NCBI GenBank assembly: GCA_902564235.1
Contig: CACFAG010000004.1
Coordinates: forward strand, 16,565 to 80,564
DNA: 64,000 nt
Direction of reading: 5' to 3'
DNA from: an uncultured Prochlorococcus sp.
GTDB lineage: Bacteria; Cyanobacteriota; Cyanobacteriia; PCC-6307; Cyanobiaceae
The notes under the pieces were generated by a model, which was given only the letters and a program-made list of their open reading frames with translations, was not told the origin of the DNA and searched no databases. Positions 1 through 64,000 of the stretch are shown one piece after another (position 1 is the stretch's first letter; each line of letters begins with the position of its first letter). The translations under genes were made by a program, and so were the position numbers.

Positions 1-1
1 T

Positions 2-532
<531 letters not shown>

Positions 533-570
533 CAACATTTTAAAAAATTTCTAAATTCAGCTAAAACTTT

Positions 571-1479
571 TTGAAAAAATCATTTTCTCAACTAGACCAA
601 GCATATGAAATATGCCGTAAAGAAACCCAACAGTGGGCTAAAACATTTTATTTGGGGACTCTTCTGCTTCCATTAGAAAAGAGAAAAGCTATATGGGCTA
701 TTTATGTATGGTGTAGAAGAACAGATGAAATAATGGATAGCGTAGAAGCTTTAACTAAATCACAAGATGAGCTTTCAGACAAGCTAGATGCATGGGAGGA
801 AAATACAAAGAATGTTTTTAAAGGGAATATTAAATCTGAATTAGATTCAGTTCTATTAGATACCATCGAGAAATATCCACAAAGTATTCAACCTTACATA
901 GATATGATAGATGGTCAGAGAATGGACTTGAATAAATTTAGATACAAAGATTTTGATGAATTAAAACTCTATTGTTATAGAGTAGCAGGGACTGTTGGTC
1001 TGATGACTCAAAACGTTATGGGAATCGATAGCGCTTATACATCAGCCCCATGGAGTGCTAAGCCTGACCCCTCTGAAGCAGCTATAGCTCTGGGAATTGC
1101 AAATCAATTAACAAATATATTAAGAGATGTCGGGGAAGATAGGCACAGAGGAAGGATTTATCTCCCACAAGTGGAAATTGAGAAGTTTAATTATTCTGAA
1201 GAAGAACTTTTAGAAGGAAAAATAAACAAGCAGTGGAAATCATTGATGAACTTTCAATTAATAAGGGCTCGCGAATGGTTCCACAAGTCTGAGAATGGTA
1301 TTAAATGGCTATCTTCTGACGCAAGGTGGCCAGTTTGGACCTCTTTACGTCTCTACAGAGGCATATTAGATTCTATTGAAAGGTTAGATTATGATGTCTT
1401 TAATAATAGGGCTTTTGTAAAGAATTCAGTAAAAGCTTTTGAAATTCCTATATCCTTCTTAATTTCTCGAATTAAATAA
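571..1479 (+). CDS. crtB: phytoene synthase (TTG start)
   Basis: KTFYLGTLLLP, YVWCRRTDEIMD, YCYRVAGTVGLM, NQLTNILRDVGEDRHRGRIYLP motifs; directly after pds. Confidence 0.96.
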   Translation: MKKSFSQLDQAYEICRKETQQWAKTFYLGTLLLPLEKRKAIWAIYVWCRRTDEIMDSVEALTKSQDELSDKLDAWEENTKNVFKGNIKSELDSVLLDTIEKYPQSIQPYIDMIDGQRMDLNKFRYKDFDELKLYCYRVAGTVGLMTQNVMGIDSAYTSAPWSAKPDPSEAAIALGIANQLTNILRDVGEDRHRGRIYLPQVEIEKFNYSEEELLEGKINKQWKSLMNFQLIRAREWFHKSENGIKWLSSDARWPVWTSLRLYRGILDSIERLDYDVFNNRAFVKNSVKAFEIPISFLISRIK

Positions 1480-1899
1480 TTAAGCAGGTGTCTTCTGATT
1501 AGCCAATAAATCTTTTAATTTGGATAACTCTCCAGCCCATCTTGGGTCAGGGGCTTCAAGATTAGGAGCATCACTATGAACAATTTTCTTAAAGTCTTTT
1601 CTCTTCTTATTTTTGTTTAAGTTTCCGCTATTTCTTTTGTTTGAAGAAGAATCTTTCTTTTCTGATAACTCTACTCTTAGTTTGGAACTATTAAATTCAA
1701 AACCGTTTAATTTTTGAATTAATAAATTAGCATTCTCTTCATTGTTAGTTGTCGCAAAACCAAACCCCCTGCATTCCTTAGTTTCCTTATCTAAAACTGC
1801 TTTAAATCTTATAGAATCAGAAATTGATTTTAAAAGAGTATCAAATTCTTTTGGATTAAATCCTTGTGGTAAGTTGCCAATGTAAATGCGAATGCTCAT
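1480..1899 (-). CDS. RNA-binding protein with single N-terminal RRM
   Basis: IYIGNLPQGF (RNP2-like) and CRGFGFATT (RNP1-like); basic C-terminal tail. Confidence 0.85.
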   Translation of the reverse strand: MSIRIYIGNLPQGFNPKEFDTLLKSISDSIRFKAVLDKETKECRGFGFATTNNEENANLLIQKLNGFEFNSSKLRVELSEKKDSSSNKRNSGNLNKNKKRKDFKKIVHSDAPNLEAPDPRWAGELSKLKDLLANQKTPA

Positions 1900-1957
1900 A
1901 AATTTTTAAGAATGATTTTGAAGTCTGAACTTTTAAACAAAACTAAGCTATGTGTAT

Positions 1958-3175
1958 TTAATCACATTTTGGCGCATTTTGTTCAATCCATTGGTTTGCT
2001 TTATAAATAGCTTCATCAAAATTATTCAATCTCTTAAATGCAAGTTCCTTTGAAAGATACTTTAAAAGCTCTCCTAAGATAGGCCCATCCTTTATTTTTA
2101 AGTTTTTTTTGATTTCTTCACCATTAAGTAAATTTGAAGGATGAAATAATTTATCATTCTTGTCACGCCAACTATTAAGCCAATCGAATCTTAAGTTTTG
2201 GGGCAAATAAAAAATAAAAGATGGGAGAAAAATCTCTAAATCTTTATGTAATGAAAATCTATCTGATTCAGTTAATTGAGCTATATTTTTTTTCTTCAAC
2301 AAAAAGTGCCATTTTCTTAATAAATTTATTTTTTTAATTTCAGCTCTACTAAATTTAAATTTCTCAAGAGATACTTCATCTAAAATTTGGCTTATAAAAA
2401 ATAATGGTAAATATTTCTGCTTTTCATTCTTACTAAGTTCCTCATAATTAATTTTTCGTAAATCCAAAAAAAAAGAATTTTTATATAAATTATCAGAACC
2501 AAATATATTAAATTTTCTTATCAGAATTATAGCCTCAATAGCATTTTCCCCATTTACAATTTTTTGTATTTCATAATTAATCCTCTCTTTGGCAACAAGA
2601 TTTAAGTTACCTTTATTTTTTTTTATAAAATCAACCAATTTTAAATCAATTTTAAAATTAAATTCTGAAACGAACCTAAAACATCTCAACATTCGTAATG
2701 GATCATTTAATAAGTTTATTTCTGAATTAGTTCTAATCAAAGAAAATTCTAAATCTTTGAGGCCATTTAATGGATCAAACAAAAGCCTCTCATCAAATAA
2801 AAAAGCAATAGAATTAATTGAAAAATCTCTACTTCTTAGATCACCTTTGATCGTAGAAGAAATCTGATTAGAAATATCAATTGAGATATGATTGAGAATA
2901 ATTCGTACAACTTCTCTATCTTTATCTAAAATTATAAATTTAGATTTAATATTATCTGAAATTTTTTTTCCAATTTCGATAGCATTAAAAGGCACCACAA
3001 TATCGACATCTGCATCTTTATTTACTTTTCCTAAAATGATATCTCTTATATAACCACCAACTAAATATGATCCTTTAGGTAAAAATGCTAATATAAAACT
3101 CCAATCATATAATTTCATACTACTTTCTAGTTCATTAATTATTAGTGTATGATCGGTGAGTATATTATTTTTCAT
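1958..3175 (-). CDS. CCA tRNA nucleotidyltransferase / poly(A) polymerase family
   Basis: YLVGGYIRDIILGK, DADVDIVV, RDFSINSIAF, DPLRMLRCFRF motifs. Confidence 0.9.
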   Translation of the reverse strand: MKNNILTDHTLIINELESSMKLYDWSFILAFLPKGSYLVGGYIRDIILGKVNKDADVDIVVPFNAIEIGKKISDNIKSKFIILDKDREVVRIILNHISIDISNQISSTIKGDLRSRDFSINSIAFLFDERLLFDPLNGLKDLEFSLIRTNSEINLLNDPLRMLRCFRFVSEFNFKIDLKLVDFIKKNKGNLNLVAKERINYEIQKIVNGENAIEAIILIRKFNIFGSDNLYKNSFFLDLRKINYEELSKNEKQKYLPLFFISQILDEVSLEKFKFSRAEIKKINLLRKWHFLLKKKNIAQLTESDRFSLHKDLEIFLPSFIFYLPQNLRFDWLNSWRDKNDKLFHPSNLLNGEEIKKNLKIKDGPILGELLKYLSKELAFKRLNNFDEAIYKANQWIEQNAPKCD

Positions 3176-3186
3176 TTTTATTAATT

Positions 3187-3438
3187 ATGTGCATTTGCAT
3201 CAACTGTAAATGGGTTGATAGATGTATCACTTATCATGAAGTTGAAAATAATCATGGTGTTGATAATATTTGTGATGTGCCTGATTTTAAAGCAAAAAAA
3301 CCATTCATTCATGTCAGTATAATTAAGGACATTAATGGTGATTATAAAACTGATTGGGATGTCCAATCTTGTGAGAGTTTTAGAAATGAATTCGGTAAAT
3401 GGTCTAAATGTAATCCAGGTAAGGAATTGCCTGTTTAA
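3187..3438 (+). CDS. ycf34: Ycf34 family protein
   Basis: MCICINCKWVDRCITYHEVENNH cysteine pattern characteristic of Ycf34. Confidence 0.85.
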   Translation: MCICINCKWVDRCITYHEVENNHGVDNICDVPDFKAKKPFIHVSIIKDINGDYKTDWDVQSCESFRNEFGKWSKCNPGKELPV

Positions 3439-3447
3439 AAGTAATAG

Positions 3448-4101
3448 ATGACACATAATATCAAACGAAATCAAAACTTCCCTACATTAGGAATACATAG
3501 CACAGACAATTCTTTTGGCTTTGGATACAGAACAAGCAATAATATTGAATCTGATAAATTATTTATTAAAAAATTTGATAATGATTTATGTAACAACTTG
3601 ATTGTTGAATTTAAGAAATTCATTGCAATTGAAAATTTACAAAAAGTAAATAAGATATCTGTCAGCATAGGGCCAGCAAATTTCAATGCATCAAGACTTA
3701 TTGTAGTTTTAGCAAGAACAATCTCACAACAAATAAACTGTCCTCTAGAAAGCTTTAGTTCATTTAAATTAATGGCAAAAAGAATTGCATCAAAAAATAA
3801 CATTTTTACAAACAATCAATCATTCTGGATTTACAAAAAATTAAAAAGAAAAGGATTTATTGCAGGAAAATATGAGATTTTACATGACAAAAAGAAAAAT
3901 TCTGATTTAATAATTCGAGAAAGAGTAATGCCAAAAATTTTTAAAGAATTGAAAAGTAAAGAACTTTTTTTTGAGGCTAATTATGAGGACGAAGACGATT
4001 TAAGAGAATTATTAAATTTAGCAAATAAAAATTTTTTAACCGCAAATGTAAATTCATGGAAAAAAGTTTTGCCACTTTACCCTATTTCTCCAATTAACTA
4101 A
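3448..4101 (+). CDS. tsaB: tRNA threonylcarbamoyladenosine biosynthesis protein TsaB-like
   Basis: GIHSTDNSFGFG, ISVSIGPANFNASRLIVVLARTIS; diverged YeaZ/TsaB layout. Confidence 0.75.
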   Translation: MTHNIKRNQNFPTLGIHSTDNSFGFGYRTSNNIESDKLFIKKFDNDLCNNLIVEFKKFIAIENLQKVNKISVSIGPANFNASRLIVVLARTISQQINCPLESFSSFKLMAKRIASKNNIFTNNQSFWIYKKLKRKGFIAGKYEILHDKKKNSDLIIRERVMPKIFKELKSKELFFEANYEDEDDLRELLNLANKNFLTANVNSWKKVLPLYPISPIN

Positions 4102-4104
4102 ATT

Positions 4105-4725
4105 TCATCCAATCAAATTATTAATGTTATCTTGGAGAAGCATAGTTACGGAATTTAGATCATCTCTTGATGAGTTTTGTGGAGGTTGAACAGGTTTTCC
4201 TACTTTGATAACTATTTTTGAAAAAAAAGGAATGCAGAATTTATACTTTATTAGTCTATGGGAATTGACTATTGCGACTGGCAATAATATTTTTTGATTT
4301 TTAAATGCTAATAATGCTGCTCCTAGCTTTGGCTTATTAACGCGCCCATTTTTTTGACGAGTACCATCAATAAAAATTCCAATACAATTATTATTTGATA
4401 ATTTTTTACATGCTATTTGAATGGTATTTTTATCAGCAAATCCCCTCTTGACTGGATACGCTCCACAAGCCTTTATAACAAAGCCAAGAATAGGTATTTT
4501 AAAAAGCTCTGCCTTAGCCATAAAAGAAATATTACGTCCAATAGCATGACCTAATAGAGGAGGATCAAGTAAAGATCCATGATTAGAAACCATAATAAAA
4601 GAATCTTTTTGAGGAATATTTTCTCTACCTATTAAATGACCTTTAAATAAAAATTTATAAATGGGTAATACAAAAAATTTACTAACTAATTGATAGATTA
4701 ATTTTTGAAAAATATCATTTTTCAT
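4105..4725 (-). CDS. plsC: 1-acyl-sn-glycerol-3-phosphate acyltransferase
   Basis: NHGSLLDPPLLG (NHxxxxD), FIDGTRQKNG (EGTR-like), next to fab genes. Confidence 0.9.
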   Translation of the reverse strand: MKNDIFQKLIYQLVSKFFVLPIYKFLFKGHLIGRENIPQKDSFIMVSNHGSLLDPPLLGHAIGRNISFMAKAELFKIPILGFVIKACGAYPVKRGFADKNTIQIACKKLSNNNCIGIFIDGTRQKNGRVNKPKLGAALLAFKNQKILLPVAIVNSHRLIKYKFCIPFFSKIVIKVGKPVQPPQNSSRDDLNSVTMLLQDNINNLIG

Positions 4726-4730
4726 AGTAA

Positions 4731-5627
4731 TTAATAGGTTATTTGATCAGAAGATGAAACTTGAGAAATTTTTACATCTTTAAGATGTCTTTTTGCTAAA
4801 CCGCTCAGTACGTTTGAGGGGCCAATCTCGACGAGGTGAAGGTCACTTTCTTTTACCAATAAATCCATAGTTTCTCGCCATCTGACCCCATTACACATTT
4901 GATTTTCCAATCTAATTTTAAGCTCATGTGGATCATTACAAAATGAAGGGTGATAATTACTTATGACTGGGAAAGAGGGATTTTTAAACTCAATTTGTTT
5001 TAAATACTCAGTAAATTTTGCTGCAGGCTCATCCATTAATGGTGAATGAAATGCACCCGAAACATTTAATTTCAGGAATCTTTTACAAGAAATTTCTCTC
5101 GATAAATTATCTAATGCTTCATTAGAACCTGATAAAACTACTTGGGAAGAGCTATTATCATTAGCAATTACAACATCATGATTTTTTTGTACTAATAATT
5201 CAAGTTGATTGCTATCAAAACCAATTACTGCTGCCATAGATCCTTCCCCAGAATTGACCATTAACTCAGATCTTTCTTTTATTAGTGATACACAATCTTC
5301 GAATGAAAATACATCCGCACAATATAATGCAGTTATTTCTCCTAGACTATGCCCAGCAACATAAGTTGGTTTAAAACCATTATTTTTTAGAGCGTCTAAC
5401 AAAACCGATTCAACTAAAAAAAGACAAATTTGTGTATTTCTTGTATTATTCAAATCACTAAGATGATTTTCTGGTTCGGCATTTAACTCACAAATTTCAA
5501 ATAAATTTCTTTTAAATATATCAGAAGCATAACTAAACCTCTCCTTTGTATTTGGCAAATTTTCAATTTGTTTTGCCATTCCAAGTTTTTGCGAACCCTG
5601 TCCAGGGAATACCCATGCAACTGTCAT
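4731..5627 (-). CDS. fabD: malonyl-CoA:ACP transacylase
   Basis: WVFPGQGSQKLGM, VAGHSLGEITAL (GHSxG), FHSPLM motifs. Confidence 0.96.
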   Translation of the reverse strand: MTVAWVFPGQGSQKLGMAKQIENLPNTKERFSYASDIFKRNLFEICELNAEPENHLSDLNNTRNTQICLFLVESVLLDALKNNGFKPTYVAGHSLGEITALYCADVFSFEDCVSLIKERSELMVNSGEGSMAAVIGFDSNQLELLVQKNHDVVIANDNSSSQVVLSGSNEALDNLSREISCKRFLKLNVSGAFHSPLMDEPAAKFTEYLKQIEFKNPSFPVISNYHPSFCNDPHELKIRLENQMCNGVRWRETMDLLVKESDLHLVEIGPSNVLSGLAKRHLKDVKISQVSSSDQITY

Positions 5628-5646
5628 AATTTTCCTATTTTTGTTG

Positions 5647-6654
5647 TTAACCCCATTTAATAAGGGCTGCTCCCCAACTTAGCCCAGCACCAAAACCACT
5701 CGTAGCAATAATATCATTTTGCTTAATTATATTATTTTTAATTGCCTCATCCATCATTAGTGGAATTGTTGCTGCTGAAGTATTACCATATTTTGCTAAA
5801 TTGCTAAGTATTTTTTCTCTAGAAATTCTTAACCTATCCCCTACAGAATCCAATATTCTTTGATTAGCTTGATGCAATACAAGCCAATCAACTTCCTCAG
5901 AACTATACTTTGTTTTTTTAAGCAACATTTCAAGAATTATTGGAACTTCTCTGACCGCAAATTTATAAACTTCCTGACCATTCATCTCAATTGAAGAGAA
6001 ACCTCCACTTAAAAAATCAATGTTATCGATTATTGAATCCTTATTATTTTTTGATGGAAGATTAAGAAAACAACCCCTTTCCCCATCTGTTCTCATATCA
6101 AAACCTATAAAATTATCAAATTCATCTGTGGCTTCAATTGCTAAAGCACCCGCACCATCTCCAAAAAGAATACAGCTCCTTCTATCATTCCAATCAACAA
6201 AGCTTGATAATTGATCTGCCCCTATAACTACAGCTCGTTTAAAATTACCCCCTTTTAAAAATTGTGAGGCCGTTATTAAGGCGAATAAAAAACCACTACA
6301 TGCTGCAGTTAAATCAAAAGCTACAGCATTAGAGGCACCCAATTTAGCTTGAATAGAGGGCGCCGAACCAAATAAATCATGGGGAGTAGAAGTAGCTAAC
6401 ACGATCAAATCAATTGTCTTAATATCCCAATTAGCCTTTTCGATCGCATTTAGCGCAGCCTTATAACCCATATCAGTAACATTATCTCCTAAACTAGAAA
6501 TCCTTCTCTCAGAAATGCCAGTTCTAGATTTTATCCATTCATCACTAGTATCTACCTTTTGACTAATTTTTTGATTAGTTAGTATTTGATCAGGTACATA
6601 ACTTCCACTACCTTTAAATGAGACTCCAATCTGATTAAACTTTTTTTCTTCCAA
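5647..6654 (-). CDS. fabH: 3-oxoacyl-ACP synthase III
   Basis: FDLTAACSGFLFAL, DWLVLHQANQRI, KYGNTSAATIPL motifs. Confidence 0.96.
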   Translation of the reverse strand: MEEKKFNQIGVSFKGSGSYVPDQILTNQKISQKVDTSDEWIKSRTGISERRISSLGDNVTDMGYKAALNAIEKANWDIKTIDLIVLATSTPHDLFGSAPSIQAKLGASNAVAFDLTAACSGFLFALITASQFLKGGNFKRAVVIGADQLSSFVDWNDRRSCILFGDGAGALAIEATDEFDNFIGFDMRTDGERGCFLNLPSKNNKDSIIDNIDFLSGGFSSIEMNGQEVYKFAVREVPIILEMLLKKTKYSSEEVDWLVLHQANQRILDSVGDRLRISREKILSNLAKYGNTSAATIPLMMDEAIKNNIIKQNDIIATSGFGAGLSWGAALIKWG

Positions 6655-6706
6655 AAGAGTTTTTAGCTACTTATATAAGTCAAACATAAATTTGACGCAA
6701 TATGTT

Positions 6707-8125
6707 TTATGAATTTAAAACTTGAAGCTTTTGCAGTTGATTTAAATTTTCCATAACGCCATGATTTACGGCGGAGTGAGCCAATCGAAGAGCGCTAACT
6801 ACTGATAAAGATTTACTACTCCCATGACCGATAACGCAAATACCATTTACCCCCAGTAATAAAGCGCCTCCATGTTCAGCATGATCTAACCTTTTCTTGA
6901 TTCTAAGAAGATTACTTTTCAAGAAAGCTGAACCAACTTTCCCCCGCCTTCCTCGTGGCAGCTCTGATCTCAAAATATCTAATAAAACGCCACCTACAGA
7001 TTCAAGAAATTTTAATAATATATTTCCTGTAAACCCATCACAGACTACAACGTCAAAACTACCTGACAATACATCTCGCCCTTCACAATTACCTCCAAAA
7101 TAAAAACTTTTTTCAGAAGATAATAATTCAAATGTTTTTAGGGATAAATCATTACCTTTGCATTCTTCTTCCCCAATATTTAAAAGTCCAATTCTCGGCT
7201 TTTTTACCTGTAAGACATCTTTTGCATAAATGTTACCTAGAAGAGCAAATTGATGAAGATAAGATGGCTTGCAATCGGTATTTGCACCGACATCTAAAAC
7301 TAATACCGGGCGAGTTTGATCTCGTGTTGGAAATAATGCCCCTATAGCTGGTCTATCAATCCCTTTCAATCTACCAATTCTAAATATAGCAGCAGCCATC
7401 ATCGCTCCCGAATTTCCAGCAGAGTAGACAGCTTCAGCTTTATTATTTTTGACTAAATCCATTGCAACATTTATACTTGCATTTTTCTTTTTTCTCACTA
7501 CTGTAGCTTCCTCATTCATCCCAATAGGATCTCCACTATCAATTAATTCAAGACGATTATTTTCTATTTCATTTTCTAATAATTCTGCAAGACCCATTTT
7601 TTCTGCAGTATGTTTTACATTGTCGATTTTGCCAACAAACTTTATATTAATCGGAAATCTACTTATTGCTTCGAGGCAGCCCTCTAGAATTGGCCCAGGA
7701 GCATAATCTCCACCCATCCCATCAACTGCAATCCAAATTCTTTTAGATTGATTGCCATTTAGCTTATCTAAAGTATTATCACTATTTTGTAATCTTTTTA
7801 ATGGGTCAAAAACTAATGGCTGTAATGTATTTTTAGCCAAGGAACTAGCATTTGAAACTACGCTGGTAGCAGTACTAACAACAGATTCAGCGCTTGAAAC
7901 TACATTACCTGCAACATTACCTGCAACATTACTAGCAACACTACTAGCTGTGGTTACTACAGATCCAGCACCAGAAACCATATTTCCCGCAACATTACTA
8001 GCCGTTGCGGCAGAACTAGCAGCAGTATCTACCAAAGAAGTTACAGCCGAATTTCTTTTGTACCAAATAACTAATCTTCTAATAGCTCTGGACTTATTAT
8101 TTTTTTGCACTGTTTCTTTCACCAT
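6707..8125 (-). CDS. plsX: phosphate acyltransferase PlsX with about 128-residue repetitive N-terminal extension
   Basis: Core IWIAVDGMGGDYAPG...VYSAGNSGAMMAAA...HAEHGGALLLGV; N-terminus rich in A/S/V/N repeats. Confidence 0.93.
   Translation of the reverse strand: MVKETVQKNNKSRAIRRLVIWYKRNSAVTSLVDTAASSAATASNVAGNMVSGAGSVVTTASSVASNVAGNVAGNVVSSAESVVSTATSVVSNASSLAKNTLQPLVFDPLKRLQNSDNTLDKLNGNQSKRIWIAVDGMGGDYAPGPILEGCLEAISRFPINIKFVGKIDNVKHTAEKMGLAELLENEIENNRLELIDSGDPIGMNEEATVVRKKKNASINVAMDLVKNNKAEAVYSAGNSGAMMAAAIFRIGRLKGIDRPAIGALFPTRDQTRPVLVLDVGANTDCKPSYLHQFALLGNIYAKDVLQVKKPRIGLLNIGEEECKGNDLSLKTFELLSSEKSFYFGGNCEGRDVLSGSFDVVVCDGFTGNILLKFLESVGGVLLDILRSELPRGRRGKVGSAFLKSNLLRIKKRLDHAEHGGALLLGVNGICVIGHGSSKSLSVVSALRLAHSAVNHGVMENLNQLQKLQVLNS
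7826..8047 (-). repeat. Degenerate A/S/V/N-rich coding repeat (about 11-residue periodicity) in the plsX N-terminal region
   Basis: ASNVAGNMVSG / AGSVVTTASSV / ASNVAGNVAGN / VVSSAESVVST / ATSVVSNASSL; DNA has gcaacattacct tandem units. Confidence 0.75.
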
Positions 8126-8872
8126 TTATTTACCATCAAAAGGAGAAATATCGACAATACGTTGAAATAGATATCCTGTACCTCTTGCAGTCAATATCAA
8201 TTCAGGATTTGCTGGATCAGCCTCCAATTTTGATCTTAATCTTGATATATGAACATCCACTACTCTTGTATCTACATGTCTCTCGGGAGTATATCCCCAA
8301 ACTTCCTTCAAAATCTCTCCTCTACTAAATGGCTCTCCTGACCTACTAACCAAAAGCTCTAAAAGACTAAATTCCATACCAGTTAATCTAATCCTCTCAT
8401 CACTTTTAAAAACTTGTCTTCGATTTGTATCAATTTTTATATCCGTAACCAAAATTAAACCTGAATTAGGCATTCCAGGAATTTGTTCTTTGTCAATTCT
8501 TCTTAAGACACATCTAATTCTAGCCTCTAGTTCCTTAGGACTAAATGGTTTCACAACGTAATCATCAGCCCCTAATTCTAAACCTGTTATCCTGTCTGCA
8601 ACATCACCTAATGCAGTTAACATTACAATGGGGACATCAGAATCTTTCCTTAATTCTTGACAAACTCCGTAGCCGTCTAACTTTGGCATCATAACGTCAA
8701 GTACAACCAAATCAGGCTCATAATCTTTAAATAATTTTAGTGCTTCTTTACCATCACTTGCAGTTACTACTTTGTAACCAATCATGGAGAGTCGCGTCTC
8801 CAGAATTCTTCTAATACTTGCCTCGTCATCTGCGACAAGAATTGTTTCTTTAGTGTGACTAGATAAAGCCAT
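8126..8872 (-). CDS. rpaB: OmpR-family response regulator RpaB
   Basis: REC domain VLDVMMPKLDGYGVCQELR, GADDYVVKPFSPKELEARIR, winged helix HVDTRVVDVHISRLRSKLE. Confidence 0.93.
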   Translation of the reverse strand: MALSSHTKETILVADDEASIRRILETRLSMIGYKVVTASDGKEALKLFKDYEPDLVVLDVMMPKLDGYGVCQELRKDSDVPIVMLTALGDVADRITGLELGADDYVVKPFSPKELEARIRCVLRRIDKEQIPGMPNSGLILVTDIKIDTNRRQVFKSDERIRLTGMEFSLLELLVSRSGEPFSRGEILKEVWGYTPERHVDTRVVDVHISRLRSKLEADPANPELILTARGTGYLFQRIVDISPFDGK

Positions 8873-8978
8873 TTGTTTCTATTAGCTAATCAGTAAGAGA
8901 ATTAATTATTATCCTAATCTAACTTGTGGAGGGGCAATATCCCAAACATTCTAGATCTATTACTTTATTAAAAATTAA

Positions 8979-10328
8979 ATGTCTAGCAAATTGTCGACTT
9001 TTATTTGTCAAAATTGCGGAACTGAAACTTCTCAATACTTTGGGAAATGCCTTAATTGCAACTCATGGAATTCTATTGTGGAGGAAATTAAAAGTAAGAG
9101 ATCTAAATATAAAGAAATTAAAAATAATAAGAAATCTATTCCGTTTAATGAAATTTCATCAAAAAAAATATCAAGATTTACAAGTGGTTTTAGGGAATTT
9201 GATCGAGTTCTTGGAGGTGGAATAGTCCCTGGATCTGTTGTTTTACTTGGAGGAGAACCAGGTATAGGCAAAAGCACAATTGTGCTTCAATCAGCAGGAA
9301 AAATATCTCTCAATGAGAAGGTTTTATATATAACTGCAGAAGAATCTCTAGAACAAGTAAAAATTAGATGGGAAAGATTAAATCAAAATAGTAGTGATTT
9401 AAAAATTTTTGCAGAAACCAATTTATCCCTAATTATTGAAGAAATCAAACGTGTAAATCCAAGTTTCGCAATTATTGATAGTATTCAAGCCATCCATAAT
9501 AATGAGATGGATAGTTCACCAGGATCGGTTTCTCAAGTTAGAGCATGTTCATCTGAATTGCAAAATCTGGCTAAAGACAATAATATTGCCCTACTAATAA
9601 TTGGTCATGTAACAAAAGATGGTGCTTTAGCTGGTCCCAAAACTCTAGAGCATTTAGTTGATACAGTAATAAACTTTGAAGGAGATAATATTTCCTCACA
9701 TAGATTCCTAAGAAGTATAAAAAATCGATTTGGATCGACCTTTGAAATTGGAATTTTTGAAATGCTTGAAGAGGGTTTACGAGAGATAAAAAACCCAAGT
9801 TCAATTTTTACAAATAAAGAAAATATATCAGGTGTAACAACTACGATTACAAATGAAGGCGCTCGAGCATTAGCAGTTGATATACAAGCACTGGTAAATA
9901 AAACTTTCTACAGTAATCCGAGACGAACAACAACTGGACTTAGCATAAATAGATTACACCAAATTCTAGCTGTTATTGAAAAACACGTGGGTATAAAATT
10001 ATCAGAATTTGATTGTTATATAGCTACTGGTGGAGGTTTTGAGATTAATGATCCCTCATCTGACTTAGCTGTAGCAATATCAATTTTATCAAGTTTGAAA
10101 AATATTCCTCCTTTGGCAAGTAGTTCATTTATAGGGGAATTAGGTTTGAGTGGTCAAGTTAGAAAATCGAATAACCTTCGAAAAAAAATCGAGGAGGCAG
10201 CAAGACTAGGGATCAAAAATATCATAGTACCAAAATTAGAGGAGGATCTTAATAATTTTAAAAATCTAATTAATGTTAAAGAGACTTCTAATATTAAAGA
10301 GGCAGTTGATTATTCTTTTTCAAAGTAA
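8979..10328 (+). CDS. radA: DNA repair protein RadA/Sms
   Basis: Zn finger CQNCGTETSQYFGKCLNC, Walker A GGEPGIGKST, KNRFG motif. Confidence 0.96.
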   Translation: MSSKLSTFICQNCGTETSQYFGKCLNCNSWNSIVEEIKSKRSKYKEIKNNKKSIPFNEISSKKISRFTSGFREFDRVLGGGIVPGSVVLLGGEPGIGKSTIVLQSAGKISLNEKVLYITAEESLEQVKIRWERLNQNSSDLKIFAETNLSLIIEEIKRVNPSFAIIDSIQAIHNNEMDSSPGSVSQVRACSSELQNLAKDNNIALLIIGHVTKDGALAGPKTLEHLVDTVINFEGDNISSHRFLRSIKNRFGSTFEIGIFEMLEEGLREIKNPSSIFTNKENISGVTTTITNEGARALAVDIQALVNKTFYSNPRRTTTGLSINRLHQILAVIEKHVGIKLSEFDCYIATGGGFEINDPSSDLAVAISILSSLKNIPPLASSSFIGELGLSGQVRKSNNLRKKIEEAARLGIKNIIVPKLEEDLNNFKNLINVKETSNIKEAVDYSFSK

Positions 10329-10334
10329 AAAAAA

Positions 10335-10856
10335 TCAGAGGTACATATCTATTGAACTTCTTCCTGAATTTTTAAGCCAATTCTCAATATCAAGATACCC
10401 TCCAGGATATAATCTAACCGCTTTAGACCAGACTTCAGCAGCCTTATCAAACCAAATATCTCTTTGATCTAAATCGCCATTTTGTTCAGCATATCTTCCC
10501 CTTTTTTCATAAATTAAACCTATATTTTTAAGACATGATGGTTGTTTTGGATTTTCGACTAACGCCTTTTCATAAGTTTCAATAGACAAATCTTCTTCAC
10601 CGTTACTCATATATATTATTGCCATATTTTTAAGAGTCTCACCCCTATCAATTTTATTTTCTTCAAGTAATAAACTTTCTTTATAATACTCTAAAGCTTC
10701 CGAATAATCCCCATTATTTTGGGCGGCGAGGCCATCTCTATAATAGATATAAGCTTTTTTTTCCTTCTCTGCAATAGGCATTATTTTGACTATAGATTCG
10801 GCTATTACAGTAAAAGCTTTATCGATAAAATTGTCTCTGTTTTGATTACTTGGCAC
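10335..10856 (-). CDS. ycf3: photosystem I assembly protein Ycf3 (likely GTG start at 10856, 173 aa; track ORF extends to 10949)
   Basis: [26 protein letters not shown]...[27 protein letters not shown] protein. Confidence 0.93.
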
Positions 10857-10976
10857 TACTTTTAATCTAATTAAAATAAAATAGTAATTTAAAAAATAAC
10901 TATTTAAAAAGTCTATTACATTTATTATTATAGTTAAAAATAAAGTCAAGCATTAATTTGCTTCTATCAAAAAAAT

Positions 10977-13271
10977 ATGGAGAGCATTCAATTAAGCATC
11001 ACAGGAATGAAGTGCGGAGGTTGTGTTAGTACTGTTGAAAAAATATTGAATAATTCCGACGGTATTGAAAATGTTTCTGTTAACTTACTTACTGAAAGTG
11101 CATATTTTGAAATTAACCACAAATACTTAGAAATAGAAACAGTTCTCGAAAATCTAAAAGAGAATGGTTTCCCATCTAAGATTTACATAAATGATTTTTC
11201 GAAAAAAATAAATAAAGCAGAATTAAAAAAAAAAAAGAAGTGGAACAATCAATGGAATAAACTAACTTTTGCCTTATTACTTTTATTATTATCAGGTTTA
11301 GGTCATCTGGCAGAAGGAAGATATATAAATTTTCCAATATTAGGTAATATATTTTTTCACGCTTCATTAGCTACATTAGCTTTATTATTTCCTGGCAGAG
11401 AAATAATTAATAATGGATTTAAATCATTTATCAAGAACCGTCCGGATATGAATTCTTTAGTGGCTCTTGGAGTAACTAGCGCATACACGACTAGTCTTCT
11501 ATCCCTAATATTCCCTTCTACTGGTTTTCCTTGTTTTTTTAATGAACCAGTTATGCTATTAGGTTTTATACTGATTGGGCGTTTCTTAGAAGAAAGAGCT
11601 AGATACCAAACCAGTTCATCCATTAAAGATTTATTAGATCTTCAACCTGAAATGGCAAATATCTATACAGAAGATAATCAAACAAAGTCAATAAGAGTGA
11701 ATACTTTAAGACCTGATCAAGAGATTCAAGTTTTAGCAGGAGACAGAGTACCTGCTGACTGTATTGTTACTCAAGGTAATTCATATGTTGATGTTTCACA
11801 TATAACTGGAGAATCCAAACCTATCGAAGTAAAAGAAGGCGAAAATTTATCTTGTGGATCTCTAAATCTTAATTCAACTCTTAGACTTAAAGTACAAAAG
11901 GTCGGAGGGGAATCATCTCTTGCAAAACTAGTAAGCCTTATTGAGTCTGTAAACTCTAAAAAACCTCCCATTCAAAGAATTACTGATGCAATTGCTGGCA
12001 AATTTACTTATTTTGTACTTATTTTTGCTACTCTAACTTTCTTATTCTGGTGGAAGGGGGCAAGAAACATTTGGCCTGATTTATTAAGTCATAATTATCG
12101 ATTCATAACTGACTCAAGCCACACACTTCATAGTTCGCTTGGTAGTAATGCTGAGAATTTCATGAGTTTAGCGATTCAATTGTCGATTGCTGTTTTAGTA
12201 ATAGCTTGTCCTTGTGCATTAGGTTTAGCCACCCCAACTGTAATAACAGTTGCATCAGGCAAAGCAGCAAAAAAAGGGGTTTTATTTAAAGGCGGGGACA
12301 AAATTGAGATGGCTTCAAAAATTAATCACATTATTTTTGATAAGACAGGCACCTTAACAAAAGGTAAACCTTTCATTGTTGATTATAAAAATAATAATAA
12401 TCACTCATTTTTATTAAGAATTGCTGCCAGTTTAGAGAAGGAAAGCAGACATCCAATCGCTAATGCCTTAATTCAAGAGGCAGAGAAACAACATTTAAAA
12501 TTATTTTCAATAAAAAAAATCTTCACCCACTCAGGCAGAGGTATTTCAGGAGAACTTGATTCAATTGATGGGCTTATCAATATTGGAAATATTGAATGGC
12601 TACTAAGTAAAGGAATAATTATTGATAATGATGCAAAAAACGTCATTGAAAGTGAAGAGACAAAAACAAACACAATCATTGGAGTAAGTATCAAAGATAA
12701 GTTATTAGGCTTTATCTTGTTAGGAGATTTACTCAGAGATGATTCAATTAAAACAGTTAAAAATTTAAGAGAAAATAAATTTAAAATTAATATTTTAAGT
12801 GGAGATAGAAAAGAAACAGTTTTAGCCTTAGCAAAAAAAATTGGTTGTAAAGAAACAGAAGTAAAATGGGATCTTCTTCCTCAAATGAAGCTGAAGACTA
12901 TAGAAAATTTAAAAATTAATAATAAAGTAGCAATGATCGGTGATGGTATTAATGATGTTCCGGCATTAGCATCCTCAGACTTAGGAATTGCGGTGGGATC
13001 AGGGACTCAAATAGCCAAAGCGAATGCAGATGTTGTATTGATGGGAGATCAACTAAATGGATTACCTTACGCATTAAATCTTGCAAAAAAAACTATAAGA
13101 AAAATAAAGCAAAATTTAATATGGGCTTTTGGTTACAACTTACTAGCTATACCTTTAGCCGCCGGCATTTTATTTCCCAAATACGGTATTCTCCTCACTC
13201 CTTCAATAGCAGCATTATTAATGGCTACTAGCTCTATTACAGTTGTAATTAATGCTTTATCTTTGGATTAA
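10977..13271 (+). CDS. copper-transporting P1B-type ATPase
   Basis: N-terminal GMKCGGC metal-binding motif, CPCALGLATP, DKTGTLTKGKP, GDGINDVPALA. Confidence 0.95.
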   Translation: MESIQLSITGMKCGGCVSTVEKILNNSDGIENVSVNLLTESAYFEINHKYLEIETVLENLKENGFPSKIYINDFSKKINKAELKKKKKWNNQWNKLTFALLLLLLSGLGHLAEGRYINFPILGNIFFHASLATLALLFPGREIINNGFKSFIKNRPDMNSLVALGVTSAYTTSLLSLIFPSTGFPCFFNEPVMLLGFILIGRFLEERARYQTSSSIKDLLDLQPEMANIYTEDNQTKSIRVNTLRPDQEIQVLAGDRVPADCIVTQGNSYVDVSHITGESKPIEVKEGENLSCGSLNLNSTLRLKVQKVGGESSLAKLVSLIESVNSKKPPIQRITDAIAGKFTYFVLIFATLTFLFWWKGARNIWPDLLSHNYRFITDSSHTLHSSLGSNAENFMSLAIQLSIAVLVIACPCALGLATPTVITVASGKAAKKGVLFKGGDKIEMASKINHIIFDKTGTLTKGKPFIVDYKNNNNHSFLLRIAASLEKESRHPIANALIQEAEKQHLKLFSIKKIFTHSGRGISGELDSIDGLINIGNIEWLLSKGIIIDNDAKNVIESEETKTNTIIGVSIKDKLLGFILLGDLLRDDSIKTVKNLRENKFKINILSGDRKETVLALAKKIGCKETEVKWDLLPQMKLKTIENLKINNKVAMIGDGINDVPALASSDLGIAVGSGTQIAKANADVVLMGDQLNGLPYALNLAKKTIRKIKQNLIWAFGYNLLAIPLAAGILFPKYGILLTPSIAALLMATSSITVVINALSLD

Positions 13272-13910
13272 ATGAAAGGAAAATTTATAGTTATTGAAGG
13301 TATTGATGGATGTGGCAAGACAACCCAAATAGAAGAACTATCTAGATGGCTACCTAATAGTGGTCTCATAAAGAAAGATTCTAAATTAATCACAACCAGA
13401 GAGCCAGGAGGTAGTCAGTTAGGTAAAAAACTAAGACGACTCATTCTTGATAATAATGCAAATATCGAGCCCTCACCTCTTGCGGAATTATTGCTTTATT
13501 CAGCTGATAGAGCTGAGCACGTTTCAAAAATTATTTCACCTGCTTTAAATAAAAATGATTGGGTAATTAGTGATAGATTTTCAGATTCTACTCTTGCCTA
13601 TCAAGGTTATGGAAGAAACATAAATTTAGAAATAATCAAAAATATTGAATCTATTGTTTGTCAAGGGGAATATCCTGACTTAACTTTCTTTTTAGAAATT
13701 TCTCCAGAAGAAAGTATCTTACGAAGAAAAAATAAAATTCCAGATAGAATTGAATCTGAAGGTATTAGATTTTTAGAAAAAGTAAATGAAGGGTTCAAAC
13801 TAATTGCTAAAGAAAAAAACTGGAAAGTAATACCCGCCTCACAAAATATTAAAACTATTTCCAATCAAATTAAAGAGATTTTATTAAACAATTTTTCTAA
13901 TAAAAAATGA
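13272..13910 (+). CDS. tmk: thymidylate kinase
   Basis: [40 protein letters not shown]. Confidence 0.96.
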
Positions 13911-14869
13911 TCACGAGTAAAAAAAATAATTTTTTAGTTAATGAGGAAGTCAATATTTGCCTTAAAAGGATAATTAAAAAAAAATCATTTGCTAATGGTT
14001 ATATATTTTATGGTGCTGAAGGGGTAGGAAAAAAACAAACTGCTTTTGAATTTATAGAAGAGATTTTCAAACAATCTTCCCCAAGCGGAAATATTAAAGA
14101 GAGAATATACAACAAGAACCATCCTGATTTGCTAGTTATCGAACCTAGTTCTCTTTTGGAAGCTAAAAACTTAAAAAGTTCTGATCTTGAAAAAACAAAA
14201 AAAAGTGGATCTCAGGTTATTAAAGTTTCTCAAATACGTAATATCAGAACATTTCTAGGTCAAAAATCAATAAACTCTGCAAAAAAAATTGTTTTGATAC
14301 TTAATGCACACCTTTTAAACGAAGCAGCCTCAAATTGCCTATTAAAAACTTTAGAAGAACCTAGTAATGGAATTTTTATTTTATTAACATCCAAAATCAA
14401 CCTACTTTTAGATACAATAATCTCGAGATGTCAAATGATCAGGTTTCGATCCTTTTCTAGTAAACAAATAAATACTATTTTAAAAGATTATTTTGATCCA
14501 TATAAATTTAGTATTAATAGAAGATTAGATATTCAAGATTTAATAAACTCTGCAAATGGATCACCAGGTCAATTGGTACAGAATATTGAAATTTGGAATA
14601 AATTATCAGATGACATTACAAATAAATTAAAATTACCATTAAAAAATTTTTTAGAAATTCTGGAAATCTCAAAATTAATATCCGAAAAATTAGAGATTGA
14701 TGAACAAATTTGTTTAGTCAATTTCATTCAAATTATTTGGTGGAGAAAGATAAAAAATGTTGATATTTTAATAAAACTTGAAAATTTAAAATCGTGCCTG
14801 AAAAAAAGTATTCAGCCAAGGCTAGTATGGGAAATTACTTTTTTGCAAATTTCAATTGAGTACATATAA
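13907..14869 (+). CDS. holB: DNA polymerase III delta' subunit
   Basis: [37 protein letters not shown]; 4-nt overlap with tmk. Confidence 0.9.
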
Positions 14870-14877
14870 AAATTACT

Positions 14878-15654
14878 CTATTGAGAATTTATTAAATCAG
14901 ATTTTCTTGCTTGAATAAATTCTTGTTTAGCAGTTTCAACCTGCGGGCCAATAGGCAGCTCAAGACAATATCCAGCTCCATAAACAGTCTTTATATAAAT
15001 AGGCTTACGTGGATCAGGCTCAAGCTTAGTACGTAAGTGTCTAATGTGAACTCTTATTGTCTCAATATCATCATCTGGTTCATATCCCCATACTTCTTTG
15101 AGAATTAATGCAGGTGATACAGTTTGACCATGCCTTTGTAGAAGACAATGAAGTAATTCAAATTCGAGGTGAGTTAATCTTACAGGAGAGTCAAACCATA
15201 TAGCTTCAAATCTTTCTGGAACAAGAGTTAGAGGACCATAATTTAAAATTTCTTGTTGATTACTAGAATTTAATTGGGCTCTATTAGATCTCCTTAATAA
15301 GGCTTTTATGCGAACGTATAATTCTTCAAGATCAAATGGTTTAATGATATAGTCGTCAGCTCCAGAATTAAATCCAGTGACTTTATCTTTGAGGCCACCT
15401 AATGCAGTTATCATGAGAATTGGAATATTTGATGTTCTTTCATCTCTTCTAAGTCGCTGGCATAAAGTTAAACCATCAACATTTGGCAACATTAAATCTA
15501 GAAGTATTAAATCCGGTGAATATTGAAGAGCTAATGCTTGACCTTTAATGCCATCTTCAGCTTTTTGTACATCAAAACCAGAATGTTCTAAATGCCGAGC
15601 TATTAAATCACGCATATCACGATCATCTTCGATTAAAAGGATTGAGATTTTCAT
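14878..15654 (-). CDS. rpaA: OmpR-family response regulator RpaA
   Basis: [55 protein letters not shown], winged helix [18 protein letters not shown]. Confidence 0.92.
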
Positions 15655-16055
15655 ATTTATAGACTATTAAATTAAGATTAATTTTTTGTAATACGATTCT
15701 CTCAAGAATTTATAAAGATTGCAGAATTAATGTAAACAATTTTATCAATTAAATATATCAATTAACTCAATAATGGCAAGGGATTACACAGAAATTACAA
15801 ATTTTTGAAAAGTTGAATTTTTACAATTTCTTTCGATTCTATTTACTATTTCTTAATAATCAGAGGAATATTTAAAAAAATAATGACTTAATTTAAGGGA
15901 ATAACTAATCCAAATTACCTTGTTTGGGGTTTTCTAAAAATGAAATGAACTAATAATCCTAAGTTTTCAAAAAGGATTTAAAAAATTTTAAAGTTTTGAT
16001 TTCTGCTGAGTGTTCAAACTCATAACTGATCCTAAATTAAAAAATTTAAGTATTT

Positions 16056-16415
16056 ATGAAAAGAAAGTCATTTATTTATTCTGATTTATCAAAAAAACAA
16101 TTAGAAAAACTTAAAGAATTTTATATTCAAAAAAAAGTTGAATCTTTTAGTCACGAGGAGCTTAAGCAATTTGTACGAGAAATTATTTCTCATCAAATAA
16201 ACGATACTATTGACAAAGAAGAAGAAATGGAAGCATGGAGAGAAATATCAGATTTTTTTGGAGAGCGATTTGAAATAGTTATCCTAGAAATACAAACAAA
16301 ATACGTCGACGATAAAAACATTCTTGAAACAGAAATAGATTCTCAGAAACAAAGAATAGAATTACTTGAAAAGAATAATTTCGATCAAGAGAAAAAGGAT
16401 ATGTGGGATGACTAG
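16056..16415 (+). CDS. hypothetical protein, charged, helix-rich
   Basis: 119-aa ORF with ATG start; no recognised domain. Confidence 0.65.
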   Translation: MKRKSFIYSDLSKKQLEKLKEFYIQKKVESFSHEELKQFVREIISHQINDTIDKEEEMEAWREISDFFGERFEIVILEIQTKYVDDKNILETEIDSQKQRIELLEKNNFDQEKKDMWDD

Positions 16416-16533
16416 ATTTTATTGAAAGTTGTACTTCATTCAATCAATAAAAACAGAAAATTCACCCTAACTATATAAAACTAAAAATCAAATGGACAAC
16501 TTGTTTTTTGTTAATGTAGTGAATCTGATTAAC

Positions 16534-16549
16534 GTTCTAGTTACTGTTC
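16534..16549. repeat. Imperfect direct repeat unit A (GTTCTAGTTACTGTTC), partner at 16625-16640
   Basis: 15/16 identical to GTTCTATTTACTGTTC. Confidence 0.6.
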
Positions 16550-16624
16550 GTTAAACATACATTCTAAACTTTTACAAAATGAATTTAAAAATCTATTTTT
16601 TAAAATAAATAGTGTAATTTTAAT

Positions 16625-16640
16625 GTTCTATTTACTGTTC
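16625..16640. repeat. Imperfect direct repeat unit B (GTTCTATTTACTGTTC)
   Basis: Partner of 16534-16549. Confidence 0.6.
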
Positions 16641-16764
16641 TTAATATTATATAAGTTTCAATAGAATATATATTCTTTAAACAACTTTTTGACAAAAAAG
16701 AGGTAAGAGGAATTAAAAAAAGCACCTTTATTACGGTGACTGTGCTTAACTTTTTTGAAATATA

Positions 16765-16779
16765 TAAACTCCCCAGGCG
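16765..16779. repeat. Degenerate partial copy of tRNA-Asn 3' end (att-like), TAAACTCCCCAGGCG
   Basis: 14/15 identical, same orientation, to TAAACTCCCCGGGCG at 17892-17906. Confidence 0.55.
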
Positions 16780-16928
16780 ATTTATTAACAAGTCCAAAAT
16801 GCACTGCCCTGAGTGGGTTTGAAAGTTAATTTTTTTTTAAGACGAAATCCCGAACATAATCCCAAACATTTCTTGTTGCGTAGAAAAAAAAATTTTGTAA
16901 TTATCAGGATCAAAATTAAACATTTATT

Positions 16929-17729
16929 TTGATAAAACATATTATAAACATCTCTTTATCTGTAATAATTTCTGGATTTATTTATCCCGCACAATCTGAT
17001 TTCTTGTCAAAGAGGGAATGTAAAGAATCAATCGAAAACGAGTTAAAAAATTTAAGTATCAACAAAAACAAAAAAAGAAAAATTCCAATTTGGAGTAAAG
17101 AAATTTTAGATATTAATAATGACCAAAAAAAGGAAATTTTAATAACAAGAACTTACGGAGGAAACTCAACTGCTCCTGATTTAGAGATAATTTTCTTTAA
17201 TTCAAAATGTATTGCCAAAAAATTTGAATTCAATGAATTTACAGGAGTATGGAATGGTTGGAGAGGGGTAAATTTTAAAACTACAACTAAAGGACTAATC
17301 ATATACGCTACAAACCACCATGAAGGATTTTTCAATACTGACCTAAAAGTGAATAATGTTGAATACCTATTTTCCGGAGAAAATTTATACCACCTATCAA
17401 ATCAAGACCTAAAAGAAATTAAAGCAATTTCTGAAATAAGGACTTCAAACTTAAAATTTAATTCATCTCACCATACTAAAACCTCACTGATTTATGACCT
17501 CAATAATAATAAAAAAGCGGAAATCATATCTTGCAGTTATTGGGAAAGATGGGGGCGTTTTAATAAATGCTTAATTCAAGTAGGAGATAATTATAAAACT
17601 GAGATGAATTTCAATCCAAAAAGAATTGGGGTTTTAGAAAATAAAAAAAATGGATGGCATGTGCTTGTAATTGATATAAATGAAAAATATTTTTATAACC
17701 CAAATTCAAAGAAATATGAGAAATTATAA
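16929..17729 (+). CDS. hypothetical secreted protein with two FG-GAP-like acidic repeats (TTG start)
   Basis: Signal-peptide-like N-terminus MIKHIINISLSVIISGFIYPAQS; ILDINNDQKKEILITR and IYDLNNNKKAEIISC. Confidence 0.7.
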   Translation: MIKHIINISLSVIISGFIYPAQSDFLSKRECKESIENELKNLSINKNKKRKIPIWSKEILDINNDQKKEILITRTYGGNSTAPDLEIIFFNSKCIAKKFEFNEFTGVWNGWRGVNFKTTTKGLIIYATNHHEGFFNTDLKVNNVEYLFSGENLYHLSNQDLKEIKAISEIRTSNLKFNSSHHTKTSLIYDLNNNKKAEIISCSYWERWGRFNKCLIQVGDNYKTEMNFNPKRIGVLENKKNGWHVLVIDINEKYFYNPNSKKYEKL

Positions 17730-17844
17730 AAAAAGAATAATCATATGAACAAATCCCTTACATATCTCGAACATTTTTCACAATAGTGCATTCTAGTGGA
17801 AGGTTCTGGAAGTCATTAAATCTGAAGAACCCGAATATACACGC

Positions 17845-17870
17845 AAAAAAAGAGACTTTTGAAAGTCTCT
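17845..17870 (-). terminator. Rho-independent terminator downstream of tRNA-Asn
   Basis: Minus strand reads AGAGACTTTCAAAAGTCTCTTTTTTT: 8-bp stem plus U tract. Confidence 0.8.
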
Positions 17871-17895
17871 GAAATTGATTGAAAGTGTTAGTAAA

Positions 17896-17967
<72 letters not shown>

Positions 17968-18016
17968 ATATAAGATGAATTTAGCTCTTTAAAGTACCTT
18001 ATGACAAGTAAAAGAA

Positions 18017-18691
18017 TTATTTATAATGAAATTTTGATGGTTTTTGCCAGCTAGATAAAAAACCATTTTTCAACTCTGCTACTGAATCAGCGTAAGATAA
18101 TTCTTCATAACGATGAGTAATCCATAATGCGGATAAAGGTTTTTCATGATCACTTGTAAGATTTTTAATTGTTTTTAATACTTTTAATTGGCTGATGTGA
18201 TCAAGTAAAGCTGTGGGCTCATCCAAAAGAATAAAATTTCTATTACTTATAAGAGCAGATGCAATAGTTAAGCGTTGTTTTTGTCCACCGCTCAACGTGT
18301 GTACAGGCCTTTTTTCAAAACCAGTCAATCCCACTTGATCAAGCACATATTCAATTTTTTTATTAATTTCATAATCACTTATATTTTGGTTAATGTTGAT
18401 CAAAAGTTCGCTCCTGCAATTTGGCATTAATATTTGATGATCGGGGTTTTGAAATACCATACCTATATTTGCTTTAGTATTAATAATTCCATTTTTGGGT
18501 TTAATTATTCCATTTATTAATTTTAAAAGGGTACTTTTTCCACTTCCGTTTTTACCGACGACCATCCAAAATCCAGATTTTTTTATTGAGAAATTACATT
18601 TAAAAATTAAATTTTCTTTTTTCCCAGGATATGAAAAAGAGACATCTTTAAAATGTATATAAGGTACTTCATTTTCAAGAGAATCTCGCAT
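18017..18691 (-). CDS. ABC transporter ATP-binding protein (CbiO/EcfA-like)
   Basis: VGKNGSGKSTLLKL, MVFQNPDHQI, LSGGQKQRLTIASAL, LLDEPTALLD. Confidence 0.9.
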   Translation of the reverse strand: MRDSLENEVPYIHFKDVSFSYPGKKENLIFKCNFSIKKSGFWMVVGKNGSGKSTLLKLINGIIKPKNGIINTKANIGMVFQNPDHQILMPNCRSELLININQNISDYEINKKIEYVLDQVGLTGFEKRPVHTLSGGQKQRLTIASALISNRNFILLDEPTALLDHISQLKVLKTIKNLTSDHEKPLSALWITHRYEELSYADSVAELKNGFLSSWQKPSKFHYK

Positions 18692-18696
18692 TAATT

Positions 18697-18978
18697 CTAT
18701 GAATCTATGTTGAGAGAAAATCCTGGTCTTTTAGCTCCTCCTGCTACTGATGATTTTTCATATATCTGAACAGAAATTACTTCTTTAAGTCTGACAGCGA
18801 TTAGTTTATCTTGCACTTTATCACAGCTTAATTCAATAAAGTTTGAAGATTGTAGAGTTTCATTCATAGAACTTTTTATTTCATCAAAAATTCTTTTAAC
18901 ATCTTCAAATTCTTTCTTCTGAATTGAAAGTGGAAAAGGTGAATATCTCAGACTTAGTTCCAGTGAATACATAATCAT
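18697..18978 (-). CDS. UPF0367-type conserved picocyanobacterial protein
   Basis: SLELSLRYSPFPLSIQKKEFEDVKRIFDEIK...GGAKRPGFSLNI. Confidence 0.75.
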   Translation of the reverse strand: MIMYSLELSLRYSPFPLSIQKKEFEDVKRIFDEIKSSMNETLQSSNFIELSCDKVQDKLIAVRLKEVISVQIYEKSSVAGGAKRPGFSLNIDS

Positions 18979-19124
18979 TATAAAAACTATCTTTTATAAT
19001 AATAAATTTTTCTATGTCGAAAGTTATTTTAAGTTAAATTGTTTTGAGAAAATTATATAAAAGATCTTTAAATACAATTATTATAGAAATAGAAGATTTA
19101 TTTTGAAATTTAAATAATCATTTC

Positions 19125-20093
19125 ATGGAAATAGCAAATGATATAACCTCTTTAGTTGGAAATACACCATTAGTTAAATTAAATCGAATCAGAAAGTATT
19201 TTAATTGTTATCCAGAAATAATAGCCAAACTAGAAAGTTTCAATCCGTCAGCGTCCGTCAAAGATCGAATCGCTTTTTCAATGTTATGTAAAGCTGAAGA
19301 AGAAGGATTGATAACACCAGAAAAAACAACTTTAATTGAAGCAACAAGTGGCAATACCGGCATCGCATTAGCAATGGTTGCTGCAGCAAAAGGCTACAAA
19401 TTGATATTAACTATGCCTGACACGATGAGTATTGAAAGAAGGGCAATGTTGAGAGCATACGGAGCTGAATTACAGCTAACGCCAGGAAATGAAGGAATGA
19501 AAGGAGCTTTAGATTTAGCTAATGAGTTATCTTCAACCATTGCTAATAGCTATCAATTTAATCAATTTGAAAACTTTGCTAATCCAGATATTCATGAAAG
19601 AACAACTGCTCAAGAAATATGGGCCCAATCTAATAACAATTTAGATGGACTAGTTACAGGAGTAGGCACAGGGGGAACAATTACTGGTTGCGCACGTTTT
19701 TTAAAAAAAGTTAATCCAAATTGTAAAATTTATGCTGTAGAGCCCCAAAAAAGTGCTGTCATTTCGGGGGAGAAAGCAGGATCTCATTCTATTCAAGGTA
19801 TAGGAGCAGGTTTCGTACCGAAAGTCCTGAATACTAAATTAATTGATGAAATTATAAAAATAGACGACGATGAAGCATTTTATTATGGGCGTTTACTAGC
19901 TCGATTGGAAGGTCTTTTGTCGGGGATCAGTAGCGGTGCGGCTTTAGCAGCAACTATAAAAATCGGTAAAAGGATAGAACTAATGAATAAAAGATTGATA
20001 GTAATTCTTCCAAGTTTTGGTGAAAGATATTTATCAACAGCAATGTTTGAATCGAATACCTCAATACAAGCCAGAAAAGATGGTTATCTTTAA
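19125..20093 (+). CDS. cysK: cysteine synthase A
   Basis: VGNTPLVKLNRI, NPSASVKDRIAFSM, EATSGNTGIALAM, GTGGTITGCARFL. Confidence 0.96.
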   Translation: MEIANDITSLVGNTPLVKLNRIRKYFNCYPEIIAKLESFNPSASVKDRIAFSMLCKAEEEGLITPEKTTLIEATSGNTGIALAMVAAAKGYKLILTMPDTMSIERRAMLRAYGAELQLTPGNEGMKGALDLANELSSTIANSYQFNQFENFANPDIHERTTAQEIWAQSNNNLDGLVTGVGTGGTITGCARFLKKVNPNCKIYAVEPQKSAVISGEKAGSHSIQGIGAGFVPKVLNTKLIDEIIKIDDDEAFYYGRLLARLEGLLSGISSGAALAATIKIGKRIELMNKRLIVILPSFGERYLSTAMFESNTSIQARKDGYL

Positions 20094-20109
20094 TCCTAAT
20101 TTTATAAAA

Positions 20110-20787
20110 ATGGAAAAAAATTTGTATGAAGAATTAGGCCTCAAAAAAAATGCAACCAAAAGTGAAATTAAATCTTCATATCGATCTTTAGTTAAGCAAC
20201 ATCATCCTGATGCAGGCGGAGAAAAAGAAAGATTTCTTGCAATTCAAAATGCTTGGGAAACTCTAAATGATCCTATAAAAAAAGAACAATATGATAGAAA
20301 AATTTTTTCTTCCAGTTCATCATTTAATTCATTAAATGAAAATTGGGAAGAGAAATTTAATTCAAAAAAATATAATTCTTCAATTAAGGACAAAGAAGTT
20401 GAAACATGGATTAAAGAAATTTATAATCCGATAAATAGATTAATAAGTCAAATAATTAAACCTTTGAACAATGAGATAAAAGAACTATCTGCGGATCCAT
20501 ATGATGACCAACTAATGGAAAATTTTTCCAGTTATATAATTCTTGCACAAAAGAAAATAGAAAAAGTTGAAAAAATTTATAACAAAAAAATAGTTCCAAA
20601 GTCTATTTCAGCTTTAGGCCTCGATCTTTATCATTGTTTTTCACAAGTTAAAGATGCGCTATCAGAATTTGATAGATATACACAAGGATACGTAGATAAC
20701 TACTTATTTGATGGCAAAGAAATGATCAAAGAAGCAAAAAGGATCCAATCAAAAATGTCTTCAGAGAAAAAAAATAAAAACTTTTAG
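20110..20787 (+). CDS. J-domain (DnaJ-like) protein
   Basis: LYEELGLKKNATKSEIKSSYRSLVKQHHPDAGG with HPD; internal ATG at 20110 preferred over track start. Confidence 0.88.
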   Translation: MEKNLYEELGLKKNATKSEIKSSYRSLVKQHHPDAGGEKERFLAIQNAWETLNDPIKKEQYDRKIFSSSSSFNSLNENWEEKFNSKKYNSSIKDKEVETWIKEIYNPINRLISQIIKPLNNEIKELSADPYDDQLMENFSSYIILAQKKIEKVEKIYNKKIVPKSISALGLDLYHCFSQVKDALSEFDRYTQGYVDNYLFDGKEMIKEAKRIQSKMSSEKKNKNF

Positions 20788-20800
20788 AAAAAAAATTTTA

Positions 20801-21034
20801 TTAAGTATATTCTTTAAGTTGATCTAATTTAAACCATACATCTGGAACAGGTCTACGCCATCGAACCTGAACATATTCGTCTTTGATTGAAAGAATCTCT
20901 CCAGGACCTTCAAAGACATAATTAGGTAGATCACTATCACTGGCCATCGCTTCTATACTTTTTATATAATTTTCTCTATCGACAAAAACTAAGCTTCCTT
21001 TCTTGAGAGGTTTCTTTGGAATAGAATCTGCCAT
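20801..21034 (-). CDS. ndhO: NAD(P)H-quinone oxidoreductase subunit O
   Basis: KKGSLVFVDRENYIKSIEAMASD...YVQVRWRRPVPDVWFKLDQLKEY. Confidence 0.93.
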   Translation of the reverse strand: MADSIPKKPLKKGSLVFVDRENYIKSIEAMASDSDLPNYVFEGPGEILSIKDEYVQVRWRRPVPDVWFKLDQLKEYT

Positions 21035-21170
21035 AATAAATTCAAGAAAGTTATTTGAAATCTATTATACAAAAACCTGTTTGAAAAATATTGAAAAAAA
21101 TTTATACCTGAATAATAATTACAAACTTCTAAAAAATTTAATAGCCTTAATTGATAAACATCTTCATGAT

Positions 21171-22097
21171 ATGCGTCTTTTACTACTTGGCTGCACTGGA
21201 TTTGTTGGTAAAGAATTAGTACCAACACTACTTAATGAAAATCACGAAATCTACATTGTCAGTAGAAAACCCATTAGTAAATTAAAGGTTGATTTAGATT
21301 TCAATAAGTTTAAATTTTTTCAAATAGATTTATCAAAAGAAAAAAATTGGAATAACGAAAATCTTCTAAACATTTTAAGAGAGACAGATGGAATCATTAA
21401 CTTGATGGGAGAACCCATAGCAGAAAAAAAATGGACTTCTGAACAAAAACAGGAGATTGAAAATAGTCGTATTAACACCACGAAATTTATGATAAATACT
21501 CTTAAAAATTGTAAAATAAATCCAAAAGTTATTATAAATGGATCAGCAATAGGATATTACGGTACAAGTTTGTCTGATGAATTCACTGAAAATAGTATTG
21601 GAGGGAAAGACTTTTTAGCTAATCTTTGCAAAAAATGGGAAGCGGTAGCTGCTGAAAAACCATTTTTCTCAAGGTTAGTTATTTTTAGAATTGGAATTGT
21701 TCTAGAGGCAGATGGAGGAGCATTAGGAAAAATGCTCCCAATCTTTAAGGTTGGATTAGGTGGACCAATTGGAGATGGTAAACAATGGATGAGTTGGATT
21801 CATAGAACTGATTTATGTACATTAATTACTCATGCATTAGTTGATAAAAAGTATTCGGGAGTATTTAATGCTGTCGCACCAAATCCAGTATTAATGAAAG
21901 ATTTTACACAGACTCTAGGCAAATGTCTGAATAGACCTAATTTAGTTCCAGTGCCTGGAGCGGTTTTAAAAATATTGTTAGGTGATGGAGCAAAAGTTGT
22001 ATTGGAAGGACAAAAAGTAATTAGCAGTAAACTCAAAAATTATACTTTTAAATATCCTCTTCTTGAGAAAGCAATTTACGCCTCCACCAAGAATTAA
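21171..22097 (+). CDS. TIGR01777-type NAD-dependent epimerase (SulA-like)
   Basis: MRLLLLGCTGFVGKELV, INLMGEPIAEKKWTSEQK, GSAIGYYGTS, WIHRTDL. Confidence 0.9.
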   Translation: MRLLLLGCTGFVGKELVPTLLNENHEIYIVSRKPISKLKVDLDFNKFKFFQIDLSKEKNWNNENLLNILRETDGIINLMGEPIAEKKWTSEQKQEIENSRINTTKFMINTLKNCKINPKVIINGSAIGYYGTSLSDEFTENSIGGKDFLANLCKKWEAVAAEKPFFSRLVIFRIGIVLEADGGALGKMLPIFKVGLGGPIGDGKQWMSWIHRTDLCTLITHALVDKKYSGVFNAVAPNPVLMKDFTQTLGKCLNRPNLVPVPGAVLKILLGDGAKVVLEGQKVISSKLKNYTFKYPLLEKAIYASTKN

Positions 22098-22317
22098 TAC
22101 CGTTTAATAAAGCACCAATAATAAGAATTGTTATCAATGGAACTACAAGAGGATTCCAAACTATCTGAATAAAATTAATAAAAATATATATGCCATTTAA
22201 TTGCATGATGATTGCAAAAATAAAAAATATTGCAAAAAAAATGACTGTAAATAAATTTATCAATAACAAATTATCTATTAATTGTTTTAACTTATTTTGA
22301 TTATTATTCTTAGTCAT
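22048..22317 (-). CDS. small membrane protein, conserved hypothetical
   Basis: Two hydrophobic segments; start overlaps stop of the upstream glycosyltransferase-like gene; 50-nt convergent overlap with 21171-22097. Confidence 0.7.
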   Translation of the reverse strand: MTKNNNQNKLKQLIDNLLLINLFTVIFFAIFFIFAIIMQLNGIYIFINFIQIVWNPLVVPLITILIIGALLNGINSWWRRKLLSQEEDI

Positions 22318-23512
22318 TTTTTATAACAATATTCATATCATCAACCATTTTAGGACAAGCTTTGTTTTCACCTAGTCTTTTTTTAGCATTTTCATTACAT
22401 GAGATCATAAACTTGTTATTAAGCTGTATAAGGTATATTATTTTTATGATCAATTTTATTGTCTGATTGATTTGATCATTCTTATCTTTATAATTACAGG
22501 CACAAAAAACGTATTTTCCAAGCAAACGTCTTTGTGCTTCTGCAAAAGTTTTTGTAAATTGTGGCCCTTTACCTTCAATCTGAATAACAGGTTTTCCTAA
22601 TCCAATCGCTTGCTCTGCTGCTGTTCCTGCCATGCTGATACAGCAACTACTATTCAATAATATTTTGTCAAAATTATTCCAGTATATATTCACTTCTAAT
22701 AATTTATATTGGAATTTTAAGAAATTATTAGTTTTTATATTTTCTAGTTTTAACCATCCTCTTTTTTGTAATATCTCCTTTATTGTTAATGAAGAAAGCG
22801 AATTGACTATTGCAAAATTAAACTTAATTTTTTGAAAGTATCTTAAATCTGACGATGCTTCTAATAACTCTAAAATCAAAACAAAATTTTCTAAAGTCTC
22901 AGGTAATCTACTTCCAGGAAATAATCCAATACTAAATTCAGCTTTCTTTAATTCTTTGTTTCTAGGAAAAAACTTATCCATAAATGGATTGCCTAAAAAA
23001 GATACTTTCTTTTCTAATTGCAAAGTTAAATCATTAGCTGTAAGGGAATCTCTCGTATATATTTTTTTTGCTTTTTGTGAGAGTAAGAAAAATTTAGAAG
23101 GCCATGGTAATTTCAACTTCCCTTCATAATGACTGGAATAAGCAACTAGATATGTAAAAAAATCTTTCTTACAAACCCATGCAAAAAAAACTGGCACAAT
23201 ATCTCCAACTACAAAAAAATAATCATATTTTTTTTTTATTTTAAAAGTTAAATATAATCTTTTAAGAAGATAAAATATTTCTCCTCCTAATATCTCAGTG
23301 ATTCTTCCTTTAAAAGAATTGTAGCCAATTCCTCCAGTTCTAAATTCTTTAGTTTTACCGATAATCTTAATTTTTTCTTTTTCGTAATGGTTTCCCATAC
23401 CAACAATTGGCAAAGCATGAACAGAATAACCACTTTTTACGAATTGTTTAGCTATTAGACTGCCAGATAGATCTTCTCCATGCCCATTACTTAAAATTAA
23501 AATCTTAAACAA
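22310..23512 (-). CDS. lipid-A-disaccharide synthase-related glycosyltransferase
   Basis: ILILSNGHGEDLSGSLIAKQF, LPIVGMGNHYE, GLFPGSRLPETLENF, SMAGTAAEQAIGLGKPVIQ. Confidence 0.85.
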   Translation of the reverse strand: MFKILILSNGHGEDLSGSLIAKQFVKSGYSVHALPIVGMGNHYEKEKIKIIGKTKEFRTGGIGYNSFKGRITEILGGEIFYLLKRLYLTFKIKKKYDYFFVVGDIVPVFFAWVCKKDFFTYLVAYSSHYEGKLKLPWPSKFFLLSQKAKKIYTRDSLTANDLTLQLEKKVSFLGNPFMDKFFPRNKELKKAEFSIGLFPGSRLPETLENFVLILELLEASSDLRYFQKIKFNFAIVNSLSSLTIKEILQKRGWLKLENIKTNNFLKFQYKLLEVNIYWNNFDKILLNSSCCISMAGTAAEQAIGLGKPVIQIEGKGPQFTKTFAEAQRRLLGKYVFCACNYKDKNDQINQTIKLIIKIIYLIQLNNKFMISCNENAKKRLGENKACPKMVDDMNIVIKND

Positions 23513-23513
23513 T

Positions 23514-23942
23514 TTAAAATTCCAACCATTTTTTTAATTTTGTTAACTCAGGCCAATCTGGATATCTACTTAATCCGTCTTCAACAGATTCTTTCAACTC
23601 ACTTTTGACATCTGGCATCATCATAGACATTTTTTTTATTAACTCAATATGATCCCTAACTCCTTTATTATTGGTAGCCAAAAGAGCTAAAGACAAATTC
23701 ATTCTTGCTTGTGGATCTTGCTGATTTAATCGAACAGCTTGTCTGGCAGCTGACAAAGCTTCTTCATTATTTTTCAAAAGTAATTGAAGCCATGATAAAC
23801 AAGTCCAAGCAGCAAAATGATTTGGGATTTGCTGTATAATATTTTGAAAATCTTGAACGATTGAAATTAAATCTTGCCCAGCTTTATATCTTGATAAAGC
23901 TGCATTAAAATCCTCTTCGATGGAATTAATTTCGTTATTCAT
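23514..23942 (-). CDS. TPR-repeat protein
   Basis: FAAWTCLSWLQLLLKNNEEALSAARQAVRLNQQDPQARMNLSLAL. Confidence 0.8.
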   Translation of the reverse strand: MNNEINSIEEDFNAALSRYKAGQDLISIVQDFQNIIQQIPNHFAAWTCLSWLQLLLKNNEEALSAARQAVRLNQQDPQARMNLSLALLATNNKGVRDHIELIKKMSMMMPDVKSELKESVEDGLSRYPDWPELTKLKKWLEF

Positions 23943-23948
23943 GATTTA

Positions 23949-24341
23949 TTAAACTGCAAAAGAGCTTCCACAACCGCAAGTTTGAGAGGCATTGGGATTT
24001 ACAAAATTAAAGCCACCTCCAATTAATTCCTTACTAAAATCTAACTGCATTCCATAAATATATAAAAGACTTTTAGGATCACAAACAACTTGAAAGCTTT
24101 GATCAGCTTTTAATGAATAATCATAAACTTTATCATCGGGATTTATTTCACTACTTCCTATAAAATCCATCGTATAACTCATCCCACTACAACCGCCAGA
24201 TCTTACTCCTACCCTTAGTGCTTTTTTGTCACTTTGGCCCTTCAATAAATTTGAAATTTGTTCTATAGCATCATTCGTAATTAAGATACCTTTGCCATCA
24301 TCAGAATTTTTAATTTCCTGTTTAACTTCTACATTTTCCAT
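23949..24341 (-). CDS. HesB/IscA-type iron-sulfur assembly protein (start likely at 24341)
   Basis: LRVGVRSGGCSGMSYTMDF, NPNASQTCGCGSSFAV. Confidence 0.92.
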   Translation of the reverse strand: MENVEVKQEIKNSDDGKGILITNDAIEQISNLLKGQSDKKALRVGVRSGGCSGMSYTMDFIGSSEINPDDKVYDYSLKADQSFQVVCDPKSLLYIYGMQLDFSKELIGGGFNFVNPNASQTCGCGSSFAV

Positions 24342-24440
24342 GAACAAAAGATTCCTACTATTCATAATATAAAAACTTAAACGATAGGATGCATAGAACA
24401 AACGTTATCCAAACTTGATTTGTTATAATTTTAAGAAAAA

Positions 24441-25895
24441 GTGAAAATTGCAGTAGTTGGTTCTGGATTAGCTGGTCTTACAGCAGCAGTCAATTTAGTT
24501 GATGAAGGCCACGAAGTAGAAATTTACGAGAGCAGGTCATTTTGGGGGGGGAAAGTCGGAAGTTGGGAAGATAAGGATGGCAACCACATAGAAATGGGTT
24601 TACATGTATTTTTTTACAATTATGCAAATCTTTTTAAATTAATGAAGAAAGTGGGAGCTCTAGACAATTTACTCCCAAAAGATCATACGCATCTATTTAT
24701 CAATAATGGTGGTAATTTAAAATCGTTAGACTTCAGATTCCCTTTAGGTGCTCCATTTAACGGACTTAAAGCTTTTTTTACCACCGAACAACTTACTTGG
24801 GTAGATAAGTTCAGAAATGCCTTAGCTTTAGGGACAAGTCCAATCGTTAGAGGATTGATAGACTATGAAGGCGCAATGAAAATAATTAGAGATCTAGATA
24901 GAATTAGTTTTAAAGAATGGTTTTTAAACCATGGTGGAAGCGAAAAAAGTTTAGAAAGAATGTGGGATCCTATCGCATATGCATTAGGTTTTATTAATTG
25001 CAAAGATATTTCAGCAAGATGCATGCTAACTATATTTATGATGTTTGCTTCAAAAACAGAAGCCTCAAAACTTAATCTTTTAAAAGGTTCCCCACATAAG
25101 TGGTTAACGCAACCTATCGTAGACTACATCACAAACAAAGGAGCAAAAATTCATCTTAACCATAAGGTAGAAGAAATCATTTATGAAAAGGAATCTTCGT
25201 CTTATTCAGTAAATCAATTAAAAATATCTTCTCCTGAAGGAATTAAGGCAGTGTTTGCAGATAAATTTCTAGCTGCCTGTGATGTTCCAGGAATAAAAAA
25301 AATAATTCCAAAAGAATGGTATCAATTTAAAGAATTTGAAGGTTTAAAAAAACTTAGAGCTGTAGCTGTTGCCACAATCCAATTAAGATATGACGGTTGG
25401 GTTACTGAATTACAAAAAGATAATACTGGAAAAAAACCAATTGGACTAGATAACCTTCTTTATTCTGCTGATGCCTCTTTCAGTTGTTTTGCTGATTTAG
25501 CACTAGCAAGTCCAGCAGACTATAGAAAAAAAGATATGGGATCGCTTCTCCAATGTGTTTTAACTCCTGGCGATAGATGGATGGGAAGATCCACAGAAAG
25601 AATTACAAAAGAAATTGATAAAGAGGTTCGCCGTCTATTCCCATCCTCAAAAAACCTTAAATTGCTTTGGAGTAACGTAGTACAAATTCCACAATCACTT
25701 TATAGAGAAGCTCCTGGTATGGAACCTTTCAGACCCGATCAAAAAACATCTATATCTAATTTCTTCATGGCTGGTAGTTATACAAAACAAGATTATATAG
25801 ACTCTATGGAGGGAGCTACAATGAGTGGTCATTTAGCTGCCGCCGCAATTTTAGAGAAAAAAGCCGAATTAGCAAAAAATCTTGCAGTAAGTTAA
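24441..25895 (+). CDS. zds: zeta-carotene desaturase (GTG start)
   Basis: [79 protein letters not shown]. Confidence 0.95.
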
Positions 25896-25898
25896 TTA

Positions 25899-26369
25899 AT
25901 GGGTACTTGGCTAAAACATGACGTAATAACAGTTGTTAATGCGCCTATTGAAAATGTATGGGACACATGGAGCGATTTAGACTCAATGTCACTTTGGATG
26001 AGCTGGATTGAATCTGTAAAAACAGTTGACGAAGAAACCAATACCTTACCAGATTTAACAGAATGGACTTTAGCTGCAAATGGCTTTAGGTTTAAATGGA
26101 AAGCTCAAATTACAGAAAGGGTTGAAAAAAGCAAACTTAAATGGAAATCAATAGGAGGTTTACCAACTGAAGGATCAGTAGTTTTCGAAAGTAAAACTGA
26201 TCAAATCACAACGGTAAATTTAGCAATAACTTATGAACTACCAAAAATGATTGCTCGATTTATGGAAGAAAATATTCTAGGAAAAATGGTTACAAACGAA
26301 TTACAGGCCAATATTGATAGGTTCAAAGATTTAGTTGAAAAGAACTATACAAAAAATTTTTCTAATTAA
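25899..26369 (+). CDS. SRPBCC/cyclase-dehydrase-like protein
   Basis: VVNAPIENVWDTWSDLDSMSLWMSWIESV; directly after zds. Confidence 0.85.
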   Translation: MGTWLKHDVITVVNAPIENVWDTWSDLDSMSLWMSWIESVKTVDEETNTLPDLTEWTLAANGFRFKWKAQITERVEKSKLKWKSIGGLPTEGSVVFESKTDQITTVNLAITYELPKMIARFMEENILGKMVTNELQANIDRFKDLVEKNYTKNFSN

Positions 26370-27171
26370 AAATATTAATTGCTACATCTAGTAGTCCCTC
26401 AAAAGTATATTTTTGTGCCTGACTATCAACTCTTCCAAAAATCTTGTTACATTTTTTTGTTGTCTGAGGTCCAATAGTTAATAACTTAATTTGATCAAAA
26501 TATTCTAACCATTTTTTACCAAATTTTTTTTCTAGTAAAAAAGCAGCATTTACTACGGTTTTACCGCTTGAGAAAATCATTGCATCGACTTTTCGATTAG
26601 AAATAATATCAATTGTTTCTTCTGGAATTGATTCAGGACATCTAGTTTCATATGCAGCAACCGCAAATACACGAGAACCAGCCTTTCTAAATTGATCTGC
26701 AATTAAATCCCTACCACCTGTTTGAACTCTTGGTATAAAAACTCGAAGTCCATAACCAGATACTGGGAAATTATCAATTAAACTTTCAGCAACAAATTCT
26801 GGAGGTATGAAATCAGCCTTAATCCCAAAATCATCAAGAGTTTTTGAGGTTTTTTCTCCTACTACGGCGATTTTTATTTTTTTAGAACATTCTTTTAATG
26901 AACTATTAAAGTATCTAAGTCTTTTATCAACAAATTTGATCCCATTACTACTGGAAAAAATAATCCAATGAAAATCATTTATTTGATTTAATGCTTCATC
27001 AAGAGGATTCAAATCGTCAGGATCAGCAATACTTATTGCAGGTAAATCAAATACATTAGCTCCCTTGCTTATGAATATCTTTTTTATATCCAAAATCCCT
27101 TCTTTTGATCGAGTAATAATTATATTTCTTTGATCAAGGGGTAGATCAAATTTTGGCATCCTTGTCCTCAA
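26362..27171 (-). CDS. hemD: uroporphyrinogen-III synthase
   Basis: IIFSSSNGIKFVDKRL, VAVVGEKTSKTL, YETRCPES, FSSGKTVVNAAFLL; start may be internal. Confidence 0.85.
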   Translation of the reverse strand: MRTRMPKFDLPLDQRNIIITRSKEGILDIKKIFISKGANVFDLPAISIADPDDLNPLDEALNQINDFHWIIFSSSNGIKFVDKRLRYFNSSLKECSKKIKIAVVGEKTSKTLDDFGIKADFIPPEFVAESLIDNFPVSGYGLRVFIPRVQTGGRDLIADQFRKAGSRVFAVAAYETRCPESIPEETIDIISNRKVDAMIFSSGKTVVNAAFLLEKKFGKKWLEYFDQIKLLTIGPQTTKKCNKIFGRVDSQAQKYTFEGLLDVAINIFN

Positions 27172-27544
27172 CGTTATAATTTTGATTTTTATTTTTATTT
27201 TTTAATTCATCGAGAAGTTTCAAGACTGATAATCCTTTATCAAGAACTACATCCTCTTTAAAAATTATCTCTGGAACTCTTCTCATCTCAATTCTTTTTC
27301 CTAAACTATGCCTTATAGAGCTTTTAGCAGTATTCAAGTTTAATACAATTTCTTTCCTCACTTTCTCTTGAGCAGTTGAAGTTATATAAATTTTACAGTG
27401 TTGCAAATCACCTGATAAATCAATCTTAGAAATATTGACGAAATGATCTCTAATAAGATCATTTTCTAAATCATTATGCAAAATAAGGGTTATTTCTTTC
27501 TTCAAAAGAGAAGAAACTTTTGCAAGACGGTAATTATTTGGCAT
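27146..27544 (-). CDS. rbfA: 30S ribosome-binding factor A
   Basis: YRLAKVSSLLKKEITLIL, LQHCKIYITSTAQE, SIRHSLGKRIEMRRVPEIIF. Confidence 0.93.
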   Translation of the reverse strand: MPNNYRLAKVSSLLKKEITLILHNDLENDLIRDHFVNISKIDLSGDLQHCKIYITSTAQEKVRKEIVLNLNTAKSSIRHSLGKRIEMRRVPEIIFKEDVVLDKGLSVLKLLDELKNKNKNQNYNVEDKDAKI

Positions 27545-27549
27545 TATGG

Positions 27550-27762
27550 TTATAAATTTGTTGGGTTTGTCATCGCTTGCAAGACAAAATAAACAGTTAT
27601 GAAAGCACTTAAGACAGAAGATATCAAACCTACTATTGTGAGTGGATTTGATCTATTCTTGAATAAAGGTTCGAGCAAAGCAACAAGTCCCCCAACAATG
27701 ATAGATATCAAATACTTTGGATATCTCGCAACATTAGAGAAAAATTCGCCCATCAGCTCCAC
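27550..27762 (-). CDS. Ycf33/DUF751-like membrane protein
   Basis: NVARYPKYLISIIVGGLVALLEPLFKNRSNP. Confidence 0.7.
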   Translation of the reverse strand: MELMGEFFSNVARYPKYLISIIVGGLVALLEPLFKNRSNPLTIVGLISSVLSAFITVYFVLQAMTNPTNL

Positions 27763-27807
27763 AAATAGATTACTTTTTTAGCTAAGTTTTAACAAACATT
27801 AAACAGC

Positions 27808-28533
27808 ATGATTACATTATATCAATTTAGGCATAGTGCTTTTTGTTTAAAAACGAGAATGGCTCTTCATGCAAAAAAACTACTATATCGAGTTGAAGAA
27901 GTAACACCTGGAATAGGCCAATTTGAAATCTTTAAATTATCAGGTCAAAAACAAGTACCTGTAATAGTCGATAGTAATGATCAAGTTATTAATGACTCTT
28001 CAACTATTTGCGAATATATAGATAAAAAAAATGAAAACAATCCACTTTTTCCTGAGGATCCAATATTATTTGCACAATGCAAACTAATTGAAGACTGGGC
28101 AGATACCACAATGGCTACAACTTGTAGAAAAGCTTTAATAAAATCTGCCATAGAAAATCCACAGTTAAGAACTGCATTACTTCCAGATGAAATACCTTCT
28201 TCAGTTAAAAGTATTGTTGATAAATTACCTTTTGAAAATCTTAGTAAAATTTCTAATGTAGTTTTGCCTTCTAAAGATAATTTAGAACTCCAAAAATTAC
28301 TGGAAGCTTTATCAAAATCCTTGATCAACAAGAAATATTTAGTTGGAGATAGTTTATCAATTGCAGATATTTCAATTGCTGCTCAACTATCGCTTATTAA
28401 ATTTCCAAAGTCTGCAGGACCAATTCTTTCAGGAGAGGGAAGCCAAGAATACATAAACAACCCTTATTTAGAAAATCTTTTCATTTGGAGGAACAACTTA
28501 GAAGAATATCTTTTTAGTGCTAACTCTCAATAA
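27808..28533 (+). CDS. glutathione S-transferase family protein
   Basis: ITLYQFRHSAFCLKTRMAL, GQKQVPVIVD, INDSSTICEYID, LSIADISIAAQL. Confidence 0.88.
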   Translation: MITLYQFRHSAFCLKTRMALHAKKLLYRVEEVTPGIGQFEIFKLSGQKQVPVIVDSNDQVINDSSTICEYIDKKNENNPLFPEDPILFAQCKLIEDWADTTMATTCRKALIKSAIENPQLRTALLPDEIPSSVKSIVDKLPFENLSKISNVVLPSKDNLELQKLLEALSKSLINKKYLVGDSLSIADISIAAQLSLIKFPKSAGPILSGEGSQEYINNPYLENLFIWRNNLEEYLFSANSQ

Positions 28534-29227
28534 ATTCAAACTTCAATTTATATTTATTTGTTTTGATAGCATGAATAGAGGGATCACCAACTTTCGAACC
28601 ATAAGAAGCAACATATTGCACTCCACAAATTGATGGTTTGATTGAATTATCAACTTCCAACATTTCTTCGGAACATTTTTGAAATTTACTAATGGTCTCT
28701 ACTTGATTAATCCTTGAAGCACCAGGCTTATGTGCTGTTTGTATAACTAGCTCATCTGCGAAAAAAATATCATTATCTTGGATCTGATTTCTCCCTGTAA
28801 TTCTTGAATCAATATAAAAATCATCTTTTAAATAAGTAATTTGATTATTAATAGATTGAGGATCATTTACAACCTTGATTAATGTTTCACCAAATATTGC
28901 TTTTCCAATAGATTCAGAATTTTTTGCACGATTACCAACAATTAAATCTGAATCATTCTTAAAGAAATTTACTTTATAAATAACTGGCTCTTCTGAATCA
29001 TTAACTATATCTTGAGAAGTAACAAGCCAATTCCCCTCGAACCATTTAGGATAAATTAAATCCTTAGAAGTATCCGATAATTTAAAATTTGGCAAATATA
29101 ATTCTGGCCATTGATTTACACGATTTTCCAAAAACTCTCGTACGTTAGAATCTACTAGAGCAAAAGAACTTTCTAAAAAAATTCCTTGAAAAATCAAGCA
29201 AAGAACTAATCCAAGAAGAATTTTCAT
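28520..29227 (-). CDS. conserved cyanobacterial secreted hypothetical (DUF6816-like, tentative)
   Basis: Signal peptide MKILLGLVLCLIFQGIFLESSFA; YPKWFEGNWLVTSQ. Confidence 0.7.
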   Translation of the reverse strand: MKILLGLVLCLIFQGIFLESSFALVDSNVREFLENRVNQWPELYLPNFKLSDTSKDLIYPKWFEGNWLVTSQDIVNDSEEPVIYKVNFFKNDSDLIVGNRAKNSESIGKAIFGETLIKVVNDPQSINNQITYLKDDFYIDSRITGRNQIQDNDIFFADELVIQTAHKPGASRINQVETISKFQKCSEEMLEVDNSIKPSICGVQYVASYGSKVGDPSIHAIKTNKYKLKFEFIES

Positions 29228-29228
29228 T

Positions 29229-29486
29229 ATGTCAAATCCACTAATAAGAGCATCAGATCATTATGTATTATTAGAGCCAGATTCAAAGGAAAAAATTGTA
29301 TCAAAGCAAGAAGCAATTTTATGGTTGAAGAATTGGCTTAGTAAGACAGAAACACAAACAATATATCAAAATATAGAAGATCCTGATCAGGATTTTTTTG
29401 AAGAATTATTGGAAAGCACTTATGAATTAGAAATAAAATTAGGATACGTTATCAAATGGTTTGCAGTAAGAATTAAACCAGATTAA
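29229..29486 (+). CDS. chlororespiratory reduction 7 (CRR7)-like protein
   Basis: YVLLEPDSKEKIVSKQEAILWLKNWLS...LEIKLGYVIKWFAVRI. Confidence 0.7.
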   Translation: MSNPLIRASDHYVLLEPDSKEKIVSKQEAILWLKNWLSKTETQTIYQNIEDPDQDFFEELLESTYELEIKLGYVIKWFAVRIKPD

Positions 29487-30040
29487 CTGATTATTTCATT
29501 ATGAATTTCATTAATTATTTTCATAGCAACTTCTTCAATATTTTCTTTTTTTACTTGAATTCTTAAATCTGCTTGAGAATACAAATTTTCTCTAGATTGA
29601 AAAATGCTCATATATAGATCATTTAGATTCTTTCCCTGAAGAAGTGGCCTATTTTGAATTTCATTTTTCAATCTTTCAATTGCTATATCTTTGTCGAGAT
29701 CTATCCAAGCAATTATTCCCTGTCTTAAGATTCCCCAATTTTCCGATTTGGTAACTATTCCTCCCCCAGTTGAGATTACTAATGAAGGAATTTTGATAGT
29801 TTCTTTAAGGCAGTTTGCTTCTAATTCGCGGAAATTATCTTCTCCTTCATCCTTAAAAATTTGATTGATAGATTTTTTTGCCAACTTCTCTATTAATGAA
29901 TCTAAATCAATATATTTATACTTCAATAATTCAGCCAGCTTCAAACCAGTTTGTGACTTACCAGAACCCATCATTCCTATTAAAAATATGCTTCTGCCCT
30001 TAATAGCATGAACTGTTTTTTCGATAATGGATTGTTCCAT
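29483..30040 (-). CDS. aroK: shikimate kinase
   Basis: IFLIGMMGSGKSQTGLKLAELL, YIDLDSLIEK, VISTGGGIV, RNPLLQG-like NRPLLQG. Confidence 0.94.
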   Translation of the reverse strand: MEQSIIEKTVHAIKGRSIFLIGMMGSGKSQTGLKLAELLKYKYIDLDSLIEKLAKKSINQIFKDEGEDNFRELEANCLKETIKIPSLVISTGGGIVTKSENWGILRQGIIAWIDLDKDIAIERLKNEIQNRPLLQGKNLNDLYMSIFQSRENLYSQADLRIQVKKENIEEVAMKIINEIHNEIIS

Positions 30041-30090
30041 AAAGACAAAAGCGTATTTAAAACCTTAAGATAGTATTATCGCAGACAGTT

Positions 30091-31017
30091 ATGACTTCTA
30101 CACAATCCAAACCATCTCATGGAAAAGGACGTGAATGCGTCATAACTCGACGTGCATGCTTTAGTTCTAGTCACCGCTATTGGCTTCCTGAAAAAAGCCC
30201 AGAAGAAAATTTATCTCTTTTTGGAAAGTGCAGTATTGCACCAGGTCATGGTCATAATTATGAACTTATTGTTTCAATGGGAGGAGAACTAGACTCTGAT
30301 GGAATGGTACTTAATCTCTCTGATGTAAAACACTCTATTAAAGATAAGGTTACTGGACAATTAGATTTTCGTTTTTTAAATGATGTCTGGCCTGAATTTA
30401 ATGTTAATAATCAAGGAGGTATACTTCCCACAACTGAAGCATTAGTAAAGGTCATTTGGAGTCGTCTGAAGGATGATTTACCTCTTACAAGTCTAAGACT
30501 TTATGAAAACCCAAATTTATGGGCAGATTATTTTGGAAAAAACATGGAAGCATTTTTAACTGTACAAACTCATTTTGCAGCCGCTCATAGACTTGCAAAA
30601 GAAGAGATATCCTTTGATGAAAATAAAAAAATCTATGGGAAATGTGCCAGAGTTAATGGACATGGTCATAACTATCTTGTCGATATAACTGTAAAAGGAG
30701 ATATTGATAAAAGAACAGGAATGGTTTGCGACTTATCTGCCCTTCAAGAGATAATTAACGATTTAATTGTTGAACAACTAGATCATACTTTTCTTAATAA
30801 AGACATCGAATTTTTCCATAATTGTGTTCCAACTGCTGAAAATATAGCTTTATATATTTCTGATATTCTTAAAAAACCAATACATAATCTTGGTGCAAAA
30901 TTACACAAAATAAGACTCCAAGAGAGTCCAAATAATGCTGCAGAAATTTATGTTGATCAAAAGTTAACCAATTCGTTGAAGTTGAAATTGGAAAATAGTT
31001 TAGTCACGCAAACTTGA
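30091..31017 (+). CDS. tandem two-domain 6-pyruvoyl-tetrahydropterin synthase family protein
   Basis: Domain 1 ACFSSSHRYW...CSIAPGHGHNYEL; domain 2 THFAAAHRL...CARVNGHGHNYLV; each followed by the family's later motifs. Confidence 0.92.
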   Translation: MTSTQSKPSHGKGRECVITRRACFSSSHRYWLPEKSPEENLSLFGKCSIAPGHGHNYELIVSMGGELDSDGMVLNLSDVKHSIKDKVTGQLDFRFLNDVWPEFNVNNQGGILPTTEALVKVIWSRLKDDLPLTSLRLYENPNLWADYFGKNMEAFLTVQTHFAAAHRLAKEEISFDENKKIYGKCARVNGHGHNYLVDITVKGDIDKRTGMVCDLSALQEIINDLIVEQLDHTFLNKDIEFFHNCVPTAENIALYISDILKKPIHNLGAKLHKIRLQESPNNAAEIYVDQKLTNSLKLKLENSLVTQT

Positions 31018-31664
31018 ATATCCCAAGAGTAATAATTGTTATAGCATCAAGTCTTGATGGGAGAATTGCATTTCCTAGAGGTGGAGAATCTCATCTTGGA
31101 AGCGATGAAGATAAAAAAATATTAAATCAAAACTTATCAATGGTTGACGCCACCATTTTTGGTTTAGGTACTTTAATAGCTCATCAATCAACTTACCTAG
31201 TTAAAAATCTCACTGATAATGACGATGTAAACATATCAAAAAGCCAACCAATTTCTATAGTTGCTTCAAATAGCAAAAAATTTAAAAGTAATTGGAAATA
31301 CTTTCGTCAACCAATTAGAAGATGGCTAATAAGTTCAAGTAAAGTTGATAACTCGTCGAATAATGAATTCGAGAAAGAACTCTTTTTCGAAGATTCATGG
31401 AAAAAAACTTTAATTTCACTTAAAAAACAAGGGATAAATGATTTAGCTCTGCTAGGAGGTGCAAAACTTATAAATTCATTCATAAAAGAGGATCTAATAA
31501 CAGATATAAAAATTACAATAATTCCACGAATCATTGGAGGTAAATATACATGGATCCCTCCAGAACAAACAAATGCGATTTTTAATCTCAAAAGGCTATG
31601 GGAAATAAAATCAATTAAAAATTTAATGAATAATGAAATCCATGTTCATTACAAAAAGATTTGA
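31014..31664 (+). CDS. RibD C-terminal/dihydrofolate reductase-like reductase (TTG start)
   Basis: VIIVIASSLDGRIAFPRGGESHLGSDEDKKIL, DATIFGLGTL, LALLGGAKLINSFI; overlaps PTPS stop. Confidence 0.85.
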   Translation: MNIPRVIIVIASSLDGRIAFPRGGESHLGSDEDKKILNQNLSMVDATIFGLGTLIAHQSTYLVKNLTDNDDVNISKSQPISIVASNSKKFKSNWKYFRQPIRRWLISSSKVDNSSNNEFEKELFFEDSWKKTLISLKKQGINDLALLGGAKLINSFIKEDLITDIKITIIPRIIGGKYTWIPPEQTNAIFNLKRLWEIKSIKNLMNNEIHVHYKKI

Positions 31665-31681
31665 AATAGTTTCAATAATAA

Positions 31682-32836
31682 ATGAACCAAAAAATACATA
31701 AAGTTGAAGTCAAATTGTCAATTAAGGAAATCTCCAAGGAGATATGGAATGAATTAGCAAATGAAATTAATAATCCATTTTATGAATGGACTTGGATTAA
31801 AAACCTTGAGATGTCTAAAAGTGTTTCAAGAGAAACTGGTTGGCAGCCTCTATATTTTGTTGCTTATAAAAATGAAGAAATACTAGGAATTGCCCCACTT
31901 TTTTTAAAAAATCATAGCTATGGAGAATTCATTTTTGACCAATCATTTGCAAGATTGGCTCAAGAGCTGAATTTAAATTATTACCCTAAATTAATTGGAA
32001 TGAGTCCTTATAGTCCTGTAAATGGATATCAATTTCTTTATAAAAAAAATAAAGACAAGAAAGAAATTACAAATTTACTTATAAACCATATCGAAAGCTT
32101 TGCAATTACAAACAAAATCCTAAGTTGTAATTTTTTATATATTGATGAACGCTGGGGTAACCATCTTAAATCTTTGGGATACTATGAATGGATAAACTCC
32201 AGCAGTGAATGGAGGAGTAATGGAGAAAAAACATTTGACGATTTTCTATCTAGATTTAACTCCAATCAGAGAAAAAATATAAAAAAAGAGAGGAAATCAA
32301 TTACTAAACAAGACATTAAAGTAGAAATTTTTAATGAAGATGATATCAACCAAGAAATCCTCAAAAAAATGCATAATTTTTATGAACAGCATTGTTCGAG
32401 GTGGGGAGTTTGGGGAAGTAAATATCTAACATCTACATTTTTCGAAACACTAGTTGATAATAAAAAAAACCTTTTACTTTTTAGTGCAGCAAAACATGAT
32501 TCAAATGAAATTTTTGCTATGTCGATGTGCGTTAAAAATAAAAACAACTTATGGGGTAGATATTGGGGTAGCCAAGAAGACATATCTAATTTACATTTTG
32601 AATTATGCTACTATCAGCCAATTGAATGGGCGATAAAAAATAATATCCATTTTTTTGATCCTGGAGCGGGTGGTAAACATAAAAGGCGGAGAGGGTTTTT
32701 TGCAAAAAGTTCCATTAGCTTGCTTAAGTGGTTTGACAAAAATATGGAAAATATAATTTATCCTTGGCTAAACGAAGTTAATAAACAAACTGAGACTGAA
32801 ATTGAATTGGAGAATAATTCTATACCCTTTAAATAA
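31682..32836 (+). CDS. FemAB-like/GNAT-related protein (PF04339-type)
   Basis: PLYFVAYKNEEILGIAPLFLKNHSYGEFIFDQSFA; NQRKNIKKERKSI; FDPGAGGKHKRRRGF. Confidence 0.85.
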   Translation: MNQKIHKVEVKLSIKEISKEIWNELANEINNPFYEWTWIKNLEMSKSVSRETGWQPLYFVAYKNEEILGIAPLFLKNHSYGEFIFDQSFARLAQELNLNYYPKLIGMSPYSPVNGYQFLYKKNKDKKEITNLLINHIESFAITNKILSCNFLYIDERWGNHLKSLGYYEWINSSSEWRSNGEKTFDDFLSRFNSNQRKNIKKERKSITKQDIKVEIFNEDDINQEILKKMHNFYEQHCSRWGVWGSKYLTSTFFETLVDNKKNLLLFSAAKHDSNEIFAMSMCVKNKNNLWGRYWGSQEDISNLHFELCYYQPIEWAIKNNIHFFDPGAGGKHKRRRGFFAKSSISLLKWFDKNMENIIYPWLNEVNKQTETEIELENNSIPFK

Positions 32837-32896
32837 ACTATTATTTGGCTTACCAAAGATTATATTAGTAATATAGTTTTTTATTAATTTCTAAGA

Positions 32897-33283
32897 ATGG
32901 ATTCTAATAAAAGTTTAGATGAAAAAATAAAGATTGATAATAATCTATCCAACCGATATATAGGCTTAGATCCAAACGGTTATTTTATTATAAAAGTAGA
33001 TTTAGAGGAAAATAGAATAATTTTGGAGCATTTTTTAAATAACATCGATGAGGAAGGCTATGCGCTTGACCCGGAAACAAATGAACCAATTAAATGCAAC
33101 TCTCAAAATAAAAGAGTTAGTAATGAAGTTTTTAAAGGTATTAGCGCGAAACAACTTGGAATATTGATCACTGAAGAAAGAAATGACTTAATAAGCAGAT
33201 TCGACCATGCTCTATATTTAGGCCGGGAACTACAAAAAGCAGAAGAATGTTTATACAAAAAATTACCCTATATCCAAGATTAA
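32897..33283 (+). CDS. DUF4346-like conserved hypothetical
   Basis: YIGLDPNGYFIIKVDLEENRIILEHF...LYLGRELQKAEECL. Confidence 0.65.
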   Translation: MDSNKSLDEKIKIDNNLSNRYIGLDPNGYFIIKVDLEENRIILEHFLNNIDEEGYALDPETNEPIKCNSQNKRVSNEVFKGISAKQLGILITEERNDLISRFDHALYLGRELQKAEECLYKKLPYIQD

Positions 33284-33347
33284 GAAATTAAACGAAAAAA
33301 TTTAATCTTTTCATCTGATGTTAAATTAAATAAAAATAAAAAAATTA

Positions 33348-33440
33348 ATGAACATCATTTTCTATTTTGCATTTATTGGTTTTGGTTTTGGAGCTGCTTT
33401 CGCATTAGATAAGCTCTTAAGAGCAGTTAAATTAATTTAA
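33348..33440 (+). CDS. PetL-like 30-aa single-TM protein (putative cytochrome b6f subunit), absent from ORF track
   Basis: Translates as MNIIFYFAFIGFGFGAAFALDKLLRAVKLI*; single TM and PetL-like C-terminus KLI. Confidence 0.6.
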   Translation: MNIIFYFAFIGFGFGAAFALDKLLRAVKLI

Positions 33441-33445
33441 AATAA

Positions 33446-34810
33446 CTACAAAATTTTAATAGTCTCTCCATACAAGTCATATTCATCCGCAAAAGAAATA
33501 TTTGCTTCAACAAATTTACCAATATAATTTTTCAAATCAATTTTATCTTTAACAGATAAAATTACAGTTCCGTCAATTTCAGGAGCGAAATTGTAAGACC
33601 GACCTGTTAATTCGTTATTGTCTGATATTTTTTCTACCAAAATCTTCATTTTTGAACCGACATATGTCTGATTTTTATCTTTAGAGATATTTTGTTGTAG
33701 TGAAATAACGTTATCTTTTCTCGCCTTTGCAACCTCTGGGGATACTCTATTTGGTAAATCAAAAGCTGAAGTTCCTTCCTCAGGAGAAAAAATAAACACA
33801 CCTACATGATCAAACTTATTTCTATTCAAAAATTTAAGAAGGTGTTCAAAATGTTCTTTTTTTTCTCCTGGGAACCCAACAATAAGACTAGTTCTTAATA
33901 CAGCAGATGGAATTTCTTCTCTAATTTTGCCCAAAATTGATTCATTTAAAGAAGCCTGCCAAGGTCTATTCATACTCTTCAAAACATCTGGATGACTATG
34001 CTGAAGGGGTAAATCGAAATAGGGTACTATATTTTTTGAATCTTTAAATGCTCTAATAATTTCATCAGTTAAACCAGTTGGATAAGCATAATGTATCCTT
34101 ATCCAAGGAATTAAAACTTTTGAAAGCTCATTCAAAAGTTTAGCTAATGAAGGTTTTCCATAAATATCTTGTCCATAATTAGTTGTTATTTGACTAATTA
34201 GTATGATTTCTTGAATACCCTGTTTTGCAAGAGTTTTAGCCTCTAAAACTATAGATTCTATTGTTCTACTTCTTTGAGGACCTCTCAACTTGGGAATAAT
34301 GCAAAAAGCACATTTATAATCACAACCTTCAGCAATCCGAATATAAGCAACAAACTTTTTTTTATCTACATAACGAGGTGTCACCTCATCTGCAATAAAT
34401 TCAGGTATTTTTGAGACTTCATTAACGATTTCTCCTTTTTCTACTCTATTCAAAACCTTAACTATCTTTTGATAATCTCCTGTTCCAACCAAAGCTTTTA
34501 TTTCAGGTATTTCTTTTAGAAGTTCATCTTTAAAATGCTGAGCCATACAGCCTGCAACTATTACTTCCTTTCCTTGATTTGTATAATCTAGAATTTTTCT
34601 AATTGATTCTTCTCTGGCTGTTTCAATAAAACTGCAAGTATTTACAATAATCACATTTGCATCATTTATATTGCTGTCAACTTCATAACCTTCTTTATCT
34701 AATAAGCCTTGCATATGTTCAGTATCAACAAGATTTTTCTCACAGCCGACATGACTGAATGCAATCTTAGATAGTTTTTTTTCTTTTTCATTGATACTAT
34801 TTTGTTTCAC
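33446..34810 (-). CDS. rimO: ribosomal protein S12 methylthiotransferase
   Basis: [26 protein letters not shown], radical [18 protein letters not shown]. Confidence 0.95.
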
Positions 34811-34912
34811 AACTTTAAAAAGAATTAAAAGATTTAGCTAGCATTTCGTATACAACTCTCATGCCAAGATAATATTAGGATAGATAACGTAATTAACAAA
34901 CTTTCATTTTGT

Positions 34913-35848
34913 ATGACCCTTAAGACTTCGAACAGAAGAAATAAAAAAGATTTGAAATGGCCAAAAATCATAATCGCAATTCTTAGCACTATTGGCATAG
35001 TTGATACAGGTTCGATTACTTTAAAAAACTGGGGATTATTTACTTCGCTTTCATGCCCAGGAATACAAAATGGCTGTGAAACAGTTTTAAATAGTCCTTG
35101 GGGTACTTTATTTGAAAATAATCAAGTTAATATACCTCTCTCATTGGCTGGATTTATAGCTTATTTATCAATATTAGTTATCACAATAATACTTTCACTT
35201 AATTTAATTTCCCCAAAAGAAAAACTAAGTAAATTTTTATGGTGGTTAGTTTTTCTATTATCTTGTGCGTCATCAACATTTAGCTTTTTATTGATCAATA
35301 TAATGTTTTTTAAAATTCAAGCATATTGCTTTTTTTGTATACTTTCAGCAATTTTATCATTTTCTATATTTATAATTTCTATGATTGGAGCAAAGTTTGA
35401 AAGTAGAGAACCTATGATTTTTAGAGGTTTCATAGTAGCCATTAGTGTTCTACTGGGAGGTCTAATTTGGTCAACAAACGTTGACCCATCTAATGCTATT
35501 GATATTGCAAGACCCACTGAAAATATATCACCGATAATTACCACTTCAAGCTCTCCCCAAAAAGTGAAATTTGCAAAATTTCTAAGTGAAAATAATATTA
35601 TTATGTATAGTGCATACTGGTGCCCGCACTGCCACGATCAGAAACAATTATTTGGTAAGGAAGCAGTTAAAGAATTAAAAGTAGTTGAATGTGCTAAAGA
35701 CGGAAAATATAGTGAATATGAGCTATGCCAAAGCAAAGGAATCAGCGGATTTCCCTCTTGGGAAATAGATGGAGAAATCATTAGTGGTACTAGAGACTTG
35801 AATGAATTAGCCATTAAGACAAGCTATCAAGGAGATACTAATTTTTAA
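34913..35848 (+). CDS. VKOR-thioredoxin fusion (disulfide bond formation)
   Basis: Membrane VKOR region with CPGIQNGCETVLNSPWG and CFFC; C-terminal YWCPHCHDQKQLF. Confidence 0.9.
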   Translation: MTLKTSNRRNKKDLKWPKIIIAILSTIGIVDTGSITLKNWGLFTSLSCPGIQNGCETVLNSPWGTLFENNQVNIPLSLAGFIAYLSILVITIILSLNLISPKEKLSKFLWWLVFLLSCASSTFSFLLINIMFFKIQAYCFFCILSAILSFSIFIISMIGAKFESREPMIFRGFIVAISVLLGGLIWSTNVDPSNAIDIARPTENISPIITTSSSPQKVKFAKFLSENNIIMYSAYWCPHCHDQKQLFGKEAVKELKVVECAKDGKYSEYELCQSKGISGFPSWEIDGEIISGTRDLNELAIKTSYQGDTNF

Positions 35849-37505
35849 TAAATCTTTTTTGAATTTTTTGATCTAACTTTTGTCTAGTATGGCATTCCCA
35901 CTTTTTATCTTTATCTGGAAAATCATCTCTGTAATGCCCTCCTCTACTCTCTTCTCTAAATAAACAAGCTTTTAATAAAGTTATTGTGGTAATTTGTCTA
36001 TTCTTTAAATCAAGTAAAAGATTCAGTGCCCTCCTATTACGCTCACTCAATTTCATTTGTTGATGAAATTCTATTTTTTCAAGAGAACTTAGTAAAGCAT
36101 TTTTTTGTAATTGAGAAATATCATTTTGAATATAATGCAGAAAATTAGTCATATTTACCTTATTTCGAGAGACGCCTAAATTTGACCAACATAGTTTTCT
36201 TAATTCATCGATTTTATCTGCAATTTTAGAGATCTGATCTTCTTTAGGATCTTGAATATCTAACTTTTGCAATAATCTCTCAAATATTACTAATTTAGGA
36301 GGATCATTCAAAACAATTGAAGACATTTTTCTGGCAAAAACAAGGCATTCCATCAGTGAATTGCTTGCCAATCTATTAGCACCATGTACACCGGTTGAAG
36401 CAACTTCTCCTACAGCATATAAGCCTTTTATTGAAGAAGAAGCATTTAAATCAGTTTTTACCCCTCCCATCCAATAGTGAGCTGCGGGAGCTACAGGAAT
36501 AACCTCATTTAAAGGGTTAACACCATAATCCTGACATCGACTTAATATAGTGGGAAATCGCTCTACAATTTTTTCAGGATCAATATATCTAAGATCTAAG
36601 CCAACATGATCAACCTTATTATCTTCCATATTCTTCATAATTGCCCTGCTTACCTGGTCTCTAGTAGCTAAATCACGATTTTTAAGATTTTTAACTGGGC
36701 TTTCACCATTTTTATCAACTAAAATAGCGCCTTCTCCTCTAAGTGCCTCAGATATTAAAAAGCAAGGTGCTCCATAAAATTTCAAAGCAGTTGGATGAAA
36801 TTGAACAAACTCCAAATCTTCAATAGCAGCTCCTGCTTTCCATGCAAGTGCAATTCCTTCTCCAGAGGATTGAGCAGGATTGGTTGTATTAGTAAATAAA
36901 TGCCCACCTCCACCCGTAGCCAAAACAACTGCTCTCGATTTAATCCAATATAAATTTGCGCCATCAAGAACCTGTACTCCTTTACATTCTTCATTATCAA
37001 TAAGAAGTTCAGTTACTCTTACACCCCTACAGTGAAGAATATTTTTTTTATTTTCAACATGATCTTCTAAAACTTCAACTAATGCTCTTCCAGTACGATC
37101 TTTAACATGCAAGACTCTCCTTCGAGAATGAGCTGCTTCTAGTGTAGTAGATAATTCATTAGAATTTTGATCGAAAATCATCCCTAAATTCTGTAATCTA
37201 TGGACACAAGCTGGAGCTTCCTTAACCAGCATTTCTACAGCTTGAAAATCACATAGTCCATCCCCTGCTCTTAAAGTATCATTAGCATGAAGATCGAATG
37301 AATCGTCTTGTCTGATAACAGATGCTATTCCTCCTTGCGCCCATCTACTAGAAGATACCTTGCTAGTGTTTCTATTTAAAAGAAGCACTTTTAAATTTGT
37401 TGGCAATTCAAGGGAAGTCATTAGTCCAGCAGCTCCAGCACCTATAACGATTACATCCCAATCATTTATAGGTATAGGTTCTTGCGAAAATGGGGGCCTA
37501 AGCAT
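35838..37505 (-). CDS. nadB: L-aspartate oxidase
   Basis: VIVIGAGAAGLMTSLEL, RWAQGGIASV, HPTAL, GEVASTGVHGANRLASNSLMECLVF. Confidence 0.95.
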   Translation of the reverse strand: MLRPPFSQEPIPINDWDVIVIGAGAAGLMTSLELPTNLKVLLLNRNTSKVSSSRWAQGGIASVIRQDDSFDLHANDTLRAGDGLCDFQAVEMLVKEAPACVHRLQNLGMIFDQNSNELSTTLEAAHSRRRVLHVKDRTGRALVEVLEDHVENKKNILHCRGVRVTELLIDNEECKGVQVLDGANLYWIKSRAVVLATGGGGHLFTNTTNPAQSSGEGIALAWKAGAAIEDLEFVQFHPTALKFYGAPCFLISEALRGEGAILVDKNGESPVKNLKNRDLATRDQVSRAIMKNMEDNKVDHVGLDLRYIDPEKIVERFPTILSRCQDYGVNPLNEVIPVAPAAHYWMGGVKTDLNASSSIKGLYAVGEVASTGVHGANRLASNSLMECLVFARKMSSIVLNDPPKLVIFERLLQKLDIQDPKEDQISKIADKIDELRKLCWSNLGVSRNKVNMTNFLHYIQNDISQLQKNALLSSLEKIEFHQQMKLSERNRRALNLLLDLKNRQITTITLLKACLFREESRGGHYRDDFPDKDKKWECHTRQKLDQKIQKRFIKN

Positions 37506-38272
37506 TAAACCAATCCACTTAGAGTTGGTTGCATGATGGCTAAAACAATAAAAATACCATCAACAATTAGTGTCGTTTGAATTACATAACTGGAAACTAA
37601 GAGTGCTTTACCACTAGTAGTATTAATTGTCGCAGAATCAAAAATTTCTTTTGAGATAAACCATAGTATAAGTGCAACAAAAACAATAATAGATAATGAT
37701 TTTATATGAATAAGACTCTCTGAGGTTTCTTTAAGAATTAGTGGTGCAGTTTCAGAATCTGCTGCAATAACAAGCCTCCATTGATCCATTATCCCTATTA
37801 AAAATATTGTAATATCAGTAACTGCAGTTCCAAAGAGAGATGATATGTAAAAACTAGAACCAATTTTCCAATTTGTACCAAGTCCAATTAAAGCTAATGG
37901 GAGGACTACAGCCTCAACAGGAATGTGTAGGATAGGAAATGGGCTTAACCAACCCCAAAACAAACATCCACCCAGCCAACTGCCTGACACACCAAGTAAT
38001 AATGAAATTACAATAAACCATTTATTTGAATCTCTCTGATTCAAAACAAATACTCCTAAGAGAATAACAAAAGTAAAACAAAGAGCACTTATTGGTTCGA
38101 ACCTAACCCAAGGAGCTTGCACAAAAATAGGTAAAATTACAAAAAAAGAAGACCACAACCTTAAAGAAATTGGCCTCGACAAAAAAGTGCTTTCATATGA
38201 ATCAACTTTTTGATGCAATTCATAGCTCAATTTATCTTTCACTTCTAGATTTTTTGTAATTAATTCTTTCAA
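37505..38272 (-). CDS. DUF3120-type membrane protein
   Basis: Polytopic membrane protein, WLGGCLFWGWLSPFPILHIPVEAVVLPLAL; abuts nadB. Confidence 0.75.
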   Translation of the reverse strand: MKELITKNLEVKDKLSYELHQKVDSYESTFLSRPISLRLWSSFFVILPIFVQAPWVRFEPISALCFTFVILLGVFVLNQRDSNKWFIVISLLLGVSGSWLGGCLFWGWLSPFPILHIPVEAVVLPLALIGLGTNWKIGSSFYISSLFGTAVTDITIFLIGIMDQWRLVIAADSETAPLILKETSESLIHIKSLSIIVFVALILWFISKEIFDSATINTTSGKALLVSSYVIQTTLIVDGIFIVLAIMQPTLSGLV

Positions 38273-38458
38273 TTAACAAAATTTATCAGGTTGTTTTAAA
38301 TAATTTAAATCGTGGTTTTAAAAACTGCGAATTTTATATTTTAATAAAGTGAAGACCCTTAATTTCAAACCATATTTACTATTTTAAAAGTATTTAATAC
38401 ACTTTGGATCAAATATGAGTTTAGAATGAAAATAAAGAAGAATATCTTAAGTTAAATT

Positions 38459-39868
38459 GTGTGGCAAGAAATTAATTACAAAGAAGATTTAAATGATCAT
38501 CTAGTCCCCAATATTTCTAAAGTAAATCCTGCAGAAATTGAAAGTATCGAAGCTAACTCCATTGCTCAAGAAATAGGATTTGAATCAGGTGATTCCATAA
38601 TTAGTATTAATGGGAAAAAACCTAGAGATCTAATTGATTATCAGATTCTCATTAGTGAAGTAAATTTAAACATATCAGTTTTAGATAAAAATCATGAAAT
38701 CCACAATATAAGTATTGAAAAAGACCAAGACGTCAATTTAGGTATTAATTTTAAAGATGCATTATTTGATTCAATTAAGCAATGCAATAATAGATGTCCA
38801 TTTTGTTTTATTGATCAACAGCCAAGTGGTAAAAGAAAAAGTCTTTACATAAAAGATGATGATTACAGATTAAGTTTTCTTTATGGTTCTTATCTAACTC
38901 TTACGAATTTAAAAAAAGAAGATTGGGATAGAATTTCTACACAAAAACTTTCACCACTTTTTATCTCTGTTCATGCGACTGATCCTGAAACTCGAGAAAA
39001 GTTATTAAAAAATAAAAAAGCAGGAGTAATTCTTGATCAAATCTCCTGGTTTGAAAAAAACTCTATACAAATACATACTCAAATTGTTGTATGTCCAGAA
39101 GTTAATGACGGAGACATACTTGAGAAATCAATTTTTGAACTTGCTAAATTTTACAAAAAAAATTCTCAAACAGTCCTTTCAGTTGCAATAGTTCCTGTAG
39201 GACTTACCAAATTTAGACCTGAAGATGATGGCTTAAAATCGATAAGCTCAGAATATGCGATAAAAACAATCAAACAAGTAGAAAGAATTCAAGCCTTATT
39301 ACAAAATAGTCTTGGAACTCGTTTTTGTTGGCTAGCAGACGAATGGTATCTAATAGCTGGTATAAATTTACCTAGTTACAACTCATACGAAAATATGCCA
39401 CAAGAATCTAATGGAGTGGGCTCGATTAGAAGCTTTCTAAAAACACTAAGTGTGAAGACTAAAAACCTACCCAAAAAAGTAAAAAGTCCAAAAAAAGTTA
39501 GTTGGATTGTTGGCAAACTAGTCTATGAAGCCCTAATACCCTCAGTTAGAAAATTAAATTTGATCGATGGATTGACAGTTAATTTATATGGTCTACCAAG
39601 TACTTATTGGGGACAAGAGCAAGTTGTGACTGGACTTTTAACTGGAGAAGATCTAATTCTTGGCCTGCAAAATAAGGATTTAGGAGAGGCTATTTACATA
39701 CCATCAATAATGTTAAAAATTAATACTGATTTATTTTTAGATGATAAAAATATAAAAGAAGTAGAAAATCAATTAAATACAAAAATTCACGTTCTTGATG
39801 ATTCAAATGATATTATAGATACTTTGATTGGAAAATCGAAAAACCCTGATAATATAAAAAATGCTTAG
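38459..39868 (+). CDS. TIGR03279-type radical SAM/PDZ (DUF512) protein (GTG start)
   Basis: PDZ-like EIGFESGDSIISINGKKPRD; CNNRCPFCFIDQQPSGKRKSLYIKDDDYRLSFLYGSYLTLTN. Confidence 0.88.
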   Translation: MWQEINYKEDLNDHLVPNISKVNPAEIESIEANSIAQEIGFESGDSIISINGKKPRDLIDYQILISEVNLNISVLDKNHEIHNISIEKDQDVNLGINFKDALFDSIKQCNNRCPFCFIDQQPSGKRKSLYIKDDDYRLSFLYGSYLTLTNLKKEDWDRISTQKLSPLFISVHATDPETREKLLKNKKAGVILDQISWFEKNSIQIHTQIVVCPEVNDGDILEKSIFELAKFYKKNSQTVLSVAIVPVGLTKFRPEDDGLKSISSEYAIKTIKQVERIQALLQNSLGTRFCWLADEWYLIAGINLPSYNSYENMPQESNGVGSIRSFLKTLSVKTKNLPKKVKSPKKVSWIVGKLVYEALIPSVRKLNLIDGLTVNLYGLPSTYWGQEQVVTGLLTGEDLILGLQNKDLGEAIYIPSIMLKINTDLFLDDKNIKEVENQLNTKIHVLDDSNDIIDTLIGKSKNPDNIKNA

Positions 39869-41294
39869 AAGAGTAATAAATTCTATCTTATTCTTGCCTC
39901 TTGCTTTATGTATAAAATCTACAAGTGCACAACCTAGCGAAACAAAAAATTATATTGATGCTGTTTTAAAAGAAAAACCAAATAATCTATTTGTTAGTTA
40001 TCGAGAAATAGAAAAAATTATCTTAAATAATCAAGAATTAAAATCATTACAAAAATTAGTTACCTCTGCAAACTTTAATCTTTCGAGTCAAATTGCTCAA
40101 AGATATCCATCCTTAGATTTTCAAGCTAATGGATTGCCAAAATATGTCGCGGGTAAAAATTACAGTAACAAGTCACCCACTTTAAAAACATCACAATTTT
40201 CAGCTAACCCTTCTATAAATATTAAATGGGATTTAATTGATCCCCTTAGAGGATCTGAAATTAAAATTGCCAAGTTAAATTACAATATTGCAAAAAATAA
40301 TTATGAGATTAAGAAAAAAGATTTAATTCAAGAAGCAAGAATGAGATATCACAAGTACCAGAAGTCATATCAAGATATTCAAAATAAAAAATTCACACTT
40401 GATTTATCAATTACGAGTTTAAACAATGCTAAAGCTAAATTAGATGCAGGAATTGGGACAAAATTTGAAGTACTTGAAGCAGAAACCCAACTATCTCGAG
40501 ATAAACAATCCCTTAATGAAAAGAAAATAGAATATGAAATTAATAAATTGTCCCTTAAAGAAATTCTTAATATTAAAGGGAATTTTAATACTAACAATCA
40601 GCAAAATTTAATGGGGTTCTGGAATCATAGATTGAATAAAAATATTAATGAAGGTTTAGATAAAAATCTTTCCTTAAAAAACTCACTTCTTCAAAAATCA
40701 ATCAAAAAGAACCAAGCAAATAGTTTTTTATCTCAAAATAAGCCAAATATTTACATCAGCAACACATTCTCTAGTGCGTTTACCAAGGGTGACTCATTAT
40801 CTGAGATTATTGACTCTGAAGAATCTGGATCTAACTATACAAATACAATAAGCCTAAATTTTGCATGGAGTATTTTTAATGGAGGGCAAAATAAGAAATC
40901 TTACAAATCAAAAATAGCAGATGCAGAAGCCCAAGAATATTCTTACAAAAACCTAAAAAATATTTTGACCACAAACATTAATAAAGCCTATTTAAATCTT
41001 AAATTAAATGAAGGAAAAATAATTTCTTCTCTCAAAGAAATTGAATCCAGTAAAGAGTCAGTAAGACTTGCCAGACTTAGATATGATGTTGGAATATCGA
41101 CTCTCAAAGATGTACTGATAAGACAAAGTGAATTAAGTAATGCAAAATCAAAAAAAATTAATGCTCTTTACAATTACAACTTAAATTTAGATGAATTAGA
41201 AAGATTAACTTTTCTTGAAATAAGTAAAAATTGTGAGAGTAACAATAATAATAAAGTTAAAGATTTAGATTCTATTTGCAATATCCCAAGATGA
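39861..41294 (+). CDS. TolC-family outer membrane efflux protein
   Basis: Signal peptide; QEARMRYHKYQKSYQD; ARLRYDVGISTLKDVLIRQSELS repeats. Confidence 0.88.
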   Translation: MLRRVINSILFLPLALCIKSTSAQPSETKNYIDAVLKEKPNNLFVSYREIEKIILNNQELKSLQKLVTSANFNLSSQIAQRYPSLDFQANGLPKYVAGKNYSNKSPTLKTSQFSANPSINIKWDLIDPLRGSEIKIAKLNYNIAKNNYEIKKKDLIQEARMRYHKYQKSYQDIQNKKFTLDLSITSLNNAKAKLDAGIGTKFEVLEAETQLSRDKQSLNEKKIEYEINKLSLKEILNIKGNFNTNNQQNLMGFWNHRLNKNINEGLDKNLSLKNSLLQKSIKKNQANSFLSQNKPNIYISNTFSSAFTKGDSLSEIIDSEESGSNYTNTISLNFAWSIFNGGQNKKSYKSKIADAEAQEYSYKNLKNILTTNINKAYLNLKLNEGKIISSLKEIESSKESVRLARLRYDVGISTLKDVLIRQSELSNAKSKKINALYNYNLNLDELERLTFLEISKNCESNNNNKVKDLDSICNIPR

Positions 41295-42091
41295 ATCCAC
41301 CAAAGTTAACTAATAACCAATTAAGTGAATTAGATTCTTTATTTGAGTTAGTTAGTCAACGTCAGAAAAAAGATTTTGGAAACATTAGCGCTAGTAATAA
41401 AGCAGATGGATCCTTATTAACCAGTTGTGATTTATGGAGTGATAAAACAATCGTAGATGGACTAGCTTCAATAGCGCCAGGTGAGGGCGTCCTAAGCGAA
41501 GAAGGGGGAAAGTTGATTCCTAACACTAAAGCTTATTGGGTGGTCGATCCACTTGATGGCACAACAAATTTTGCTGCAGGTATTCCTTACTGGTCTATAT
41601 CAGTAGCAAGGTTCTTCGATGGCAAACCGCAATGTTCTTTTTTAATTATCCCTACATTGGGAAAAAAGTTTTTATCCATTAAAGGTGAAGGTGTTTGGTT
41701 GAACAACCGAAAAATAGAGCCTAGCCAGAATAATCACCAAAGTGAATGCATTTCTTTATGTAGTAGGTCTATAAAAATTTTACAAAAAAACCCAAACTCA
41801 GTATTTCCTGGCAAAATCAGACTCTTGGGTGTATCAAGTTTAAATTTAACTAGTGTAGCGATGGGACAAACCTTCGGAGCAATAGAATCAACCCCCAAGA
41901 TATGGGATATTGCAGCGGCATGGCTGCTATTAGAAGAACTCAATTGTTCCATAGAGTGGTTAGAGAGAAATCCTTTAACTTTAGTGTCAGGACAAAACTT
42001 GAGCGATGTAAATTTTCCATTAATTGCTTGTAGATCAATAGAAAAAATTAAAATCTTAAAGCCATGGGGTAATTTATTATTGGATAAATAG
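41291..42091 (+). CDS. inositol monophosphatase family protein
   Basis: LSEEGG, VDPLDGTTNFAAGIPYWSIS, KIWDIAAAWLLLEE; ATGA overlap with tolC-like gene. Confidence 0.92.
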   Translation: MNPPKLTNNQLSELDSLFELVSQRQKKDFGNISASNKADGSLLTSCDLWSDKTIVDGLASIAPGEGVLSEEGGKLIPNTKAYWVVDPLDGTTNFAAGIPYWSISVARFFDGKPQCSFLIIPTLGKKFLSIKGEGVWLNNRKIEPSQNNHQSECISLCSRSIKILQKNPNSVFPGKIRLLGVSSLNLTSVAMGQTFGAIESTPKIWDIAAAWLLLEELNCSIEWLERNPLTLVSGQNLSDVNFPLIACRSIEKIKILKPWGNLLLDK

Positions 42092-42163
42092 TTGCATCAT
42101 AAATAATTAATTGCTTGAAAAATTTCTTAATCAGATAGAATAAAAAACAAATAAAAAAAATAT

Positions 42164-43093
42164 TTGAAGAAAATTAATATGCAGCAAAGCTCAAAATGGA
42201 TACTGAAAAGTTTATGGGGAGCTTGTGAGAGATGGAGCAAATCTGATTGTATTGATTTAAGTGCTGCGTTTGCGTACTACACCCTACAATCATTTTTTCC
42301 CATTCTTCTAATTTCTCTTTCAATAGCATCATGGTTCCTAGGCAAACAAGAAGGATTAGATCAACAAATTATTTCTATTGCTGCCCAGCTTTTACCTCCT
42401 TCTGTAGTTGAATTAGTAGAAACAACATTATTTAATTTGATTGATCAAGGTTTTGGGGCAGGTATTCTGGGTGCTATGTTTTTGCTTTTTACAGCAGGAA
42501 ATGCATATCTATCTCTTCAAAGAGGCTCAGACAGACTTTGGGAAGACGAAATACCTTCTAAAAAAGTAAATGCTGCTTGGAGAGTACAAGCTTCAAGATT
42601 TCTTCGAAATAGAGTTGAAGCCTTTTTAATAGTATTCTTTATAGGTTTCTTAATGGTATTAGATCAGATTAGTGCAAATCTTAGAATGATCCCAAGTAAT
42701 GTTTTAGAAAGTCTTTCAGAATCAAATAATCTTATTTCTGATTTTTTACTAAAGTTGCCGCTATTACAAGTTGGTAAGTTTGCAATACCGCTAATTGGCT
42801 TTTCTTTAATGGCTCTTTTATTACAAGCACTCTTACCTAGCAGAAAAGTCCCTTTAAGACCACTATTACCTGGTTCTTTACTTATTGGAATTGGTCTAAC
42901 AACTTTAAACCTAGCAGTAAGTAAAAGTATTCTCTCACTTGGAGCAAGATTTCAAGCATACGGTTTTATTGGAGGTTTTCTTGTACTTACTTTGTGGGTA
43001 TGGCTACTAGGAGTAATTTTATATTTTGGACAGTGTTGGAGCGTGGTTATTGCTAGTATGACTTTAATTAATAAAAAACAACGTAAGAGATAA
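42164..43093 (+). CDS. YihY/BrkB family membrane protein
   Basis: DLSAAFAYYTLQSFFPILLISLSIASWFLG; FLVLTLWVWLLGVILYFGQCW. Confidence 0.88.
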   Translation: MKKINMQQSSKWILKSLWGACERWSKSDCIDLSAAFAYYTLQSFFPILLISLSIASWFLGKQEGLDQQIISIAAQLLPPSVVELVETTLFNLIDQGFGAGILGAMFLLFTAGNAYLSLQRGSDRLWEDEIPSKKVNAAWRVQASRFLRNRVEAFLIVFFIGFLMVLDQISANLRMIPSNVLESLSESNNLISDFLLKLPLLQVGKFAIPLIGFSLMALLLQALLPSRKVPLRPLLPGSLLIGIGLTTLNLAVSKSILSLGARFQAYGFIGGFLVLTLWVWLLGVILYFGQCWSVVIASMTLINKKQRKR

Positions 43094-43104
43094 CGAAAAC
43101 TAGA

Positions 43105-43446
43105 ATGTATTATTTTCTTAAAGCTAATAAAAGTTTTCTTACTTGTTCAGTAATATTACTTGTATTGATTCCAATTTTTGGGATTAACTTTTTCCTAAAC
43201 TTTCTCGGCAATATTATACTGCTTTTATTTCTAATTCCTCTTTTATTATTAGTTTTATTGTTTATAGGGATTAACTCTTACAAATCAAAAATTAACACAT
43301 GCAGTAGTTGTGGTGCAATATCCCTAGGTTTAAATAAAACCTGCGTTAACTGCGGTGCAGATTTGGAGAATATTGGCATAAGAAATCAACTAGATAAAAA
43401 GCCGAGTGAAACTACCATAGAAGTGAATGCAGAAGAAATAAAGTAA
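43105..43446 (+). CDS. membrane protein with zinc ribbon
   Basis: Two TM segments, then CSSCGAISLGLNKTCVNCGADL. Confidence 0.75.
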   Translation: MYYFLKANKSFLTCSVILLVLIPIFGINFFLNFLGNIILLLFLIPLLLLVLLFIGINSYKSKINTCSSCGAISLGLNKTCVNCGADLENIGIRNQLDKKPSETTIEVNAEEIK

Positions 43447-43449
43447 AAT

Positions 43450-43596
43450 CTAACCTATTCCAATTTGCCTAAGGATGCTCTGTCCAGTAATTAATTCAGT
43501 ACCAAGACCAATCAAAATACCCATCATTGCCATACGACCATTCCAAGTTTCTGCAAAATTTACAAAACCAAATCTAGGTTGATTGTCATCATTCAT
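43450..43596 (-). CDS. high light-inducible protein (48 aa), absent from ORF track
   Basis: MNDDNQPRFGFVNFAETWNGRMAMMGILIGLGTELITGQSILRQIGIG*, with AETWNGRMAMMG Chl-binding motif. Confidence 0.93.
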   Translation of the reverse strand: MNDDNQPRFGFVNFAETWNGRMAMMGILIGLGTELITGQSILRQIGIG

Positions 43597-43665
43597 GATT
43601 GATTAAAATATCTATCAAATCATCTTAACGTTTAAAAGAAAGATTTATGTAAAATAATAAATTTT

Positions 43666-44049
43666 TTATTTAACATGTCTAACGCCATCAACAGGTCGAT
43701 ATTCATCTCCAGTTAATTCCTCATATACAATTGCTGGCAATCCTGTATCAAACATTGTTTGCAATGCTTCTTTTAACATAGGGTTCCATCCTCCAGTACT
43801 CACTTTCCCATGCCTTACAGTCCAATCCCAAGTCCCTTGAAGATCTTTGGGTAATCTACCTTCTCTGTCTCTTCGGGCAACTAGATCTAAAGATTCAACT
43901 AAACCAACAACAACTGGATTTTTACCGTAAGAGGGAGTAAGACTTAATTCAAGTCTAACAGGATCTTCTTTAACCATTCTTAAACGAAATCTTGGCGGTA
44001 ATTTAAGTGATCTTATAACCGTTGAAACAATTTTAGTTCTTAATTCCAA
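43666..44049 (-). CDS. conserved cyanobacterial hypothetical
   Basis: 127 aa; RFRLRMVKEDPVRLELSLTPSYGKNPVVVGLVESLDL. Confidence 0.75.
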   Translation of the reverse strand: MELRTKIVSTVIRSLKLPPRFRLRMVKEDPVRLELSLTPSYGKNPVVVGLVESLDLVARRDREGRLPKDLQGTWDWTVRHGKVSTGGWNPMLKEALQTMFDTGLPAIVYEELTGDEYRPVDGVRHVK

Positions 44050-44077
44050 TTTTTTTTCCCTTAAAATTTTAAATCTA

Positions 44078-44380
44078 TTAGTCAGTTGTTGAACCCTTTT
44101 CTTCTAAGGTAGAGTCATTGTCATTAGAGAATCTTACTGTTAAAAGCTCCTCTTCTGTTATATTTCCTGATTTGTCTAACAGTTCTGGGTGTATTGTAAA
44201 CTTTTTTTGTTTAAGGTTGGGAGTACTATAAAATTTTTTTTCTGACCCAGATATACCCCAACCATTGGACATCACTTTAAAAGCTTTCCAAACCAGAAAG
44301 GTTAAAGCTGCAGAATATATAATTGGGAAAAGAATAGTCATTGAACTTATGTATTGATATAGATATTTGATTATTATCAT
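44078..44380 (-). CDS. conserved hypothetical membrane-anchored protein
   Basis: N-terminal TM segment followed by polar tail. Confidence 0.65.
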   Translation of the reverse strand: MIIIKYLYQYISSMTILFPIIYSAALTFLVWKAFKVMSNGWGISGSEKKFYSTPNLKQKKFTIHPELLDKSGNITEEELLTVRFSNDNDSTLEEKGSTTD

Positions 44381-44509
44381 AGCCCGAAAAAAAAAAAATT
44401 AGTTATTTATGATATAAATTATTCTCTAAATTAAAAATAATTTTTTTAAAATATATTAGGCTTATATATATAACCTACTTAATTTATTCAGAGAATAAAA
44501 AAACCAAAA

Positions 44510-45631
44510 TTGGAAAGCTACAACCACAAGATATTACTACTCTTCTCTGTAATTACAATAGGAGTTATAAATCCAACAAATGTAATATCACAAGAATTAA
44601 CTAAACCAAAAATTAATGAAATTAATATAAATTCACACAAATCTTTTATAACTACAGCTGTAGAAAAAACTGGTTCTGCTGTGGTGACAATTGATACTCA
44701 AAGATATGTTAAAAAAAGAAATTTTCCAAACAATTCACAACTATTTCTAGACCCATATTTTGAAAGATTTTTTGGATTAGATTTACCCAAAGAAAATCAA
44801 CTAAAAATAGAGCAAAACCAAGGAAGTGGATTTATATTTGCAGATGGACTTGTTATGACTAATGCTCATGTCATAAATGGATCGGATAAGGTAATTGTTG
44901 GTTTAACCAATGGCAAAAAACTAAATGCAAAACTTATAGGTCAGGACTTTTTTACTGATTTAGCAGTCCTCAAGATTGAAGGTAAAGGACCTTGGCCAAA
45001 AGCACAATTAGGCGACTCAACAACAATTAAAGTTGGTGATTGGGCTATCGCAGTTGGAAATCCATTCGGACTAGAAAACACAGTTACACTTGGTATTATT
45101 AGTAATTTAAATAGAAACGTCTCACAATTAGGAATATATGATAAAAAACTTGAACTCATTCAAACAGACGCTGCTATTAATCCTGGGAATTCTGGAGGTC
45201 CACTGTTGAATAGAGATGGAGAAGTAATTGGTATCAATACATTAATCAGATCAGGCCCAGGGGCGGGTTTAAGTTTCGCAATCCCAATTAATAAGGCTAA
45301 GGAAATTGCCGATCAACTAATTAAAAATGGAAAAGTAATACATCCTATGATTGGGATCAGCCTAATAGATGAAAATAATCCTGAGACAAATAATAATGCC
45401 GTAAAAGTGGGTTATGTAGTACCCAATAGTCCGGCTGAAAAGAGTGGAATCATGATTAATGACATAATCATAAAAGTTGGTAATAAAGATATCAAAACAG
45501 CTTCAGAGGTAATAACCGAAATTAGCAAAAATGGTGTCAATAGACGAATAAATATACTACTGAAACGCCGAAATAAATTTATTAGTTTAAAAGTAATACC
45601 CACTGATATTACAAATCTACAAAATAACTAA
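44510..45631 (+). CDS. HtrA/Deg-type trypsin-like serine protease with PDZ (TTG start)
   Basis: VMTNAHVING, DLAVLKI, NPGNSGGPLLN, C-terminal PDZ. Confidence 0.94.
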   Translation: MESYNHKILLLFSVITIGVINPTNVISQELTKPKINEININSHKSFITTAVEKTGSAVVTIDTQRYVKKRNFPNNSQLFLDPYFERFFGLDLPKENQLKIEQNQGSGFIFADGLVMTNAHVINGSDKVIVGLTNGKKLNAKLIGQDFFTDLAVLKIEGKGPWPKAQLGDSTTIKVGDWAIAVGNPFGLENTVTLGIISNLNRNVSQLGIYDKKLELIQTDAAINPGNSGGPLLNRDGEVIGINTLIRSGPGAGLSFAIPINKAKEIADQLIKNGKVIHPMIGISLIDENNPETNNNAVKVGYVVPNSPAEKSGIMINDIIIKVGNKDIKTASEVITEISKNGVNRRINILLKRRNKFISLKVIPTDITNLQNN

Positions 45632-45636
45632 AAGTT

Positions 45637-45780
45637 TCAACCGTTACTCTGTTTAAGTATTTCAACACACCTAGAAATACAAGTACCATCTTTTATATCG
45701 CATGTGGAAATGCATTCAAAATAACTTTCAACAGGATCAGAAATATGAAACTGTTTATCTTGAAAATCATAATTTTTCAT
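45637..45780 (-). CDS. 47-aa twin-CX3C protein, absent from ORF track
   Basis: MKNYDFQDKQFHISDPVESYFECISTCDIKDGTCISRCVEILKQSNG*; regular CX3C-X6-CX3C. Confidence 0.7.
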   Translation of the reverse strand: MKNYDFQDKQFHISDPVESYFECISTCDIKDGTCISRCVEILKQSNG

Positions 45781-45920
45781 ATAAATTAGTAAAACTTTTT
45801 TGTATATTTTAGAATAAATAAAGAAAGTAAACTATGTAAAGATAAATAAGTGATCTTGCCTAGTTAAATGTAAACTTTCTGTAAGATAATCAAATTTTTT
45901 TTAAATTAATTTTTTATTAA

Positions 45921-47552
45921 TTACAAATTTTTTTTCATATTTTTATTTTTTTCTAAAAAATATTCGTAATTACCATCGTATGAAAATAACTTTGAATCTT
46001 TAATTTCAATAATTCTATTAGAAACCTTTGAAATAAAATATCGATCATGAGAAATTATTAATAACGAACCTTTGTAATTTTTAATTGCTAATTCTAAGTT
46101 TTCTTTAGATTGCAGATCCAAATGATTAGTTGGCTCATCCAATAGCAGGAAATTACTTGGATGAATAATCATTAAAGCCAATGCTAATCTTGCCTTTTCT
46201 CCCCCACTGAGTTGTTTAACAAATTTAAAAACAGTTTCATTGTGAAATCCAAAACCTCCTAAAAATGTTCTTATTTTTTTTTGTGACCATTCTGGAGATT
46301 TATTACATATTAAATCAATAACCCTTTCCTCAAGTGAGAGTGCTTCAGCTTGATTCTGTTCATAATAGCTAGTTATTATATTATGTTTGCCAAGATTAAT
46401 TTCTCCAATTTCTGGAGATATTTTTTTCATAATGATTTTAAGCAATGTAGATTTACCGCAGCCATTTGGTCCTAATATTGCTATTTTCTCCCCCGAAGAA
46501 ATCTTTAAATTTACATCTAGAAAAAGAATTTTATCCTCAAAACTATGAGACAAATTTTTAATATTTAGAACTAATTTTCCTGAGCGAGGACAATCAGGAA
46601 AATTAAAAAAAGGACTTTTTGAGTTTGCTCTAGAAACCTCAATTTTAGAAATCTTTTCTAATTGTTTTTCCCTACTCTTGGCTTGAGAGCTTCTAGTTGC
46701 ACTTGCTCTAAATCTATCTATAAACTTCTTCTGAATCTCAATTTCCTTTTGTTGTAATTGATATGCTTTATTTTGTGATTCTTCATTTAAAGATTTCTGT
46801 TCCATAAAAAAAGAATAGTTCCCATTATAGATTTCAGAAATTCCTCTATCTATAAAAATTATTTTTTTACATAATTTATCTAAAAAATATCTATCATGGC
46901 TAATTATAATAATTGCAATCCTCAGCGAAGATAAATATTCTTCAAGCCAAAAAATAGTATCTAAATCTAAATGATTAGTTGGTTCATCCAATAAAAGTAA
47001 ATCAGGCTTTTGCAGAATTATTTTTCCTAGTGCAACTTTCATCTGCCAACCTCCAGAAAAATTGCCAACTAATTTATCAGCATCTTCGACAGAAAAACCT
47101 AGTTTTGGTAATATCTTTTCTACATCAGATTGCATTTTATAGCCACCTGAAGCTTCAAATTTTGCTTGATATTTTGCTAGTTGACTTACTAATATCTCAA
47201 GTTCTTCAGGATGTTTTTTAAAATCCAATGATTTCATTTTATTCTCAATTTCTAAAAGTTTTATTTTAAAAACTTGTATATCTTTGAAAGAACTTTCTAA
47301 TTCTTCTCTCACCGAAGAATTCAAGTCACAATCTAACTCTTGTTTTAAATGAGCAATTTTGGGATTTCCCTCTTTTATGATCATTCCACTTGTTTGATCT
47401 TCCTCTCCAATTAAAATCTTAAATTGTGTTGATTTACCTGCCCCATTGGGACCAACCAAGCCAATTTTTTCTCCTTTCTTAATCTCCCAATTAATATTTT
47501 TTAAAACAACATCTGTAGAATAAATTTTACTTACACCTTCGAATCTAATCAC
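45921..47552 (-). CDS. ABC-F family ATPase
   Basis: Two ABC domains: GLVGPNGAGKSTQ / NFSGGWQMKVALGK and [13 protein letters not shown] / QLSGGEKARLALA; LLDEPTNHLDL twice. Confidence 0.94.
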   Translation of the reverse strand: MIRFEGVSKIYSTDVVLKNINWEIKKGEKIGLVGPNGAGKSTQFKILIGEEDQTSGMIIKEGNPKIAHLKQELDCDLNSSVREELESSFKDIQVFKIKLLEIENKMKSLDFKKHPEELEILVSQLAKYQAKFEASGGYKMQSDVEKILPKLGFSVEDADKLVGNFSGGWQMKVALGKIILQKPDLLLLDEPTNHLDLDTIFWLEEYLSSLRIAIIIISHDRYFLDKLCKKIIFIDRGISEIYNGNYSFFMEQKSLNEESQNKAYQLQQKEIEIQKKFIDRFRASATRSSQAKSREKQLEKISKIEVSRANSKSPFFNFPDCPRSGKLVLNIKNLSHSFEDKILFLDVNLKISSGEKIAILGPNGCGKSTLLKIIMKKISPEIGEINLGKHNIITSYYEQNQAEALSLEERVIDLICNKSPEWSQKKIRTFLGGFGFHNETVFKFVKQLSGGEKARLALALMIIHPSNFLLLDEPTNHLDLQSKENLELAIKNYKGSLLIISHDRYFISKVSNRIIEIKDSKLFSYDGNYEYFLEKNKNMKKNL

Positions 47553-47624
47553 TTTTTAAAAATAGAGTTTACGAACATCTAATGCTTATTTACTAAAAAA
47601 TATTTTGTGGAATAAAATTAGATT

Positions 47625-47801
47625 ATGAAAAGAATAGAACAAATTGTAGTAATTTTCATAGCTGCTGCTCTCGCAATTCCAAGTTATTGGTTTTTTTGGA
47701 CTTTAGCAGGTGGAGGTGGTTACAACCAAAGAATAAAACCTATGACAAATCAAAATAAAAATCATTCTAAACCTTTTCCTAAAGACCTCCTCGAGCCTTG
47801 A
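47625..47801 (+). CDS. 58-aa small membrane protein, absent from ORF track
   Basis: MKRIEQIVVIFIAAALAIPSYWFFWTLAGGGGYNQRIKPMTNQNKNHSKPFPKDLLEP*. Confidence 0.6.
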   Translation: MKRIEQIVVIFIAAALAIPSYWFFWTLAGGGGYNQRIKPMTNQNKNHSKPFPKDLLEP

Positions 47802-48009
47802 CTAACCACATTTTAGTAGCCTCATCGTCAATGGTACTTAAATATTCAATAACCTCTTCTTTGGTAACAGAAACATTTAACTCCTTGCCCATATCGCATA
47901 TTTTATCTAAAGCTTTTTTTGGATTAGTCAAGGCTGTCATAAACAAACTTTGTTTCTTTTTGGAGTCGTTTGCTATTAAGTTGTAGAGCTTTTCAGCATT
48001 ACTAGACAT
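47779..48009 (-). CDS. small helical protein, possibly Nif11-like leader family
   Basis: LYNLIANDSKKKQSLFMTALTNPKKALDKICDMGKELNVSVTKEEVIEYL...ARGGL. Confidence 0.65.
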   Translation of the reverse strand: MSSNAEKLYNLIANDSKKKQSLFMTALTNPKKALDKICDMGKELNVSVTKEEVIEYLSTIDDEATKMWLVKARGGL

Positions 48010-48044
48010 GTTTTTTAAAATCTATTTATTAATAGATTATTACT

Positions 48045-48398
48045 TCAAGCTACATTTTGTTCATTATATTTAGTAATAGATAGATCATAATCCGTATCTT
48101 TCATTTCTTTTGCTGATGCATCTGCCATACTTCTCGCATCTAAACATAAAACCTTTCTTAGTTTCGCAAAGTTAGCCGCATGAGATTTTCTACCTTCTTT
48201 TTGAGCAAAATACTCAGACTGTTGAAGTATATGGTGGAGATGAGTTAATAAATATGGACTAATTACAGCTGATACCAAGACATCGCTATTTTCCTTATCA
48301 AGAGGATCAGAATTAACTAATCTTTTTTTCTTCTTATCAATTATCGACCTTTTTGGTGAATCAAGTTTTCTGGAATTTTTCATGGCTAATAAAAACAA
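48045..48398 (-). CDS. conserved hypothetical
   Basis: 117 aa; LTHLHHILQQSEYFAQKEGRKSHAANFAKLRKVLCL; start may be MKNS internal. Confidence 0.6.
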   Translation of the reverse strand: MFLLAMKNSRKLDSPKRSIIDKKKKRLVNSDPLDKENSDVLVSAVISPYLLTHLHHILQQSEYFAQKEGRKSHAANFAKLRKVLCLDARSMADASAKEMKDTDYDLSITKYNEQNVA

Positions 48399-48423
48399 CT
48401 AATTGATCCGGACATATATTTCC

Positions 48424-48480
48424 TTACTTATAATATACACAAAGATAGTATCCTTGACTAACTGTGTATACTTATAAGTA
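48424..48480. promoter_or_regulatory. Long imperfect inverted repeat, candidate operator
   Basis: Left arm TACTTATAATATACACA; reverse complement of right arm TACTTATAAGTATACACA; about 21-nt spacer; sits between divergent genes. Confidence 0.6.
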
Positions 48481-48500
48481 ACAGTTATCAACTTTGACTC

Positions 48501-48803
48501 ATGGCTACCCGTCAAAATTCAACAAATGGGAAGCCTAAATCTCCCAGAATTCAAGTAGTTCTTCCAGAATTAATATGTGAGCAGCTTACTATTTTAGCTA
48601 GTAATGAATCTAGGACAGTTAGTAACATGGCAAAAGTATTAATACAAGAAGGTATAAAAAGATACTTCGAAAAAGAGGGAGAATCACTTTTTTCAGAAAA
48701 TAATTTAACTACCTATAAATTTAGAGAAGAACTTGAAAAACAAAGCGTCAAAAGATTAAAAAAAGCTCCTCAAAGGATTAGATACTATAAAAAATCTGAT
48801 TAA
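48501..48803 (+). CDS. ribbon-helix-helix (CopG-like) putative regulator
   Basis: RIQVVLPELICEQLTILASNESRTVSNMAKVLIQEGIKRYF. Confidence 0.7.
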   Translation: MATRQNSTNGKPKSPRIQVVLPELICEQLTILASNESRTVSNMAKVLIQEGIKRYFEKEGESLFSENNLTTYKFREELEKQSVKRLKKAPQRIRYYKKSD

Positions 48804-48809
48804 AAATAA

Positions 48810-49514
48810 TTAGTTTTGAGGCAATTTCTGTAGATCTGCAGTTTTTCCCATAACTACCAAAATATTTCCTCTTTCCAAAATATATTTTGCCGGAGGATTA
48901 ACTGTTAATTCTTCAGCAGGACCTGCTGCTAGAACATTGACTAAATAATTTTTCCTCAAATTTAAATCTCTCAAAGATCTTCCAATAAATTGCTCTGGAA
49001 CAGTTATTTCATCTATACCAGTTTGGTTATCTAGTACCAATCTTTCAATGAGATTGGGTCTCACTAGCTCTAAACCCAATCTTTCGCCTTGCATTCTGGA
49101 AGGAAAGACAACTTTGTCTGCGCCTACCCTTTTTAACATTTTTTCGTGCAAGTCACTCGTAGCTCTCGCTATTACTCTTTTCACTTTACTACCATCACTA
49201 TCCTTCGCAATAAGTGTTGTAGTTATGCTCGCTTCAATAGGTTCACTTATACCTACAACAACAGTATTCATTTCAAGTATCCCAGATTCCTTCATAGACT
49301 CTTCATCAGTACAATCTACGACTCTAGCTTCTATTGAAGGTTCCAATTGCCTTAAATCATCAATAGCTTTTTCCGAACAGTCTGCAGCTAGAACTTCTAC
49401 ACCATTACTTATAAGTTCTCGACAAACAGCAGTCCCAAATCTTCCAACGCCAACAACTGCAAAAGTGAGGGCTTCCTTTTCTCTCTTTTGAGACCACTGC
49501 CACCAATCAGCCAT
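48810..49514 (-). CDS. KtrA/TrkA-type K+ channel regulatory subunit (RCK)
   Basis: FAVVGVGRFGTAVCRELISNGVEVLAADCSEKAID; TrkA-C C-terminus. Confidence 0.92.
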   Translation of the reverse strand: MADWWQWSQKREKEALTFAVVGVGRFGTAVCRELISNGVEVLAADCSEKAIDDLRQLEPSIEARVVDCTDEESMKESGILEMNTVVVGISEPIEASITTTLIAKDSDGSKVKRVIARATSDLHEKMLKRVGADKVVFPSRMQGERLGLELVRPNLIERLVLDNQTGIDEITVPEQFIGRSLRDLNLRKNYLVNVLAAGPAEELTVNPPAKYILERGNILVVMGKTADLQKLPQN

Positions 49515-49532
49515 AATACAAATTAGTCAGTT

Positions 49533-50936
49533 CTAAACATAAAGATCAGCTCTAGGGTAGCCAATTCTCTTTTGTCTATCTATTCTACTCTTATATAGAG
49601 CCTGCCAAAGTGCACTTAATAGCAAAAGGATACCAAGTCTGCCCACAAACATACCTACAATAAGAATAAATTGGCCAAAATGATTTAATTTTGCAGTTAA
49701 ACCAATATCAAAACCAACTGTTGCAAATGCTGATATGCAAGTGAAGAGAATTTCTAAAAATGTGAACGATTCTTTTTTGACAAAGGTATTTGTTGTACTT
49801 AGCAGCATTGCCATTAAAAGAACGAAAAGCAAAGACCCTACTGTTATTCCAACTGCCTTAAGGATCACTTTATCTGAAATTAATCTATTGCTAATAATTA
49901 CATCTTTCTGACCTCTTAAAGTTGATCTAGTTGCAGCCATTAAAGCAATAAATGTTGTTGTTTTTATACCTCCACCAGTGCCTCCAGTACTTGCTCCAAT
50001 AAACATCAATGTCATCAATAACAAGAGACCAGTATCTGAAATAGAGTTCAAGGAGATTGGGTAATTTGTAAAGCCGGCAGTTCTTGCACTCACAGTTTCT
50101 AAGATTGAGGATAATAACCTTTCAAGAAAATTCAAATCATTAAAAAATTGACTACTAAGCAATGATTCAGTGATGAAGAATCCCAATGATCCAAAAAATA
50201 TTAGAGATAAACTTGTTCTAATAACCAGTCGGGAATGAAGACTCAATTTTTTATATGAGAGGTTTTTTTTATTACTCCAAATATCATCAAAAACACGCCA
50301 TCCCAGGCCACCCATGACAATGAGAAAAACAAATACACTATTAACCAATAAATTTGTCCTGTAGTCCTGAAGACTATTTGACCATAAAGAAAAACCTGCA
50401 TTGTTATATGCAGATATGCTGTGAAAAATTGAAGACCAAAGTCTTTCCCCATTATTTTGTATATCTACAAATCCAAAAGAATATAAAACAATTGCACCAA
50501 AAGATATGATACAAGTTGCAGTAATAGCAATGCTTTGAAAAGTTCGACCAATACCTCCAACTCCAAATTCATCTAAAGTCTTTCCTTTATCTAATCTAGT
50601 TCTAAGCTTTGTGCCCTTTACAACGAAACCTTGTAAAAATGTCGTAATTGCCATTAATCCTAGCCCACCTGATAAAAGCATAAAAGCCAAGAAAACTTGG
50701 CCAAAAAAATTTAAATCAACACCAACATCTATTATGGTTAAACCAGTAACTGTTATAGCAGAAGTAGATGTAAAAAATGCTTCCCACAAACCGACATTTG
50801 AAGATGAACATAGAGGGGAGCTTAAGATTAAAGTTCCAAATAAAATAATAAATAATCCTGTAACGATAGTAAATTGAGGTACAGATAGTTTTCTGTAAGA
50901 TTCTTTTAATTTATAAACATTACTTGTGAATTTCAC
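49533..50936 (-). CDS. KtrB/TrkH-type potassium transporter membrane subunit
   Basis: SAITVTGLTIIDVG, SAYNNAGFSLW, SARTAGFTNYP, GASTGGTGGGIKTTTF, ATVGFDIG. Confidence 0.93.
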   Translation of the reverse strand: MKFTSNVYKLKESYRKLSVPQFTIVTGLFIILFGTLILSSPLCSSSNVGLWEAFFTSTSAITVTGLTIIDVGVDLNFFGQVFLAFMLLSGGLGLMAITTFLQGFVVKGTKLRTRLDKGKTLDEFGVGGIGRTFQSIAITATCIISFGAIVLYSFGFVDIQNNGERLWSSIFHSISAYNNAGFSLWSNSLQDYRTNLLVNSVFVFLIVMGGLGWRVFDDIWSNKKNLSYKKLSLHSRLVIRTSLSLIFFGSLGFFITESLLSSQFFNDLNFLERLLSSILETVSARTAGFTNYPISLNSISDTGLLLLMTLMFIGASTGGTGGGIKTTTFIALMAATRSTLRGQKDVIISNRLISDKVILKAVGITVGSLLFVLLMAMLLSTTNTFVKKESFTFLEILFTCISAFATVGFDIGLTAKLNHFGQFILIVGMFVGRLGILLLLSALWQALYKSRIDRQKRIGYPRADLYV

Positions 50937-50937
50937 T

Positions 50938-52746
50938 TTATTTGAAATTTAAAATTATTAATGCTGGAACTGTAAATGTCATTATAAATGTTAATCCAGC
51001 TCCGTATTTTGTAATATCAAAAAACTTATATCTACCAGGCCCGTAAACCATTAAATTTGTTTGATAACCCATAGGAGTCAAGAAAGATTGACTTGCTCCG
51101 AATAGAACGAGCATTATTAAAGCGCTAGGAGAAATGTCTAAAACATTTGAAAATTCAATAGCAACGGGCAAAATTAAAGCAACTGAAGCTGCATTACTAA
51201 TAAATTGGGTTAAGATAACTGTCAATAAAAAAATTATGACTAATGCAAAATAGAGAGGCATTCCATTAAGAGCAAAATTGAGATTGAGTGCTATTAAATC
51301 TGCTAATCCTGTTACTTGCAAAGCAACACTGAAACATGATAATGATCCCAGCAATAAAATAATGTCTAACCTAACTGATTTTTGTATTTCTGCAGGTCTT
51401 AAACATCCACAAGTAACCATTGCAATAACGGCTAAAAGAACTGAACCAACTAATGGAATATTAGTAACCGAAGGCAAAACAACCATTCCAATTGCAATTG
51501 CAATAGATATAGGTTTTTTGATCAAAACTGGTAAATCATCTTCGAATTGATCTAAAATGAGCAAATCATTACTTGCCTGCAAACCTCTGATTGAATCTAA
51601 AGGCGCTTGCAATAATAATACATCTCCAGCCCTTAAAACAGCTTGGCCTAATCTCTCTCGAACAGTTTGCTGACCTCTTCTCAGCGCCAAAACAGTTGCA
51701 TTATGTCGCTGCCTGAATCTGAATTCTCTCAAACTTGCACCAGCCAGAGTTGAGCCTGCAGGCAACAAGGCTTCAAAGGTTTTAGTACCTTCATCATCTG
51801 AAAAAACATTAGCTCCTCTGAAAGATTTTTTATTTTCTCCTAATAAAATGGTGTGTTCCTGTTGCAGTCTTAACAAATCAGCTCTTGTAACACGGATTAT
51901 TAATCTATCATCCGGCTCAATCTTTCTATCCGCCAAAGGAGGAAGAATAACTTCTCCATTTCTTTGCAACTCCAGAACATCAACATCAAATCGTCTTTGC
52001 AATCTACTATTTCTTACAGATTGTCCAACTAACTCTGATTCATAGGGAATAGTGACTTCGGTAAAGTAAATATTCATATCCCCATTTTTAATAAAGTCTG
52101 TGTGTCTTCCTCTATCTGGTAAAAGCAGATCAGAGCTTAAAATCATATAGGTAGTGCCAATAAGCCACACAGGAATTCCTATTGAAGTCAAACTAAATAA
52201 CTCTAAAGCTCCATAACCTAATTGTTGACTTATATCACTTACGAGAAGATTGACAGAGCTGCCCAATAATGTCAGAGTTCCTCCTAATACAGTCGCAAAA
52301 GAAAGAGGTAATAAAACTTTGGATGGCGATATTTTTCTGCGCTCACACCAACCTTCAATTAAAGGCAACAAGGATGCAACTACTGGAGTATTAGGAACAA
52401 TTCCAGATATTGGGGCAATCAAAAAAGCTATTAATGAAATTAATGTTTTTGGGGTTTTAACACTTTCAGAAGAAATCAATTCTCTTACTCTGTCTAAAGC
52501 ACCACTTTTAAATAATGCAGAAGAGACTGCAAATAAACCCATAAGAGTAATTAAAGATGGGCTGCCAAATCCAGCTAATGCTTTTTCAGGAGATAAAACC
52601 CCAGTAACTATAAATATTCCAACACATAATAAACCTGTCAATTCAGGCGCGATGGTATTTTTGATAAACATAATTATTGACATTATTAAAACTACTACCG
52701 TTATGAACGCATCAAAATTATTACTAACAACTGCTATGAAATTCAT
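50938..52746 (-). CDS. SLC13-family permease with central TrkA-C domains
   Basis: Polytopic membrane protein; NTPVVASLLPLIEGWCERR, FISNAASVALILPVA; soluble tandem TrkA-C insert. Confidence 0.9.
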   Translation of the reverse strand: MNFIAVVSNNFDAFITVVVLIMSIIMFIKNTIAPELTGLLCVGIFIVTGVLSPEKALAGFGSPSLITLMGLFAVSSALFKSGALDRVRELISSESVKTPKTLISLIAFLIAPISGIVPNTPVVASLLPLIEGWCERRKISPSKVLLPLSFATVLGGTLTLLGSSVNLLVSDISQQLGYGALELFSLTSIGIPVWLIGTTYMILSSDLLLPDRGRHTDFIKNGDMNIYFTEVTIPYESELVGQSVRNSRLQRRFDVDVLELQRNGEVILPPLADRKIEPDDRLIIRVTRADLLRLQQEHTILLGENKKSFRGANVFSDDEGTKTFEALLPAGSTLAGASLREFRFRQRHNATVLALRRGQQTVRERLGQAVLRAGDVLLLQAPLDSIRGLQASNDLLILDQFEDDLPVLIKKPISIAIAIGMVVLPSVTNIPLVGSVLLAVIAMVTCGCLRPAEIQKSVRLDIILLLGSLSCFSVALQVTGLADLIALNLNFALNGMPLYFALVIIFLLTVILTQFISNAASVALILPVAIEFSNVLDISPSALIMLVLFGASQSFLTPMGYQTNLMVYGPGRYKFFDITKYGAGLTFIMTFTVPALIILNFK

Positions 52747-52795
52747 ATGAAACTTATTTAACTTAATATACCCAAAAACAATATTGGAAAAAAGT

Positions 52796-53989
52796 TTAAT
52801 TAGAATTATCTTTTTTTAGAAACTTTTTAAAAATAGATTTTTTCTGGAATATCCATGAAGATACGGATTTTAAACTTTCATTGATATCAGGCAACTTAGA
52901 GGCATATATAAGTCTTCTAGCCTCAAAAGCAAATTTCCCAGATAAAGTAATTCCAAGCGCAGAAATTGAAGCTTCACCTATTCCTAAGCTAATCATTTCT
53001 CCATTATCTTGATAATCAAAAGGTAAAGGATTTTTACCTTGAATTATTAGTTCTATATTTTTAGCAAGATGATTTCCTTCCTGCATAGCAACCTGAGCTG
53101 TAATAGGTAAATCCTCCATCCCTGCAATGATTGAGATATCTCCAATGGCAAAACAATTCCTATAATTTTCAATTTGCAATTTATTATTAACTAAAATTCT
53201 TCCATACTTTTTTGTTATTTCATCAGATTTCAAATAATGCAAATTAGGTTTAACACCTGCAGTCCAAATAACAATATCTTTAGCAAAAGAAGTCACTCCA
53301 TCCTCACCAGAAATAATAATTTCAGATTCTGAGACTTCTTCAACTTTAGAATTTAAAAGGACTTTAATTTTTCTTTTTTCTAGTGCTCTCTCTGCTTCTT
53401 CTCTATTAAAAATCTTATTTCTATATAGAATTTCATTAGATTTTTCAATTACATTAATTTCAAATTGATCCACAAATATATCTTTAATTTTACATGCTAA
53501 CTCAACGCCAGAGGGACCACCTCCAACAATGAAAATTTTTTTTTGTAACGAAGTTTTTTGTAATTTTTCTAAAAAAGACTCTAATTTATTTAAATCATTA
53601 AGATCATTAAAAAAATAACAATATTCATCTACGCCTTTTGTTGAGAAACTATTTGGCATAGATCCTGTGCAGATGACAAGATATTGATAATTTACTTTTA
53701 ATTCGTCACTAAATTCAAGAAAATTATCTTTGAAAGAAATAGTTGTTAAAGAATTTTTTAAAAAAGTTACACCAACATCAGAAAAAATATTTGCAAATTT
53801 TGGCGTGGCTTCCCACGTTCTTATTTCTTTACTTAAAACTTCATACATTAAAGGTTTAAATATAAAGTTTGATGCAGAATCAACTACAAGAATAGGTAAT
53901 GCAGGATTCAGTTTCTTTAAATTCAAAGCGGCTGTCATGCCTGCAAAACCTGCTCCAACTATTACTATTGGTTTTTGTATTGATTTCAT
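52796..53989 (-). CDS. type II NADH dehydrogenase-like FAD oxidoreductase
   Basis: IVGAGFAGMTAALNL, IVGGGPSGVELACKI, IWTAGVKPN, FAIGDISI. Confidence 0.9.
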   Translation of the reverse strand: MKSIQKPIVIVGAGFAGMTAALNLKKLNPALPILVVDSASNFIFKPLMYEVLSKEIRTWEATPKFANIFSDVGVTFLKNSLTTISFKDNFLEFSDELKVNYQYLVICTGSMPNSFSTKGVDEYCYFFNDLNDLNKLESFLEKLQKTSLQKKIFIVGGGPSGVELACKIKDIFVDQFEINVIEKSNEILYRNKIFNREEAERALEKRKIKVLLNSKVEEVSESEIIISGEDGVTSFAKDIVIWTAGVKPNLHYLKSDEITKKYGRILVNNKLQIENYRNCFAIGDISIIAGMEDLPITAQVAMQEGNHLAKNIELIIQGKNPLPFDYQDNGEMISLGIGEASISALGITLSGKFAFEARRLIYASKLPDINESLKSVSSWIFQKKSIFKKFLKKDNSN

Positions 53990-54084
53990 TAACGAAGTAT
54001 TGTTATACGTAAATGTATTATTAAACTAAACGAATAATTTTCAAATTGAGCGAAATAAAATTAATCTCATAACCAAATTCAAGA

Positions 54085-54807
54085 ATGATTGAAAACATCC
54101 AAAAAGATATTAAACCTAAATTAAGGAAATATAATAAAGAGCTTGTAAATATGAAGGCTCAAGAAATGCTTAAATGGGGTTATAAAAAATTTGAAAATCA
54201 GTTTGCAATTACAACAAGTTTTGGTATTCAGTCATCAGTTCTTTTAAATATGGTCAATAAATTGTGTCTGCAAAAAAAAATTAAAATATTTTGGATAGAT
54301 ACAGGCTACTTACCTCCCGAAACCTATCAATATGCTGAAAAGCTTATTCACAAATTATCCTTGGAAATAGAAGTTTTACAATGTGAATTATCCCCGGCAA
54401 GAATGGAGGCAATACACGGAAAACTTTGGGAAACAAATAAAGCAAGTGATTTAGATAAGTATCATGAATTGAGAAAGATAAAACCTTTAGAAAATGGACT
54501 AGAAAAATATAATATTCACTGCTGGGCTAGCGGTGTTAGATCAAGCCAAACAGAAATTAGAAACAAAATGGAATTTCTGGACGTTATTCGTCAAAGACTT
54601 TCTCTAAGGCCTTTATTAAATTGGACAAATAAAGATATTTTTTATTATATGGAAGAAAATAATTTACCTGCTCATCCACTTTTTATAAAAGGCTATTCAA
54701 CGGTTGGTGATTGGCACTCCAGCACTGCAGAGGGTACCGAAACAAAAGGCAGGGCTACAAGATTTGGTGGTATCAAACAAGAATGTGGAATACACACTAA
54801 TAATTAA
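54085..54807 (+). CDS. cysH: phosphoadenylyl-sulfate reductase
   Basis: ITTSFGIQSSVLLNM, WIDTGYLPPETY, SGVRSSQTEIR, C-terminal KQECGIH. Confidence 0.93.
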   Translation: MIENIQKDIKPKLRKYNKELVNMKAQEMLKWGYKKFENQFAITTSFGIQSSVLLNMVNKLCLQKKIKIFWIDTGYLPPETYQYAEKLIHKLSLEIEVLQCELSPARMEAIHGKLWETNKASDLDKYHELRKIKPLENGLEKYNIHCWASGVRSSQTEIRNKMEFLDVIRQRLSLRPLLNWTNKDIFYYMEENNLPAHPLFIKGYSTVGDWHSSTAEGTETKGRATRFGGIKQECGIHTNN

Positions 54808-54822
54808 GTTGATCATAATAAA

Positions 54823-55518
54823 ATGGTCTCAGATATAAATTTTTTATTAGTTGGAAATAGTAGACTTCATTGGGCCAAATATTCTAAGAGTAAATCTAAA
54901 TTCTTCCATACCAAAAAAGAGCAAAAAGTTCCCGAAAATATAGATCTTGATCAATTAATTTGGGCTTCCGTAGGAAAATTACCTAATTTTTTGCTTAATA
55001 AAGAAAATGAAATAAACACTAAAGATATCAAATTATCAAATCTCCCTGATTATTTTGGAGTTGACAGAGCTCTTGCCTGTGTTGGAGCCTTAAAAATTAT
55101 TGAAAACCCTTTAAAAAAAGATTTAGTAATTGCAGATTTTGGAACAATATTATCAATAACAAAATTAAATCCAAATGGATTTATTGTCGGAGGTCAACTT
55201 AGTCCAGGTTTTCTAACACAATTAAAATCAATGAAAGAAAACACAAAAAATCTCAGTGTTCCAAAAAAATATGACATTCCAACTAAAGAGTTTCTTCTTA
55301 CTACAGAAGAAGCAACTTTAAAAGGAGTTATTAACTCTCTTAAAGGAGTTATAAATAGTTCATTTAATCCACTTAAGGATATCTTGATAACTTGTGGAGG
55401 AGATTCTCAATTCTTTACAAACTTTATAAAAACTAAGAAAAAAAATATTATTAATGCTCCTAATTTAGTTATGGAAGGAATGATTATTCACCACCTATCA
55501 ATAAAAAAATTATTGTAA
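54823..55518 (+). CDS. coaX: type III pantothenate kinase (diverged)
   Basis: LVGNSRLHWAKY, PDYFGVDRALACVGAL, VIADFGTILSI, FIVGGQLSPGF. Confidence 0.85.
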   Translation: MVSDINFLLVGNSRLHWAKYSKSKSKFFHTKKEQKVPENIDLDQLIWASVGKLPNFLLNKENEINTKDIKLSNLPDYFGVDRALACVGALKIIENPLKKDLVIADFGTILSITKLNPNGFIVGGQLSPGFLTQLKSMKENTKNLSVPKKYDIPTKEFLLTTEEATLKGVINSLKGVINSSFNPLKDILITCGGDSQFFTNFIKTKKKNIINAPNLVMEGMIIHHLSIKKLL

Positions 55519-55977
55519 TCCAAGGTCTGCAATTATGTGATCAGCCATTATTGCTGCTTTTACCTTTAAGTAAATTTTTTCGATCTTACCATCAGTATCA
55601 ATCAAAAACGTATTTCTCATCATTCCCATATATTCTTTTCCCATGAATTTCTTAAGTCCATAGCTATCGTAATCAGAAGAAACTTTAAAAGGTTCAGGAT
55701 CAGTTAAAAGAATAAAAGGTAAATTAAATTTTTTTATAAACTTCTGATGAGAGGAGGAATTATCTTTACTAATACCAAGCACAACAATATTATTTTTCTG
55801 GAGCAAATCCCAATTTTCTTTAAAATTGCATGCTTCCTTAGTGCATCCTGGAGTATTATCTTTGGGATAGAAATATAGTATTATTCTTTTACCTTTAAAA
55901 TCTTTAAGAGACACTTCCTTCTCAAAAGAATCTTTTAATTTAAATTCTGGTGCTTTGTCACCAACCTTTAGAGCCAT
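55510..55977 (-). CDS. thioredoxin-dependent peroxiredoxin (Bcp/PrxQ; start likely at 55977)
   Basis: MALKVGDKAPEFKL, YFYPKDNTPGCTKEACNF. Confidence 0.94.
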   Translation of the reverse strand: MALKVGDKAPEFKLKDSFEKEVSLKDFKGKRIILYFYPKDNTPGCTKEACNFKENWDLLQKNNIVVLGISKDNSSSHQKFIKKFNLPFILLTDPEPFKVSSDYDSYGLKKFMGKEYMGMMRNTFLIDTDGKIEKIYLKVKAAIMADHIIADLGLQ

Positions 55978-56627
55978 TGAAATTATTAAATCAGTATGAA
56001 TATAAAATACCAAAAATTTGGTTTTATGAGATTAAAGGTGTACAAGATGTCGTAACGTTAGAGGAAATTAAAACCGCGGAAAAACTTTCAAGTTTAAGAT
56101 CAAAAGTTTTTTTAAAAACTAGAGGATATTTAAGAAAATCACTATCAACACTTTTTGATTTAGATCCTCTAGAAATTCCAATAAATGCTCATCCAGGTAA
56201 ACCACCAATATTGCCTACTGGTATGGGAAATATAAGTTTAAGTCATTGCAAAGATGCCTTAACTATAATTTGGCATAAAAGCAAAATAGGAATTGACATA
56301 GAAAGAACAGATAGAGATTTTAACTATAAAAAATTTGCGGAAAAATATTTTTTTCATACCAATAAATCAATTCATAAAAAATTGACAAAAAACATGATAC
56401 TAAATCAATGGTGCGCTGTTGAAGCGGCCATAAAATGGGATCATGGAAAATTAGCTAAAGACATAAACCATTGGCAATATTTTGAAAAGCCAAAAGAGTT
56501 AATTCATAAGAAGAAAAATATACATTTAAATTATTCACATATTAACTTCCATAAGTGGACTATCGCTTTAGCCCACGAGGAAATTTCTTTTAAGCCTGAG
56601 ATTATTTGTTGTTCGAAAAATTTTTAA
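55977..56627 (+). CDS. 4'-phosphopantetheinyl transferase (HetI/Sfp-like); start uncertain (TTG 55977 or GTG 55950)
   Basis: GNISLSHCKDALTII, IGIDIERTDRDFNY, WCAVEAAIKWDHGKL. Confidence 0.85.
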   Translation: MKLLNQYEYKIPKIWFYEIKGVQDVVTLEEIKTAEKLSSLRSKVFLKTRGYLRKSLSTLFDLDPLEIPINAHPGKPPILPTGMGNISLSHCKDALTIIWHKSKIGIDIERTDRDFNYKKFAEKYFFHTNKSIHKKLTKNMILNQWCAVEAAIKWDHGKLAKDINHWQYFEKPKELIHKKKNIHLNYSHINFHKWTIALAHEEISFKPEIICCSKNF

Positions 56628-57913
56628 TTTTCTTTTCTTCTAAGCAGTTCTTCATATTGAGTTTTTTCCCATCCATTATTATTTGGTTCCCATATTTTTA
56701 AACCTCTTAAAGATGTAGGAAGATATTCTTGTACGACCCGATTACCTTGATAATTATGAGGATTTACATAACTATTAGAATTATTTTTTAAATGAAGTGG
56801 AACATCAAAAGCATTGGTAGATTTGATAGTTTCAATTGCTTTAAAAATACTTTTCGTACTATTACTTTTTGGAGAAATAGCTAAATATAAAGAAGCCTGA
56901 GTTAAAAAATATAATCCTTCTGGAAAACCAACTCTATCAAAAGCATCACAACAAGATTGTACTACTACTATGGCATTAGGATCAGCTATTCCAATATCTT
57001 CACTGGCAGATATAAGTAGTCTTCTAAAAATAAAATTAGGATCTTCACCAGCCTCCAGCATATTCGCAAGCCAGAATAAAGTTGCATCTGGATCAGAACC
57101 TCTTATGGACTTGATAAAGGCACTTATTACATCGTAGTGATTTTGACCGTTTTTATCGTAAATAATATTTTTCTTTTGTAGTGCATCCTCTGCTATTGAG
57201 AGATTAATGTTGATTTCTTTAGCATCATTTTCAGCAGTTGTTTCTATTGCCATTTCTAGCGCATTGATTAATGTCCTTGCATCTCCTCCAGAAAATTTAA
57301 TTAAATGACTCATAGCATCTTGAGTCAAATAAACCTTTTTTGAATCTTTTTGTTTTGAGTAGTGAGTAATGACTTTTTGTATTATTTTCTGCAAATCATT
57401 TTCTGCCAAAGGAAGTAATGTGAAAATACGAGACCTGCTAACAAGCGCTTTATTAACAGCAAAGAAAGGGTTTTCAGTTGTAGCACCAATAAAAGTTATA
57501 GTTCCATTTTCTATTGAAGGTAATAAAGCATCTTGCTGAACTGCCGTAAATCTATGAACCTCATCGATAAATAAAATTGTTTTTCTTTTTGAATTTATTA
57601 ATCTATCTTTTGCATTAGCGATTTCATTTCTTAATTCTTTAACACTTGATAATACTGCATTTAACTTAATTAATTTTGACCGCGTATTAAAAGAAATAAT
57701 TTCAATTAGAGTAGTTTTTCCAACACCCGGAGGGCCAGAAAAAATAAAATTACTAATTTTATCGTTTAAGATTGCACTTCTTAAAAGCGAATTCTCATTC
57801 AGGATTGGTTGTTGACCAAAAAAATCTTCAAAATTCTTTGGTCTTAATTTATCTGCCAAAGGTGCGTTGTTTTCTATTTGAGAATAATTAGTAAATAAAT
57901 TTTCTGAATGCAT
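56624..57913 (-). CDS. RarA/MgsA-type AAA ATPase
   Basis: PLADKLRPKNFEDFFGQQ, FSGPPGVGKTTL, LFIDEVHRFTAVQQDALLP, IGATTENPFF. Confidence 0.93.
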   Translation of the reverse strand: MHSENLFTNYSQIENNAPLADKLRPKNFEDFFGQQPILNENSLLRSAILNDKISNFIFSGPPGVGKTTLIEIISFNTRSKLIKLNAVLSSVKELRNEIANAKDRLINSKRKTILFIDEVHRFTAVQQDALLPSIENGTITFIGATTENPFFAVNKALVSRSRIFTLLPLAENDLQKIIQKVITHYSKQKDSKKVYLTQDAMSHLIKFSGGDARTLINALEMAIETTAENDAKEININLSIAEDALQKKNIIYDKNGQNHYDVISAFIKSIRGSDPDATLFWLANMLEAGEDPNFIFRRLLISASEDIGIADPNAIVVVQSCCDAFDRVGFPEGLYFLTQASLYLAISPKSNSTKSIFKAIETIKSTNAFDVPLHLKNNSNSYVNPHNYQGNRVVQEYLPTSLRGLKIWEPNNNGWEKTQYEELLRRKEN

Positions 57914-57946
57914 ATAAATAAAATCAAAAAATCATTACTTTCAATT

Positions 57947-59584
57947 CTATGTAATTACTGTAGGAGTTTCCATTTGAGTAAGTTTTGAAATGTTCAATAA
58001 AACATCTAAATCATGTATTAGAGGTTTCAAAGCGATCTGAGGATTTAACGAAAGATTCTGTTGAGGATCGAAAAACTTCTCAAAGTAAAGTCTTAATGTT
58101 GCACCCTTAGTTCCAGTTCCAGAAAGGCGCACAATTACTCGAGAATTATCATCAAGGACCAACCTTAAACCTTGATTTTCACTTACGGAATTATCAACGG
58201 GATCTAAATATGAAAAGTTATCTGCAACTTTAACTAAATGGCCAGCAAAACTATTTCCTTTTAAATTTTCGAGCTTGGAAGTTAGATTACCAAAGATTTG
58301 ATTAGCAATATTTGAGGGAATTGCCTCATAATCATGTCTTGAATAATAATTCCTACCAAATTGTTTCCAATGATTCTGCATCAAATCACTTACCGAACAT
58401 TTTTTCTTAGCTAAAACTTGTAACCAATATAACACTGCCCAAAGTCCATCTTTCTCTCTCACATGCTTACTACCTGTTCCGAAACTTTCTTCTCCACATA
58501 AAGTAATTAAATTAGAATCTAAAAGATTTCCAAAAAACTTCCAGCCAGTAGGTGTCTCGAAACAAGGTATGTTTAATGCTCGAGCGACATTATCAACCGC
58601 TGAACTGGTTGGCATGGATCGTGCCACACCTGTAATACCATCTTTATAACCAGGGACACATTTTGTGTTAGCAGTAATAACTGCAAGGCTATCACTAGGA
58701 TTTACAAAACATCCACTTCCTAAAATCATATTCCTATCTCCATCTCCATCGCATGCAGCACCAAAACTATAAGATTTTTTATTTAATAACAAATCAGCCA
58801 ATTGGGATGCGTAAGTAAGATTAGGATCAGGATGTAAACCTCCAAAATCTTTTAACGGGTTACCATTCATGACACAATCTGGTGCAAGACCCATTTTCTC
58901 AACAAAAATATTTTTTGCATATGGGCCTGTAACCGCATTCATTGCATCAAAGATTAACGAGAAGTCTTTTTTTAAGAAATCACTAATTTGATCAAAGTCA
59001 AAAATCTTCTCCATCAAATTAGAATAATCTGTTAATCCATCAATAATTTCTAAAGTAGTTTCGTCAAAATAATAAGTTCCATATTCACTCAAATCAGGTA
59101 ATTGAATTTTACAAATTTTATAACTAGTTAGTAATTGTGAAGCCTTAAAAATCTTATTAGTAATTATCTCAGGAGCTGGGCCACCATTAGAGATATTCAA
59201 TTTCACTCCAAAGTCGCCATCAATCCCACCAGGATTATGGCTTGCAGAAAGAATAATTCCACCAATAGCGTTTTCTTTTCTAATTAAATGTGATGTCGCA
59301 GGAGTAGATAATAAACCATATTTTGGAACAATAACCTTTTGAACTTTATGAGCAATGCATATTTGGACAATTTTTTCTATTGCTTCAATATTTCCATATC
59401 TACCATCACCACCAACTACTAATGTTGAACCTTTTAAATCTTCTAATGATTGTAAGATTGCTTCAATAAAAACTTCTAGATAATGTTCTTCCTGAAACTT
59501 TACAGTACTTTTTCTTAATCCAGAGGTACCTGGTTTTTGATCTAGAAAAGGAGAATTGATATTAATTACACTAACTTGAGTCAT
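57947..59584 (-). CDS. pgm: alpha-D-glucose phosphate-specific phosphoglucomutase
   Basis: GTSGLRKST, LSASHNPGGIDGDFGVK, GAACDGDGDRNMILG, CGEESFGTGSKHVREKDGLWAVL. Confidence 0.95.
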   Translation of the reverse strand: MTQVSVININSPFLDQKPGTSGLRKSTVKFQEEHYLEVFIEAILQSLEDLKGSTLVVGGDGRYGNIEAIEKIVQICIAHKVQKVIVPKYGLLSTPATSHLIRKENAIGGIILSASHNPGGIDGDFGVKLNISNGGPAPEIITNKIFKASQLLTSYKICKIQLPDLSEYGTYYFDETTLEIIDGLTDYSNLMEKIFDFDQISDFLKKDFSLIFDAMNAVTGPYAKNIFVEKMGLAPDCVMNGNPLKDFGGLHPDPNLTYASQLADLLLNKKSYSFGAACDGDGDRNMILGSGCFVNPSDSLAVITANTKCVPGYKDGITGVARSMPTSSAVDNVARALNIPCFETPTGWKFFGNLLDSNLITLCGEESFGTGSKHVREKDGLWAVLYWLQVLAKKKCSVSDLMQNHWKQFGRNYYSRHDYEAIPSNIANQIFGNLTSKLENLKGNSFAGHLVKVADNFSYLDPVDNSVSENQGLRLVLDDNSRVIVRLSGTGTKGATLRLYFEKFFDPQQNLSLNPQIALKPLIHDLDVLLNISKLTQMETPTVIT

Positions 59585-59617
59585 ATTTTTAAGAAAACTT
59601 CCAAAAATCTAACTAAA

Positions 59618-59788
59618 TTAATGAGGCATTTCGGAAGTTCTTAACATAGCGATAAACCATAATGAAGAAATTAGTAATGCACTAAGAATTCCATAGTTAA
59701 CACCAAATTTAGAAATTGTAATTGGAACTATTAATGGAAAAGTTAATGCACCAAACAATGGAGTAAAAGCTACAATTTTTTTCAGCAT
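59618..59788 (-). CDS. 56-aa two-TM membrane protein, absent from ORF track
   Basis: MLKKIVAFTPLFGALTFPLIVPITISKFGVNYGILSALLISSLWFIAMLRTSEMPH*. Confidence 0.6.
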   Translation of the reverse strand: MLKKIVAFTPLFGALTFPLIVPITISKFGVNYGILSALLISSLWFIAMLRTSEMPH

Positions 59789-59800
59789 TAATTTAATTTA

Positions 59801-60901
59801 TTAAAACCATTCAGTCTCAGCATTATCCTTTTCATTAGTATCGTCAAGTGGTGTAGATCTATCAAATTTCATTGATATACTTTTTTCTTGCTCACCAGAT
59901 ACATCAACAGCTTTAATATCATATTTTTGAGTCCCGTCTCTAAATGGAACTTGAATTCTAAAAGTACCATCTGCAGCAAGAGGTACATCTTCTCCCCCAA
60001 TTGTCAGTTTTGCAGAAGGCTCTGTAGCTCCATAAACAATTAATTCAGCATCAGCAACTAGCCAAAAAGATCTATTTTTCACAATTCCGCTTCCTGAATC
60101 ATTTAAACCTGATGACCATTTACCAGCACCTGAGTCTGTAAGATTATCGTTGAGGTTTGTTGAATTTAAGTTTTCCATAAATTCTTCAGAACCAACTTTT
60201 CTTCTGACAGGAATGTTAGTTGCTGCTTGGTATAACCTTTCATGCATACCATTTTGTTCTGAAACAACAGGATTAGAAATATCTGGGATTGACTCAGAAG
60301 TAGAATCTAAATTAAAAGGCACAAATTTATCAAGAATTTGCTCCGAAGGATGAGACCCAGGAACATGGCTTATCGAAGAAAATGCCAATGACATCCAGTT
60401 AAAACCATATTTGTAGCCTAATTCAACTTTATAATCTCTATCTGCAAGTGGGATCGGCAAGTACCACTCAGTACTGTAACTATCAACTGCTATCTCCCTA
60501 AGTGTTCCTTGATTCAAGTTGCTTCCTTCAGAACCAGATGCATCAAATAATCGTAAACATAATTTATTAGCTCCCAGAGATTGTGCTTTTTCTCTATCTG
60601 CATCAGAAATTTGCCAAAAAACATAAGCCCAATCTGGATCTCGGGGTAGGAAAACTACATTTGTTTTAATTTCTTCACTACTTTTGAAATCATTGGAACC
60701 AGAAGTTTCTTCGGATTTCGATTGAGGAGCTACAGTGTAAGTTTTTTTTGTAGATTTATCTTGGTATTTAAGTATTAAATCAACTAAAACGGCTTTTGTT
60801 TTGCGACTATACAGCGGGACAGATAATTTACTTGCTTCTTGACGTAATTGTCTGAGGGTTAGTGAGAGTAATTGATCTTTATTCATGATCCCATCAGCCA
60901 C
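59801..60901 (-). CDS. DUF4912 protein with N-terminal Rho_N/SAP-like segment
   Basis: LTLRQLRQEASKLSVPLYSRKTKAVLVDLIL; VVFLPRDPDWAYVFWQISD; LVADAELIVYGATEPSAKLTIGGEDVPLAADGTFRIQVPFRDG. Confidence 0.85.
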   Translation of the reverse strand: MADGIMNKDQLLSLTLRQLRQEASKLSVPLYSRKTKAVLVDLILKYQDKSTKKTYTVAPQSKSEETSGSNDFKSSEEIKTNVVFLPRDPDWAYVFWQISDADREKAQSLGANKLCLRLFDASGSEGSNLNQGTLREIAVDSYSTEWYLPIPLADRDYKVELGYKYGFNWMSLAFSSISHVPGSHPSEQILDKFVPFNLDSTSESIPDISNPVVSEQNGMHERLYQAATNIPVRRKVGSEEFMENLNSTNLNDNLTDSGAGKWSSGLNDSGSGIVKNRSFWLVADAELIVYGATEPSAKLTIGGEDVPLAADGTFRIQVPFRDGTQKYDIKAVDVSGEQEKSISMKFDRSTPLDDTNEKDNAETEWF

Positions 60902-61174
60902 TTTAAATTCTCCGATTTTGTTTGGGATCAGTATGTTCTTTTTTTTTAGGAATTGTGTGTCTTTTTGGCCTGTCGTCAGGATCCTCTGACTACTAAAGAA
61001 TTCTCAAAATTGATATTTCTCTTCAAAACAGTTGGTATCAAAGCAATTAATTAATTTTCAGATCTTTTTGAAATGTAAATTAATTTTCTTTTTTTTTAAA
61101 TTTTATTACCTGAATTTGTTAACGACTCAACAAAAATATATTTTTTCTTCGGGATCAGTTAAATAAAAAAGAAT

Positions 61175-61528
61175 TCAGCTTTGTTCAACTAGAAGTACTA
61201 AATCATCTATCTCTAAATCCTCAATACTTTTACCTATTTTTTTGGAAAAAGCACTTAATTTTTTAGAAGTAGATTCTAACTGCTCATAAAAAAGATCACT
61301 AAATTTTTTATCATCAAATTTTTTGGATTGGTTATCACACCATTCTCTCAGGGGATTTTTATTTTGATATTCCAAACTATTATCTACATTGATAATTTTT
61401 AAAATTTGAAGGCAATGAGCAAGTATTCTTAAATGATGTTTCTGCATTATAGGTAGATCAAGTTTATCAATTTCTTGAATAGTTTCTATGTTTAATGGGT
61501 TAGACAATGGATCAAGATGATTAGACAT
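61175..61528 (-). CDS. conserved hypothetical divergent from sufB
   Basis: 117 aa helical; DLPIMQKHHLRILAHCLQILK. Confidence 0.65.
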   Translation of the reverse strand: MSNHLDPLSNPLNIETIQEIDKLDLPIMQKHHLRILAHCLQILKIINVDNSLEYQNKNPLREWCDNQSKKFDDKKFSDLFYEQLESTSKKLSAFSKKIGKSIEDLEIDDLVLLVEQS

Positions 61529-61622
61529 TAATTTTTAGTTTTAATAAAGGAAAAAAACTCAATATTGGGGGTATCTTTCGTTAAAGTATATAAAGCTAAT
61601 TGTAATAAGTTATTTTAATAAC

Positions 61623-63065
61623 ATGGTCAACGAAAATTTAGTTAAAGATGTAGTAAAAGAGCCTTACAAATATGGTTTCGTTACTGATATTGAAACTGAA
61701 AAAATTGAAAAGGGATTAAATGAAGATATCATAAAATTAATTTCACAGAAAAAAGAAGAGCCAAAATTTCTTCTCGATTTTAGATTAAAAGCCTTCAAAA
61801 AATGGCAAAAAATGAAAGAGCCTGATTGGGCAGCATTAGGATATAAAAAAATTGATTATCAAGATATAATTTATTACTCTGCTCCTAAGCAAAAAGAGAA
61901 AATTTCTAGCTTAGATGAAGTTGATCCCAAGCTTCTTGAAACTTTTGACAAATTAGGAATACCTCTTACGGAGCAAAAAAAACTCACAAATGTAGCAGTA
62001 GATGCTGTCTTTGATAGTGTTTCTATAGCCACAACTTTTAGAGAAGAACTTGCTGAACATGGAGTTATATTTTGCTCAATTAGTGAAGCAGTAAAAAATC
62101 ACGCGGATTTGATTGAAAAATATTTAGGTACAGTAGTTCCAGCTAGTGATAATTATTTTGCAGCACTAAATTCTGCAGTTTTTAGTGATGGTTCTTTTGT
62201 TTATATCCCAAAAGGTGTTGCCTGCCCTATGGATCTATCTTCCTACTTCAGAATTAATAGTGGAGATTCAGGACAATTCGAAAGAACATTAATCATTGCT
62301 GAAGAAAAAAGTTCTGTAAGTTATCTAGAAGGTTGTACAGCTCCAATGTTTGATACAAATACCCTACATGCAGCAGTTGTAGAGCTTATTGCATTAGACG
62401 ACGCCTCAATAAAATATTCAACAGTGCAAAATTGGTATGCTGGTGATGAAGAAGGTATTGGAGGAATTTTTAATTTTGTCACCAAGAGAGGAAAATGTTT
62501 AGGTAAGAGAAGTAAAATTAGTTGGTCTCAAGTTGAAACAGGGTCTGCAATTACATGGAAATATCCTAGCTGTCTTCTTTTAGGGGAAGAATCTATAGGA
62601 GAATTTTATTCAGTGGCTCTCACCAACAATCTTCAGCAAGCAGATACCGGCACAAAAATGATCCATATTGGTCCTAGGACCAAATCAACTATTGTTAGCA
62701 AAGGTATTAGTGCAGGTAACTCAAAAAATAGCTATAGAGGTCTTGTCAAAATGGGAACAAAAGCTACAGGATCAAGAAATTACAGTCAATGTGATTCAAT
62801 GTTAATAGGGGATCAAGCTTCTGCAAATACATTCCCTTACATCAAATCTCAACAACCCAATTCTGAAATTGAGCATGAAGCAAGCACATGTAGAATCTCA
62901 GAAGACCAACTTTTTTATCTCCAAAGCAGAGGTATAGAGTTTGAGGAGGCAGTATCTATGATGGTCAGCGGTTTTTGCAGAGATGTATTTAATCAATTAC
63001 CTATGGAATTTGCTGCTGAAGCAGATAAGTTACTAGCACTTAAACTAGAGGGATCAGTAGGTTAA
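61623..63065 (+). CDS. sufB: Fe-S cluster assembly protein SufB
   Basis: [61 protein letters not shown]. Confidence 0.97.
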
Positions 63066-63086
63066 TCAATCAATTTCTAAACTGAA

Positions 63087-63872
63087 ATGCAAAGTAAAAT
63101 GAAAGAACCAGATCCAATTTTAGAAGTTGAAAATCTCTCTGCATCCACTGATAATCTTCCAATTTTAAAAGGGGTTTCACTTACTGTCTATCCTGGAGAA
63201 ATTCATGCCATTATGGGAAGAAATGGATGTGGAAAAAGTACTCTTTCGAAAATCATTGCAGGACATCCCTCCTATAATATTACAAATGGCGACATAAAAT
63301 TTTTAGGTGAAAACATCAACTCTCTAGAACCTGAAGAGAGATCTCAATCAGGAATTTTTCTTGGTTTTCAATATCCAATTGAGATTCCAGGTGTAAGTAA
63401 TCTTGAGTTTCTTAGAGTTTCAACTAATGCTAGAAGGAAATTCCTCAACAAAGAAGAATTGGATACATTTGATTTTGAAGAATTAGTTAAAGAAAAGTTA
63501 GAAATTGTGAAAATGGATCAGGCATTCCTATCAAGGAGTGTGAATCAAGGCTTTTCCGGAGGCGAAAAAAAAAGAAATGAGATTCTGCAAATGGCTTTAC
63601 TTGAGCCCAAGATAGCAATATTAGATGAGACTGATTCTGGTCTTGATATCGATGCTCTAAGAATAGTGTCATCAGGAATTAAAAAAATTTCTAATGCACA
63701 AACTGGAATTATACTTATTACCCACTATCAAAGATTATTAGATGAAATTAAACCAAATTATGTCCATGTTATGTCAGACGGACAAATCATAAAAACTGGT
63801 GAGAGTGATCTTGCTCTAGAGCTTGAGGAAAAAGGGTATGAATGGACTGATAACTTTATAAAAGAGATCTAA
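63087..63872 (+). CDS. sufC: Fe-S cluster assembly ATPase SufC (start may be 63099)
   Basis: [72 protein letters not shown]. Confidence 0.97.
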
Positions 63873-63876
63873 ACAA

Positions 63877-64000
63877 ATGGAAATTATTGAAAAAATAAAA
63901 ACTAATAAATCGGATGATAACCTAACAGAAATACAAAAAATCTGTCTTCATAAATTACAATCAAGTCCTCTCCCTAATCTTAAAAGTGAACTATGGAGAC
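63877..64000 (+). CDS. sufD: Fe-S cluster assembly protein SufD, N-terminal part (truncated by window end)
   Basis: MEIIEKIKTNKSDDNLTEIQKICLHKLQSSPLPNLKSELWR; position after sufBC. Confidence 0.85.
   Translation, partial: MEIIEKIKTNKSDDNLTEIQKICLHKLQSSPLPNLKSELWR

Follow-up and report, generated by a model that had tools for sequence, protein, structure and literature searches.

The plsX locus and its product

The window, that is, the whole stretch of 64,000 nucleotides that was analysed, comes from an uncultured Prochlorococcus sp. and encodes a PlsX protein of 472 amino acids in a single open frame. Its product shares 89-94% identity with Prochlorococcus sequences, which indicates a Prochlorococcus-like genome. 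The catalytic core was recognised by Pfam (FA_synthesis, PF02504, residues 132-459, E 9e-103) and matched PDB entries 1vi1, 6a1k and 1u7n (E about 1e-66); the protein belongs to the PlsX phosphate acyltransferases according to TIGR00182 (367.7 bits, cut-off 243.4). The first-pass annotation had placed the start of the core near residue 130, in agreement with these domain limits, and about 130 residues precede it. Long-form PlsX as such is already captured by a curated NCBIfam model, NF010419 (PRK13845.1, 440 positions), whose name is silent on the extension; it recognised the window protein with E 4e-266, its positions 41-440 aligning with residues 66-472. The features of the locus are as follows.

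6707..8125, minus strand: plsX, single open frame, 472 aa
6707..7738, minus strand: PlsX catalytic core, residues 130-472 (Pfam PF02504, with PDB and AlphaFold support)
6926..6961, minus strand: stem-tip hairpin loop, residues 389-400, LPRGRRGKVGSA, with Arg393 at the position of B. subtilis Leu254
7739..7789, minus strand: flexible linker, residues 113-129, dN/dS 0.32, AlphaFold pLDDT mostly below 50
7790..7834, minus strand: anchor 2, residues 98-112, KNTLQPLVFDPLKRL, the most constrained segment of PlsX, dN/dS 0.008
7835..8011, minus strand: repeat tract, residues 39-97, a length-variable, uncharged helix of Ser, Thr, Asn and Gly with a stripe of Val and Ala
7902..7944, minus strand: tandem repeat in the DNA of the tract (12 bp, encoding a 4-aa unit), found by TRF, a site of copy-number variation
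8012..8098, minus strand: anchor 1, residues 10-38, a basic and amphipathic helix containing Trp and Tyr, in which RAIRRLVIWYKRN leads into AVTSLVDTAASSA
8099..8125, minus strand: variable N-terminal head, residues 1-9, dN/dS 0.31 (residues 2-9)
8126..8872, minus strand: rpaB response regulator gene (NF045944, RpaB), its stop codon abutting the plsX ATG in the same frame

The genes follow one another in the order rpaB, plsX, fabH, fabD and a plsC-type acyltransferase gene. PlsX supplies PlsY with acyl phosphate for the first committed step in the synthesis of membrane phospholipids. Of 88 Prochlorococcus loci, 87 have rpaB immediately upstream of plsX and in frame with it; the plsX ATG comes straight after a stop codon in every one of the 88 (TAA in 84, TAG in four). 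Readthrough of this stop (8120-8130) in Prochlorococcus would yield an RpaB-PlsX fusion; in other members of the family rpaB and plsX mostly do not share a frame. A promoter inside plsX was considered and rejected, since promoter-like matches in 7600-9000 were no more numerous than in shuffled sequences (5 vs 5.0). Elsewhere in the window, the ycf3 frame (10335-10949) opens with a TTG about 31 residues upstream of the start of the model, and its true start is probably internal.

Composition and helical periodicity of the N-terminal extension

Four parts make up the extension: the basic anchor RAIRRLVIWYKRN, an uncharged tract striped with Val and Ala, the nearly invariant LQPLVFDPLRRLQ motif and a linker that evolves fast. 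Selective constraint was estimated as dN/dS among 62 Prochlorococcus sequences with extensions of equal length, which gave 0.048 for anchor 1 (residues 10-38), 0.074 for the repeat tract (residues 39-97) and 0.054 for the core. The extension is translated, and selection on it is strong. Constraint within it is greatest in two parts that the first-pass annotation overlooked, the LQPLVFDPLKRLQ motif at residues 101-113 and the basic anchor at about residues 10-38. Residues 13-30 of anchor 1 have a hydrophobic moment (muH) of 0.315 and a charge of +5; for anchor 1 the charge is +5 to +7, and Trp and Tyr are present. Anchor 2 is constrained more tightly than the catalytic core itself (0.008 vs 0.054) and may be a docking motif.

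AlphaFold pLDDT was mostly 83-97 in the core and 65-72 in the hairpin; for the arm, modelling of the full-length protein gave values below 50 and modelling of the arm alone about 52, helices being placed in both cases. The full-length model showed no confident docking of the arm on the core. The low scores of the arm are compatible with a segment that might change from disorder to helix on lipid. A PDB search with the arm gave no match, and a Pfam search of the extension at E values up to 1 returned only Tic110 (E 0.63, below its cut-off); in neither resource did the arm match the synuclein, perilipin or LEA families. Nor was a convincing arm-like domain found in non-PlsX proteins of the same genome, of relatives or of 61 family genomes. 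The best such match, an unidentified frame of 94 amino acids from another family (G553, E 8e-4, 40% identity over 50 tract residues), and the second, a frame with stops (E 0.0014), were both taken as low-complexity similarity.

The first-pass annotation had divided residues 42-96 into five 11-residue repeats with 11/3 helical geometry. The five quoted strings are indeed present there, but the tract has no 11-residue repeat: self-identity at lag 11 was 0.18 vs 0.16 in shuffles (p = 0.38), and a strict repeat of this length was rejected for the window protein on that ground. Identity exceeded that of shuffles at lags 4 (0.29, p = 0.002), 7 (0.33, p = 0.0002) and 18 (0.27, p = 0.015), and the repeat units are modules of 4 and 7 residues. 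The tracts of relatives contain heptads (AGSVVSS) and four-residue steps, and genuine tandem 11-mers (4+7) occur in one of them, L014, with the unit AGNVAESVVSS.

Strict 11/3 geometry is likewise not supported for the window protein, whose periodicity, near 100 degrees, is that of an ordinary alpha-helix. The hydrophobicity spectrum of its tract peaks at 99 degrees per residue, and because this peak stands at z = 5.4 relative to shuffles, the periodicity is not due to chance; of 117 distinct tracts with 30 or more residues, 116 have their maximum near 100 degrees per residue. Amphipathicity itself, as proposed earlier, was upheld. It is continuous and one-faced at 98-100 degrees, a range in which 98.2 and 100 degrees are not cleanly separated. 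On the helical wheel the centre of the hydrophobic face is 62-66% Ala and 27-37% Val, its flanks are occupied by Val, Ile and Met, and Ser, Asn, Thr and Gly form the opposite side. This wheel composition, together with lags 4, 7 and 18, corresponds to the Ala-centred 3-4 or 3-4-4 hydrophobic stripe of alanine coils. The tract has a muH of 0.261, a charge of 0.041, an aromatic fraction of 0 and no bulky hydrophobic residues. Replacements within it keep the polarity of the face in 33 of 38 cases (68% expected, p = 0.014), compared with 34 of 52 in the linker.

The repeat seen earlier in the DNA, and the suspicion that its copy number varies, were both well founded. TRF located it at 7902-7944 with a period of 12, 3.6 copies and a 90% match, and the 88 Prochlorococcus sequences have tract lengths of 53, 57, 71, 75, 79 and 93 aa, with 12-bp steps between strains (71/75/79 aa). 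On the core tree of these 88 sequences at least 19 length changes are counted, a number that recombination of plsX could inflate. The highest TRF score of the window (68) belongs to a 24-bp tandem repeat in two copies at 50473-50520.

Across the family the tract takes 17 different lengths, from 24 to 93 aa, and these lengths share a helical phase: R is 0.80 at 100 degrees, 0.21 at 95 and 0.26 at 105, and none of 20,000 random length sets reached the observed value. Part of this quantisation arises because the duplicated units of 4 and 7 residues are near-whole turns; what it demonstrates is that the helix is continuous, not that each length was selected on its own.

Distribution of the extension and the residue at the stem tip

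The extension was present in all complete N-termini examined from the Prochlorococcus/Synechococcus family. The lengths of PlsX frames were compared in 386 genomes of the phylum and, among the matches listed, were 439-510 aa in the family and 341-400 aa in other cyanobacteria. In all 47 other cyanobacteria whose N-termini were read residue by residue (the remainder being judged by frame length only), PlsX starts at the core, preceded at most by unrelated in-frame sequence. The extended family forms one fully supported clade in the core tree. Within it, genus g9 shows no more than a basic stretch, RRAIRRIRRIRRLSRQSR, and in genera g24, g32 and g44 anchor 1 stands without repeats. On the simplest reading, which is not firmly resolved by the tree (support of 85 for the deepest position of g9 and 29 for the repeat group), the basic anchor arose first and the repeats later.

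The stem tip of the core also distinguishes the family. In B. subtilis, PlsX reaches the membrane via the tip of its hairpin and the L254A substitution sends it to the cytosol (PMC6702220), and Glu in the stem-tip loop prevents PlsX from localising to the membrane and impairs growth (PMC10146087). At the position equivalent to Leu254, as assigned by sequence alignment to the B. subtilis protein, all 155 family members have Arg, which gives ELPRGRRGKVGSA (family counts being phylogenetically non-independent); of the 47 other cyanobacteria, 46 have L, W, I, V or M there and one has Thr. The window protein, with Arg393, does not carry a stem-tip peptide of the B. subtilis type; its place among the PlsX enzymes is given by the core. 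The gain of the arm and the change from Leu to Arg fall on the same branch and so represent one evolutionary event, not a statistical association. In the core (6707-7738), 18 columns are fixed differently in the family and the stem branch is long, with 1.15 changes per column, suggesting that the enzyme was remodelled at the origin of the family. No earlier description was found in searches of the literature on PlsX with cyanobacteria and 'N-terminal extension' or among the PlsX/Prochlorococcus titles listed, and none of the repeats, the phase quantisation or the link to the stem tip in the literature searched.

Possible roles of the arm and comparison with known systems

We consider the chances about even that the arm is a family-specific device for membrane attachment, to which anchoring would have moved from the stem tip. 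Residues 10-38 would insert at the membrane interface as a basic amphipathic helix, and the repeat tract would prolong this helix along the surface, its narrow Ala/Val face providing weak, length-dependent adhesion or lateral packing of helices. The LQPLVFDPLRRLQ motif would then terminate the helix, and the loose linker would connect it to the core and leave the core mobile. In this way the arm might replace the stem tip, whose inserting residue became Arg, as the hydrophobic anchor, and hold the production of acyl phosphate beside the integral-membrane enzyme PlsY. The membrane-binding element proper is likely the basic Trp/Tyr anchor before the repeats, behind which the tract would form a weak helix of tunable length. 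PlsX of Synechocystis was localised to the thylakoid membrane (PMC6878006).

Only tentatively can this be extended to a swap of anchors at the origin of the picocyanobacteria, in which hydrophobic insertion by the stem tip of this essential enzyme was lost and a perilipin-like, phase-locked and length-adjustable arm was gained, the number of repeats tuning the affinity for, or the choice among, membranes amid densely packed thylakoids. If the arm is a tether, a whole and ecologically dominant lineage has re-invented the way in which PlsX finds the membrane. Natural strains, with tracts of 24 to 93 residues, offer a ready length series for studying lipid binding by weak amphipathic helices devoid of bulky residues.

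Several points count against a membrane arm. The tract is nearly uncharged and has no bulky hydrophobics, and its look-alike Plin4 binds ordinary bilayers poorly, although its binding increases with length (PMC5889406). The Ala-centred face is also suited to helix-helix packing, and the Arg-rich stem tip could still bind anionic lipid. The low AlphaFold confidence for the arm and the single origin shared by arm and tip change weigh on the same side. A possible, if rather doubtful, explanation is that the tract forms a coiled coil centred on alanine, through which PlsX dimerises, clusters or docks a partner such as ACP, FabH/FabD, PlsY or PlsC, with LQPLVFDPLRRLQ as a partner-binding motif. The centre of the face contains only Ala and Val, as in close-packed alanine coils, the mixed steps of 7 and 4 residues are typical of coiled coils, anchor 2 is the most constrained segment, and plsX stands in a row with fabH, fabD and the plsC-type gene. 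However, polar positions filled with Ser, Thr, Asn and Gly and a charge of about 3-4% would be unusual for a soluble coiled coil, AlphaFold did not dock the arm confidently on the core, and the basic Trp/Tyr anchor is left unexplained.

It is improbable that both ideas hold in part, with anchor 1 on the membrane and the tract serving mainly as a rigid spacer of adjustable length between anchor and core, which as a helix would span about 3.6-14 nm. Anchor 1 does exist without repeats in g24, g32 and g44, and the tract varies freely in length as the anchors do not, but a plain spacer needs no Ala/Val stripe strictly kept throughout the family. Functionless expansion of low-complexity sequence by replication slippage would account for the 12-bp units and the frequent changes of length; it is nevertheless very unlikely in view of the dN/dS of the tract, the helical phase retained over 17 lengths and the presence of the tract throughout a diverse family. 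That the extension is untranslated and PlsX begins at the core is hardly credible, and an internal start there, as raised in the first-pass annotation, was rejected on codons and conservation: residues 96-140 offer only TTG96, kept in 8 of 62 Prochlorococcus sequences, and Met137, the only usable start near the core, which lies inside the core motif GMGGD, the extension is under purifying selection, and in Prochlorococcus the plsX ATG directly follows the rpaB stop.

Membrane attachment by the arm, the preferred reading, invites comparison with several known systems. The 11-mer helices of alpha-synuclein and LEA proteins are also built of Val/Ala/Gly/Thr-rich repeats that likely fold on a surface, whereas the window PlsX has no Pfam match to them and no 11-residue identity. 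Unlike these helices, the tract also lacks lysine flanks. The lipid-droplet helix of perilipin 4 resembles the tract in being very long, weakly hydrophobic and variable in repeat number (PMC5889406, PMC8064757), and the two are close in muH (0.261 for the tract vs 0.257) and in aromatic fraction (0 vs 0.002) (PMC5889406). In contrast, perilipin 4 is made of 11/33-mer units with 15% charge and the tract of 4/7-mer units with 4% charge; the former acts on eukaryotic droplets, the latter belongs to a bacterial enzyme, and no Pfam match connects them.

With the PlsX of B. subtilis (6A1K, 1VI1) and E. faecalis (1U7N), the window protein shares the catalytic core, the hairpin stem and the context of phospholipid genes, but it adds the N-terminal arm of about 130 residues and has Arg in place of the hydrophobic residue at the stem tip. 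The amphipathic peptide 253-261 of B. subtilis (PMC6702220) has in common with the arm a proposed role in holding the enzyme at the membrane; it comprises nine residues at the tip of the hairpin, a site that in the window PlsX is without an inserting residue.
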